IMG/VR virus record: IMGVR_UViG_3300046010_012164
Location: 1-43,012 of that record
Strand: one strand, 5' to 3'
Length of the DNA: 43,012 nt
Source of the DNA: a virus
The notes under the pieces are model-generated. The model ran no database searches, was not told where the DNA came from, and saw only the letters and a program-made list of their open reading frames with translations. A program made the translations under genes and the position numbers. Positions 1-43,012 of the stretch are shown piece after piece. How positions within the stretch are numbered: position 1 is the first letter of the stretch; the number at the start of each line of letters is the position of its first letter.

Positions 1-126
1 CTCTTCTCTGTCCAGCCGGTTGGTCTTCCAGCCGGTATCTCGTCGGTGAACCTTCCTCCTGGCTTCATCATGGAGCAAGAGGATTCCGAGCCGTACCTCG
101 TCGCGACGGATGACGGGACGGAGTCG
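1..126. repeat. Terminal redundancy, left copy
   Basis: Bases 1-126 are identical to 42884-43009; the copies diverge at 127 versus 43010, and the last three bases of the window (CCT) do not match AGA at 127-129. The repeat lies inside the adaptor coding sequence and keeps its frame, as expected for a circular contig cut at an arbitrary point. A physical terminal repeat inside a gene is less likely. Confidence 0.95.
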
Positions 127-534
127 AGAATCTTCAAGCGCACTCTCGAGGATCTTAACTACCGGGAGCTGAACGCAGACCAAACGGGGACGCCGACCCG
201 TTACTCGATCTCCCACGGGAAGATCTGGCTCTCCCCGACGACGGATAAGGCGTACACTCTCCAGTTCCCCTGCGCGACGCAGACGGCGGAGATTGACGAT
301 ACCGCCTCCGCGGCGAACCCTTGGTTCACCTACGCCCCGAATTACATCCTTGGCCTCGCCGGAGCCGCGATGGCTGGGACCCACATGCAGAACCCGAAGC
401 TCGAGCGGCAGATGCTTGACATGGCTGCCGGCGCGCTGAGGACTCTGGTCAACTTCCACGAAGCGAGGGAAAATGTCAACATGGACTTTTCGTCCTCTGA
501 CCTCATCGCTGATGTTCCTGCGAGGGTGCCGTAA
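1..534 (+). CDS. Adaptor (head-tail connector) protein, C-terminal part
   Basis: This is the continuation of the gene that starts at the GTG at 42737. Joining the window ends through the repeat gives an uninterrupted protein of about 226 aa. It enters here already in frame (LFSVQPVGLP...), so the internal GTG at 46 is not the true start. Length and position, after the capsid genes and before the nozzle gene, fit the SU10/P22-gp4-like adaptor proteins that sit under the portal ring and start the tail. No catalytic motif is expected or seen. The stop overlaps the next ATG by one base (TAATG), so the two are probably translationally coupled. The family assignment is from memory of the pattern and context. 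Confidence 0.75.
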   Translation, partial: LFSVQPVGLPAGISSVNLPPGFIMEQEDSEPYLVATDDGTESRIFKRTLEDLNYRELNADQTGTPTRYSISHGKIWLSPTTDKAYTLQFPCATQTAEIDDTASAANPWFTYAPNYILGLAGAAMAGTHMQNPKLERQMLDMAAGALRTLVNFHEARENVNMDFSSSDLIADVPARVP

Positions 535-1106
535 TGGGTCTTGAGTCAGCTTCTTTTGTTAACGGCCTTAACCTGTCGAACCCAGCCGACACTGATCCGA
601 GAAGCCAGGGAGACGATCATCTCCGTCTGATCAAGGCGGTTCTCCTTGCCACCTTCCCAAACCTCAACGCGGCGGTCACGGCGAGCCCAGCGGACCTGAA
701 CCTTCTCGATCCCGCTCCGGCGAGCCACGACCTCGCCTTCCGCTCGACGGCGAACAGGAAGCTGGACAAGGTCATCGGCCTTCGCTTCACCAACCTCGGG
801 ACGACTAACACCCCGACGATTGACGGCTCTGTCGCCCAGGTCCACAAGGTCACGATCAACGCGAATGCTACCCTTACCTTCACCAACCCGGAGGAAGGTA
901 GCTTCGGTGTTGTTCTGATCGAAAACGCAGCGACCTCCGGCCGGACTATCTCGTTCGCCGGCGGAGCTGGCGTGACGGTGTATAAGATCTACACCTTCTC
1001 TTCGAGTGTCTACGGCACGAGCGATCCGCAGGACAACAGCGCCGTGGTGCTTTACTTCTGCGATTCCGCCTCGACCCTCTACGCGATTCTTCTGACGAAC
1101 TTCTAA
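534..1106 (+). CDS. Small tail fibre-like protein
   Basis: 190 aa. Residues about 16-45 carry a block (DPRSQGDDHLRLIK, then TFPNLNAAV) that is very common at the N-terminus of phage tail fibre and tail appendage proteins, where it is thought to attach the fibre to the tail. The remainder (about 80-190) is Thr/Asn/Ala-rich with alternating hydrophobic residues, as in a short beta structure, and there is no long collagen-like or receptor domain. It could be a short fibre, a fibre-anchoring collar protein, or the truncated remains of a longer fibre. It is coupled to the adaptor upstream and followed two bases later by the nozzle-like gene. Confidence 0.6.
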   Translation: MGLESASFVNGLNLSNPADTDPRSQGDDHLRLIKAVLLATFPNLNAAVTASPADLNLLDPAPASHDLAFRSTANRKLDKVIGLRFTNLGTTNTPTIDGSVAQVHKVTINANATLTFTNPEEGSFGVVLIENAATSGRTISFAGGAGVTVYKIYTFSSSVYGTSDPQDNSAVVLYFCDSASTLYAILLTNF

Positions 1107-1107
1107 C

Positions 1108-2226
1108 ATGAAGCTCGCGGTCCAGTCCCCCAGCAATCTCGGTGTCGTCAAGGACGTCCCGCCCCACCGGCTGCCTCCCGAGGGGTGGTCGGACTCGACT
1201 GGCTTTCGCTTCCCCGTTGACGGCCCCTCGACTATCCGCGGCCGGAAGGAGGTCTTCACCTCCGCCCCAATCCAGCCCCTGTGGATCGGACAGTTTCCCT
1301 CCCTCACCGACCCTCTCTGGGTCTATGCTTCAGACTCAGCGATCTACTCCTTCCTCGGTTCCGCTGGGACCCATCTATCCCTCGGCAGCGGCTTTGCGGC
1401 AGCGGGGGAGCGCTGGCAGGGGTTCGTCTTCCAGGGAGTTGGGATCTTCAATCAAGTGAACAACCACCCCCAGCAGCTCGCTCCCCTCGGCCACGGGACG
1501 GCGCTGGCAAATCTCGCCAACTGGGGGTCGAACCCAGCCGGTTCCAGCACCCGGGTCCGCTCCCTCCGGCCGTACAGGAACTTCCTCGTCGGAATCGGTC
1601 TGGTCGAATCCGGGACCCTCAAGCCCTTCCGCGTTCGCTGGTCCGATGCCGCTGATCCAGGGAGTGTCCCGGGCAGTTGGGCTCCGCTGGCCAGCAACCG
1701 CTCTGGTGATGTGGACCTCGCGGAGACCCCGGACTATGTGGTCGACGGACTGGTCCTCGGCGACGTTTTCGTCATCTACAAGGAGCGTTCAGCCTGGGGC
1801 ATGCAGTTTGTGGGCGGCACCCAGGTCATGCGCTTTTGGAGAATCGCGGATGAAATTGGCATCCTTGCCCGGGATTGCGTTGCGAGATTTCCTAATGGCC
1901 ACCTCGTCGCGACGCAGGAAGATATCTACGCCCACACCGGCGCGCCGGGCTCGGCCCAGTCAATCCTCCGCGACAAGCTCCGCCGGTGGCTCCAGAGGAA
2001 CATCAACTCCGACCAGTTCGCCAACTGCTTCATGTGCCAGAACGTTCCGAGGAAGGAGATCTGGTTCTTCTTCCCGACGAGCGGCTCGACCTACGCGAAC
2101 AGGGTTCTCATGTGGAACTGGGAAGATAACAAGATCGGGATTCTCGAGATCGAGCAGACCCCGTTCGCGGTAGCCGGTTCCCTCCGCCCCGGAAGCACAA
2201 CGGATACCTGGACCAGTGGAGCGTAA
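1108..2226 (+). CDS. Tail nozzle / tail tubular protein B-like protein
   Basis: 372 aa. The N-terminus (AVQSPSNLGVVKDVPPHRLP) and the repeated aromatic-rich beta strands (PLWVYAS, RSLRPYRNFLVGIG, DVFVIYKERS) look like the propeller-type nozzle or stabilisation proteins that follow the adaptor in podoviruses. The order adaptor, fibre, nozzle supports the role. The protein would form the distal tube of the short tail. No enzymatic motif is seen. Its 3' end overlaps the next gene by 11 bases. Confidence is moderate because nozzle proteins diverge strongly and no search was possible. Confidence 0.6.
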   Translation: MKLAVQSPSNLGVVKDVPPHRLPPEGWSDSTGFRFPVDGPSTIRGRKEVFTSAPIQPLWIGQFPSLTDPLWVYASDSAIYSFLGSAGTHLSLGSGFAAAGERWQGFVFQGVGIFNQVNNHPQQLAPLGHGTALANLANWGSNPAGSSTRVRSLRPYRNFLVGIGLVESGTLKPFRVRWSDAADPGSVPGSWAPLASNRSGDVDLAETPDYVVDGLVLGDVFVIYKERSAWGMQFVGGTQVMRFWRIADEIGILARDCVARFPNGHLVATQEDIYAHTGAPGSAQSILRDKLRRWLQRNINSDQFANCFMCQNVPRKEIWFFFPTSGSTYANRVLMWNWEDNKIGILEIEQTPFAVAGSLRPGSTTDTWTSGA

Positions 2227-2743
2227 CGAAGCCCGGGGCTATGTCCCCAATTATCGAGGGAATGATCCTGAGGCCGCTCGGGAGTTTGACCAGCTGGGGA
2301 TTCTCGCCCGCCAGCTGGAAACGACCTGGGTCGAGGCCTACTGTCTCTTCACCCCCGGACTTCTCCCCGGCGTGGCGGTGGTTAAGCTTCCCCTTGCTCT
2401 CATCGGCTCGAGTGAAGACGTCGAGTTCGACGCGGTTCAGGATCGAGTTACCTTCCGTTACCCGGGGTTCTACTCCCTCCACTTTACCCTCGCAGGGGAA
2501 TACAACTTCGCTTTCGCGGGGAGTCAGCTCAGCTACGACTTCCACGTTAACGGCGGTGCTTTTTCCCGCCCGGGTTTTACCAGACCTCCCGGCACGGCTG
2601 GGTGGGTTGAAGGGAATATGAACCGAATTCAGTTTCTCAACGCGAAGGACTACATCGAAGTCTTCCTCAGCTCTTCCTTCGCAGCGGATACTTTCGCCGT
2701 GCATCCAGCTTCCTACCTAACCATCCGAGGGACAAGACTGTGA
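2216..2743 (+). CDS. Beta-rich tail-associated protein, possible receptor-binding head
   Basis: 175 aa, GTG start at 2216 inside the end of the nozzle gene. Residues about 60-175 read as a jelly-roll/TNF-C1q-like sandwich: FRYPGFYSLHFTLAGEYNFA, then a glycine/proline loop, then RIQFLNAKDYIEVFL and SYLTIRGTRL. Such folds are used by phage appendages for trimeric receptor binding, but the fold call is mine by eye. It lies among tail genes and has no signal peptide. Its stop overlaps the next start (GTGA). Confidence 0.45.
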   Translation: MERNEARGYVPNYRGNDPEAAREFDQLGILARQLETTWVEAYCLFTPGLLPGVAVVKLPLALIGSSEDVEFDAVQDRVTFRYPGFYSLHFTLAGEYNFAFAGSQLSYDFHVNGGAFSRPGFTRPPGTAGWVEGNMNRIQFLNAKDYIEVFLSSSFAADTFAVHPASYLTIRGTRL

Positions 2744-2985
2744 GTCTCGCTAAGCCAAGCTCAACCATCCAGGCGGTTTCTGTCAGCGGTGCGGCTACGA
2801 CCGTCTGCCTCTGGTTCGCGAATACGTACTTCTTCGGCCCCCAGGGAAATCCGATCCCAGCGGAGATTGGGGCCCTTATCGCCTTCATCGCCTCCAGCCT
2901 CGTGGGGTACTTCAAGCGCGAGTACGTGCTCGAGGAACAGTTCAAGTCCAAGTTCGGCATCGGGGACGAAGATGGGAATTCTTAG
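2740..2985 (+). CDS. Small two-TM holin-like membrane protein
   Basis: 81 aa, GTG start overlapping the previous TGA. Two hydrophobic segments (about 13-31, AATTVCLWFANTYFF; and 41-58, EIGALIAFIASSLVGYF) are separated by a short Gly/Pro/Asn turn and followed by a charged tail (KREYVLEEQFKSK). This is the layout of small class II-type holins, and the next gene is another holin-family protein. It may be a holin, antiholin or pinholin partner. The role is inferred from topology and position only. Confidence 0.55.
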   Translation: MSLAKPSSTIQAVSVSGAATTVCLWFANTYFFGPQGNPIPAEIGALIAFIASSLVGYFKREYVLEEQFKSKFGIGDEDGNS

Positions 2986-3376
2986 CAAAATCTTCGGCTC
3001 GGGCGGAGAGGCCGTAGCGACGCCCATCGAGGCGATCGGCAACGTCCTTGACAAGCTCTTCACCTCGAAGGAAGAGAAGCTCAACTTCCAGGAAGCGATG
3101 GCTCGGCTGGCGCAGGCCCCGGCGATTGCCCAGCAGGAAATCAACAAACTCGAAGCCCAGCATCGCAGCGCTTGGGTAGCTGGCTGGCGGCCGGCTATAG
3201 GCTGGGTCTGCGCAGCGGGGCTTCTCAACGTCTGGCTTATCAACCCCTGGATTCAATGGCTCACCGGAATGGCGGGGCCAAGCCTGCCGCTGGACGCGAT
3301 GCAGGAGATGGTCTTCGCCATGCTCGGCATGGGCGTCCTCCGTTCGGTGGACAAGGCAACTGGTAGGAGCAAGTAA
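2972..3376 (+). CDS. GTA-type 3TM holin family protein
   Basis: 134 aa, starting at the ATG at 2972 (MGILSKIF), overlapping the previous gene by 14 bases; the longer upstream frame is low-complexity shadow. Residues about 65-85 contain HRSAWVAGWRPAIGWVCAAG, the signature of the family described as holin of 3TMs for gene-transfer release (GTA_holin_3TM). Hydrophobic segments lie near 75-95 and 110-125. The family is common in alphaproteobacterial gene transfer agents and phages and is expected to permeabilise the inner membrane for lysis. Together with the gene before it this forms a two-gene holin cassette. Confidence 0.75.
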   Translation: MGILSKIFGSGGEAVATPIEAIGNVLDKLFTSKEEKLNFQEAMARLAQAPAIAQQEINKLEAQHRSAWVAGWRPAIGWVCAAGLLNVWLINPWIQWLTGMAGPSLPLDAMQEMVFAMLGMGVLRSVDKATGRSK

Positions 3377-4167
3377 TGAGCGGAGCAAGCACGACGACTA
3401 CTGCGGCCCCCTGGTACGAAGCGGGGATGAAGGATCTCCTCACCCGCACTCAGACGCAGGTAAACCAGGGTCTGCCAATTTACCAGGGCCCGCGGGTCGC
3501 CCAGTTCTCCCCCTGGCAGGAACAGGGGATGAACACTGCGGTGACCTCGCTGCAGAACCCAGCGGTCCGCACGGCTGCCCTCGGCGGGCTCGAGGCGAAC
3601 AATGCCCTCGCCTCGGGGCAGTACATGCAGAACCTCGACTCGGTCCCGGGGCTTCAGGCCATGCGGGATTCGATCCGGAACTCGGTCGGCGGGATGCTGA
3701 CGGAGGATTTCCTCCCGGCGATTGCGGACAACTCGATCGCTGGCAGCGGCCTCGGGGGCAGCCGGCAGGGCGTGGCCCAGGGGATTGCCGGGGGCAAGGC
3801 TGCGGATGCTATCGCCTCTGGCATCGGCAACATCGACTTCGGGGCCTGGCAGGCGCTGCTCGGTCAGCAGAACAACGCCCTCAACCGGGTGGGCTCTATG
3901 ATCGAGACCCAGGCTCTCCCCGGCCAGATGGTTTCTGCTATCGGTGCCCAGCGTCAGGCGCAGGATCAGGCGAACATCGAAGCTGGTCGGCAGAAGTTCG
4001 TCGAGCAGACGAATGCTCCCTTCCTTCTCCTCGACCAGCTCCGGGCGAGTCTCGGTCTGGGCGGTGGCGGAAGCTCGACCACGACCCAGAATGCGGCCGA
4101 TCCCTCGTGGCTTAATGTCGCGATGGGTCTTGGCGGGCTTTACAAGTCGATCTTCGACAAGTCCTAA
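3376..4167 (+). CDS. Internal virion / DNA ejection protein A
   Basis: 263 aa. It begins with a Ser/Thr stretch and a tail-associated pattern (YQGPRVAQFSPWQEQGM) seen in many short-tailed phage proteins just before the large internal proteins, then becomes Ala/Gly/Gln-rich and helical (AGGKAADAIASGIGN, QALPGQMVSAIGAQRQAQ). Being first of four consecutive late genes after the holins, it fits an ejectosome component comparable in position to T7 gp14. There is no catalytic motif. Overlap with the previous stop is one base. Confidence 0.5.
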   Translation: MSGASTTTTAAPWYEAGMKDLLTRTQTQVNQGLPIYQGPRVAQFSPWQEQGMNTAVTSLQNPAVRTAALGGLEANNALASGQYMQNLDSVPGLQAMRDSIRNSVGGMLTEDFLPAIADNSIAGSGLGGSRQGVAQGIAGGKAADAIASGIGNIDFGAWQALLGQQNNALNRVGSMIETQALPGQMVSAIGAQRQAQDQANIEAGRQKFVEQTNAPFLLLDQLRASLGLGGGGSSTTTQNAADPSWLNVAMGLGGLYKSIFDKS

Positions 4168-4170
4168 GCC

Positions 4171-5883
4171 ATGCTGTTTCGCGACCCTTACGCACCCGGT
4201 CAGATTGACCAGCTCCGCGCCGGCTTGGTCGGTGAAGAGCTGGCGAAGCTTAACACCCTCATCGGCAGTGCCGGCGCTGGGATCGATCTCAGCCCCCAGG
4301 GGCTCCAGCGAGCCCAGCAGCAGCGGGAGCTTATCAATACCGCCTTTGCCGGCCAGCAGTTCCCGCAGATCGAGCAGAGCATTGGCGGTCTGCTGAACAC
4401 GCAGGACTATTCGACTCTTCCCTTTGAGGACAGGCTAAAGGTCGCTGCGTGGAACTCGAACAACATGCTCGGAGACAGGACTTGGCAACCGACGTTTCAG
4501 ATTCCTGACGTCGAGGCGCTTTTCTCCCAGTATTGGGGTGGGGAGCTTACCCCAAGTCGTCCGGTGGATCTGAATTCTGAGGTCCGCGGGAATGAGTTCA
4601 ACGCCCAGACTCTGGAAAAGATTAAGCCTCTTCTCCTCAACCCAACCCCAAGGGACGGAAATAAAAACTCCTTCCACGCTTACAACATCTGGTCTCCCGC
4701 CGCCCAGATTTACCAGTCAAAATACGCGGATACCCCTACTCTCGCTGCTTACCACAGCGAGAAGAATCCGATGATCGACTGGAAATCTGTAGTTGAAACA
4801 GCTTTTCCAAATGGAGGCTCAGCCGGTCCGGTTAATCTCGGTGCCGCCCGCATAACAGGAGTAGACCCAAACGGGAAGCCGATCTACGCTCCCTGGACTC
4901 GGGATGATGTAACTTCCTGGGTGTGGGATATTCTTGGTAGTTCGGAAGCTCTTTCCGCCATCAAGTCCAATTCTGGTGAAGCTAGAGACGCCCGCCGCTA
5001 TATCTCTGCCCTCGATAACCTTGCGAAGGATATCTGGGCCGAGCAGCAGCAAAGGACCAAGCAGTTCGACCCGACCGACCTCCGCTCGGTTGTTCCCCTG
5101 GGGACGGATAAGCGGTATCTGGATCCCTACACCTTCGATCCGACTCAGGGAAACTGGGCAGACAAGTGGGGGACCCAGCTTTTCATGACTATGGCGGCCG
5201 CTCTCGCCGGTTACGCCGGAGGGCAAGCTTTGGCTCCTCTTCTTTCCACCGCTGGCAGCACGGCTGGTGGTACGGCTGGTGGGGCTGTTGGCGGTAAAGC
5301 TGGCGGTCTCGCGGGTCAAGCTGTAGGCCCGCTTACCGGCGGGAATATTGGGACGGGAGCTGGTGCTGCTGTAGTCGGTGGTGGAGGTGGAACTGCTCTC
5401 GGTAGTCTCGGTGGTACAGTCGGCGGTACTCTCGCGGGCCAGATTCCCCAGATAACCGTTACCGGGACTGTGGGAGCTGGAGCTGGTAGCACTGTCGGTG
5501 GGGCGCTTGGTGGTGCCCTTGGAGGACTCGCCGGGAACACAGGGCCGATTAAGATTCCTGACCAAAAGCCGGCGATTGATAAAGCGCTGGAACAAGGCCC
5601 GAGTGTTAAGTTCCCCGAAAAGCCCTGGTACTCGAAGGCCTATGATAATCTGAGCAATGCCTACGACGTCTACAACCAAGTCAACTCTATCGGCGGGATG
5701 TTGTCTCCCCAGGCTGTGTCTGGTGGAGCTATCCAGACCGGTGGTGGCGGCGGTGGAAGCCTCGCCGGCGGGCCGCTCACTTATGACCCAACCCTCATGA
5801 CGATGATCCTCAAGAACGTTCAGTCCCAGCAGCAGGCAGCTCGCCCCCGCGCGCTGCCAACGCAGACGGAGAAAGTTAAGTGA
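4171..5883 (+). CDS. Internal virion protein B with glycine-zipper region
   Basis: 570 aa. The N-terminal 330 residues are mixed alpha/beta without a recognised motif. Residues about 335-460 form a long Gly/Ala-rich stretch with repeated GGxxGG patterns (AGYAGGQALAPLL, GGAVGGKAGGLAGQAVG), as in glycine-zipper membrane-inserting segments. Such a segment would suit a protein ejected with the DNA that lines a channel in the cell envelope. Codons between about 4.4 and 5.0 kb are noticeably less GC-rich than in neighbouring genes. Function is inferred from position and composition. Confidence 0.5.
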   Translation: MLFRDPYAPGQIDQLRAGLVGEELAKLNTLIGSAGAGIDLSPQGLQRAQQQRELINTAFAGQQFPQIEQSIGGLLNTQDYSTLPFEDRLKVAAWNSNNMLGDRTWQPTFQIPDVEALFSQYWGGELTPSRPVDLNSEVRGNEFNAQTLEKIKPLLLNPTPRDGNKNSFHAYNIWSPAAQIYQSKYADTPTLAAYHSEKNPMIDWKSVVETAFPNGGSAGPVNLGAARITGVDPNGKPIYAPWTRDDVTSWVWDILGSSEALSAIKSNSGEARDARRYISALDNLAKDIWAEQQQRTKQFDPTDLRSVVPLGTDKRYLDPYTFDPTQGNWADKWGTQLFMTMAAALAGYAGGQALAPLLSTAGSTAGGTAGGAVGGKAGGLAGQAVGPLTGGNIGTGAGAAVVGGGGGTALGSLGGTVGGTLAGQIPQITVTGTVGAGAGSTVGGALGGALGGLAGNTGPIKIPDQKPAIDKALEQGPSVKFPEKPWYSKAYDNLSNAYDVYNQVNSIGGMLSPQAVSGGAIQTGGGGGGSLAGGPLTYDPTLMTMILKNVQSQQQAARPRALPTQTEKVK

Positions 5884-7262
5884 ACAGCATTGGCCAGTAC
5901 CTCGCTGATCTCGTTCAGCAGTCACAGAACCTCGCCCCGGGCCCGACGATTCCTGGGATGGCTCCGCCAGCGGCTGCGCCCGCTCCGGTGCTCGCTGTCC
6001 CTCCCGGTGTTGCGAACTCCCAGCTCTCCGGTCCTCCGGCGGTTCAGGGGCCCGCTGCCTCCGCGCCTTCGGGGAATCCTCTGATGAACTTCGGCAGGCG
6101 CATCGTCGGTGGCGTGGGTGATGCCCTCGACCGGATGACTGCTACCCCGGAGGCCCGTCTCGCAACCCAGATCGCCTCGCTCAACCTTCTCCGCGGTGGG
6201 AGCGGAAATGGTCTGGTCGACTTCTCCAACGCAGCCCAGACGGGTCTTGCTACCTACCAGCAGGCGATGCAGCAGAAGGCCCAGAACGACCGGGCGAACC
6301 AGCAGTTGGAGCTGGAGAAGCAGAATCTGGAGCTGAACAAGAAGCGGCTGGCGAATGAGGAGCAGGCGAACCGGGCGAGGGGTTATGCCTCCGCCGCGGA
6401 GTATCAGCTGAACAAGGACCAGCTCAACCAGCGGCAAAATCAGTGGAATGATGAGCTGAAGCTTCGCCGGGAGGAGATGATGAATCGCCTCCAGATCGCT
6501 CGGACTGGTGCCGCCGGTCGTGGAGGGGAAAACGTCGGGGCCCAGCAGAACGCCGCGAACGATATTGCCTCGGCGATTCAGAAGCGGTATCCGAACCTCG
6601 ATCCCGCGGCTGCGAAGCTCCTTGGCTGGCAGGTGTTCCTCACCCGCGGTCAGCTGGGGATCAAGGACGAAAGCTTCGACACCGGCCAGGCGGCGATGGA
6701 TTACTATATGTCCATCGAGAAGTCCCGCGGGCTCATGGAAGACTGGGCCTCAAACCCCCAGCTGCGCACGAAGGCGAAACAGGAAGCGATCCAGTTCGCT
6801 CAGGAAATGGAACGTCTCTCGGGTGTTTCCCGGAAGACGACTTCCCAAGACGTCATGTCCCGGCTCGACTCTCTGGTCTCCGGAGAGCCTATGTCTGCCC
6901 CCTCCCCTGGAGCCGCTTCCCCAGCGGCAGGCGCGCCCTCCCCCGCCACTGGCGCGCCGGGTTCTCCGCCCCAGGGAGTCGAGCCCGGGACGCCTTCTGG
7001 GTCGTCTGGTTCCCAGCGCATTTCCCCCGTTACCGCAAGGGGGAGTGGCTATTTCGGCCTTTCTACTACCCAAAACCCCTCTGCCTGGGTCGGCCGCTCG
7101 ACAATTGTCCAGGATCCCAATACCAAGCAGGATACGCTTCTTCGTTTGCTCGAAGCGACTCCGGGTGGTTTCCGGGCTAAAAGGGATTCCGACGGCGCTG
7201 AGGATATCATTACCTACGAAGAGATGAACAGTGAAGGCTGGTGGGAAAGGTTTAAGAAGTGA
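5880..7262 (+). CDS. Internal virion protein C, coiled-coil
   Basis: 460 aa, GTG start overlapping the previous TGA (GTGA). It has a Pro/Ala-rich N-terminus (to about 60), then a long helical region at about 125-220 rich in Gln, Glu, Lys, Asn and Arg (NQQLELEKQNLELNKKRLAN), a central conserved-looking helical domain, a second Pro/Ala/Ser linker (about 340-380) and a compact C-terminal domain. The layout resembles T7 gp15-like middle ejection proteins. No enzymatic residues are recognised. The stop overlaps the next GTG. Confidence 0.5.
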   Translation: MNSIGQYLADLVQQSQNLAPGPTIPGMAPPAAAPAPVLAVPPGVANSQLSGPPAVQGPAASAPSGNPLMNFGRRIVGGVGDALDRMTATPEARLATQIASLNLLRGGSGNGLVDFSNAAQTGLATYQQAMQQKAQNDRANQQLELEKQNLELNKKRLANEEQANRARGYASAAEYQLNKDQLNQRQNQWNDELKLRREEMMNRLQIARTGAAGRGGENVGAQQNAANDIASAIQKRYPNLDPAAAKLLGWQVFLTRGQLGIKDESFDTGQAAMDYYMSIEKSRGLMEDWASNPQLRTKAKQEAIQFAQEMERLSGVSRKTTSQDVMSRLDSLVSGEPMSAPSPGAASPAAGAPSPATGAPGSPPQGVEPGTPSGSSGSQRISPVTARGSGYFGLSTTQNPSAWVGRSTIVQDPNTKQDTLLRLLEATPGGFRAKRDSDGAEDIITYEEMNSEGWWERFKK

Positions 7263-10200
7263 GCATCTTTTCCAATTCAACTGAGTCTCAGCAGCAGGAA
7301 CCACCTCCCCCGCCGCCGATGCTTGCTCGGCCAGAGGAGACTCTTCGGCGTTCTATTTTCTCCGCTCCTCCTGTCTCTTCCATCCGAGAGTCTCTTTACG
7401 AGGCCGATCGGATCGAGGTAATGGCGGCTCAGCCTGAACTCGACAACCCGAGTCTTTCCCGTTTTGCTCCCTCTTCGGGAATGGCGCAGAAGTGGGAAGA
7501 TGCCGACTGGTGGGACACGCTCAAGATGGCCCCCTACGCCATCGCCTCGAACTTCACGGCTGGTCTCGGGGAAGCTGCCGCGGCCCAGTTCGAAGCCGGT
7601 GCGCAGGTGAGTGACGCTGCTCGGGATTTCTTCGCCCGCGAAGGGACCCCAGAGCAGGCGGAGCTGGATCGGGAATTCGCCAGCCGGCAGCAGCAGTACG
7701 GGCAGAGAAGTGAGCTGGCAAAGCGGATCCTCGCTTCTACGGGGCAGAAGCCGGAAGACGTCATCCCCGGTTTCTGGGTCAACGACCTGCCGAGGAATAT
7801 CGCCTACATGCTCGGCGGAGCTGGAGCAGGACTCGGCGGCGGTCTCGCCGGTTCTGCGGCGGGCAGCTTACCCGGCGGTATCGCTGGTGGTACTCTGGCG
7901 CTGAGCTACTACTGGGGAGCCCTGGGCGCGCAGCAGGGGTATCAGGAAGCCGTTGCCTCGGGGGCGAGTCCGGAAGATGCCGCGGCAGCTGCTGGCCTCT
8001 ACGCCACGATTGCTCAGTCAAACCTCATTCCTATCGGGAACGTCTTTAACCGAGTGGACCAGGCCTCCGGCGGGGCGTTTAAGAAAGCCTTCGCCGGGCG
8101 GATGATGAATCTTCTCGGACAGGAAGCGATTGACCGCTCGGGCCAGGTAGCCGCGAAGTACGTTGGGAGGGAAGCAGTCCGGACGGCGCTCGAGGAATCC
8201 GTGCAGGAGACCTTTGAGCAGACGCTGCAGAACCTCACGGCGAGCGACTGGGTTGGCTTCGACCCGGAGAGGGAACTGTTCGATAACGTGAAGGAGGCTG
8301 CTGCCTCCGGCGGTGGGATCGGGTTCCTGCTCGGCATGCTCACCGCTGGGACGGGGCTGAAGCTCCGCCGCCGGGAGGTGGAGGAAAAGCTCCGTGGGGA
8401 GATTGCGGATCAGGAAGAGGTTCTCGGCAGCAAAGAGCTCAAGCGGCTGAAAGAGCTGGACCTCGAGCGGCGGAACTGGATCGCCTACCGCGACACACTG
8501 CCGGATATGCAGAACATCAAGAGGGAAGTCCTCGAGATGGCGAGCCCAGAAGTTCGGGCAGAGGTCGAGAAACTCTTCGGTCGGTGGGATGCCGACCTGG
8601 GGTCTAACACACCATTTGCTGGTGGTGATCCTACGGCTAAGACCTATGAAACCCAGGGGGAAGATCCCATCAGCCTCGCCTCCTCCCCGGGCCAGGGGGA
8701 GTTGATTCTCCCTGGGCTTGCCATTAACCCCGGTGAGGGGGTTGGCACCGGTGCGCTTCTTCGCCGGGCGCTGACGAAGGAAAACCTCCAGAACGGTCTC
8801 TGGGAGGCGCCGACAGGCATGCTCCCCTCGACGCGGGAAAGAATGTCTGCTGGGGAGCAGGTGCTCGTTGTCGCTAACCCGAACAAGATCAACGAAAGGA
8901 TGAAGGAGAAAGACAGCCTTCTCGATGAAGAGGAGAAGGGCCAGGTTCTCAACAACATCCGCAAGGGCTACATTCTCCCCCTCGTCGATATCGTGGAGAA
9001 GATGCAGAAGAACTGGGTCACCCGAGACGGAAAGAGTATCCCCGTTCTTCTCAACTTCACCTACAACAGCACGTCCACTACGGGCGGTTCTATCCAGTTG
9101 CGGCCTTTGAACGCCTTGGGTGGAAGCGGCCGGGTGATTGCTGGGAGTCAGTACGACGCGCAGCTCAAGTCCCCCATGCTCGAGATTGAGGTGAATCTCG
9201 GCCAGGCACTCGAAAGCGAGATCTTCGGGTACCAGCAGTCGGACCGAACCGCTAGTTCTCTTGTAACCATCATGCACGAGATCGGCCATGCGGTTACCTA
9301 CGCCCGCTGGGGAGACATCAACCGGCAGGCCCTGAAAGACCTCAGCGAAGGAAAGACCGGGACTCCGGAGCAGAAGGCGGTTGCTGCCTTCGAGTTCGCC
9401 TACATGCAGCACCTCGTCGATGCGGTGAAGATGAAGCTGGAGGGGAAGACGAAGAACGAGTACTCTGCCAAGTACGGGGATCTATGGAAGCCTGAAGTCG
9501 TCAACCCGGTTATTAACGAGATGACCGGAGACCGCGGGCCGAAGTACCTCTTCTCCCCGACTGAGTTCTTCGCCCGGATGTTCGCCCGGACGGTGCTGAA
9601 CGAGCGGAAAGTCCCGCCGGAGCTGAACTGGTTCATGGACGAGTCGAGGAGGGTTCTCCAGGCAGGGTATAACTCCCTCCCGCAGAATGTGAAGGAAGTC
9701 GACTCGTTCAAGCGCTGGGTTCGCTCGGTCCTCGTCGATGACGCCTTCGCAGCGCAGGAGGAAGAGTTCTACTCTAAGTGGGGAATGGACTCGGGGGATT
9801 TTCTCAACCTCGTCTCCGGCGACCCGACGAATGAGACCACCTTCGGCTACGCCGCGGAGCTGGACCGGTTCAGCGATTTCTCGAAGACGTTCCTGAATCT
9901 CTCCCAGTGGGTCCAGCGGAATCCCCACATCGCGGAGCTGCAGGAGTACTACAAGAACGTTCAGAACTGGGACGCGTCGAGGAAGAAGCTCGAGGCCAAG
10001 GGGCTGGTGGTTAACAAGGCCTTGGTGGAACTCGGCAAGGAAGGCGCAGCAAAGGTCGGCCGAGCGCTGCTCGAGGAAACGGTCGCTGGGGAAATCATGC
10101 CCCTGGATCAGATGCAGGCGAAGTACGGGCTGACCCAGGAACAGATGGACGTCGTGGTTCAGATTAAGGAGCACTTCTCCTCGATCCTGAACAAGATGGA

Positions 10201-12526
10201 AGAAGTCCTCATCAAGCGGGCGGTGGAGCTGATCCCGGATGCCATTGCCCAGGGGCGGCGGATTGACGAAATTCGCAAGGGCTTCGAGGCGATGCGGAAG
10301 AAGCCTTACTTCCCCCTCATGCGGTTTGGTAAGTACGGCGTGGCAGTCGAAGAAAGGGGGACTGGGAAGCGGGTGGACTTCGAGCTCTTCGAGACGAAGC
10401 AGGATCAGAAGAACGCGCTTGAGGCGGCGAGGAAGAAGTACCCCGAGGGCTCGTTCTCGGTGATGAAGTACGTCCCCTCGACTCGGGAGTTCGGCGTGCA
10501 GGGGATGCCGCTGGAGATGATCTCGGAGGTGGAGGGCCTGCTCCGTGACTCGGGCGTCGAGGTCACGGATGAGCTGAAGAATAAGATGAAGAATTTGGCC
10601 TACAACTACCTCCCCGCCCGGTCGTTCCTGAAGCAGTTCAAGAACCGCTCGGGACTCGCTGGGTACAGCGAGGACGTGGCTCGGAGCATCGCGGCGTATA
10701 CGCAGAACGCTGCCGGCTACATCGGCCGGGCGGAGTTTGGCGACGCGCTCAAGGGCAACATCGACCTCATGCGCCAGCGGGCACGGAGGATCCAGCGGCT
10801 TCTGCCGGCTGAGATCAAGGACAACAACCGCCGGGGGGAGATGGCTGAGGCGCTGGAGAAGCACTTCAAGTACATCATGGAACCGGGGAATGAGTGGGCG
10901 GCTCTCCGCTCGCTGGGCTTCCTCTGGTACCTGGGCTACAACGTCAAGTCCGCTGTGGTGAACCTGACCCAGGTGCCGTTCGTGACCTTCCCTTATCTCT
11001 CCTACCGCTACGGGACGAGGAAGACGGCGGCAGCCCTGACCCAGGGTGCCCTCACGGCGAAGAACTACTTCCTCAACCAGGGAAAGATCAGTCCGGAAGA
11101 CAAGGCCCTCATCGCCCGCGGGATGGAGGAAGGCTGGCTCGACGAATCCCTCGCCACGGAACTCGCCCTGCAAGGGACGGAGGGGGTGATCTACGAATCT
11201 CTCCCCCTGAACTTTCAAGACAAGTCTGGGATGAAGGGGCTGAGGAAGATGGCGAAGCATGCGTACTACAAGCTCTCCCATTGGGGCGCCCTGCCGTTTC
11301 ACCTGGTTGAAAAGCTGAACCGGGTCCAGACGGCGGTGGCGGCTTACAAACTCGCGCGTGAAGCCGGGGCCGATTCGGAGCTGTCTTCCCGCCGGGCGAG
11401 GCAGGCGGTGGATTCGACGCAGTACGAGTACGCCCGCTGGAATCGCCCGGACTTCATGCGCGGGAAGGCTGGGTCGATCTTCCTCTTCAAGAACTACCTC
11501 CAGAACACCCTGTTCTTCCTCGCGAATGATCCGGCGGGGATGAGGGCGCTCGGGATGATGGCCCTGGTCGGCGGGCTCCAGGGACTCCCCGGGGCGGAGG
11601 ATTTGCTCGATGCCCTGTCCTCGCTGATTACCAAGGGCAAGGAAGCGGCTGGGGCAAAGGCTCCTTACACGGATCTCCGGAAGGAACTCCGGGAAGAGAC
11701 GGGGGAGATGCTCGAGGCTCTCGGCGCCTATCCGGATCTCTTCATGAAGGGTCTCGCCGCGCACTCCTTCGGCCTCTCGGCCCTCAACGCCGCTGGGATT
11801 CCCTTCCCGGATCTTGACCTCTCGGCCTCGCTGTCGATGGGGTCGATCTTTCCCGGAGACCGGACGGGGCAGGCGCTCAAGGAAGGCAACGCTGCGGAGG
11901 GCATCGGTCGGGCGGTGGAGGAAGGCGGCGGTGCGCTCGGTGCGCTGGGGATGAACCTGGTCGAGGCGGCGGTGAGTAAGGACCCTGACCAGTGGCGCCG
12001 GTGGGAGGGTGTGCTTCCGGCGGCGATGGCGAATGCCTCGAAGTCACTCCGCCTGATGGCGAATGACGGATCGCTAGAAACTCGGGGAGGTGAGCGAGTG
12101 ACCTCGTTTGACCTCGACGACCCCCGTTCCCTGGCTGAGGTCTACGCCCAGGGCTTTGGCTTTACCCCGCGGCGGTCGAGTCTCGGCTGGGAAGCCTACC
12201 TCGCTTCCCGCCACGAGGCTGCGTATTACCAGATCCGCAAGACGGCGATCAATACCGCCTTCGCCCGGGCGGTGGAGATGAAGGACCGCGAAGCCCAGGC
12301 GGAAGCCCGGAAGCTCGTAGTCGAGTTCAACCGTTCCCTGCCGAAGTACATGAAGCCGCTGAGCATTACCTCGGAGAGCCTCAACACTGCAGTCAAGCGG
12401 TATCTCACCGACCGGGCGATGGGGAATCAGGGGTACGCCGTGAGGAAGCAGTTCATCCTCTTGAAGCGCGAGATGGAAGAGGCCTTCTCCGCGAACCAGG
12501 AGGGGGGCACTCAGGGCAGCGAATGA
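7259..12526 (+). CDS. Giant internal virion protein with zincin-type metalloprotease motif
   Basis: 1755 aa, the largest gene, last in the late operon, GTG start. The position and length match the large ejection proteins of podoviruses (T7 gp16 analogue). Residues 673-677 are HEIGH within IMHEIGHAVTYARW, the HExxH zinc-protease signature; a candidate third ligand is Glu769 in SPTEFFARMFAR. A Gly/Ala-rich hydrophobic segment (about 180-220) may insert in a membrane, and long charged helices follow at about 880-1100. The expected role is to be packaged, ejected first, and to open or cross the cell envelope. The protease could process virion partners or cut an envelope target. No lysozyme or transglycosylase motif was recognised. 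The 3' end overlaps the opposing early operon. Confidence 0.65.
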   Translation: MSIFSNSTESQQQEPPPPPPMLARPEETLRRSIFSAPPVSSIRESLYEADRIEVMAAQPELDNPSLSRFAPSSGMAQKWEDADWWDTLKMAPYAIASNFTAGLGEAAAAQFEAGAQVSDAARDFFAREGTPEQAELDREFASRQQQYGQRSELAKRILASTGQKPEDVIPGFWVNDLPRNIAYMLGGAGAGLGGGLAGSAAGSLPGGIAGGTLALSYYWGALGAQQGYQEAVASGASPEDAAAAAGLYATIAQSNLIPIGNVFNRVDQASGGAFKKAFAGRMMNLLGQEAIDRSGQVAAKYVGREAVRTALEESVQETFEQTLQNLTASDWVGFDPERELFDNVKEAAASGGGIGFLLGMLTAGTGLKLRRREVEEKLRGEIADQEEVLGSKELKRLKELDLERRNWIAYRDTLPDMQNIKREVLEMASPEVRAEVEKLFGRWDADLGSNTPFAGGDPTAKTYETQGEDPISLASSPGQGELILPGLAINPGEGVGTGALLRRALTKENLQNGLWEAPTGMLPSTRERMSAGEQVLVVANPNKINERMKEKDSLLDEEEKGQVLNNIRKGYILPLVDIVEKMQKNWVTRDGKSIPVLLNFTYNSTSTTGGSIQLRPLNALGGSGRVIAGSQYDAQLKSPMLEIEVNLGQALESEIFGYQQSDRTASSLVTIMHEIGHAVTYARWGDINRQALKDLSEGKTGTPEQKAVAAFEFAYMQHLVDAVKMKLEGKTKNEYSAKYGDLWKPEVVNPVINEMTGDRGPKYLFSPTEFFARMFARTVLNERKVPPELNWFMDESRRVLQAGYNSLPQNVKEVDSFKRWVRSVLVDDAFAAQEEEFYSKWGMDSGDFLNLVSGDPTNETTFGYAAELDRFSDFSKTFLNLSQWVQRNPHIAELQEYYKNVQNWDASRKKLEAKGLVVNKALVELGKEGAAKVGRALLEETVAGEIMPLDQMQAKYGLTQEQMDVVVQIKEHFSSILNKMEEVLIKRAVELIPDAIAQGRRIDEIRKGFEAMRKKPYFPLMRFGKYGVAVEERGTGKRVDFELFETKQDQKNALEAARKKYPEGSFSVMKYVPSTREFGVQGMPLEMISEVEGLLRDSGVEVTDELKNKMKNLAYNYLPARSFLKQFKNRSGLAGYSEDVARSIAAYTQNAAGYIGRAEFGDALKGNIDLMRQRARRIQRLLPAEIKDNNRRGEMAEALEKHFKYIMEPGNEWAALRSLGFLWYLGYNVKSAVVNLTQVPFVTFPYLSYRYGTRKTAAALTQGALTAKNYFLNQGKISPEDKALIARGMEEGWLDESLATELALQGTEGVIYESLPLNFQDKSGMKGLRKMAKHAYYKLSHWGALPFHLVEKLNRVQTAVAAYKLAREAGADSELSSRRARQAVDSTQYEYARWNRPDFMRGKAGSIFLFKNYLQNTLFFLANDPAGMRALGMMALVGGLQGLPGAEDLLDALSSLITKGKEAAGAKAPYTDLRKELREETGEMLEALGAYPDLFMKGLAAHSFGLSALNAAGIPFPDLDLSASLSMGSIFPGDRTGQALKEGNAAEGIGRAVEEGGGALGALGMNLVEAAVSKDPDQWRRWEGVLPAAMANASKSLRLMANDGSLETRGGERVTSFDLDDPRSLAEVYAQGFGFTPRRSSLGWEAYLASRHEAAYYQIRKTAINTAFARAVEMKDREAQAEARKLVVEFNRSLPKYMKPLSITSESLNTAVKRYLTDRAMGNQGYAVRKQFILLKREMEEAFSANQEGGTQGSE

Positions 12527-12692
12527 GTTCCCAATCGTCTTTCGCCTTCCGCCAGCGCTGTACCGTGTCGTCCGAGCAGCCGAGGATCTCCGCGAGCTTG
12601 AGGCTCGAGTGGACCTCGTTCGAGCGGAGGAGTTCGTGGGGGCAGCAATAGTCTGCCATGATCGAGAGACGGTAGAAGAGGCTCTTCTTCAT
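12453..12692 (-). CDS. Small HTH protein, last gene of the early operon
   Basis: 79 aa. Residues about 30-52 (SLKLAEILGCSDDTVQRWRKA) form a helix-turn-helix of the MerR/excisionase or sigma-region-4 type, so it probably binds DNA. The ATG overlaps the preceding stop by one base (TGATG), which supports translation. The last 24 codons overlap antisense with the end of the giant late gene at 12453-12526 and are Arg/Pro-rich, so the true C-terminus may matter little. It could regulate early/late switching; no target is evident. Confidence 0.6.
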   Translation of the reverse strand: MKKSLFYRLSIMADYCCPHELLRSNEVHSSLKLAEILGCSDDTVQRWRKAKDDWELIRCPECPPPGSRRRPLPSRASRG

Positions 12693-13891
12693 CAGCGGGA
12701 CCTCAGAAAAATAACAGGATCGCCAAGCCCGGGTTCTACCCCGAGCAGCCCTCCGCGGGCACCGGAGTAGAGGACTTCGTCGAACTCGTCTCCGGACATT
12801 TTAAAGGCGACTTTGGAAAAGAGGACGGCCTTGGGCAGTCGGCCGAAGGGGGCAAGGGCTTGCACGACGTAGTTGAGTCGCTTGCCCGCGCCCTCGAGGC
12901 CGATTGACTCAAACACCCGCTTCATCGACGGCTCGATCTCGGTCACTATCTGAATCGCCTCGGTAAGGGTCTCCGCGGTGATGACCAGCTCGTTCGACTT
13001 CGCCACGGTGAGGATCATGGCGAGCTTGTGGATGTGGGTCTGCTTGCGGGCGAGGTAGCCGGCGAAGCGACCGAGTTCACTCTGGTCGTCGGTGTAGTGC
13101 TTCTCGTACCAGGCCTCGCCAAGACGAATGGCCTCGGGTGTCATCCTGATCGGGCCATTGAGAGAGGCGATGGTGATGAGGTCGTAGATGAGATCCTCGC
13201 GAAGCTTGGCGAATCCGGGCGGGAGATGCTGGGAAGGGTAGGCGATGAGCTTGCGCTTCTTCTCCCCGAAGAGGAAGATACAGCGGGAGGTGAAGCCGCC
13301 GCCGACGAGTTCCTCGGGGAAGTTCTGGGCGATCCAGGAGGGGGTCGTGCAGGAAGCGATGTTGATGAAGGGGTTGATGATGGTGTCCTTACCGGACGTC
13401 TTTGTCCACTTCTCCCACGCTCCGACTTTTCCGTCCCAGAGGGACACGAGGGCGTCGATCATCTCCCGGTTGTTCGGGGCGACGAGGGTGCCAAGCTCAC
13501 CCGCGGCGATGGAGAGGCAGCTCATGGGGAAGAAGACATTCTCCCCGTTGAGTACCATCGGGACCTCTTCCTTCGAGTTAGCGAGGGCCTCGACAAGGAC
13601 CTGCCAAGTCAATGCCTCCGGGCCGAAGGAGACCCCGGGGACCTCACGCAGCAGGGCGGCTCCGATCGAGAGGGTGGTAGACTTCGAGATCACCCCCGGC
13701 GGGGAGACGAGGAAGATGTAGAAGTTAGGGATCCACTGAAAGTGCCCCATGTCGAGGAACACCTTGCGCTTGAGCGCCCCAGCAATCGTCCACACCCCGA
13801 CCCAGAAGTTGAACTCTTCCGGGGCTTCGGTGAAGTCGGTATACTGGCGGTAGGAGCTGAGCCAATTTGGTAGACGGCGAGGGGATGGCAT
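12692..13891 (-). CDS. P-loop primase/helicase-like protein (DUF3987-like)
   Basis: 399 aa from the ATG at 13891; a TTG nine codons upstream is in frame but less likely. Residues about 60-85 (FLVSPPGVISKSTTLSIGAA) are a modified Walker A, with Ser before the Lys instead of Gly, followed by strand-helix units like those of RecA-fold replicative helicases. An acidic strand near CLSIAAGELG and a later GFTSRCIFLF (sensor/arginine-finger-like) fit DUF3987/virulence-E type phage helicases. It sits directly after the DNA polymerase and is the only replicative helicase candidate, so it probably unwinds the fork. There is no zinc or TOPRIM primase motif. Confidence 0.6.
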   Translation of the reverse strand: MPSPRRLPNWLSSYRQYTDFTEAPEEFNFWVGVWTIAGALKRKVFLDMGHFQWIPNFYIFLVSPPGVISKSTTLSIGAALLREVPGVSFGPEALTWQVLVEALANSKEEVPMVLNGENVFFPMSCLSIAAGELGTLVAPNNREMIDALVSLWDGKVGAWEKWTKTSGKDTIINPFINIASCTTPSWIAQNFPEELVGGGFTSRCIFLFGEKKRKLIAYPSQHLPPGFAKLREDLIYDLITIASLNGPIRMTPEAIRLGEAWYEKHYTDDQSELGRFAGYLARKQTHIHKLAMILTVAKSNELVITAETLTEAIQIVTEIEPSMKRVFESIGLEGAGKRLNYVVQALAPFGRLPKAVLFSKVAFKMSGDEFDEVLYSGARGGLLGVEPGLGDPVIFLRSR

Positions 13892-13928
13892 TACTTGGTT
13901 CCGATTGTACCCATACAAACACTACAAT

Positions 13929-16289
13929 CTACTTGCAGTGCCCCCAGCTCTTGTCAGACATATTCCCACCGACGTCGATGATCAGCTCGCGGGAATAGGG
14001 GATCTTGACAAGGAGCTTCGTGCGGACTTCCTCATACAGGTCGAGATGTTTGCGCCACTGGAAGACTGATGAATCGTGAACCTGGAGGAGGAAGTGAACG
14101 GGGAGATCGGAGGAGAGTACCTGTCGGATGCCGAGATTGGTGACGATTGCGATGGTGGACTGAGGGCGCCAAGCGAGGGCTTCTTTGAGAAGGTGTTCGT
14201 CGATGCGGTCGAAGTAGAAGCGCCGATAGCCGAAGATGTTCTCGACATAGCGGCGGGTCATGAGTTCCATCTTGGTCCGCTCGTGCCAAGACGCAATCCC
14301 GGGGTAGCGGGAGAGCCAGTCGTCGATGATCCGCTGGCAGAGGTCCTGCGGGAGGCCGAGGTTTTTCGAGAGGCCAAAGGCCGAGCCGCCGTAGTTAGTC
14401 CCGTGGACAGCGGCCTTGGCTAGCGGCCGGGGGATGCCCCAGCGCTTGGCGTTGTCGTCGTGGAGGGGGAACCCGTCGCGGAGCTTGTCGAGAAGTTCCC
14501 ACTCGTTCGACTCGGCAAGGACGACCTGAGCGTCGGCGGACTTGAGGTCGTAGTCGCAGAGGACGAAGCCTGGATCTGGGGTGAGCAGGCGGCGAAGGTT
14601 GGGGATGAAGAACTCAGTCGGGCCGCGCTTGGCTGGGTCTTGCTCGCCCTCGCCTTGGGTGACGTTCTGCAGATTCGTGCCGAAACCGAAGGCGTCCTCG
14701 GATGAGGCGAAGCGGAAGGTCTCCGTCCCAGCGATATTGTAGCTGCACCGAATTCGCTTATCGAAGTCGAGCGGCTGGGCGACGAAGGAAAGGGCATTGC
14801 GAAGCCGGCGGATCTCGTTGATCGAGTTAACAATCGGACGGAGGAGCGGCTCCCGGTTCGCGATCAGCTCGAGCGCGTCGGCATTCGTCGTGACGGAGCC
14901 TGGGTTCTTGGCCTTGTAGTTGAAAATCTTCTTCTGCCCCAGCTCGTCGTAGAAGAAAGCGGAGAGCTGCTTGGGGGAATTGGGGTTGAGCGGTCGGCCT
15001 ACTACGTCGTTGAGCCAGGCTTCGCGAAGAGCGACTTGGTCCTGGAGTGTGAGCATAAGGGACCGCTTGTACTCCGTGTCCACCCGGACGCCCTGAACCA
15101 TCGCATTGAGGATGATTGGGAAGAGAGACATTTGGATCTCGACCGGAGCGCCGTAAGAGGTCGAGCGGAGGTTGAGGGAAGACTCAGCCTCTGCGAGTTC
15201 TCGGGAGATAAGGATGGTGTTGATCGCGTCCTTGCAGTTGTACTCCCACAGCTGCTCCTCCGGCATCGTCCGGGGGTCCCACTCCTTCGACTCGTCTTTC
15301 CAGTACTCGTACCAGTCGAGGTAGAGAGAGGCGAGATAGTCGAGCCCCTTGGGCGTGCCCGGGAAGAGAGTGTGGTGGATGAGCATGGTGTCTCGCCACA
15401 GCCGGGGGGCGTAGCCGTACTGGCGGACAAAATACTGGGCGTCGTAGGAAAAGTTCTGCCCGATGACTCGAGCATTCGGGTGGGTAAGGATCTCGCGGAG
15501 CTTGAGGGTTATATCGAGTTCCTCATCCTCGTTCCAGTAGCACTGGTTCTCTGCCTTGACTTCCATCAGCGGGATGCAGATGCACTCGGTCGCAGAAGTA
15601 GCCAGGCCGATACAGGCGATCTGCTGGTTCCGGGTCTCGATATCGACGGAGATCTCGACCGGGCCGGAGGAGAGGCGGCAGGCGACTTCGTAGAGGAAAA
15701 AGTCGACCTGCGTGTAGCTCGGCCGGACGATGTAGGAAGTCTTCGGCTTCTTGATCTCCCCGGCCAGCAGGCGACGCGCCCGGCGGAGGTCATGGACGGT
15801 GATGTACCGCCAGGACCAATTGCGGAGAATCCCGGCTGGGTGATAGACGGGAATGACCGGGATGGAGTTGTAGAAGAGAATACTCCCCCGCCACTTCGAG
15901 ATTCCCTCCTTGCCGGTCAGGGCCCAGAGTGGTGTCCCGCCAAGGGCGATGATGAGCTGGGGCTTGACCTTCTCGATCTCCTCCTCGAGTTCCTTTACCC
16001 CCTCCGCGATCTCCGGGTGCATGAAGCGGCCGGCGCGGAGAGGCAGCCCGTCGGTCTTCTTGCCGAAGAAGAGGTCTATATCATTCCCCGGCGGGCGGTA
16101 CTTGGCTACGTTGGTGATGTAGCACTGCTCCCGCTGAATCCCCGCCTCGGCGAGCATCTTCGTCAGCTCGATCCCCGAGGTGCCTTGGAAGGGAATCCCT
16201 TTCTCTTCTTCCGTCTTCCCCGGCGCTTCGCCGACGAGTATGATTCGAGCGTTAAGCGGCCCGCTTGAGCCTACCTTGATCCGAGACAT
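13929..16289 (-). CDS. Uracil-DNA glycosylase / family A DNA polymerase fusion
   Basis: 786 aa from the ATG at 16289 (TAATG overlap with the gene before). Residues 1-190 are a UDG-superfamily domain of family 4/5 type: GEAPG at 20-24, ITNVAKYRPPGN around 58-69, HPAGILR at 150-156. Residues about 205-360 are a 3'-5' exonuclease: DIE at 216-218, N279-x3-D283, Y350-x3-D354. Residues about 390-786 are a family A polymerase: motif A with D579, motif B with R621, K625 and Y633, motif C with H738-D739. It should replicate the phage genome with proofreading. Odd point: the usual Cys of family 4 is Tyr64 here and no N-terminal CxxC is present, so the glycosylase domain should lack the 4Fe-4S cluster. 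UDG domains on phage polymerases are known (SPO1-type), but with diverse partners. Confidence 0.9.
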   Translation of the reverse strand: MSRIKVGSSGPLNARIILVGEAPGKTEEEKGIPFQGTSGIELTKMLAEAGIQREQCYITNVAKYRPPGNDIDLFFGKKTDGLPLRAGRFMHPEIAEGVKELEEEIEKVKPQLIIALGGTPLWALTGKEGISKWRGSILFYNSIPVIPVYHPAGILRNWSWRYITVHDLRRARRLLAGEIKKPKTSYIVRPSYTQVDFFLYEVACRLSSGPVEISVDIETRNQQIACIGLATSATECICIPLMEVKAENQCYWNEDEELDITLKLREILTHPNARVIGQNFSYDAQYFVRQYGYAPRLWRDTMLIHHTLFPGTPKGLDYLASLYLDWYEYWKDESKEWDPRTMPEEQLWEYNCKDAINTILISRELAEAESSLNLRSTSYGAPVEIQMSLFPIILNAMVQGVRVDTEYKRSLMLTLQDQVALREAWLNDVVGRPLNPNSPKQLSAFFYDELGQKKIFNYKAKNPGSVTTNADALELIANREPLLRPIVNSINEIRRLRNALSFVAQPLDFDKRIRCSYNIAGTETFRFASSEDAFGFGTNLQNVTQGEGEQDPAKRGPTEFFIPNLRRLLTPDPGFVLCDYDLKSADAQVVLAESNEWELLDKLRDGFPLHDDNAKRWGIPRPLAKAAVHGTNYGGSAFGLSKNLGLPQDLCQRIIDDWLSRYPGIASWHERTKMELMTRRYVENIFGYRRFYFDRIDEHLLKEALAWRPQSTIAIVTNLGIRQVLSSDLPVHFLLQVHDSSVFQWRKHLDLYEEVRTKLLVKIPYSRELIIDVGGNMSDKSWGHCK

Positions 16290-16681
16290 TACCGGCTCCG
16301 GAGATAGAGGGTGGTGAAGATGATGGCGAAGGCGAGGAGGGACCAGACGGTGGGGACGATCTTCCGGATGGTCTCGTTCGATTCCCTCGTCCCCCACATC
16401 TCATCCATCGCATCCTCCCCGTGGTTCGGGTCGAAGACCTCGATGATGTCGAGGAGCTTGTCCGCCACGAGCCCACTCCGGTGCCGCTGGGAGAAGTTCG
16501 AAATCGGCTCCACCCCGCCCGCGAGAACGAGGACGCAAAAGCCGATGTTCCAGGTGTAGACTTTGAAGAAGAAGCTGATCGGCCCCCAGCCCTTTTTGTA
16601 CCGCACCTTCCCCAGCCGGCCGAAGCCCTTCAGCCAAACCTTGATGTTGTGGAAGTAGTTAGCCCAGCCACTCTCGTCCAT
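16289..16681 (-). CDS. Two-TM membrane protein upstream of the polymerase
   Basis: 130 aa. Two hydrophobic segments are seen: about 34-56 (ISFFFKVYTWNIGFCVLVLAG) and 108-127 (VPTVWSLLAFAIIFTTLYL). The loop between is charged. The start has a good Shine-Dalgarno (AAGGGAG, 6 bases before ATG). A 117-bp gap separates it from the dNMP kinase, so it may begin a transcript with the polymerase, to which it is coupled by TAATG. It might anchor replication to the membrane or have a superinfection role. The family is not recognised. Confidence 0.6.
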   Translation of the reverse strand: MDESGWANYFHNIKVWLKGFGRLGKVRYKKGWGPISFFFKVYTWNIGFCVLVLAGGVEPISNFSQRHRSGLVADKLLDIIEVFDPNHGEDAMDEMWGTRESNETIRKIVPTVWSLLAFAIIFTTLYLRSR

Positions 16682-16798
16682 TGAATTCTCCCTTGATGGA
16701 CACTAGTTCTTTCCTTAGCACGAGAAACCTCGCCCGCCCGACCGCCCGCTAAGGTGTTAAAAGGAACGACAGGATCACGATAGACGTTAACCGTGTCA

Positions 16799-17377
16799 TC
16801 AGAAGGCATCACCCCCCTTCGAGTCATCCGGCGAATCGTACCATTTACGGAGGTAGTAGTCAACCTGCTCGTAGAGGATCTGAAACGAGGTCTCGTTGTA
16901 GACAGTCCCGTCTGCAACGATCGCCTGCTCCTCCGACTCGTGCGGGTTGACTTTGCTGTTCGCCCTGCCGAGGATCTTGATCACCTTTCCGCCCTTGGAG
17001 AAGATCAAGTCGTTCTCGTTGTTGAAGCGAACGTCAGGAACGACGATGGACCTGCCCGCGGCTAGGAGCCTGTTGGCCTTGATCAGCCAGAGGTCGGTCC
17101 AGAAGTCAGCGTAGACCGCGTTCCTTCCCCACTCGGTCCCGAGGGTCTGGGCAAGGCGGCGGGGGGTGATGCTGTAGTCCAGGCCCTCGATCTGAGCTTC
17201 CTTCCTCTCCGGGGAGAAAAGCTCGAAGTCCTCGAGCATCGCACACAGGGCCCGCTTGATCGGCTCGGCGAAGGAGAGCTTGACAAAGCCGTAGTGGTTG
17301 CAGAGGTAGTCCGCGGCTGTATCCTTCCCTGCCCCGGCCTTCCCGGTGAAGCCGATGATGATGCCTGTCTGGATCAT
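16799..17377 (-). CDS. Deoxynucleoside monophosphate kinase
   Basis: 192 aa. The N-terminus IIIGFTGKAGAGKDTAADYL holds a P-loop (GKAGAGKD, residues 12-19) of the T4 gp1-like dNMP kinase family, with the following KLSFAEPIKRALC and later RLAQTLGTEWGR and DVRFNNENDLI typical of that family. It phosphorylates dNMPs to dNDPs with ATP to supply replication. Its ATG overlaps the preceding TGA (ATGA). No thymidylate synthase, dUTPase or ribonucleotide reductase is present, so the phage relies on the host for the other steps. Confidence 0.85.
   Translation of the reverse strand: MIQTGIIIGFTGKAGAGKDTAADYLCNHYGFVKLSFAEPIKRALCAMLEDFELFSPERKEAQIEGLDYSITPRRLAQTLGTEWGRNAVYADFWTDLWLIKANRLLAAGRSIVVPDVRFNNENDLIFSKGGKVIKILGRANSKVNPHESEEQAIVADGTVYNETSFQILYEQVDYYLRKWYDSPDDSKGGDAF
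16835..16863 (-). promoter_or_regulatory. Candidate sigma70 promoter within the dNMP kinase 3' end
   Basis: On the - strand, TTGACT (16863-16858) is followed after 17 bp by TACGAT (16840-16835). Transcription would start near 16828, about 150 bp before the two-TM protein and polymerase genes, which otherwise follow a 117-bp gap. The sequence also encodes the kinase C-terminus, so chance cannot be excluded, and the GGGGG flank of the other early promoters is absent. Confidence 0.35.
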
Positions 17378-17550
17378 GGGTTGTTCCTTGCAGTCGACAC
17401 GATTCCCTCGATCTCCCTTATCCTCTCCATCAGCCGGTTGACCTGATCGCGCGCCTCGTTCCGCTGGGCGCGGAGAATGTCGTTATCTCGCTGGAGGTCT
17501 TCGATGAGCTTGATCGAGTCCTGGAGGACTTTCTTTGCATCCTCCGTCAC
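17374..17550 (-). CDS. 58-aa coiled-coil protein
   Basis: GTG start at 17550, overlapping the TGA of the small gene before it (GTGA), and its own stop overlaps the kinase ATG (ATGA). The protein is almost entirely a charged heptad-like helix (DSIKLIEDLQRDNDILRAQR). A longer upstream frame is Arg/Pro-rich shadow and was not used. Likely a small oligomerising accessory protein; function unknown. Confidence 0.65.
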   Translation of the reverse strand: MTEDAKKVLQDSIKLIEDLQRDNDILRAQRNEARDQVNRLMERIREIEGIVSTARNNP

Positions 17551-17672
17551 AGGCGCAGGCCTTCCAGGAGAATCCCCGCAGTCCGCCGGCAGTTCTCGAC
17601 GCGGAAGATAGAGGGGACGGCGATGTTGCTCAGCTCGATGGTCTGGTTGGCCGGGTACTTGGTGTTGATCAC
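17547..17672 (-). CDS. 41-aa small protein
   Basis: GTG start with AGGAG seven bases upstream. It begins MINTKYPANQTIELSN and ends LLEGLRL; the stop overlaps the GTG of the next gene. Tight coupling on the downstream side and a strong ribosome site are the evidence for translation. No family recognised. Confidence 0.6.
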   Translation of the reverse strand: MINTKYPANQTIELSNIAVPSIFRVENCRRTAGILLEGLRL

Positions 17673-17687
17673 TGGGGTTCTCCTGGG

Positions 17688-17936
17688 TTAGAAGGGAATG
17701 TCGTCGTCGGACTGGTGGTGGGAAGCCGCCGGGCGGGTGGCTGGGCGCTCCTGGGGCTCGTCCCTGTCCCGCTTCTCGAACGCGTAGACGAAGCCGTTCC
17801 AGCCGGGACCGACGGGGACGGAGTCGAGCTTGAGGCAGAAGCCCATCGGGGACTTGGCGGATTCGATCCAGGTTCCCACCCGAATCCACTTCTTCTTCCC
17901 GTTCGACTCGATGCAGACTGAGGCGTCGTAATTCAC
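17688..17936 (-). CDS. Small protein with SSB-like acidic C-terminal tip
   Basis: 82 aa, GTG start. Residues 1-55 look like a small beta-rich domain (KKKWIRVGTWIESA, GFCLKLDSVPVG); residues 56-74 are a hydrophilic linker; the protein ends SDDDIPF. That ending matches the conserved acidic tip with terminal Pro-Phe of bacterial SSB, which recruits replication and repair proteins. The body is shorter than a normal SSB OB fold (about 105 aa), so it may be a minimal SSB or a decoy or adaptor that only mimics the tip. It lies between a membrane protein and the nucleotide/polymerase genes. Confidence 0.6.
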   Translation of the reverse strand: MNYDASVCIESNGKKKWIRVGTWIESAKSPMGFCLKLDSVPVGPGWNGFVYAFEKRDRDEPQERPATRPAASHHQSDDDIPF

Positions 17937-17943
17937 GGTTTGC

Positions 17944-18582
17944 TTACCTTTCCAGACAGCGTGTTACAGGGGCGAGACCCTTGGGGCTGACCAGCCGGGG
18001 GATGATTCCCCAAACATAGCCGTCCCCAGGGGGAGGGAGCTGAGAGGGGAGCTTCTCGCACAGCTCTCCCCTCGTCGTAGGACCCGCGAGGTTGCGCAGG
18101 CTGAGGGGCCAGTCGACCTGGGTGCAGGGGTTGCCGGTGCAGGAGATCGACCACATCGCCGGCTCGCCAGCGGCAAGGGGGTAAGGGAAGTCCTCCCCCG
18201 GGAAGCACACCCGCCATTCCTCGGGCAGAGTTGGCCTCACCGTCGGGTTGATAATCGGATCAGGCTCGCCGGAGAGGAAGGCCTGGACGATCGACTCCCG
18301 GCCGGCGGAGGCAGCACGCTTACCCGTCGCCTTGTCGGTCATGCAGTAGTAGCGCTTGTCGTCCTTGACGAACATGAGGACTTCATCGTCTCGGTCGAAC
18401 CAGGGCGGAGCCCAGCCGATCTGCTTGGTGATCCCGATCCAGTCGTTCACGACGAAACCGAAAATCTTGGGCTGCTCTTGCGCCTCGGCTCGGAGGGAGT
18501 AGGCGATGAGGACGAAGACGATGATGGTGAAGAGAATGGCCCAGGCGCATCCCCGGGAATTCTTGCTGCGGTGAGCGGACAT
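17944..18582 (-). CDS. Membrane-anchored protein of unknown function
   Basis: 212 aa from the ATG at 18582, with AAGGAG 8 bases upstream. Residues 12-31 (AWAILFTIIVFVLIAYSLRA) are an N-terminal TM or uncleaved signal segment; the remainder is hydrophilic with several Cys (YYCMTD, WRVCFPG, SCTGNPCTQVDW, GELCEK), suggesting an extracytoplasmic, disulfide-bearing domain. It could act at the periplasmic face, for example in superinfection exclusion, but that is a guess. The family is not recognised. Confidence 0.55.
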   Translation of the reverse strand: MSAHRSKNSRGCAWAILFTIIVFVLIAYSLRAEAQEQPKIFGFVVNDWIGITKQIGWAPPWFDRDDEVLMFVKDDKRYYCMTDKATGKRAASAGRESIVQAFLSGEPDPIINPTVRPTLPEEWRVCFPGEDFPYPLAAGEPAMWSISCTGNPCTQVDWPLSLRNLAGPTTRGELCEKLPSQLPPPGDGYVWGIIPRLVSPKGLAPVTRCLER

Positions 18583-18791
18583 CTGGAGACTCCTTTGGAA
18601 ATACAGACGGCGAGCTTTTGCATCGCCGCCAAAGCGATTGGGTCCATTGAGAGGTAGACTTGCGTCCCCTCGGAATCGTAAATCGAGGCCTTCCACATCC
18701 GGGACTCGAGGGAGAACTTGAGGGAAAAGGTAAGCGACTGGGTGTAAGCCCAGGCGGCGAGAAGGCGAAGGCCCTCACCCTCAGTCTTCAT
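18447..18791 (-). CDS. Hypothetical protein overlapping the membrane-anchored gene
   Basis: 114 aa; the ATG at 18791 overlaps the preceding stop by 11 bases. Residues 1-70 look genuine (AWAYTQSLTFSLKFSLESRM, YLSMDPIALAAMQKLAVCIS). The last 45 codons run over the start of the next gene in another frame and are Ser/Pro-rich, as in non-coding readings. The gene may really end near 18580 by an unrecognised frameshift or simply carry a nonfunctional tail. No family recognised. Confidence 0.4.
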   Translation of the reverse strand: MKTEGEGLRLLAAWAYTQSLTFSLKFSLESRMWKASIYDSEGTQVYLSMDPIALAAMQKLAVCISKGVSRCPLTAARIPGDAPGPFSSPSSSSSSSPTPSEPRRKSSPRFSVSS

Positions 18792-19230
18792 CCTTCCGCT
18801 CCGGGACGATGATCTGGGTGTGCGGCTTGTCCGTCTGCCCCCGGCGAGCCCAGTCGCGGATGGCCTCTTGCTTCAGCGCCTCCGCTCGATCCTCGTCACC
18901 GGAGAGGTAGTCGTCCGCGACGGTGAGCGGGCGGGAGCCTGGCGGGAGGGCGGTGGTCTTGACGCCGAGGGACTCGGGGTTCCAGACGCAGAGCAGGTCG
19001 TCGTAGACCTTGTAATGGTACTTACACCCGGGGCACTCGTAGTCCACTCCGTTGAGTGGAGGAGCCAGCTGGATCGTCTTGCAGATCGGGCAGGTGTACT
19101 CGACATCTTCCGCGAGAACCTCGTGCTGGTGGGAGCGCTTCATATCCACCACCCGGACGCCGCGCTTGATCAGACGGACGTAGGGGCGGAGGGGAAAGCG
19201 GAGCGCGTTCGGGGGGATCTCAAGCCTCAT
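18781..19230 (-). CDS. Zinc-ribbon protein
   Basis: 149 aa. Residues about 45-72 hold two CxxC knuckles (YTCPICKTI and YECPGCKYHY), a classic zinc ribbon, flanked by a basic N-terminus and an acidic/helical C-terminus. The ATG overlaps the methyltransferase stop and has AAGGAGAAG upstream. It may bind nucleic acid or host RNA polymerase; the family is not named here. Confidence 0.6.
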   Translation of the reverse strand: MRLEIPPNALRFPLRPYVRLIKRGVRVVDMKRSHQHEVLAEDVEYTCPICKTIQLAPPLNGVDYECPGCKYHYKVYDDLLCVWNPESLGVKTTALPPGSRPLTVADDYLSGDEDRAEALKQEAIRDWARRGQTDKPHTQIIVPERKDED

Positions 19231-20542
19231 CCGACTTCTCCTTCATCTCGAGGCGCGAGCGGGCGATGCCAGCGTACTTGGGGTCGAGTTCGATCAGGGT
19301 CGCGTCGCAGCCGAGCCCGTCGGAAGCCTCGAGCGTGGGGCCGGAGCCGGCGAAGGGATCAAGGACGCGAGACCCCGGGACGATGGACCATGAGAGAAGT
19401 TCCTCGAGGAGCTTCACCGGCTTCTCCGCCGGGTGGAGCTTGGCCGAGTGATGCACGGCTGGGACGTCGAGCACGTCAAGCCCGAGCTTCATCACCTTCT
19501 TATCCCCCTTCGAGGCGAAGAGGATCACCTCGTAGGTCCGCTTCGGGCCGTGCTCGGGGCGAGGTGCGTGGGCGGTCGTGCCCTTGAACCAGACGAGCGG
19601 GGTCTTCCAGACATTCCACCCAGCGATCTCGAAGAGGAGCTTGATCGAGTCGAAGTGGGCGAGGTCGCAGAAGACGAACGCGTGGGCCTCTTCGGCGCAG
19701 AGGAAGTACCCGGTCTCGGCGACGAGCTGGTAGGCGGCGAAGGCGGTTTCGACCGTGTCCTTGTACTTGTGCGCCTCGCCCATGAAGGCCGCCCCGCCGA
19801 ACTTGTGGGCGTCGACTCCGTAGGGAGGGTCGGTGAGGATGACGTCGAAGCTCCCGGGGGTGAGCGTGGGGAGGAGGTCGAAGGCCGAGCCGGTGAGGAC
19901 TTCGTGGCGGGAGCGGGAGGTGTCCGACGCCTCGGCCCCGACGGAGGCGAGGAACTCCTGCTCGATCTTCTTCTTCGCGATACGGGCTGCCTGGCCGGCG
20001 GTGCGCGCGGCGCGGACGGCTGGGTCGTTGGCAAACTGGGAAATGATGAGCGCGTCGGCCACCTTCGTCGCATCGCTCGAGGTGAACTGCTTCCCCTGGA
20101 TACCGGCGAGTTCCATCCCCGTATCCTTGAGCGTCACACCCGGGCCGTGGAGCTTCTGGTTCATCCGGTGGAGGTCAGCAATCGCCACCGCCTGGTCGAC
20201 GTGGGAGAGGTTCTTCCGGCGGAGGTTTTCCTCCAGCTCGATACGGAAGAGGTCGACCTCGGCGGTGAGGTGAGTGATGATGATCGGGACGTAGGCGGGG
20301 AGGACCTCCTGTCCGTTGTAGTAGTAAGGCGCCCCCTGTTCGGTGAGCAGCTCGAGCGCCCGGCGACGGCAATCGCCAGTAATCAAAGTGAAGTCGGGGG
20401 ATACAATCGGGGCGTGTAGTAGCCCGTTCTCCTTGATCGACTTCGCCAGCTCGACGATGTGCTCGTTCGGGATCTCTTTCCTCTGCCTTGTGGGCTGGAG
20501 CTTGAGGTGAGCGAGGGGGATGATGCTGTAGGCGTTGGACAT
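19220..20542 (-). CDS. ParB-like domain fused to a DNA methyltransferase
   Basis: 440 aa. Residues about 5-125 are a ParB/sulfiredoxin-like N-terminal domain (AHLKLQPTRQR, ELAKSIKENGLL, TLITGDCRRRALELL), followed by an HTH-like helical linker. Residues about 215-440 are a beta-class amino-methyltransferase: TDPPYGVD (motif IV, 237-243) precedes VLDPFAGSGPTLEA (motif I, 393-406), so it should methylate N6-adenine or N4-cytosine using S-adenosylmethionine. A likely role is protecting phage DNA from restriction or marking it for regulation. The ParB half may give sequence specificity or nuclease/CTPase activity. Its Shine-Dalgarno lies in the last codons of the upstream gene (TAATG overlap). Confidence 0.85.
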   Translation of the reverse strand: MSNAYSIIPLAHLKLQPTRQRKEIPNEHIVELAKSIKENGLLHAPIVSPDFTLITGDCRRRALELLTEQGAPYYYNGQEVLPAYVPIIITHLTAEVDLFRIELEENLRRKNLSHVDQAVAIADLHRMNQKLHGPGVTLKDTGMELAGIQGKQFTSSDATKVADALIISQFANDPAVRAARTAGQAARIAKKKIEQEFLASVGAEASDTSRSRHEVLTGSAFDLLPTLTPGSFDVILTDPPYGVDAHKFGGAAFMGEAHKYKDTVETAFAAYQLVAETGYFLCAEEAHAFVFCDLAHFDSIKLLFEIAGWNVWKTPLVWFKGTTAHAPRPEHGPKRTYEVILFASKGDKKVMKLGLDVLDVPAVHHSAKLHPAEKPVKLLEELLSWSIVPGSRVLDPFAGSGPTLEASDGLGCDATLIELDPKYAGIARSRLEMKEKSDEA

Positions 20543-22029
20543 TAGTATCTCCTGATGAACTCACGGAAGTGCTTCGGGCGCTCGTTCGGCTCGCCAGAGG
20601 TGCTGTTGCGAAGAATAATCTGATTGCTTTCCTCCTTAAACGGAGTGTATAGGGGATCGCCAAGAACTGAGCAAACAGAACCGGGGTAAGAGGAAAAGAA
20701 GTTTGCCTCCATTAGAGACATACCGCAAAGGATGTTATAGAGGTAAGTATTCGTATACGCTCGGTTGAAGAGAAGAGGCTCTATCCTTCCCGCGTTGAGG
20801 ATACCAACACCTTTGGCGTTGTTACCGCTTAGAAAGAGATACGCCAACGCGCTCCCGTTTGAGGTAAAGTCCCAGCCCCAAGCACCGACTTCAAGCGGAA
20901 CATTAGGTCTCCAGTCGTAAGTACTCACGTCTGTGTTCTGAATCGCTGGGCCGATGAACGCCCATACGGGTGCCTGGGCTGAACCCGTTGGTATTCTGTT
21001 TGAGGCCGCACCATCATTTTCTCTGATAAAGAACTCAGCGCCTGAGGGTGGGTGGTATGTAGATGCCCAAGCCGTATCAACGAAACCATACCAGTGAGGG
21101 GCAACGTTCAACGAGTATGGAACCGTGAATCCAAGTTCCTGGAGAAACTTTCTCTGATGACCGGCTACATTGCCATCAGAGATAGCAAAACCAGAAAGCC
21201 GAGAACAGACGTTAACGAAGATTCTTGTGTTCTTACGTATTGCTTCGTTTCGAGACTTCTGCCCATAGGCAGAACGATCTACAAGAGCCTTAAGACGCGA
21301 TACATTGAGATCGCTTGATGGCTCAAGCGTGAAGTTTCCGTAGGGCAAAAGGCCTTTGTAGTTAAAGGGAAAGCCTGGGGTTGGCTGACTGAAACGGAGT
21401 AGATACGAGTCAGTAAACCTATACTCCGCATTGGGGAGTACGGCAGCGTCTGGGTAACGTCTTTCGGGACTGGGCGTGCCGATGTTTCTCTGACGAAGAG
21501 AGGCATTGAGAAAAGTTGATGGTGCTGTCTCGATCAAGAGACCATATGGAGGTATATCTGCGTCGCAGTAAAGATTGTCTTGGCCAAGGAAAGCAATATG
21601 CCCAGCAAAACCGAGAATAGAAGAAAGGATCTGAAACTGTTCGGTGGTTTTATCTTGATCAGGGACAACGATGAACTCAGGCGTTCCGGGGCAACAGATC
21701 ACGCCTTCTACATCATTCGCCTGACACCAAGTCACCCAATGGGAGAGGAAGTTAGTCCACAACTCTTTCCCTGAGTTAGGGCCCGTTGAGAAGGGCCGAT
21801 AGGGCGCTAGCGTAGGCCCGAAATCCCAGCGGAAAACCTTAGTGATTCCGTAATTCTGGGCATAGTAATCTATCGCGGGGTCTACGGAGGAGTAACTGCT
21901 ATTGCTGCTGGCAACAAGAGCGACTTTACTTGGGTTTAACCAGCGGCCTCTCCAGGTCGGAAGCCCAACGAAGGGCTGCGCTGGGAAAACAGGCGAAAGG
22001 CTTTCGTAATCGGCGGAAGTGAAGAACAT
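20542..22029 (-). CDS. TIGR03790-like / caspase-fold-like protein, foreign composition
   Basis: 495 aa. The gene stands out: GC counted on three sample lines is about 38-52%, against about 60% in a neighbouring sample, with AT-ending codons. The order of motifs matches my memory of the TIGR03790 family: GVICCPGTPEFIV (about 114-126), FVNVCSRLSGFAIS, GAWGWDF, a GVGILNAGRIEP segment and a final GDPLYTPF (457-464). That family is of unknown function and looks related to caspase/gingipain-type folds; no clear Cys-His dyad can be assigned here. It sits between replication genes, with an AT-rich 119-bp leader upstream, yet its stop is coupled to the next start. It is best read as an acquired cargo gene (moron). 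A tail-associated or host-takeover role cannot be excluded. Confidence 0.55.
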   Translation of the reverse strand: MFFTSADYESLSPVFPAQPFVGLPTWRGRWLNPSKVALVASSNSSYSSVDPAIDYYAQNYGITKVFRWDFGPTLAPYRPFSTGPNSGKELWTNFLSHWVTWCQANDVEGVICCPGTPEFIVVPDQDKTTEQFQILSSILGFAGHIAFLGQDNLYCDADIPPYGLLIETAPSTFLNASLRQRNIGTPSPERRYPDAAVLPNAEYRFTDSYLLRFSQPTPGFPFNYKGLLPYGNFTLEPSSDLNVSRLKALVDRSAYGQKSRNEAIRKNTRIFVNVCSRLSGFAISDGNVAGHQRKFLQELGFTVPYSLNVAPHWYGFVDTAWASTYHPPSGAEFFIRENDGAASNRIPTGSAQAPVWAFIGPAIQNTDVSTYDWRPNVPLEVGAWGWDFTSNGSALAYLFLSGNNAKGVGILNAGRIEPLLFNRAYTNTYLYNILCGMSLMEANFFSSYPGSVCSVLGDPLYTPFKEESNQIILRNSTSGEPNERPKHFREFIRRY

Positions 22030-22037
22030 TTGAGATT

Positions 22038-22052
22038 GCCTTTTAAGAAGGC
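22038..22052 (-). promoter_or_regulatory. Hairpin covering the ribosome site of the TIGR03790-like gene
   Basis: In the - strand transcript, GCCTT CTTAA AAGGC forms a 5-bp stem whose 3' arm contains the AAAAGG Shine-Dalgarno, 8 bases before the ATG at 22029. It may dampen translation unless upstream translation or a factor opens it. The 119-bp gap (22030-22148) also holds a GCCGGC...GCCGGC stem followed by CCTTTTA (22069-22099), a weak terminator candidate for the gene before. Confidence 0.4.
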
Positions 22053-22148
22053 TAAATCGTTTGGCTGGGTAGATAAAAGGTGCCGGCGGTGATGACCCTG
22101 GCCGGCGCCGGGTCGGAGGAGCAAGGGGGCATCACCTCCCCCGAAGGC

Positions 22149-22601
22149 TTAGGCGGCGCGGGTTGCAGCGATCTCCGCGTACACCTTGTCACCGTCCATG
22201 CGGTGCTTGACACGGACGACGGCGAACTGGCCCTTCATCATCGACGGGGACCAGGGAGCGCCGGGGGCGTTCTGCTTGAGCGCCTCGCGGACCTTGCCCA
22301 GGGAGATGTTCTTGTTCTTCCCGGAGTCGAGGGAGCCGGAGTCCGTGAGGTCGAGGAAGAAGTCCTGCCGGACCTTGGGCTGACGGCCCAGCTGGGACTC
22401 GACCGCCGGGTCGGCGATGAGCCACTGGATCGTCATCTTGTACCCGGTCTGGCCGGCGCGGTCGCCCCGCTTGAAGGTGACCTCTTCGAACCCGACGTCA
22501 GCGACGAGGGCCTGGTATTCCCCCTCGGGGCAGACCTCCATCTGGGTCTGGAAGGTTTCCTTGGTCGTGGAGTTGAGGAACTGTTCGGCATTAAAGGCCA
22601 T
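22149..22601 (-). CDS. Putative ssDNA-binding protein
   Basis: 150 aa. It starts with a helix containing a Thr-rich stretch (STTKETFQTQ), then beta strands EGEYQALVADVGFEEV, YKMTIQWLIADP, VRQDFFLDLTD, and ends FAVVRVKHRMDGDKVYAEI. This resembles the DUF669/DUF2815-type OB-like phage proteins that accompany Sak4 recombinases. It is directly downstream of the Sak4-like ATPase, 58 bp apart. Expected role: coat ssDNA during replication and annealing. It lacks an acidic DDIPF tail, which instead is found on the 82-aa protein at 17688. Confidence 0.6.
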   Translation of the reverse strand: MAFNAEQFLNSTTKETFQTQMEVCPEGEYQALVADVGFEEVTFKRGDRAGQTGYKMTIQWLIADPAVESQLGRQPKVRQDFFLDLTDSGSLDSGKNKNISLGKVREALKQNAPGAPWSPSMMKGQFAVVRVKHRMDGDKVYAEIAATRAA

Positions 22602-22659
22602 TGTGTTGTCTCGCTTGATGTTGAGGATTTACAGTTTCACTTGCGTCGGCACTCAAGGA

Positions 22660-23490
22660 CTAGGCGGCCTTGGGGGCAGCCCCGTCCTTCTCGATCACCC
22701 CACCCTTCTTCTTCCACGCTTCGACGAGCGGGACGAAGGAAGGCTGGAGCTTCGATTCGATGGCGAGGTTACGGGTCTTGAGATCCGTGCCGTAAGCGGC
22801 GGTGTCCCAGTAGAAAGCCTTCTGCTCCCTCACGGTGAGGATCACGTCGGAGAAGAACCGAGGGAGCTTCGGGGCGAGCTTGCGGCCGAGGGTGGAGACC
22901 ATGATCTTCGACCCGCCGGTGATCTCGTCCGTCTCCCGCTCGACGTGAGCGAGGACGACGAGCCAGCAGCGGAGGTCGGTGGTGAGCTTGTTGATGAACT
23001 GCTCGAGGATGTTCTGCGCCTCGCCCCACTCGTGCTGGGCCTTGACAATGCGGAGGCCGACGGTCATCTGCATCGCCATCTCGCTGAGCCCCGAGAGGGA
23101 GTCGATGACGAGCGCGCGATCTGTGCCCCAGGAGGTGACGTCCCCGTACTGGCCCTTGAAGTTCTCGCAGTTCTTCAACACCTCGAAGAAGTGGGTGAGC
23201 TTGGTCTTGTTCGGGTCGGTCTGTTTCAAGAGGTTCTCGTAGGAGAGCTTGTTCACCTGCTCCACTGCGGTCTTGAGCGCGGACCAGCTGGGGCCAGAGG
23301 GCGGGATGTAGACCCACTCGAACGAACCGGGCGGGAGGTCGGAGAGGGTCTCCATGCCGGGCTCGGTGAAGATGACGAACGGCTTGACGCCGGCCTCAAT
23401 CAAGGTCCGGATGGAGTGGGTCTTTCCGGAGCCGGAACCCCCCATCAGGAGTACCTTCGATCCGGGAATGGGAGAGGAATTCTGGGTCAT
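22660..23490 (-). CDS. Sak4-like RecA-fold ATPase
   Basis: 276 aa. GGSGSGKT at 17-24 is a Walker A and RALVIDSLSGLSE (about 125-137, Asp130) a Walker B, followed by a core RecA fold without the N-terminal domain or L2 typical of full RecA. This size and layout match Sak4, the core-only RAD51-like recombinases of phages, which work with SSB-type proteins in single-strand annealing and replication. Neighbours, a Cas4/RecB-like nuclease and an ssDNA-binding protein, complete a recombination module. ATG at 23490 with AAGGAAAG upstream. Confidence 0.8.
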   Translation of the reverse strand: MTQNSSPIPGSKVLLMGGSGSGKTHSIRTLIEAGVKPFVIFTEPGMETLSDLPPGSFEWVYIPPSGPSWSALKTAVEQVNKLSYENLLKQTDPNKTKLTHFFEVLKNCENFKGQYGDVTSWGTDRALVIDSLSGLSEMAMQMTVGLRIVKAQHEWGEAQNILEQFINKLTTDLRCWLVVLAHVERETDEITGGSKIMVSTLGRKLAPKLPRFFSDVILTVREQKAFYWDTAAYGTDLKTRNLAIESKLQPSFVPLVEAWKKKGGVIEKDGAAPKAA

Positions 23491-23788
23491 TGAGCTTTCC
23501 TTCGAGGATAAAGTGTGCGAGCTGGAGAGGGAAGTTGCCTTGGAGTTCTTCGTATGGGATCAAGAGCCAGGGCCACGGCTGGGGGCAGAAGACCCAGATG
23601 GACGGGCCATCGGTGCAGATCCTCCGCGCCCAGACCTCCCCGGACTTGACGTCGTAGAAGGCGTAGGAGAAGTGGGGCTGGTGACTGGTCCCTTCGATCG
23701 GTGTCCGCTGGCCAGAGTAGATGAGGTGGTCGTTGACGAGAACGATCTCATTCACACCGGGAGCGTAGGTGAGATCGAACTCAGGCAC
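23396..23788 (-). CDS. Hypothetical protein between nuclease and Sak4-like ATPase
   Basis: 130 aa, GTG start four bases after the nuclease stop. The body contains aromatic-rich strands (HFSYAFYDVKSGEVWARRI, SIWVFCPQPWPWLLIPY). The final 32 codons overlap the start of the ATPase gene by 95 bp. Function unknown; tight packing with both neighbours suggests it belongs to the recombination module. Confidence 0.55.
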   Translation of the reverse strand: MPEFDLTYAPGVNEIVLVNDHLIYSGQRTPIEGTSHQPHFSYAFYDVKSGEVWARRICTDGPSIWVFCPQPWPWLLIPYEELQGNFPLQLAHFILEGKLNDPEFLSHSRIEGTPDGGFRLRKDPLHPDLD

Positions 23789-23791
23789 GGG

Positions 23792-24709
23792 CTAGCCCTC
23801 GGAAGAGGAGGCGAGTTCGAGCGGGTTCCACACCCGGATCTCGAAGTCCTGATCCCACCAGGCCTCGGGGTTCGGCACGGAGCAGAGCTTGTTGAACGTA
23901 CAGCCGCCGTAGGAGGTGCACGCGGTGCCGAGGGCGAAGTCGAAGTACCCGGCCTTCCAGGCCTCGATCATCCGCTTGATGTTCCTAACCGTCTGGTCGT
24001 GCCAGCGCTCGATCTGCCACATGGAGCGGGTCTGGAGGGACTCGGCCGTGCCGAAGCCCTTCTTGAGAAACGAGATCCCGCGGACGATTGCGCCGGCGGG
24101 CTGGTACCCGCTCATCATCGCAGCCCAGACGTACCCGTCGAGCTGGGCGCGGAGGTTCCAGGAGCCCGGCCAGCTGGCCCCGAGCTGGCTTGTGGTCTTG
24201 TCATCGTGGACGAAGACCATGCCGTTGTACTCGGCCAGCATGTCGTTCCGCCCGCAGTAGATAATCGGGTCGCCGGTCTCGGGGTGGCGGACTTCCTCGA
24301 TCGGGTGGGCAAAGGTGAACTCGATGGCGTGATGGTCACCGACCTTGAGCGGCTGGACGTGATCGGTGGCGAGGGGGAAGGCGGTGAAGTAGTGGATGAG
24401 CCCCATGAGCACCCGCTCGAGCGACTTGGGGTGGTCGTAGCCAGGGTCGTAGTCGCCGTAGGCTACGTTCGCTGCGGCGATGCCGTCCTGGAGGGCTTCG
24501 TCGAAGGACTTCCCCTCGTCGTAGAAGGACTTCCGGACGACCTCACACCCGCGGGCGAAGGCACCGCCGGCGACGAGGTGGACACTCCCGCCCTTGCGGG
24601 ACCAGTGGTTGAGGTACTGGTACTGGTACTTCCGGGGGCAGTCGACGAAGGCGGAGATCATCGACGAGTCGACTGCGATGGGGAACGGAGGTCGGGTGGT
24701 TTCGCTCAT
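23792..24709 (-). CDS. Cas4/RecB-like PD-(D/E)XK exonuclease with Fe-S cysteines
   Basis: 305 aa. C24 in FVDCPRKYQYQY plus C264, C270 and C276 (ACTSYGGCTFNKLC) form the four-cysteine pattern of AddB/Cas4-type iron-sulfur nucleases. The nuclease core has H128 (DHHAIE), D156 (CGRNDML) and D169-x-K171 (VHDDKTT), followed by QLDGYVWAAM, the Q/Y motif. It should resect DNA ends to give ssDNA for the Sak4-like ATPase. AAGGAAA precedes the ATG. No Cas1/Cas2 or CRISPR array is nearby, so a recombination rather than adaptation role is preferred. Confidence 0.8.
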   Translation of the reverse strand: MSETTRPPFPIAVDSSMISAFVDCPRKYQYQYLNHWSRKGGSVHLVAGGAFARGCEVVRKSFYDEGKSFDEALQDGIAAANVAYGDYDPGYDHPKSLERVLMGLIHYFTAFPLATDHVQPLKVGDHHAIEFTFAHPIEEVRHPETGDPIIYCGRNDMLAEYNGMVFVHDDKTTSQLGASWPGSWNLRAQLDGYVWAAMMSGYQPAGAIVRGISFLKKGFGTAESLQTRSMWQIERWHDQTVRNIKRMIEAWKAGYFDFALGTACTSYGGCTFNKLCSVPNPEAWWDQDFEIRVWNPLELASSSEG

Positions 24710-24740
24710 GGGTGTTTCCTTAAAGGGCTCTCGCCCTCGG

Positions 24741-24977
24741 TTAGTTAAAGAGGTCGTTCAGTTCCGCGTCGGTGAAGGCGGCGACAGGGGCCTTGGTCTT
24801 GCCCTTCGCGGCAGACGGCTGGCGGAGGGTCATCGTGGCTCGGCCCGAGCGGAGGATGTTGAGCATCCGCTTGAGGTCTTCGCGCTCGATGCCCTCGCCC
24901 TCCGGCCGGCCGGCGTCTCGGTTTGCCTGCATCCGTCGGCGGAGTTCGAGGATGAACTGGGAATCAGCAATGTCCAT
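24741..24977 (-). CDS. Small protein of unknown function
   Basis: 78 aa, first gene after a good promoter. It has a charged helical N-terminal half (ILELRRRMQANRDAGRP) and a Lys/Ala-rich linker ending in an acidic LNDLFN. The ending could be a short protein-interaction tail. The ribosome site is weak (GAGC). Start chosen as MDIADSQF because the residues before it read as non-coding and the promoter lies just upstream. Confidence 0.55.
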   Translation of the reverse strand: MDIADSQFILELRRRMQANRDAGRPEGEGIEREDLKRMLNILRSGRATMTLRQPSAAKGKTKAPVAAFTDAELNDLFN

Positions 24978-25011
24978 GATGGGTGCTCGGTGGGGTAGGG
25001 ATGGTCCGGGG

Positions 25012-25040
25012 ATTGTGGCACGCCGGCGGGCGGCTGTCAA
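25012..25040 (-). promoter_or_regulatory. Sigma70-type promoter for the recombination genes
   Basis: On the - strand: TTGACA (25040-25035), 17 bp, CACAAT (25017-25012). It shares the flank GCGGGTTGACA with the other early promoters and overlaps the stop of the gene before. The transcript would begin near 25005 and lead into the 78-aa gene, the Cas4-like nuclease and the Sak4 genes. Confidence 0.7.
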
Positions 25041-25492
25041 CCCGCTCGATTGAACATCCCTTTCTCATCCGCGAGCCACTTGGGGATGGTGAGTTCGAGG
25101 ATGTCGTCCTGTCCGATCTCGTCGAGTTCCGTATCCTCCGCGTCGAGGATTTGGGAGAGGGGAACCCAGAACTCTGGCGAGTCTTCGGCGAAGCCGTCGA
25201 GGTCGAGGCTCAGCAGGAGGGCCTTCGGTGTGGTCTTGACCACCCGGGCGGTGAAGGTGAAGTTCGTTGTGCGCTTGTCCATGTCTCGGTGTATCCTTTC
25301 GATGAGGAGAAAAAAGCCGATGCCTTTTACCTGGGTCTTGACGTTGTGCCAGGACTCGTCCGACGTGCGGTAGAGCCAGCCGCCCGCGAGGCCGATCTCG
25401 CCGGGCCTGGTGCGGAACCCGATGCCGAGGCGGGAGAGGAGGTAGAGCTTGTCTCGAAGTCCAGGATCTTGTCCTTCTTGTGGATCTGGCAC
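25037..25492 (-). CDS. C-terminal part of a probable frameshifted HTH protein, or overlapping gene
   Basis: 151 aa if started at the GTG at 25492, which has GAGGA seven bases upstream. The GC-rich third-position pattern is weak from 25492 to about 25455 and strong afterwards (SRLGIGFRTRPGEIGLAGGW, then WHNVKTQVKGIGFFLLIERI), which suggests that coding in this frame really begins near 25454, where coding in the HTH frame fades. It would then be the second half of the gene at 25812 joined by a -1 shift. An internal ATG at 25282 (MDKRTTNFTFTARVV) could also start a stand-alone 81-aa protein. Function unknown. Confidence 0.5.
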   Translation of the reverse strand: MPDPQEGQDPGLRDKLYLLSRLGIGFRTRPGEIGLAGGWLYRTSDESWHNVKTQVKGIGFFLLIERIHRDMDKRTTNFTFTARVVKTTPKALLLSLDLDGFAEDSPEFWVPLSQILDAEDTELDEIGQDDILELTIPKWLADEKGMFNRAG

Positions 25493-25812
25493 CGGAGTTC
25501 CTCGGAAGGGGAATAGGAGATGAAGGGAGCCGCTGCACGGACTCGGCGGAAGAGGGTGTCGGCGCTGATGCCGAGAGCCCGGGCGATGTGGCTCATCGGC
25601 TCGCCCATGAGGTAGCGGCGGATAGTCAGCTCGAGTGCGTCTTCCGAGATTCCCTTGTGCACCTGGCCGAGGCCTTGCTCCGCGAGGATGCGGGAGAGGA
25701 GATCCGGGGCGAGGGAATAGGAGGAGCAAAGCTCTTCCCGACTCGTCCCGCGGGCGAAGGCGAGGCAGATGAGCCGCCGGATGCGGGGGCTAAGACGGCG
25801 TGGGGCGCCCAT
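25327..25812 (-). CDS. Double-HTH DNA-binding protein (N-terminal part reliable)
   Basis: 161 aa as written; ATG overlaps the preceding TAA. Two helix-turn-helix units are visible: about 20-45 (GTSREELCSSYSLAPDLLSR) and 70-90 (PMSHIARALGISADTLFRRV), similar to Hin-recombinase or Trp-repressor-like repeats. From about residue 118 on, the protein becomes Ser/Ala/Arg/Pro-only, the look of an out-of-frame reading, while the -1 frame becomes coding-like. Probably an early transcriptional regulator with a broken or shifted 3' half. Confidence 0.6.
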   Translation of the reverse strand: MGAPRRLSPRIRRLICLAFARGTSREELCSSYSLAPDLLSRILAEQGLGQVHKGISEDALELTIRRYLMGEPMSHIARALGISADTLFRRVRAAAPFISYSPSEELRCQIHKKDKILDFETSSTSSPASASGSAPGPARSASRAAGSTARRTSPGTTSRPR

Positions 25813-26054
25813 TACTTTTTCTCCGTCAAGAGGGGCTTGAGATAGTTGGTGTGCCAGTAGGCGAAGTCCTCGTCATAGGCGTCTCCGGAGAGGGGGTGGT
25901 TGCCCCGGTGATAGACCGGATCTGGGCAAGCCTCAGCGGCTTCGAGGAACTCGTCGAGCTTTGCCCGCAGCGTGGCGTTCTCGGCGCGCAGGGCGGTATT
26001 TTCCGCCTGGAGAGCTTCGAGCCTCTCGGCCCATTCGGTTGCCGTGCGCTTCAC
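25812..26054 (-). CDS. Leucine-zipper coiled-coil protein
   Basis: 80 aa, GTG start overlapping the TGA of the micro-protein before. Residues 8-45 repeat LEALQAENTALRAENATLRA, a leucine-zipper helix; the C-terminal half is hydrophilic with YHRGNHPLSG and YWHTNYLKPLL. Likely a dimer. Function unknown. Confidence 0.6.
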   Translation of the reverse strand: MKRTATEWAERLEALQAENTALRAENATLRAKLDEFLEAAEACPDPVYHRGNHPLSGDAYDEDFAYWHTNYLKPLLTEKK

Positions 26055-26227
26055 CGCTCGTCTCCCTTGAGGCAGAGGAAGCGGGTGTCGCCCTGGTAGA
26101 AGGCGGTGAACTTCTCGCAGTCGTCTACGATCTGTTCTTTTCCTCCCTGATACCCGACGATGAGACCGAAGATGAAGGTAGCCAAGGCAAGAAAAAGAAT
26201 GAGGCTGAAGAGTCCGTCGTTTTTCAC
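26051..26227 (-). CDS. 58-aa single-TM micro-protein
   Basis: GTG start at 26227 with AAGGAG seven bases upstream (inside the end of the preceding gene); stop overlaps the next GTG. MKNDGLFSLILFLALATFIF begins the protein, giving one TM helix at about 6-26, then a polar tail with two Cys (DDCEKF, FLCLKGDER). Type II/III membrane topology is likely. It is tightly coupled on both sides, which makes translation likely. Function unknown. Confidence 0.65.
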   Translation of the reverse strand: MKNDGLFSLILFLALATFIFGLIVGYQGGKEQIVDDCEKFTAFYQGDTRFLCLKGDER

Positions 26228-26231
26228 TTGA

Positions 26232-26432
26232 TTACTCCTTGGGCCAGATGACGCGGAGGCCTTCGTAGGCCCCCGATTGAACGGCTGGGCCGACTTCGTG
26301 GAGCTGAGGCCGGGTGTTGGTATCCTTGTCGATGTCGATGATCGCCTCGCGGATGACGGAGCCGGTGGAGACTTCGACGATCCGCACGGAGATCTCGACT
26401 GTGTGCTCCCGGGGAAGCCTGGCGGTGTTCAC
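26232..26432 (-). CDS. 66-aa beta-rich small protein
   Basis: GTG start at 26432 overlapping the preceding TGA, with AGGGAGG upstream; this is preferred over an ATG 24 bases earlier. Strands TVEISVRIVEVSTG and EAIIDIDKDTN suggest a small beta sheet. Family not recognised. Confidence 0.5.
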   Translation of the reverse strand: MNTARLPREHTVEISVRIVEVSTGSVIREAIIDIDKDTNTRPQLHEVGPAVQSGAYEGLRVIWPKE

Positions 26433-26737
26433 CAGAGCCTCCCTTCGATCGAGCACTCGACGCAGGTTGTCTGGACGCTCTTCCCATGGGGGCAGATACC
26501 GTCAGGCCGAATGGCGGACTCGATCTCTTCCTGCATCTCCGGGGAGAGCTGCTGGTCGAGATCCGCCTTGACCAGCCGGGTGAGATAATCGCTCATCTCC
26601 CCGTGCTTCAGCTCCTTCGGGTTGTGGGGCTTGAACATGTGCGGATAGGCGAGGAAGAGTTTCGCCATCAGCGAGTCGGGGAGGCGGACGTTCATCTGGC
26701 GCTTGAACGTCCTCGGGCGGCCGTAGGGGTTAGGCAT
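26429..26737 (-). CDS. RHH-like protein with C-terminal zinc knuckle
   Basis: 102 aa. Residues about 12-35 (KRQMNVRLPDSLMAKLFLAY) resemble a ribbon-helix-helix strand-helix; the C-terminus has C-P-H-G-K...TTCVEC, a Cys/His cluster that may bind zinc. Possibly a small regulator. It overlaps the gene before by 8 bases. Confidence 0.55.
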   Translation of the reverse strand: MPNPYGRPRTFKRQMNVRLPDSLMAKLFLAYPHMFKPHNPKELKHGEMSDYLTRLVKADLDQQLSPEMQEEIESAIRPDGICPHGKSVQTTCVECSIEGRLW

Positions 26738-27374
26738 GGGGGGTCTCCTGGATCGAGCCGGTGAGGTAGCCGGCGATCTGGCCGGCGAGATTCAGCGGTC
26801 CGATGGGGATGAGGTGATGCGTGGGGGCGAGGGAGGACGTGGGCACGTCGGCTGGGGGTGAGACGTGGGGGGTCTGCGAGGAAGGACTGAGGCTCCGTGA
26901 TGCGCAGACGGGGCAGATGGGCGAGGTGCCGTGCGTCCGCTCGACGATGAGGGAAAGCCCGAGGGACTGGAAGTGGTCCAGCTCGCTGCGGGAAATGGGG
27001 ATGAGGTGGCGCGTGGCAGGGTTGCGGATGGCGGACTGGACGAGGTAGACCACGGGAGGGGAGAGCGTCTCGCTCACCGTCCCGCAGGTTTCGCACTCGC
27101 ACGAGACGATGGTGGCCGAGAGGCAGTCTTTCTTCCAGCCGGCGGGGGTTTCGCGCTTGCGGAGCTGGTCAAGGTCGGCCTTCCGCTTGGCGATTGCCGC
27201 GTCGATGGCAGCCATCGCGTCGCGGGCGGGAGCGCCCTGGGCTTTGCCCGAGCGGGAGGCGATGGGCTGAGTCGTGGGCAGGCCGGACTTCTTCGCAATC
27301 CGGCCGCCCTTGCGCTTGAAGTCCTCGGCCTCGCGGATGAGGCCGGCGAAGAGGGAGTCGAGATCCTTGGACAT
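26730..27374 (-). CDS. Zinc-cluster protein of unknown function
   Basis: 214 aa from the ATG at 27374 (MSKDLDSLFAGLI). The N-terminal third is basic and helical; about 90-100 holds CECETCG, and about 155-160 ICPVC, which together could ligate zinc. The C-terminal 50 residues are Pro/Ser/His-rich. The first gene behind the promoter at 27414-27443. Family not recognised. Confidence 0.55.
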   Translation of the reverse strand: MSKDLDSLFAGLIREAEDFKRKGGRIAKKSGLPTTQPIASRSGKAQGAPARDAMAAIDAAIAKRKADLDQLRKRETPAGWKKDCLSATIVSCECETCGTVSETLSPPVVYLVQSAIRNPATRHLIPISRSELDHFQSLGLSLIVERTHGTSPICPVCASRSLSPSSQTPHVSPPADVPTSSLAPTHHLIPIGPLNLAGQIAGYLTGSIQETPHA

Positions 27375-27413
27375 AGGCGAGTCTCCGGGGGGAATGGGGA
27401 GTTTACGGGGGCG

Positions 27414-27443
27414 ATTGTACCGCAATAAACGGCACCGTGTCAA
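27414..27443 (-). promoter_or_regulatory. Sigma70-type promoter
   Basis: On the - strand: GGGGG then TTGACA (27443-27438), 18 bp, TACAAT (27419-27414). It starts directly after the stop of the gene before and gives a leader of about 33 bases to the ATG at 27374. Near-consensus for the housekeeping sigma factor. Confidence 0.8.
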
Positions 27444-27448
27444 CCCCC

Positions 27449-27715
27449 TTACCGGGGGATCTCCTCGACCCACTGGAAGGTGAGGACCAGCCGCTCCGCG
27501 CCGTTGATCGAGGAGCCGACGGTAACGCAGAGAGGCTCGGCCTTGTACCCTTCCTTCGGGGAGAGCAGGCTTCCCTTCCGGACGAAGTCCCAGAGGAGCT
27601 TCGCCGCCTGGGAGCGGTCCACCCGGCGAGGGGAGGACAGGCGGAGGATCGTGGGGGTGAAGAGGCTCCCGAGTTCGCCCGGGGAGATGATGATGGAGCT
27701 GGTGAGGATTTGCAT
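27449..27715 (-). CDS. 88-aa early protein
   Basis: Starts at MQILTSSIIISPGELGS with AAGGGAA upstream; ends LTFQWVEEIPR. Mixed alpha/beta, with RSQAAKLLWDFVRKG in the middle. No motif recognised. Last gene before the promoter at 27414-27443. Confidence 0.55.
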   Translation of the reverse strand: MQILTSSIIISPGELGSLFTPTILRLSSPRRVDRSQAAKLLWDFVRKGSLLSPKEGYKAEPLCVTVGSSINGAERLVLTFQWVEEIPR

Positions 27716-27716
27716 T

Positions 27717-27935
27717 TCAGAGATTCCCTTGGATGGAGAGTTCGAGGTGGATGATGTGGGCGAGGACGCAAGCCTCGCGGGTGAAGTGAGAGGGGTACTC
27801 GAGGAAGTCAACCGTCTCCTCGAGCCCGGGTGCGGTGATGTAGCCTTCGTCCTCCCCTAGCTCCGCCCGGTAGAGGGCGAAGCGGGTTCGGACTTCGAGT
27901 TCATCTTCCCCGAGTCGGCGGGCGGAGAGGTTCAT
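27717..27935 (-). CDS. 72-aa acidic early protein
   Basis: MNLSARRLGEDELEVRTRFA at the start, then Glu/Asp-rich with a central YITAPGLEETVDFLEY and a helical end (VLAHIIHLELSIQGNL). The ATG overlaps the preceding stop (ATGA). Member of the acidic small-protein cluster at 27717-29381; function unknown. Confidence 0.55.
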   Translation of the reverse strand: MNLSARRLGEDELEVRTRFALYRAELGEDEGYITAPGLEETVDFLEYPSHFTREACVLAHIIHLELSIQGNL

Positions 27936-28264
27936 GCGTAGTCTTCCTCCGTGGCGTCTTCCCTGACGATCTCAAACATCTCGAGGATGTGGTCCTTGCA
28001 CAGCTCGCGGACCGAGTCGTTCGATTCGATCCCCTCCAGCTCGGGGACGAACTTCTCGAGCACCTCTCGCTCGGCGGGGGTAAACTCCCGCTCGTTGATC
28101 AGCCCCAGCTCGACGGTGAACTCGTCGAGTTCCAGGGTCCCGATTTCACCTCCGCTGACTTCGTCGAAGAGGTAGTGTCCGGTGAGGTTGTAGTTTGTCC
28201 CGAGGTCGCAGAGATCCTCCCCGGGGCCGATCCAGTAGGTAAGTTCGAACTTGAGCTTTTTCAT
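27932..28264 (-). CDS. Strongly acidic 110-aa early protein
   Basis: I count about 29 Asp/Glu against about 9 Lys/Arg, a net charge near -20. It starts KKLKFELTYWIGPGEDL with beta strands, then a helical acidic C-terminal half ending EDATEEDYA. Such charge is typical of DNA-mimic anti-restriction or anti-nuclease proteins, but no specific family is recognised, so this is only a hypothesis. Confidence 0.6.
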   Translation of the reverse strand: MKKLKFELTYWIGPGEDLCDLGTNYNLTGHYLFDEVSGGEIGTLELDEFTVELGLINEREFTPAEREVLEKFVPELEGIESNDSVRELCKDHILEMFEIVREDATEEDYA

Positions 28265-28274
28265 CTTGGTTCTT

Positions 28275-28760
28275 TCAATAGATCGAGTGAATGTTGTCCA
28301 GTTCCCCGAGCCGCTCGGCGCTTGAGAGTCTCCGCCGGACGAGCCCGCCCGGCTTCTTTCCCTCGGCCACTTCCTCGGCCATCTGCCTGCAGGTCAGATA
28401 GTCTGTCTCCTTGGTGATGAAGTACCGGAGCACCTCGTGGAATCCCTCGTCGAGGGTGAGGTTCATTGCCGCCTGGACGGGACACCCCGCGTCGTCTCCT
28501 TCTTCGGAGGCGAACTGGAGGTGCTCGTGGTGCTCGAAGGAGTTCGAGCGGAGCAACGCCGCCATCTGCCACTCGAGGTACTCGGGGCTGAGCCCAGCGG
28601 CGTCTCGGAACCTATCCCTCTCCCGCGAGACCCCGATGCGGAGGGAGATCGTCAAATCTCTCACCGCGTCCTTGACCGAGCCTTCGAAGATGTAGGCGAT
28701 CTTCTTCGGCTGGGTGTGGAAGCGGACTGAGTCTTCCATCGCGAAGATGAATTCACTCAC
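28275..28760 (-). CDS. 161-aa early protein
   Basis: GTG start at 28760 with GGGAGGAAGG just upstream, overlapping the preceding gene by 8 bases; the longer upstream frame is Arg/Ser-rich and not convincing. Helical protein with AYIFEGSVKDAVRDL, PEYLEWQMAALLRSN, GFHEVLRYFITKETDY. It ends with a basic helix (LVRRRLSSAERLGEL). Family not recognised. Confidence 0.55.
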   Translation of the reverse strand: MSEFIFAMEDSVRFHTQPKKIAYIFEGSVKDAVRDLTISLRIGVSRERDRFRDAAGLSPEYLEWQMAALLRSNSFEHHEHLQFASEEGDDAGCPVQAAMNLTLDEGFHEVLRYFITKETDYLTCRQMAEEVAEGKKPGGLVRRRLSSAERLGELDNIHSIY

Positions 28761-29079
28761 CGCCTTCCTCCCGGTCGATGATCGCTTGGCAGAGATCCGC
28801 GAGCGCCTGGTCGTCGGCATTGCCCAGGGCGAACAGGGCGCTCGCCTGGATGCGGAAGCGGTTGTCGTGAAGCTCCGGCCAGGTGAGCCCCGCGAGGTGG
28901 AGCATCTCCCCCTCGGGGGAGTCGAGCCGGCCGAGCTGGATCACGTCCGGCGTCCGGGAGTCGGGGATGAACCAGTAGAGCTTGAACTCCCGGGCGAGGG
29001 GCTCCGAGTGGAAGATCACCGTCCCGTGGAGAGGGTTGATGATGGTGAAGTTGGTGAAGCGGGTTTTCGAGTGGATCAC
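28753..29079 (-). CDS. 108-aa early protein
   Basis: ATG overlaps the preceding stop (ATGA). Beta-rich first half (RFTNFTIINPLHGTVIFHSE, FKLYWFIPDSR), helical acidic C-terminus (ALADLCQAIIDREEGGE). Family not recognised; part of the tightly packed early block. Confidence 0.55.
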   Translation of the reverse strand: MIHSKTRFTNFTIINPLHGTVIFHSEPLAREFKLYWFIPDSRTPDVIQLGRLDSPEGEMLHLAGLTWPELHDNRFRIQASALFALGNADDQALADLCQAIIDREEGGE

Positions 29080-29381
29080 AGCACGTCCTCCGAATACATG
29101 GCGCCCTCGGGCTCGACTTCCCCCTCGGCTGTGAAGCCGACGAGGTCAATCCCGGTGAGCGGGTAGATGATCTTCACGGCGATCTGCCAGGATAGCTCCT
29201 CGAGCTGGTCCGAGAGGTCGTGGAGCAGCTCGGCCGATTCGTTCAGCTCTCTCCTCCGGTCCGGGTCTTCGGCCTCATCCGCCTCATCGTGGAACATCTT
29301 GGCATCCTCCCAGGCGTGGTCCGAGTCCGACTGGAGGTCGTAGAACCTGGTGTAGGCGATGGGGATCAGCTGGTCGAGCAT
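29076..29381 (-). CDS. Strongly acidic 101-aa early protein
   Basis: Starts at MLDQLIPIAY with AAGGAG upstream; the preceding in-frame residues overlap the promoter and are not used. I count about 27 Asp/Glu against 6 Lys/Arg. Helical, with HDEADEAEDPDRRRELNESA. First gene behind the promoter at 29424-29453. Another candidate DNA mimic; no family recognised. Confidence 0.6.
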   Translation of the reverse strand: MLDQLIPIAYTRFYDLQSDSDHAWEDAKMFHDEADEAEDPDRRRELNESAELLHDLSDQLEELSWQIAVKIIYPLTGIDLVGFTAEGEVEPEGAMYSEDVL

Positions 29382-29423
29382 GGTCTGGTCTCCTTGGTGA
29401 AGGTGGGTTAGTAGATTGTGGGG

Positions 29424-29453
29424 ATTATAACCCAATAACCGGTCCCAAGTCAA
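29424..29453 (-). promoter_or_regulatory. Sigma70-type promoter
   Basis: On the - strand: GGGGG then TTGACT (29453-29448), 18 bp, TATAAT (29429-29424). Consensus -10. It begins immediately after the stop of the 141-aa gene and drives the acidic-protein block. Confidence 0.8.
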
Positions 29454-29458
29454 CCCCC

Positions 29459-29884
29459 TCAATCCCCGCCTTTCCCCGCCTTCTTCCCCGTCCGGGGATC
29501 GACCCCGAGCAGCTGGGCGACCTGGTCGAGGTCCGGCTCGTCGGCCTCGCCAGTCGGCACTTCCTCCAGCGTTTGCACGGCTGTGCCGGGGAGGCTAGCC
29601 GGCGACAGCCCCGGCGCGAACACTTCCGCCCTCTCCCACCTCCCCATCCTGTCCATCCGCTCAATGAGTCCGCGGGTGAACATCCGGCTGACGACCGTCT
29701 CCCAGGTCCTGGGCGCGATTGGCGCTGCAGTCCCCTCCGCCACTCGGCGGGTCCACCAGCGGACCAAGTCCTGCCTTGTCCAGGTCCGCCGGCCAAATTC
29801 CTCCGGCCCGAGCCTGGCAATCACTCCCATTGAGCCCCGAAGCCCCTGGGCTGATCCCGTGTGTGTGAAGCGATAGATTGACAT
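29459..29884 (-). CDS. Putative winged-helix-like early protein
   Basis: 141 aa from the ATG at 29884 (MSIYRFTHTG), with AAGGAG upstream. Residues 35-85 (TWTRQDLVRWWTRRV, APRTWETVVSRMFTRGLIER) look like a helix-turn-helix/winged-helix unit. The C-terminal third is Pro/Glu/Asp-rich and ends in a short basic tail. Probably a DNA-binding regulator; its gene lies just after the large palindrome. Confidence 0.5.
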   Translation of the reverse strand: MSIYRFTHTGSAQGLRGSMGVIARLGPEEFGRRTWTRQDLVRWWTRRVAEGTAAPIAPRTWETVVSRMFTRGLIERMDRMGRWERAEVFAPGLSPASLPGTAVQTLEEVPTGEADEPDLDQVAQLLGVDPRTGKKAGKGGD

Positions 29885-29939
29885 TCCGTTCTCCTTGATG
29901 TTCGCGGGTGGGCTCGCCGTGGGTCCGACCCGCCGGCAT

Positions 29940-30122
29940 ACAGCCACCCATCCATCCAGCCAGCCGGCTAGTTAGCCCTCCCCCTTTCCTCCTCCCTCCC
30001 CCGGATCCCCCCTAGTCAGTAAAAAAAAAAAAAAAAAATAAATAACTGACTAGGGGTTCTCAGGGGGTGGGGAGGGGGGACACCCCCGGAATAGCCGGCC
30101 GGCTGGATGGCTGGCTGGCTGT
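29940..30122. repeat. 183-bp nested imperfect palindrome with an A18 loop
   Basis: Outer arms 29940-29970 and 30092-30122 match as inverted repeats in 28 of 31 positions. Inner arms 30009-30020 (CCCCTAGTCAGT) and 30045-30056 are perfect inverted repeats. The centre, 30021-30044, is A18 followed by TAAATA. Between the arms one strand is pyrimidine-rich (29976-30003) and its counterpart purine-rich (30061-30080). The stretch 29885-30186 has no convincing gene. Possible roles: replication origin, single-strand priming site, or recombination-prone element. Confidence 0.85.
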
Positions 30123-30130
30123 ACCCCACC

Positions 30131-30168
30131 GGGAAAGAAAAAGGGCAGGGGACGCGAATCCCCTGCCC
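30131..30168 (-). terminator. Rho-independent terminator
   Basis: For - strand transcripts: GGGCAGGGGA (complement of 30168-30159), a six-base loop, TCCCCTGCCC, then TTTTTCTTTCCC. The 10-bp stem is perfect. It lies 18 bases after the stop of the 173-aa paralogue and should end transcription from the promoter at 30754-30781. Confidence 0.85.
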
Positions 30169-30186
30169 TCCGTCCTTCGGCGGCGA

Positions 30187-30708
30187 TTAGCCCAGCAGGC
30201 TCGCCACATCCTCCCCGCCGGCAGCCTCGGCGGCGGCAGCAGCCCGCTCGGCGGCGCGAGCCGCGGCGGCAGCCTTGAGCTTCGCCAGGGCCACAGCGAC
30301 CTTCGGGGACGACTGGACCTTCTTCTTCGTCTCCTTGTCCATCCCCTCGACCTTCGCAGCCGCGTCCTCCGGGGTGATCCCCAGCACCTCGGCGATCGCC
30401 CGGGCCAGCATCGAGATGCCACCCGTGCCCTCGCGCTTGGCGCTCCACTCGCCGGCCGACAGCTGGGTCCAGACCCGCGCCACGGCCGACTTCGCGAAGC
30501 CCACCTTCGTCTCCGCCTCGCCCTCGGCCACGGCGTTCTCCGCGCCGGCGTAGCTGTCACCGAGCTTCTGGCTGAGGCCGTGCAGGGCCAGCTGGGTGAT
30601 GATCGCCGGGGGCAGGGAATCGAGCGCGTGGCTGGTCGAGGAACCGTCCTCGAGCTGGATGGTGATGATGCGGGTCTCGGTATCGACGGTCTTCTTGGCA
30701 AAAGCCAT
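30187..30708 (-). CDS. Early paralogue 2, Ala-rich C-terminal helix
   Basis: 173 aa from the ATG at 30708 with AGGAGAACGAAA upstream. A small beta hairpin (RIITIQLEDGSS) is followed by LALHGLSQKLGDSYAGAENA and a helical region (MLARAIAEVLGITPEDAAAK), ending in an Ala-rich tail. It is a clear paralogue of the 174-aa gene at 31252: both share LALHG, GDSYAGA or RDSYAGA, and LARA(I/V)AEV. It has its own promoter and terminator, so it should be strongly expressed. Function unknown; similar proteins seem widespread in phages of uncultured bacteria, by recollection only. Confidence 0.65.
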   Translation of the reverse strand: MAFAKKTVDTETRIITIQLEDGSSTSHALDSLPPAIITQLALHGLSQKLGDSYAGAENAVAEGEAETKVGFAKSAVARVWTQLSAGEWSAKREGTGGISMLARAIAEVLGITPEDAAAKVEGMDKETKKKVQSSPKVAVALAKLKAAAAARAAERAAAAAEAAGGEDVASLLG

Positions 30709-30753
30709 TTTCGTTCTCCTGAATCCAACCCGGACCATCCGGGTGGTGAGGCA

Positions 30754-30781
30754 ATCATACGCATCCCCGGGGGGATGTCAA
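30754..30781 (-). promoter_or_regulatory. Sigma70-type promoter for early paralogue 2
   Basis: On the - strand: GGGGG then TTGACA (30781-30776), 16 bp, TATGAT (30759-30754). The transcript would start near 30747, about 39 bases before the ATG at 30708. Confidence 0.75.
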
Positions 30782-30816
30782 CCCCCTTGGTAAAGAAAGT
30801 TTCCCCGCTCGCGGTG

Positions 30817-30866
30817 CCGTCCAGGGCCAGGCCGTCCGCGCCCTCGCGTGTGTGTTGTCTGATCTA
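30817..30866. repeat. 50-bp imperfect direct repeat, copy 1
   Basis: Similar to 30929-30980. The best conserved part is CCTCGCGTGTGTGTTGTCTGAT (30842-30863) against 30954-30977. The 320-bp gap 30709-31028 holds these two copies, a promoter and a terminator, with no convincing gene. Confidence 0.6.
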
Positions 30867-30928
30867 GCCCTCCCGCCGCCCAGGTGACGACCAGGCCCTC
30901 GGCCGCCCGCCGTGCCCAGCTGGCCACC

Positions 30929-30980
30929 CCGTCAAGGGCCCGCCCCGGCGCCGCCTCGCGCGTGTGTGTAGTCTGATATA
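30929..30980. repeat. 50-bp imperfect direct repeat, copy 2
   Basis: Partner of 30817-30866, 112 bp away. Begins CCGTCAAGGGCC and ends with GTGTGTGTAGTCTGAT. It directly adjoins the T-rich end of the terminator at 30980-31024. Could be a duplicated regulatory segment left by the duplication that produced the two paralogues. Confidence 0.6.
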
Positions 30981-31024
30981 AAAAGAGACGAAGAGAAAGG
31001 GGGCCGAGATCTCTCCCGGCCCCC
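30980..31024 (-). terminator. Rho-independent terminator
   Basis: For - strand transcripts: GGGGGCCG (31024-31017), a 10-base interior, CGGCCCCC (31006-30999), then TTTCTCTTCGTCTCTTTTTA. Lies five bases after the stop of the 57-aa gene and should end the transcript that starts in the main control region. Confidence 0.75.
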
Positions 31025-31028
31025 AGGG

Positions 31029-31202
31029 TCACTTGAACTGCTTGGCGTACAGGTCTAGGACCTTGCACCAATCGTTGATCTTTTCCTGGTTTCTCCGGAA
31101 GGCCTCCGGATCTTCCAGGTCCCATCCCATCGCGTCTACAATGCCACGGATGGCATCTGACGCAATCTGCACAACGGCAGGTCCAATCGCTTTCGGTTCC
31201 AT
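31029..31202 (-). CDS. 57-aa early protein
   Basis: MEPKAIGPAVVQIASDAIRG at the start, with a very strong Shine-Dalgarno (GAGGAGGAAAG). Mostly helical and amphipathic, ending CKVLDLYAKQFK. The upstream in-frame Arg/Pro-rich residues are shadow. Between two terminator-like elements. Function unknown. Confidence 0.6.
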   Translation of the reverse strand: MEPKAIGPAVVQIASDAIRGIVDAMGWDLEDPEAFRRNQEKINDWCKVLDLYAKQFK

Positions 31203-31219
31203 CTTTCCTCCTCGGTTCG

Positions 31220-31235
31220 GGGGCCTTGCGGCCCC
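31220..31235 (-). promoter_or_regulatory. GNRA-capped hairpin between the first two early genes
   Basis: GGGGCC GCAA GGCCCC in the - strand transcript, a perfect 6-bp stem with a GNRA tetraloop, between the stop of the 174-aa gene and the ribosome site of the 57-aa gene. There is no T-tract, so it is an RNA processing or stability element rather than a terminator. Confidence 0.5.
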
Positions 31236-31251
31236 GTCCCCGACTCCTTGG

Positions 31252-31776
31252 TTACAGTTCCAGTTCCTCGCCATCGTCCTCGGCGTCCTCGGCCTTGGCG
31301 GCGGCGGCCTTGGCCCGGGCGGCTGCCCGTTCGGCCTCGAACCGCTTGATAGCCGCCGCGACCTTCGGGTTGGCCTTGAGCTTGGCCTTCTCCTCGTCCG
31401 TCTTCCCGCGGAGAACCTCCGCGATCTCGGCAACCTCCTTGCCGGTCACCTCCGCGACGGCCCGGGCGAGATCCCCGCCGTTGCCGGTGGCACGCTCGGC
31501 CCAGACGCCGGCCTCGAGGTTATCGAGAACCCGGCCCGCCTGTTCCTTTGCGTACTCCGTCGCATCGGTGGCCTTGCCCTCCGCGATGGCCTCCTTGGCC
31601 CCCGCGTAGGAATCGCGGCCCTTCTGCTCGGCCCCGTGAAGGGCCAGCCGGAGGATCATCTCCGACGGCAGGTTGCCCACATCCAGCGTCCGGCTGGAAC
31701 CGTCCGCGAAGGTCACCGTGAGGGTGCCCTTGGCGGTATCCGCTGCCCATGAGGCAGCCTTGTTGGCGCGTGACAT
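31252..31776 (-). CDS. Early paralogue 1, first gene of the early unit
   Basis: 174 aa from the ATG at 31776 (MSRANKAASW), GGAGAA upstream. It is a paralogue of the gene at 30187: GTLTVTFADGSSRTLDV, LALHGAEQKGRDSYAGAKEA, DLARAVAEVTGKEVAEIAEV, and a helical end with Ala/Glu-rich tail (AEDAEDDGEELEL). It has an acidic tail that the paralogue lacks. Being the first gene transcribed it may help host takeover. No known domain recognised. Confidence 0.65.
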   Translation of the reverse strand: MSRANKAASWAADTAKGTLTVTFADGSSRTLDVGNLPSEMILRLALHGAEQKGRDSYAGAKEAIAEGKATDATEYAKEQAGRVLDNLEAGVWAERATGNGGDLARAVAEVTGKEVAEIAEVLRGKTDEEKAKLKANPKVAAAIKRFEAERAAARAKAAAAKAEDAEDDGEELEL

Positions 31777-31875
31777 ATTGCTTCTCCGATTGCACGCGAC
31801 CCACGCGCAGGACCATCCCGCGCGCAATCCGACCGTGCTGATTGTTAAACGGGATCCGCCCGCTGGCGGCCCGGC

Positions 31876-31891
31876 ACCCTGTCATCAGGGT
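31876..31891. promoter_or_regulatory. 16-bp palindromic operator candidate
   Basis: ACCCTG TCAT CAGGGT is a perfect 6-bp inverted repeat with a 4-base centre. It lies at the predicted start point of the leftward promoter that has the CtrA-type box at its -35 region, a standard place for a repressor site. It could also form a small hairpin at the mRNA 5' end. Confidence 0.5.
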
Positions 31892-31897
31892 ACGGTC

Positions 31898-31933
31898 ACA
31901 GTATGCGGGGCTGAAGCTTAACGGAAGCTTAAC
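31898..31933 (-). promoter_or_regulatory. Leftward early promoter with a perfect CtrA-type box
   Basis: TTAACGGAAGCTTAAC (31918-31933) is exactly TTAA-N7-TTAAC, the full CtrA recognition sequence of Alphaproteobacteria, and part of an 11-bp tandem repeat starting at 31913. On the - strand a -10 candidate TACTGT (31903-31898) places the start near 31891 and the box centre near -34, the usual position for CtrA activation. The -35 hexamer itself (TTCCGT) is poor, as expected for an activator-dependent promoter. Leader to the first early gene is about 115 bases. Confidence 0.55.
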
Positions 31934-31990
31934 GGGATCGGGCCGGGCGGGCTGGATCATTACGATTAGTTAATGTTCGGCCCCGAGGGA

Positions 31991-32046
31991 TTGGCACGGT
32001 CCTTGCCGGGCCGTCCAGCCTCGGGGGCCGTGGCAAGGATCATGCC
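31991..32046 (+). promoter_or_regulatory. Sigma54-like promoter element / inverted repeat before the late genes
   Basis: TTGGCACGGTCCTTGC (31991-32006) matches the RpoN consensus TGGCACG-N4-TTGC with the correct GG-to-GC spacing. A weaker second match, TGGCAAGGATCATGC, is at 32031-32045. The two segments are also near-perfect inverted repeats (31993-32007 and 32032-32046), so a hairpin or dimer-binding site is an alternative. The region is in the 31777-32283 gap, which has no gene I can support, and points at the late operon. No sigma70-type rightward promoter was found there. Confidence 0.45.
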
Positions 32047-32283
32047 AGGCCGGCGGCCTGCCGCGCAGCGGCGACCGGCACCCTCCCCCAGGCCACCCCC
32101 TCGCGCGCCTTCCTTCCACCCCTCTCTCCGCTCCGAGCCGGTTTGAACAAACGGGGTGGATTATTCCCCATTATCCGGGGTGATTTACTCCCACCCCCTC
32201 ACCCAGCGCCGGCCGCCGGCTTCCGCCCGCCCGCGGGAAAGTGCGGTTGTCAGGGAAGGAGTCTCCGGGTTAACGTGCGGGCT

Positions 32284-33402
32284 ATGGCGGAGCAGTCCCG
32301 AGTCGGCCAATTCCTCTCCCAGCCGAATCCGCTCGCGGGATTGAGGACGGATGTTGCGCCCTTTATCGACGAGAACCTCAGCGAAGCCGCGGTGATGAAT
32401 CTGCTGTCCTCGATGCTCAAGACCGCCCCGGCGACGGAGCCGACCCTCGGGGGCGTGGCCGAGCAGATGGCGCTGGGCCTCGGTCGGGCGACCGACCCGC
32501 GGATTGCTGGGGCGAAGACCATCCCAGAGGCGAACCAGATGGTCGAGGGCCAGGGGCCGCCATCGGTCGGGGAGATGCTTAATTCTCCGATGTTCCCCCT
32601 CGCAGGGATCAACCTCTGGCATGGGAGTGGACGCTTGTTCTCCCCCGAGCCCGGCGCACCGTTCGGTCGCTTCCGGGATGATAAGATGGGAACCGGCGTC
32701 GGGATGCAGCGGTTCGGGAAGGGCCATTACCTGAGCGACGCAAAGGGCGAGGCCCGGGACTACGCCCTCGCCGGGAGGAACACAGCCGATGTTCTCTACG
32801 AGGGCCGGCCCGCCTGGCTCCCGCTGGAGAACAAAGAGATCGACCGGTCGAGCGTGGCCGGGATGGCGCTCAGGGAGATCGACAAGTACAAGTCCTTCGA
32901 CTTCACGCTGAAGAAGATGGAGCAAGAGGCTCTCATCACCAGCATGCAGAAGGACAAGTACCTCTCGGAGATGTATACGGAAGTCGCCGAGTGGCTGAAG
33001 AAGAACAAGGAAAAGTTCTCCGTCCCCCAGGCGAGTCTGTACTCGGTCGAGCTCGATGATGCTGTAGCCGAGCGGATGCGGAGACTCGAGGAGGTTCTCC
33101 CGAAGGGGCAGAAGAACGAGCTCAGCTGGCTCCTCCGTGATGAGGCCCAGAGGGGCCCGCCGGAGGCCCGGTATGGCCTCGGGGAGCTGCTCACCCGACT
33201 CCGGGAGCCGGACAGCACGCTGGGAAGTTTCTACCCCTCACTCGACAACCGCTACCCCCGCCTGGGTGAGGTGCTCCTCGAGTACCTCGGCTCCCCGGGG
33301 GTGAAGTATCTCAGCCGCAGCGCCGCCAGGAATGGTGGTCAGATGAACTACGTGGTACGCGACCCGGATTTGCTTACCATCGTTGGTCGAGAGAACCCGT
33401 AA
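32284..33402 (+). CDS. ADP-ribosyltransferase-like protein (ART-PolyVal type)
   Basis: 372 aa from the ATG at 32284; in-frame alternatives at 32275 (GTG) and 32143 exist and the ribosome site AAGGAG is poorly spaced, so the start is uncertain. The core matches the ART domain of phage polyvalent proteins: LWHGSGRLF (His113), then GTGVGMQRFGKGHYLSDAKG (about 136-155), and a C-terminal NYVVRDPDLLTIV (about 355-367). This family transfers ADP-ribose from NAD+ to a target. It is the first late gene, just before the terminase, so it may be packaged and injected (as T4 Alt) or act late. The N-terminal 105 residues contain no recognised domain. Confidence 0.7.
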   Translation: MAEQSRVGQFLSQPNPLAGLRTDVAPFIDENLSEAAVMNLLSSMLKTAPATEPTLGGVAEQMALGLGRATDPRIAGAKTIPEANQMVEGQGPPSVGEMLNSPMFPLAGINLWHGSGRLFSPEPGAPFGRFRDDKMGTGVGMQRFGKGHYLSDAKGEARDYALAGRNTADVLYEGRPAWLPLENKEIDRSSVAGMALREIDKYKSFDFTLKKMEQEALITSMQKDKYLSEMYTEVAEWLKKNKEKFSVPQASLYSVELDDAVAERMRRLEEVLPKGQKNELSWLLRDEAQRGPPEARYGLGELLTRLREPDSTLGSFYPSLDNRYPRLGEVLLEYLGSPGVKYLSRSAARNGGQMNYVVRDPDLLTIVGRENP

Positions 33403-33995
33403 TGGCCGAGTCAGCCTTCATCAAAAAGGTCTCCCCGAAGCATCAGGAAATGATTAACTTCCTGATCGAGCACCCGACCGTGAGTCGGCGGGAGATGGCC
33501 CTGCACTTCGGCGTGACCCTCCCGTGGCTCTCGACGATCATCCACTCCCAGGCGTTCCAGGCGGAGCTCAAGCGGCAGCAGGACAAGGTCTTCAACGTCG
33601 CCATCGCCCGCCCGCTCCAGGATCGGCTCCTCGGTGCGGCCCACCTGGCCCTCGATCGCCTCGAGGCCCGGCTCACGGTCGAGGACGACACGGAGACCCT
33701 TCGGCGCACGGTGGAGACCCTGGCCAAGGGTGCCGGGGAGTTCCAGGGCGAAAAGAACAAGCCCCTCCAGGGGGATCAGTTTAACTTCTTTAACATCTCC
33801 GCGGACGAGCTTCGTGCCGCGAGGGAAAGAATCGGAAAGCGAGAAATCGTCGATGGAGAGCTCATCCAGTCCCCCGGTGAAGCAGCGGGAGTTCAAGCCG
33901 GTCGGGAAAGTCTCCTGGGCCCACCGAGTCTCGGAGCCCCCGTTCAAGCTCAAGGCCACGCGCAACCCGCGCTTCCGGGCGGGGATTCGGTATGA
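33402..33995 (+). CDS. Small terminase-like HTH protein
   Basis: 197 aa. Residues 14-55 (HQEMINFLIEHPTVSRREMA, FGVTLPWLSTIIHSQAF) form an HTH of the type used by phage small terminase subunits to recognise packaging sites; a helical oligomerisation region follows (RPLQDRLLGAAHLALDRLEA). The position two genes before TerL supports the role. The last 45 codons overlap the next gene in another frame and look less constrained. ATG overlaps the ART stop (TAATG). Confidence 0.7.
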   Translation: MAESAFIKKVSPKHQEMINFLIEHPTVSRREMALHFGVTLPWLSTIIHSQAFQAELKRQQDKVFNVAIARPLQDRLLGAAHLALDRLEARLTVEDDTETLRRTVETLAKGAGEFQGEKNKPLQGDQFNFFNISADELRAARERIGKREIVDGELIQSPGEAAGVQAGRESLLGPPSLGAPVQAQGHAQPALPGGDSV

Positions 33996-34389
33996 AGAGG
34001 AAGCTCTCGAGTACCTCTACCACCGGCTCGGCTCGGGCTTCGGGCAGAAGCTTTGGTTCTGCTACCAGGCAGAATACCGGCCCTACCCGTGCTACTGCCA
34101 GGTCGACGCTCTCTTCGATCCGGGTGAAGATGAAGGGGACCTCACGCTCTTCGAGGTCAAGTACCGGCACACGCCCGACACGTACTTCCAGCTCACCAAC
34201 ATTTACCTGCCGGTTCTCCGGGCTGCTTACCCTTCGCGGCGTATTGCCGTATGCGAAGTCGTCCGATGGTTCGACCCAGGGACAGCCTTCCCAGTCCCGG
34301 TCGTTCTCGCGCCCGATCCCGGCGCCGTCCGGCTCAACGACTTCTCCGTCCACATCTTTAATTCGCCCGTGAGAAAGAAGATCCGGTGA
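33853..34389 (+). CDS. PD-(D/E)XK nuclease-fold protein next to terminase
   Basis: 178 aa. CQVDALFD followed by LTLFEVKYRHTPDTYFQL fits a PD-(D/E)XK core: Asp, then Glu-x-Lys on the next strand, then a Gln/Leu helix. A conserved-looking RNPRFRAGIRYEEEALEYL precedes it. Small PD-(D/E)XK proteins next to TerL occur in many phages and may act in packaging, DNA maturation or end trimming; the precise role is unknown. Its stop overlaps the TerL GTG. Confidence 0.6.
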   Translation: MESSSSPPVKQREFKPVGKVSWAHRVSEPPFKLKATRNPRFRAGIRYEEEALEYLYHRLGSGFGQKLWFCYQAEYRPYPCYCQVDALFDPGEDEGDLTLFEVKYRHTPDTYFQLTNIYLPVLRAAYPSRRIAVCEVVRWFDPGTAFPVPVVLAPDPGAVRLNDFSVHIFNSPVRKKIR

Positions 34390-35885
34390 TGCAGTCAACC
34401 GCCATGCATGTTCAGTCCCCGGGCGTTGAGGCACCCCCCGCCTCCGCTCGCGAGTTGATTGAGCTCGCCGCGGCTGACCCGATCTTCTTCTCCCGGGCGT
34501 TTTTTCCCAAGACCGCGCGGCAGAAGTCCCCGTGGTTCCACTCGCAGATCTGGAACCTCCTCGAGACCGGCGGGAATCCGTATGTCGGGATCGAGGTCTT
34601 CCGCGGCGGGGCCAAGACGACGATCGTCCGGCTCAACCTCGCGAAGAGGATTTCCTACTCCATCTCCCGCACGATCCTCATCGTCTCCGCCTCCCAGTCC
34701 CACGCGGCCCGGAGCGTCCGGTGGCTGAAGTCCCAGGTGGAAAAGAACGCCACCTGGGCTAACACCTTCCGGCTGCGGAAGGGGAACAAGTGGACGGACG
34801 AAGAGATCGAGATCGTCAACGGGATCACTGGTGAGTCCACCTTCGTCCTCGCCGTCGGCATCACCGGCCAGATCCGCGGCGTGAACCTCGAGGACTACCG
34901 GCCGGACTTTATCGTCGCTGACGACCCGTGCGATGAGGAGAACTCGGGAACGGATGAGCAGCTGAAGAAGACGGCCGAGCTTTTCTTCGGCGCCCTTGCC
35001 CCGGGCTTGGCCCCGCGGAGCGAGTGCCCGAACGCGATGATGGTTCTGCTCCAGACCTCGATCTCAAACAAGGATCTCATCAACACGGCGCACAAGGATC
35101 CTCAGTGGCGGACGTTCAAGTTTCCCATCATCGTGGACAAGGAAGGGGTTAAGGCCAGCGCCTGGCCCGACCGGTGGACGCTCGAAGAGCTCGTCCAGAT
35201 GAAAGAGAGCTACACCCGCCGCGGGCAGCTGTACCTGTGGCTCCGGGAGTACGAGTGCACGATTACTTCGCCGGAAGAAGCTCCGCTGAAGATGGACGCG
35301 CTTCGCTACTACGAGGTCAGTCCCGAGTCGATGATCGTCTACTTCGGTCTCGACCCCGCCCGGCCGAAGAGCAAAAACCCCCACAAGTCCTGCCTCTCCG
35401 CCGTTGGGCGAGTCGGGCGGGATGTGTACCTCCTCGAGTACTTCACCCAGACGAACGTGAACCCGGATGAGCTGTGGAATAGCTTCTACGCTATGGCCCT
35501 CCGCTGGCGTCCGTTCATGGTCGGGGTGGAGACGATTGCCTACCAGCAGGCCCTCGCCTGGTACTTCAGGAAGAAGATGGTCGAGGTCGGCGTCTTCTGG
35601 CAGGTGAAGGAAGTTGAAGACCGGCGCCGGAAGGCTGACCGGATCATTCAGGAAATTGCTGGGCTCGCTTCGGAGGGTCACCTCTATGTCCGACCGACGC
35701 AGGATGAGTGGATTGAAGCCTACCGCTCTTGGCGGGTTGGAGAGGACCAAGATCTCCTCGACTCTACCGCCCTTGCCATTGCCCTTTCGGGGAATCTCGT
35801 CCTCTCGGTCGGTGACGAAAGCGCCATCCCTCTCTTGGATGAAAGCAATATACCGGATCTGCAGCTTGAACTCGGGTGCCCGTAA
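34386..35885 (+). CDS. terL: Terminase large subunit
   Basis: 499 aa from the GTG at 34386 (an ATG follows directly). The ATPase has a TerL-type Walker A VFRGGAKTT (71-79) and Walker B FIVADDP (Asp179, Asp180). The nuclease domain, about 315-490, has D323 (FGLDPARP), E382 (VGVETIAYQ) and D459 (DLLDSTAL) as metal ligands of the RNase H-like fold. It packages DNA into the prohead and cuts the concatemer. It is followed by the portal gene with TAATG overlap. Confidence 0.9.
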   Translation: MMQSTAMHVQSPGVEAPPASARELIELAAADPIFFSRAFFPKTARQKSPWFHSQIWNLLETGGNPYVGIEVFRGGAKTTIVRLNLAKRISYSISRTILIVSASQSHAARSVRWLKSQVEKNATWANTFRLRKGNKWTDEEIEIVNGITGESTFVLAVGITGQIRGVNLEDYRPDFIVADDPCDEENSGTDEQLKKTAELFFGALAPGLAPRSECPNAMMVLLQTSISNKDLINTAHKDPQWRTFKFPIIVDKEGVKASAWPDRWTLEELVQMKESYTRRGQLYLWLREYECTITSPEEAPLKMDALRYYEVSPESMIVYFGLDPARPKSKNPHKSCLSAVGRVGRDVYLLEYFTQTNVNPDELWNSFYAMALRWRPFMVGVETIAYQQALAWYFRKKMVEVGVFWQVKEVEDRRRKADRIIQEIAGLASEGHLYVRPTQDEWIEAYRSWRVGEDQDLLDSTALAIALSGNLVLSVGDESAIPLLDESNIPDLQLELGCP

Positions 35886-37858
35886 TGGTTGAGTCGCTGA
35901 ACAAAGAACTTCGCTGGGATACGCCTCTGCACGAGAAGATCCTCCGTGCGGTGGTCGATCGGAAGAAGTTCTCCGAGGACAAGATGGCTAAGGCCCGGGA
36001 GCGCTGGATGCAGGCGGACAAAGACATTGTCGCCTATATCCCCAAGAGCGCTGCGGACAACGATCGCCAGGGCCGGCGGGACAATCGTGGGGTGCTGGAC
36101 TATGTCACCCTCGAGGTCCCCTACGCCTACGCCACGATCGCCTCGATGCATACCTACCTGACGAGCGTCTTCCTTTCCCGCTCGCCGGTGTACCAGGTCT
36201 CCGCCCGCCACGGCGAAGGGCAGGATTCGATCCTCGCCCTCGAGGCTGTGCTCGACTACCAGAACAAGGTCGGGAATCACCTTCCGATTCTCTACAACTG
36301 GTTCTGGGACGCGGCCAAGTACGGCATCGGTGTGGTCGGGGAGTACTGGGACGAAGAGACCCTCCGCATGGCTCGGATCGTGGAGAAGGAAAAGAAGTTC
36401 TTCGGGATCGGGACGGGGAAGATGGAGACCGTGAAGGAGGTCTTCGAGACCCTCGGGTATCAGGGGAATAAGCTCTACTCCATCCGCCCGTTCGACTGGT
36501 TCCCTGACCCCCGCGTTCCGGTGAATGACTTCCAGTCCGGTGAGTTCTGCGGCCGGCAGGTCTCCGTCGGGCTCTCCTATGTCGAGGAGCAAAGCTACTC
36601 CGGCCGGTACTTCAACGTCGATCTCCTTCGGAAGACGAAGGGGGATCGCGACGAGATCCGCCGGGCGATGAACGAGTCGGCCAGCTACGGCACCGCGCTC
36701 AATCCGACCGAGACCAACGCCGGCTCGCCCTATGTGGACCAGCCTTACGGCCGCGGGACCTACTGGGCGGAAGAGGTCGGAAAGGGATTCCTAACCCTGC
36801 TGGAGATGGTGGTCAGGATCATCCCGCGGGACTGGGGACTCGGTGAGTCCACCCGGTGCGAGAAGTGGGTCTTCACCGTCGCGAACGAGACCCTCGTCAT
36901 CGGCGCCCGCCCGCTGGCCCTCTACCACGACAAGTTCCCCTATTCCATCCTCGAGACAGGTTTCGGGTCGGAGGAGTTCATCAAGTACTCCACCCTCGAC
37001 CACATCCGCCCGCTGGCCCAGACGATGACCTGGCTGTTCAACACTCACATGTGGAACGTCCGGAAGGCGATCAACGATGTGCGGGTGGTGGATCCTTCGA
37101 AGATCGTAATGAAGGATCTCGAGCGCCCCCAGCCGGGCGGCGTAATCAGGCTGAAGCCGAGCTTCTACGGCGGAGACGTCCGGACGGCCGTGACCCAGCT
37201 CCAGGCCGTCGACGTGACCCGGGCCCACATGCAGGACTCGCGGATCGTCGAGGAACTGATCCAGCGGGTCTCGGGCGTGACGGATAACATCATGGGCCTC
37301 GTGGCGGAGGGCGGCCGGAAGACGGCGACGGAGGTCCGCACGGCCTCGGGCTTCAGCGTCAACCGGATGAAGACGGTTGCGGAATACTTCTCCGCCCTCG
37401 GCTTCTCCCCGCTCCTCTCCCGGATGATCTCGAACACCCAGCAGCTGATGACTATGGAGACCAAGTTTGCCGTCGCCGGTGGGCTGGCCAACGAGGCCCA
37501 GCGGTTCATGGACGTCAACCCGAACGCTCTCGCCGGGTTCTACGACTTCGTCCCAGTCGACGGTACTCTCCCTATCGACCGGCTGGCCCAGGCGAACTTC
37601 TGGAAGGAACTCCTTGTCCAGCTCATCCGCGTTCCCCAGCTTGCCCAGCAGTGGGATTTCGGGGCGATGATCGCTCACACGATGAGCCTTCAGGGCGAGC
37701 GGAACGTGAATCGGTTCAAGATCCAAGTCGCCCCTCCAGGGGCAACGCCGGGGAGCACCCTCGGCGGCAACGTTATCCCAATCGGAGGTATGAATGGACC
37801 TGCAGGACCAGCTTCGCCAGCTACGGGAGCAGGCGGCGCTACTCCGCTCATTGGTTGA
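35885..37858 (+). CDS. Portal protein
   Basis: 657 aa from the ATG at 35885. Position directly after TerL and the pattern of long helices with a central hydrophobic region match podovirus portals: a membrane-free stem/wing protein with YNWFWDAAKYGIGVVGEYW, SIRPFDWFPDPRVPVNDFQ, IVEELIQRVSGVTDNIMG and GGRKTATEVRTASGFSVNRM. Twelve copies would form the ring through which DNA passes. The C-terminus is Gly/Pro/Ala-rich. Its 3' end overlaps the next gene by 65 bp. Confidence 0.85.
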   Translation: MVESLNKELRWDTPLHEKILRAVVDRKKFSEDKMAKARERWMQADKDIVAYIPKSAADNDRQGRRDNRGVLDYVTLEVPYAYATIASMHTYLTSVFLSRSPVYQVSARHGEGQDSILALEAVLDYQNKVGNHLPILYNWFWDAAKYGIGVVGEYWDEETLRMARIVEKEKKFFGIGTGKMETVKEVFETLGYQGNKLYSIRPFDWFPDPRVPVNDFQSGEFCGRQVSVGLSYVEEQSYSGRYFNVDLLRKTKGDRDEIRRAMNESASYGTALNPTETNAGSPYVDQPYGRGTYWAEEVGKGFLTLLEMVVRIIPRDWGLGESTRCEKWVFTVANETLVIGARPLALYHDKFPYSILETGFGSEEFIKYSTLDHIRPLAQTMTWLFNTHMWNVRKAINDVRVVDPSKIVMKDLERPQPGGVIRLKPSFYGGDVRTAVTQLQAVDVTRAHMQDSRIVEELIQRVSGVTDNIMGLVAEGGRKTATEVRTASGFSVNRMKTVAEYFSALGFSPLLSRMISNTQQLMTMETKFAVAGGLANEAQRFMDVNPNALAGFYDFVPVDGTLPIDRLAQANFWKELLVQLIRVPQLAQQWDFGAMIAHTMSLQGERNVNRFKIQVAPPGATPGSTLGGNVIPIGGMNGPAGPASPATGAGGATPLIG

Positions 37859-38132
37859 TTCCCCGGGGTGGGCCTGGCTCACCGGGATCTACACGGAGCA
37901 GAAAGAAGCGCGACTGACCGACATAGTTCTCCGACCGCCTGAGGGGCAAGATTCCCTCATCCAGAAGGAGTACGCAATCGGGGAAGTTGCGGGGATGAAG
38001 CTGATAACCCAGCTCCCCGTAATCGCCCTGGAACAAGTTAACGAGGAGATCGAACTCCTCATTAAGGAAGTAAAGGAAGACGAAGATGACGACGGAAAAC
38101 GATCAGACACTCTCGACTACCCCATCGGCTGA
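37794..38132 (+). CDS. 112-aa protein between portal and scaffold
   Basis: ATG at 37794 with GGAGG upstream, inside the portal 3' end. Helical N-terminus (LQDQLRQLREQAALLRSLVD), then SPGWAWLTGIYTEQKEARLT, and a strongly acidic tail (IELLIKEVKEDEDDD). Small proteins of this kind lie between portal and scaffold in many podoviruses; function unknown. Overlaps the scaffold gene by 47 bp. Confidence 0.6.
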   Translation: MDLQDQLRQLREQAALLRSLVDSPGWAWLTGIYTEQKEARLTDIVLRPPEGQDSLIQKEYAIGEVAGMKLITQLPVIALEQVNEEIELLIKEVKEDEDDDGKRSDTLDYPIG

Positions 38133-38997
38133 CGAAGCCACCGGCGGGTCTGCGCCGGCTGAAAACGGTTCTGCCCTCCCGCAGAACTTCATCGACCCGG
38201 ATTACGGCTCGTTCGTGGAAGATGCCGGTTCGGATGATGCTGACCCCTCGCCGCCTCCGGCCCAGCCGGCCCCGGTGCAGGGTTCAACGCCAGCCGCCCC
38301 AGCTGCTTCCGCTCCCGAGTCCCCGGCTGCGCCTGTCGCGCCCGCGCCTGCTGCCGCGGAGGCCCCGCCTCCAGCCGCTGCCGCGCCGTCGCCCGCTGCA
38401 CCAGCACAGCCGGTAAATCCTTCCCAGCCTCCTGTCGACTACGCGGAACTGGAACGCCAGGTCCACGAAGCTCTGCAGAAGAAGCTCTCCTTGAGTCCCG
38501 AGGAGGCAGCAAAAGTGGACGAGCTGGGCGCCAAGCCTAGTGAATACCTGCCCGCGATCCTCGCACGTGTCTATACCAGCGTGTATCAGGACGCCGTTCG
38601 CTCCGTCATGGGCCAGATCCCATCTCAGTTCGACATGGTGATGGCCCAGCGGGAGTCGGCCAGGCAGAATGAAGATGTCTTCTTCAATCGCTGGCCGCAA
38701 CTGAAGGGTAAGGATCAGGAAGTCATCGAGTCCATCAAGATCGTCCGGGCTGCTAATCCTCAGATCGATAAGCAGGCCCTGATCGAGAAGGCGGGCGCGC
38801 TGACTCTGCTCAACCTCGGACTCTCCCCCCAGCCGGCCGCTTCGCCGGGTCAAGTGGGTCAGCCCGCGGCGGCTCCTCTTCCTCCCCCTCGTCCTGCAAT
38901 GCCGGGGAGCGGTGTTCCTGGTGGCGGCATGGGCCGCACGCCGAGTTACGAAGAGCAGGTCTTCAACGAGATGGTGTCCAAGGAATTTGACCTCTAA
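38086..38997 (+). CDS. Capsid scaffold/assembly protein
   Basis: 303 aa. Residues about 45-130 are a Pro/Ala-rich disordered stretch; residues 130-240 form amphipathic helices (LERQVHEALQKKLSLSPEE, VRSVMGQIPSQFDMVMAQRE); the C-terminus is again Pro/Gly-rich, ending YEEQVFNEMVSKEFDL, a possible capsid-binding helix. Location immediately before the capsid gene and this composition are typical of scaffolding proteins, which are lost from the mature head. Confidence 0.75.
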   Translation: MTTENDQTLSTTPSADEATGGSAPAENGSALPQNFIDPDYGSFVEDAGSDDADPSPPPAQPAPVQGSTPAAPAASAPESPAAPVAPAPAAAEAPPPAAAAPSPAAPAQPVNPSQPPVDYAELERQVHEALQKKLSLSPEEAAKVDELGAKPSEYLPAILARVYTSVYQDAVRSVMGQIPSQFDMVMAQRESARQNEDVFFNRWPQLKGKDQEVIESIKIVRAANPQIDKQALIEKAGALTLLNLGLSPQPAASPGQVGQPAAAPLPPPRPAMPGSGVPGGGMGRTPSYEEQVFNEMVSKEFDL

Positions 38998-39015
38998 CTT
39001 CAAGGAACTACTGCA

Positions 39016-40275
39016 ATGGCTGATCGTCCTGCATTTATCTCCGGCCTGCGGAACTCGACCGAGTTCGGCACCGGAGAGCGTCCGAAGAACTTCCGGGAAG
39101 CCATCATGTGGCTCGACCCGAACGGCATGGCTCCTCTTCAGGCCATCTCGGCCAAGATGAAGAGCGAGAACGTTGACGACGCGGAGTTCAACTGGTGGGA
39201 AGAGGTGATGGATGTGCCGAAGGCCATCGTCGTCACGACGGGCACCGGCACTTCCCTCACGCTGAACTCGACCCAGTCGACCTACAACGCCGCTGGCCTG
39301 AATTACATCGACGCCGCCACGGTGGCTCGGATGTTCAAGCCTGGTGATATCCTCCAGCTGTACCAGCCGACCGTGGGCCAGCCGGACTACCTTACCGGTG
39401 TTGAGCTGATGCGGGTGGAGACGATCGCTTCGGCCACGTCGATCACCGTTACTCGTAACATCAACAACATCGCGGGTGCTCTCACCCTCGTTGCTGGCGA
39501 CCAGCTGCGACTCGTCGGTTCGGTCTATGCGGAAGGTTCGACCTCGCCCGACTCCCGCACCAGCCAGCCGCAGCTCAACACCAACTACACCCAGATCTTC
39601 AAGACCCCGTTCCAGGTCACCGGCACTGCGATGGCGACGAACTATCGCACCGGCTCGGCCTTCGAGAACGACCGCAAGCGGGCGATGTTTAACCACTCGA
39701 CGAGCCTGGAGCAGTCGATGCTCTGGGGCTTCCCGCGTGTGGACTTCGCTCTCTCCGGCGAGATCGCTCGTCTCACCGGCGGCCTGCGGTACTTCCTCCA
39801 GTCCAACGTGAACGTGAACGTCGGCTCGGTGACCGAAGACTTCTTCTTCGACTCGCTCCAGGCCCTGTTCAACTACAACGCGGGCGGCGCGGGTGACCAG
39901 CGGATCGTGATGCTTGGCAACGGTGCCCTGAACGCCTTCCAGAAGGCGATCAAGGACTCGACCGGCTTCCGGATGAACTACAACGGCACGGTGCGCGCCT
40001 GGAACATGAAGCTCCTGGAGTTCACCACCCCGCAGGGTTCGCTCTACATGAAGACGCACCCCCTGCTCAACACCGACCCGGTCTACACGAACTCGATGTT
40101 CGTGCTGAATGGCAAGGGCATCATCCGCCGTCCGCTCAAGGGCCGTGATACGAAGATCCAGCAGAACATCCAGGCGAACGACGCCGACCTGCGGAAGGAT
40201 CAGTGGATCACGGAGATCGGCTGGGAGATCCAGTTCGAGCGCACGATGGGCTACTTCGGCGGGATCACTTACTAA
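39016..40275 (+). CDS. Major capsid protein (SU10-like)
   Basis: 419 aa. AAGGA precedes the ATG. The N-terminus (FISGLRNSTEF, NFREAIMWLDPNGMAPLQAI) and the DDAEFNWWEEVMD block resemble the SU10/DUF5309 major capsid family, an HK97-fold shell protein, with a long beta-rich insertion at about 70-160 (VTTGTGTSLTLNSTQSTYNA). It is followed at once by a terminator, which fits high expression. Highly biased GC-rich codons. Confidence 0.8.
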   Translation: MADRPAFISGLRNSTEFGTGERPKNFREAIMWLDPNGMAPLQAISAKMKSENVDDAEFNWWEEVMDVPKAIVVTTGTGTSLTLNSTQSTYNAAGLNYIDAATVARMFKPGDILQLYQPTVGQPDYLTGVELMRVETIASATSITVTRNINNIAGALTLVAGDQLRLVGSVYAEGSTSPDSRTSQPQLNTNYTQIFKTPFQVTGTAMATNYRTGSAFENDRKRAMFNHSTSLEQSMLWGFPRVDFALSGEIARLTGGLRYFLQSNVNVNVGSVTEDFFFDSLQALFNYNAGGAGDQRIVMLGNGALNAFQKAIKDSTGFRMNYNGTVRAWNMKLLEFTTPQGSLYMKTHPLLNTDPVYTNSMFVLNGKGIIRRPLKGRDTKIQQNIQANDADLRKDQWITEIGWEIQFERTMGYFGGITY

Positions 40276-40291
40276 ACCGAGTAACGCCTAG

Positions 40292-40328
40292 CGAGGGGGA
40301 GGGAGTTCTCTCCCCCTCGTTTCTCTTT
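40292..40328 (+). terminator. Rho-independent terminator after the capsid gene
   Basis: CGAGGGGGAG (40292-40301), 8-base loop, CTCCCCCTCG (40310-40319), then TTTCTCTTT. A perfect 10-bp stem 17 bases after the capsid stop. It should be partial, since the tail genes downstream have no obvious promoter; such attenuation raises capsid over tail protein. Confidence 0.8.
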
Positions 40329-40348
40329 CGAAACGCTAGGAGATAGAA

Positions 40349-41065
40349 ATGCCTCGTCCTCTCACTTTCCGCCGCGGTATCGGCACCGGCTCGTCGAGCG
40401 TCTTCGGCCTGATGCCGGTTCCCGATCCGACTCTGGCGGCAGTCTACCACGACGACTTTTTCGAGTACACGGCAGCCGACTGGGTTCTTGGCGGCACGGG
40501 CTCGCCTGGTCGGACGACTCTGGACAACGCCGATGGTGGTCTGCTTCGCCTCAGCACGAGCGCTGCTGGTGGCGACAGCTCGACCGCTCACTGGGCTGGT
40601 GGCAACGGCGCGATTCGCCGCGGCTGGACCTTCACTGCCGGCAAGCGGATGGGTATCAAGACCCGCTTCCGGATCAGCGAAAACAACGTGGCGCTGTTCA
40701 TCGGTCTCGCAGACGCGATCACCCCGGCGGCTGGCTGGGCTGCGACCAATGACTTCGCTATCAGCGCCGGTCCGGGTGGCTTCGGTGTTCGGGTGACCAA
40801 GGCCGGTTCCAGCGCGAACGCAGCCAACATCCGCCCCACCTCCTTCCCGGCCAACACCTTCGTCGAGCTCGCCGCGATCTTCAACGGCAGCGACCAGATT
40901 CAGGGCTTCCTCAACGGTAACCTGTTCGCGGAGCTTCGCAGCTCGACCCTCATCTCGGCCCTTGCCCCCACGGCAGCGATGGGTGTCGGCGTCGGTGTCC
41001 TCAACGCCACGGGCGTCGCGAGGAACGTCGATATCGACTATATCACCGTGATCAAGGAGCGCTAA
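40349..41065 (+). CDS. Beta-sandwich head or tail accessory protein
   Basis: 238 aa. After a 30-residue linker, the body (VYHDDFFEYTAADWVLGGTG, TFTAGKRMGIKTRFRISENN, FPANTFVELAAIFNGSDQIQ) looks like a concanavalin/laminin-G type beta sandwich, ending NVDIDYITVIKER. Such domains occur in head decoration and fibre proteins that bind glycans. First gene after the capsid terminator, with AGGAGA upstream. Confidence 0.55.
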   Translation: MPRPLTFRRGIGTGSSSVFGLMPVPDPTLAAVYHDDFFEYTAADWVLGGTGSPGRTTLDNADGGLLRLSTSAAGGDSSTAHWAGGNGAIRRGWTFTAGKRMGIKTRFRISENNVALFIGLADAITPAAGWAATNDFAISAGPGGFGVRVTKAGSSANAANIRPTSFPANTFVELAAIFNGSDQIQGFLNGNLFAELRSSTLISALAPTAAMGVGVGVLNATGVARNVDIDYITVIKER

Positions 41066-41068
41066 GCG

Positions 41069-41461
41069 ATGGCGACTAATACCAAGCAGGCTCTCGGCGT
41101 AGTCGTCGGGAGTTCTGCGACCGAGGTCCTCCGCATCGGCACGAGTGGCATGAAGCGGGTGGCATTTCACGTCTCGAATCGCGCTGGCGGTGCGGCCCTC
41201 ACGGCGACCTCCATCCGGGGTCGTGCTGGTGGCGGCTCCGGCCCCGTGCCGGCTACCCAGGCGTTTCCAGACGTCGTGCTGGGAACGAACCCAGCTGCGA
41301 CCACTTACCCCATCGTAGGCTCGGCCAACGCCTCCGCGACGCTTGCGGCGAATGCGGCTGAGATCTTCGTGGTCAACTGCGAGGGGCTCCGGGAAGTTTC
41401 CCTGCGGCTCACCTGCGGTACCTCGACTACGGTCGACGTTGCGGCTCACGCAGTGGAGTAA
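41069..41461 (+). CDS. 130-aa virion-like protein
   Basis: Ala/Thr/Gly-rich, with beta strands (KRVAFHVSNRAGGAALTATS, EIFVVNCEGLREVSLRLTCG). Probably a small head or collar component because of position and composition. It is three bases from each neighbour's coding sequence, within one transcript. No family recognised. Confidence 0.5.
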   Translation: MATNTKQALGVVVGSSATEVLRIGTSGMKRVAFHVSNRAGGAALTATSIRGRAGGGSGPVPATQAFPDVVLGTNPAATTYPIVGSANASATLAANAAEIFVVNCEGLREVSLRLTCGTSTTVDVAAHAVE

Positions 41462-41464
41462 GCG

Positions 41465-41941
41465 ATGGCGGACGAATGGTCATATGAGTCGAGTCTAACC
41501 TGGTCTGGCCGGCCGGCCAATCCGGGTGAAGCCTATCCGGTCGCGATTGGCTTCACGGGTGCTTCTGCGCAGAAGTTCTACCAGTTCGACTCGCCTCAGG
41601 CCGTTGCCGCCGACTCCCCAGCCGTTCGCCTTGAGCGGGTGGGGATTCCCCTTTCCGGTCGGGGGATTGATCTGGCGACCTTCAAGCTCCTTCGGGGCAT
41701 CTGGCTGATGATCGACGGGACTCCCGGAGATCAGATTCAGGTGTACCTGGGGGTGCAAGAGAAGTCCCAGACCGATTTCCCGACTTGGGAAGGGCCTTAT
41801 ACTTACGAGATCGGAGAAAGTGAGTACATCGACGTACTCCTCACTGGTCGCTTCGTTTGCATCAGACTCGAGTCTACGGCGATCAATCCCTGGATACTCG
41901 TCTCTTACGAGCTGGACTTCGAGCCAGTTGGTCTGTTTTAA
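41465..41941 (+). CDS. 158-aa virion-like protein
   Basis: Beta-rich protein, with NPGEAYPVAIGFTGASAQKF, a DGTPGDQIQVYLGVQEKS strand pair and FVCIRLESTAINPWILVSYE near the end. Likely a structural head or tail accessory protein; it reads similarly to the two preceding genes in composition. No family recognised. Confidence 0.5.
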   Translation: MADEWSYESSLTWSGRPANPGEAYPVAIGFTGASAQKFYQFDSPQAVAADSPAVRLERVGIPLSGRGIDLATFKLLRGIWLMIDGTPGDQIQVYLGVQEKSQTDFPTWEGPYTYEIGESEYIDVLLTGRFVCIRLESTAINPWILVSYELDFEPVGLF

Positions 41942-41959
41942 CGGGATGGATTGAACAGG

Positions 41960-41979
41960 AATAATCGGCTGTGATTATT
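41960..41979 (+). promoter_or_regulatory. Hairpin enclosing the start codon of the DUF5675 gene
   Basis: AATAATC (41960-41966), 6-base loop, GATTATT (41973-41979). The GTG at 41971-41973 sits at the loop/stem border and AGGA at 41957-41960 is next to the stem, so folding would restrict initiation. An AT-rich element unusual in this GC-rich gene block. Confidence 0.45.
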
Positions 41980-42441
41980 ACCCTCTCTCGCTTCTCCTAC
42001 TCCCCGACCGAGACTGAAGGTCGGCTCGAGATCCCAGGGGAGCCCCCCTTCGCCACGATCGAGCTTCCGTGGCGGGATAACCAGAAGGGGCTCTCTTGCG
42101 TCCCGGATGGGAGGTATCAACTTCTTCCCTTCCGCCGGCCGTCGGGGGAAGAGGCCTTCATCCTCCGCAACCCGGCGCTCAAGGTCTGGCACCGGGATGA
42201 GGACATTCCTCCCGGCGTCGTGGGACGGAGTCTCATCCTCATTCACGCAGCTAACTTCCCGCACGAACTCAGGGGCTGTATTGCTCCGGGAGTTCAGCGG
42301 GGCCTTATCCGGTCGAGCAAGACCGGCCTCGTCCACCGTGGGGTAAGCGATTCTCGCTACGCGATGGAGAAGATTCGCGAGCTCCTCGGAAAAGAAGAAC
42401 ACACCCTTGTGATTCGTCCTTCTCTCGGAGCTGTCTCTTAA
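41971..42441 (+). CDS. DUF5675 family protein, possible lysis role
   Basis: 156 aa, GTG start. SYSPTETEGRLEIPGEP, ELPWRDNQKGLSCVPDGRYQ, SLILIHAANFPHELRGCIAP and GVQRGLI match the DUF5675 family (a conserved His and Cys: IHAANFPHELRGC), which resembles the L,D-transpeptidase-like arrangement of a catalytic Cys and His and is often found with phage lysis or tail genes. It may modify or cut peptidoglycan. No ordinary endolysin is seen in the window, so this is the main candidate. Function is inference. Confidence 0.7.
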   Translation: MIITLSRFSYSPTETEGRLEIPGEPPFATIELPWRDNQKGLSCVPDGRYQLLPFRRPSGEEAFILRNPALKVWHRDEDIPPGVVGRSLILIHAANFPHELRGCIAPGVQRGLIRSSKTGLVHRGVSDSRYAMEKIRELLGKEEHTLVIRPSLGAVS

Positions 42442-42734
42442 TGTCTCCTGCCTCGGATTCCAACAAGCTTCCTCTCTGGGCCATGTTTGGCGTGGATGCT
42501 ATCACCCTCTGCGTAGTGGGCATCTCCTGGGGGCAGCAAGTCGAGCGGACCAAGCACCAAGAAGTCCGCATCGACAAGATCGAACAAGCTATCCAACTTC
42601 TCTCTGCCCAGAGCATCGATGGTCGGACTGGGGCATCGGCTCGCTTGATGGGGGTGGAGACACGGCTTAACAGCGTCGATGACCGGCTTGATCGAATGGA
42701 AGATAAACTCGATCGAGCCCTCGCGAGGAGATAA
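42441..42734 (+). CDS. TM plus coiled-coil protein, spanin- or holin-like
   Basis: 97 aa. One hydrophobic segment at about 11-28 (LWAMFGVDAITLCVVGISW) is followed by a long heptad-patterned helix (HQEVRIDKIEQAIQLLSAQS, VETRLNSVDDRLDRMEDKLD). An N-in membrane protein with an outward coiled coil, the layout of Rz-type inner spanins; it could also be a tail or regulatory protein. It overlaps the DUF5675 stop by one base. No spanin partner was recognised. Confidence 0.5.
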   Translation: MSPASDSNKLPLWAMFGVDAITLCVVGISWGQQVERTKHQEVRIDKIEQAIQLLSAQSIDGRTGASARLMGVETRLNSVDDRLDRMEDKLDRALARR

Positions 42735-42736
42735 CC

Positions 42737-43012
42737 GTGCCTTTGACGACGAATCAGGACTTTGTCTCTCTCCTCATGTCTCGCCTCGGCCGGCGGACGG
42801 CTCAGAACATCCGCCCGACGGTGGTGGATGAGCTGAACCTTGCCCGCATCCAGGCGGAGGCGAACCCCTTCATCCCGTTCTTCCTCTTCTCTGTCCAGCC
42901 GGTTGGTCTTCCAGCCGGTATCTCGTCGGTGAACCTTCCTCCTGGCTTCATCATGGAGCAAGAGGATTCCGAGCCGTACCTCGTCGCGACGGATGACGGG
43001 ACGGAGTCGCCT
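42737..43012 (+). CDS. Adaptor (head-tail connector) protein, N-terminal part
   Basis: Starts at the GTG at 42737, three bases after the previous gene's end, and runs to the window edge. PLTTNQDFVSLLMSRLGRRT and VVDELNLARIQAEANPFIPF are typical for the N-terminal helices of phage adaptor proteins. The protein continues at 1-534 (see that entry) for about 226 aa in all. The last three bases of the window break the match to the start and should not be translated. Confidence 0.75.
   Translation, partial: MPLTTNQDFVSLLMSRLGRRTAQNIRPTVVDELNLARIQAEANPFIPFFLFSVQPVGLPAGISSVNLPPGFIMEQEDSEPYLVATDDGTESP
42884..43009. repeat. Terminal redundancy, right copy
   Basis: Identical to bases 1-126. See the left copy. 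Confidence 0.95.

Follow-up and report, generated by a model that had tools for sequence, protein, structure and literature searches.

Facing sigma-54-like elements in the early/late gap of an uncultured phage and in other viral contigs

We analysed a 43,012-nucleotide virus record over its full length (IMGVR_UViG_3300046010_012164; hereafter the window) and found two facing sigma-54-like elements in the gap that separates its early and late genes. Our first-ranked reading, which we hold tentatively and with serious reservations, is that these elements may be the core promoters of the gap. Similar pairs recur upstream of the packaging genes in many unrelated environmental phages. The original prediction for this region had centred on a CtrA-type TTAA box in the same gap. 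That prediction was partly supported: the box proved real, non-random and situated in a control gap with extra half-sites, whereas an alphaproteobacterial host and conservation of the box were not supported, and the sigma-54-like pair beside the box had been overlooked.

Sigma-54-like elements at the early/late boundary

The two ends of the window form a near-exact direct repeat of about 129 bases (1-129 and 42884-43012), so this 43-kb phage genome is probably complete, either circular or terminally repeated. A gap at 31777-32283 (507 bp, 67% GC, 1.2% of the window length) divides leftward genes, which run from 31776 down to 12692, from rightward genes, which begin at 32284. Because the leftward block includes PolA, a Sak4-like protein and a ParB-methylase fusion, and the rightward block carries TerL (34386), portal (35876) and MCP (39016), the gap is the early/late boundary, with the temporal classes assigned from gene content (Table 1). 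The original prediction had placed the box in an early/late control region, and this was borne out by the divergent gap of roughly 500 bp between the leftward early and rightward late genes. The leftward genes include one (13929-16397, minus strand) for a DNA polymerase I that carries a uracil-DNA-glycosylase-like domain at its N terminus, and another (19220-20542, minus strand) for a fusion of a ParB-like domain with an N6/N4 DNA methylase.

Table 1 Features in and around the early/late gap of the window
Feature	Position	Strand	Family match or basis
First leftward (early) gene, 174 aa, without Pfam match	31252..31776	-	
TTAA half-site	31845..31848	.	
Perfect inverted repeat ACCCTG-TCAT-CAGGGT, operator-like	31876..31891	.	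read from sequence
-10-like CATACT (4/6), leftward candidate; no -35 at normal spacing	31900..31905	-	read from sequence
Tandem 11-bp direct repeat, AAGCTTAACGG x2; candidate activator site	31914..31935	.	
CtrA-type box, TTAA-N7-TTAAC	31918..31933	+	
TTAA half-site inside TAGTTAATG, a 9-mer common to the L008 gap	31970..31973	.	
Inverted repeat, 25-nt arms, 76% complementary, holding both sigma-54-like elements	31983..32056	.	
Sigma-54-like -24/-12 element TGGCACGGTCCTTGC; predicted start ~32018, rightward (late)	31992..32006	+	
Sigma-54-like -24/-12 element TGGCATGATCCTTGC; predicted start ~32021, leftward (early)	32033..32047	-	
Imperfect repeats CGGGGTGGATTATTCCC / CGGGGTGATTTACTCCC, upstream of the leftward element; putative second activator site	32152..32192	.	
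TTAA half-site adjoining the late gene start	32270..32273	.	
First rightward (late) gene; alternative GTG start at 32275	32284..33402	+	
Terminase large subunit	34386..35885	+	phrog_38
Portal / head-tail adaptor	35876..37858	+	phrog_332, phrog_15554

Both elements match TGGCAYR-N4-TTGC (TTGGCACGGTCCTTGCC at 31991-32007 on the plus strand and CTGGCATGATCCTTGCC at 32048-32032 on the minus strand). They are the only two strict matches (TGGCAYRNNNNTTGC) in the window, face each other over 56 bp end to end, are rarer than the TTAA box and lie 58 bp from it. About 0.03 strict sites are expected per window; shuffling the gap gave a P of 7.8e-4 for one or more strict sites, and two sites appeared in 0 of 200,000 shuffles. 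When the window was scored with a PWM built from viral sites, the pair ranked first and second (18.0 and 17.3), and the third site scored 10.3. Each element lies upstream of genes in its predicted direction, leftward from 31776 and rightward from 32284, and the terminase gene is 2.3 kb from the pair. With bacterial sigma-54 (RpoN) promoters, whose -24/-12 consensus is discussed in PMC3162934, the window elements share GG and GC at the exact spacing, Y at -27 and the TGGCAYG and TTGC blocks. They differ from these promoters in having C instead of A/T at -11, in facing each other within a near-perfect inverted repeat and in being phage-borne. Several observations count against the sigma-54 reading. 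A/T is preferred at -11, and C stands there in roughly 6% of viral sites (2 of 41 where the locus has a GC content of at least 60%); by score, the window elements fall near the 5-10% quantile of the viral set. Neither a sigma-54 activator nor an RpoN gene was recognised in the window, and the 35 terminase relatives had no strict sigma-54 match and no pair at the equivalent place.

The main rival to a sigma-54 pair, which we take seriously while thinking it somewhat improbable, is that 31983-32056 would be an ordinary hairpin or operator, for instance the binding site of a phage repressor or a stem-loop in a leader RNA. The sigma-54 likeness would then be coincidental and carried to both arms by symmetry, and the TTAA repeat would serve another regulator. 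The symmetry is strong: the stem has about 20 pairs, a 91-nt stretch folds at -55 kcal/mol (z -2.3; 4 of 200 shuffles fold as well), and by folding energy per base the window pair ranks second for hairpin character among 154 pairs. A single coincidence combined with an inverted repeat could therefore account for both elements, and the C at -11 in both arms also fits an ordinary hairpin. However, the two arms diverge at -21 (C/T) and within the N4 spacer, where sigma-54 sites vary, and the coincidence needed is one of 7.8e-4 exactly where such pairs recur. The absence of exact copies of the inverted repeat from the other viral contigs likewise argues against a hairpin of this ordinary kind.

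If the sigma-54 reading is correct, the gap would control transcription in both directions in a lytic-type phage, and within it the rightward element (31992-32006) would drive the late operon and the leftward element (32047-32033) the early genes. The predicted starts, 32018 and 32021, nearly coincide, so one holoenzyme at a time could use the pair; such mutual exclusion would create an either/or switch between early and late expression. Relative to the rightward promoter, the tandem 11-bp TTAA repeat would span about -83 to -105, where upstream activator sites usually lie, and it may be bound by an activator. The host's sigma-54 activator would be needed because the window encodes no recognisable one. 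Late expression of the phage would depend on a host sigma factor that is unable to start without an ATP-driven activator, and infection would be responsive to nitrogen, motility or stress signals. The same reading would provide a host clue, the requirement for rpoN, for many uncultured phages.

The TTAA box and the CtrA reading

The box of the original prediction, TTAACGGAAGCTTAAC, is a perfect CtrA-type match on the plus strand at 31918-31933, the single occurrence of TTAA-N7-TTAAC in the window. Dinucleotide shuffling of the whole window produced the full box in 0 of 100 shuffles and TTAA-N7-TTAA at a mean of 0.04 per shuffle; when the 507-bp gap was shuffled alone, the probabilities were 5e-4 for the full box and 1.2e-3 for TTAA-N7-TTAA. 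The gap also holds 5 of the window's 50 copies of TTAA (binomial P 3e-4), an approximately 8-fold enrichment of half-sites. The TTAA box is non-random. The 11-bp direct repeat that had been described as containing the box is present too, and is the sole exact adjacent 11-bp repeat in the window. The N7 spacing of the box results from this tandem repeat and does not count as a further coincidence. Direct copies of TTAA repeated every 11 bp would fit any OmpR/PhoB-type regulator.

We consider it unlikely that the box has no regulatory role and arose by chance through tandem duplication within a gap poor in AT. Such an origin would be consistent with the relatives that lack a TTAA box, and with the frequency in viral contigs of a similar 11-bp-spaced TTAACGG repeat, which is near the chance rate (the rate being an estimate). 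The gap-shuffle P of 5e-4 argues against it, as does the fact that further TTAA half-sites cluster in the gap.

It is possible, if quite improbable in our view, that phosphorylated host CtrA would bind 31918-31933 and activate or repress leftward early transcription from about 31893, coupling infection to the host cell cycle. Regulation of this kind is published and is not new in kind. CtrA sites are already established in gaps of alphaproteobacterial phages (PMC9437464), and these CtrA-regulated phages likewise carry TTAA-N7-TTAA between divergent gene blocks (Mascolo et al. 2022, PMC9437464); the Brevundimonas phage vB_BsubS-Delta has 12 CtrA sites in a 1.3-kb gap (PMC9437464). If true, the CtrA reading would add one further case. 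The published phages have dense sites, known alphaproteobacterial hosts and EMSA and reporter data, whereas the window has one full box and may belong to a host that does not use CtrA. Binding by CtrA is favoured by the full box itself, with its gap-shuffle P and the five copies of TTAA in the gap, and by the position of the box, whose centre lies about -33 relative to a weak -10, an arrangement shared with CtrA-activated promoters. The proposed leftward promoter geometry is weak: CATACT matches a -10 at 4/6, there is no -35 hexamer at 16-18 bp, and a sigma-70 scan did not report the candidate at 31905-31900. Against CtrA stand the single full box in place of a dense cluster, the derivation of the box from a tandem 11-bp repeat, and the lack of TTAA box enrichment near viral sigma-54 pairs. 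The CtrA and sigma-54 readings are not fully mutually exclusive, as an Alphaproteobacterium could possess both regulators.

Two further sequences lie nearby. The perfect inverted repeat at 31876-31891 is directly downstream of the proposed leftward -10 and near the proposed start, and is a candidate operator. The best sigma-70 match nearby is a near-consensus TTGACA-16-TATGAT (30781-30754, minus strand; 11/12) inside the early region.

Relatives were collected by terminase (35 loci, 35-46% identity) and by polymerase (MW202489, Mel-JY34, VS-ABTNL-3 and Caulobacter phage Kuura), and the box was searched for in 37 records, the window included. The closest sequenced phages are MW202489 (PolA 43%) and Microcystis phage Mel-JY34 (PolA and TerL 40%), together with Vibrio phage VS-ABTNL-3 and Caulobacter phage Kuura. 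These phages have a divergent early/late boundary, a UDG-PolA, a terminase and a portal in a gene order similar to that of the window. Unlike the window, they have no sigma-54 pair, and their early/late gaps lack TTAA-N7-TTAAC, with the exception of VS-ABTNL-3, which has one at position 290 (GC 44%, about 0.7 expected by chance). Scanning relatives for the box, as the original prediction had proposed, gave a box at the same place in 1 of the 36 other records, the terminase relative L008/G739, where the flanking motif is different. The L008 box favours CtrA, and the absence of the box from the gap of the other full-length relatives, Kuura included, counts against it.

The L008 record contains 4 full boxes (0 in the reversed control), the sole excess among the 37 records; one of these boxes falls between its early and late genes, some 112-127 bp ahead of the leftward gene. 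These boxes share the left flank GTAGTTAAY, which is also present without a second TTAA; the window repeat is unlike this motif except for one TAGTTAATG half-site. In the L008 phage, GTAGTTAAY may be an operator, a promoter or a CtrA-type site. Four GTAGTTAAY repeats (L008:7495-7515, L008:4359-4379, L305:2446-2463 and L305:15276-15295) are extended to TTAA-N7-TTAA(C) and are mostly intergenic.

That the box predicts an alphaproteobacterial host was not supported. The window has no strong avoidance of GANTC, the CcrM site (obs/exp 0.73, compared with 0.92-1.04 in L008), and the searches gave no evidence of such a host, both of which weigh against CtrA. TerL, PolA and whole-DNA searches found relatives that reach about 46% identity at most and have mixed hosts; the one exception was a 15-kb contig that is identical over PolA and ends short of the gap. 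Searching PolA in 385 genomes of Alphaproteobacteria and 294 of the Zavarzinella phylum (Planctomycetota) gave distant homologues only and nothing close, and a search with the first leftward gene found no relatives. In Caulobacter phages Kuura (0.25) and RW (0.24) (L159 and L233), no 5-letter palindrome is more depleted than GANTC, which is a possible host marker.

Sigma-54 clusters in other viral contigs

Facing sigma-54 pairs were found in at least 119 IMG/VR contigs (0 in the reversed control), and the single motif was found in 43 of 43 whole records (0 of 43 in the reversed control). Across 570 distinct viral sites, columns that had not been part of the search recover the sigma-54 consensus, with T at -27 and 92% A/T at -11. 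The motif evidence pointing to sigma-54 elements in these other phages is strong. Using an iterated terminase profile, we found a terminase 0.19-2.7 kb from the pair and pointing away from it in 54 of the 64 loci with a terminase match, among the matches listed, although these 64 loci include several near-copies and are not 64 independent cases. Family searches placed a terminase beside the pair in L053, L072, L097, L153 and L129; in the first four, as in the window, the pair has leftward genes on one side and a rightward terminase operon on the other.

Spacing peaks at 33-38 bp for facing pairs, at 38-40 and 50 bp for back-to-back pairs and at 41-43 bp for tandem pairs, counts that are shaped by which loci were chosen and by the range searched. 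We rejected the idea that the facing geometry is special: back-to-back pairs are about as common, and the general feature is therefore clusters of sigma-54 elements. Also rejected were viral pairs as hairpins or integron-like repeats (between the two arms, spacers and flanks agree at chance level only) and TTAA boxes as regular companions of the pairs.

Clusters with facing and back-to-back elements occupy divergent gaps upstream of terminase genes in the IMG/VR loci L039-L157, for example L053:8262-8420, L066:1421-1469, L049:3466-3596 and L129:3912-4051. They resemble the window in having facing elements in a divergent gap a few kb before the terminase and no phage activator found. They differ from it in that their pairs typically span 33-38 bp, carry A/T at -11, are not hairpins and accompany terminases of other groups. 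The membership of the window among sigma-54-cluster phages is uncertain. The 43 viral records contained no RpoN and one weak match to a sigma-54 activator domain. No strict sigma-54 site was found in the stretches examined of MW202545, Caulobacter phage RW and MW202640, which are cultured or complete relatives of sigma-54 phages. Cellular genomes totalling 257 Gb contained the same pattern in only 64 stretches, many of them within genes, at gene ends or between convergent genes.

We propose, as a conjecture that we hold with considerable doubt, that many unrelated uncultured phages, the window included, may place an early/late switch under host sigma-54 by means of facing -24/-12 promoters at the divergent boundary before the terminase. 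Late expression would then await a host activator that senses nutrient or stress state. A search of open-licence papers turned up no description of clustered sigma-54 promoters in phages. The L066 record, a 93.9-kb viral contig, carries 13 sigma-54 elements on a single strand in a stretch of about 3 kb (G016:C1:16582-19611).
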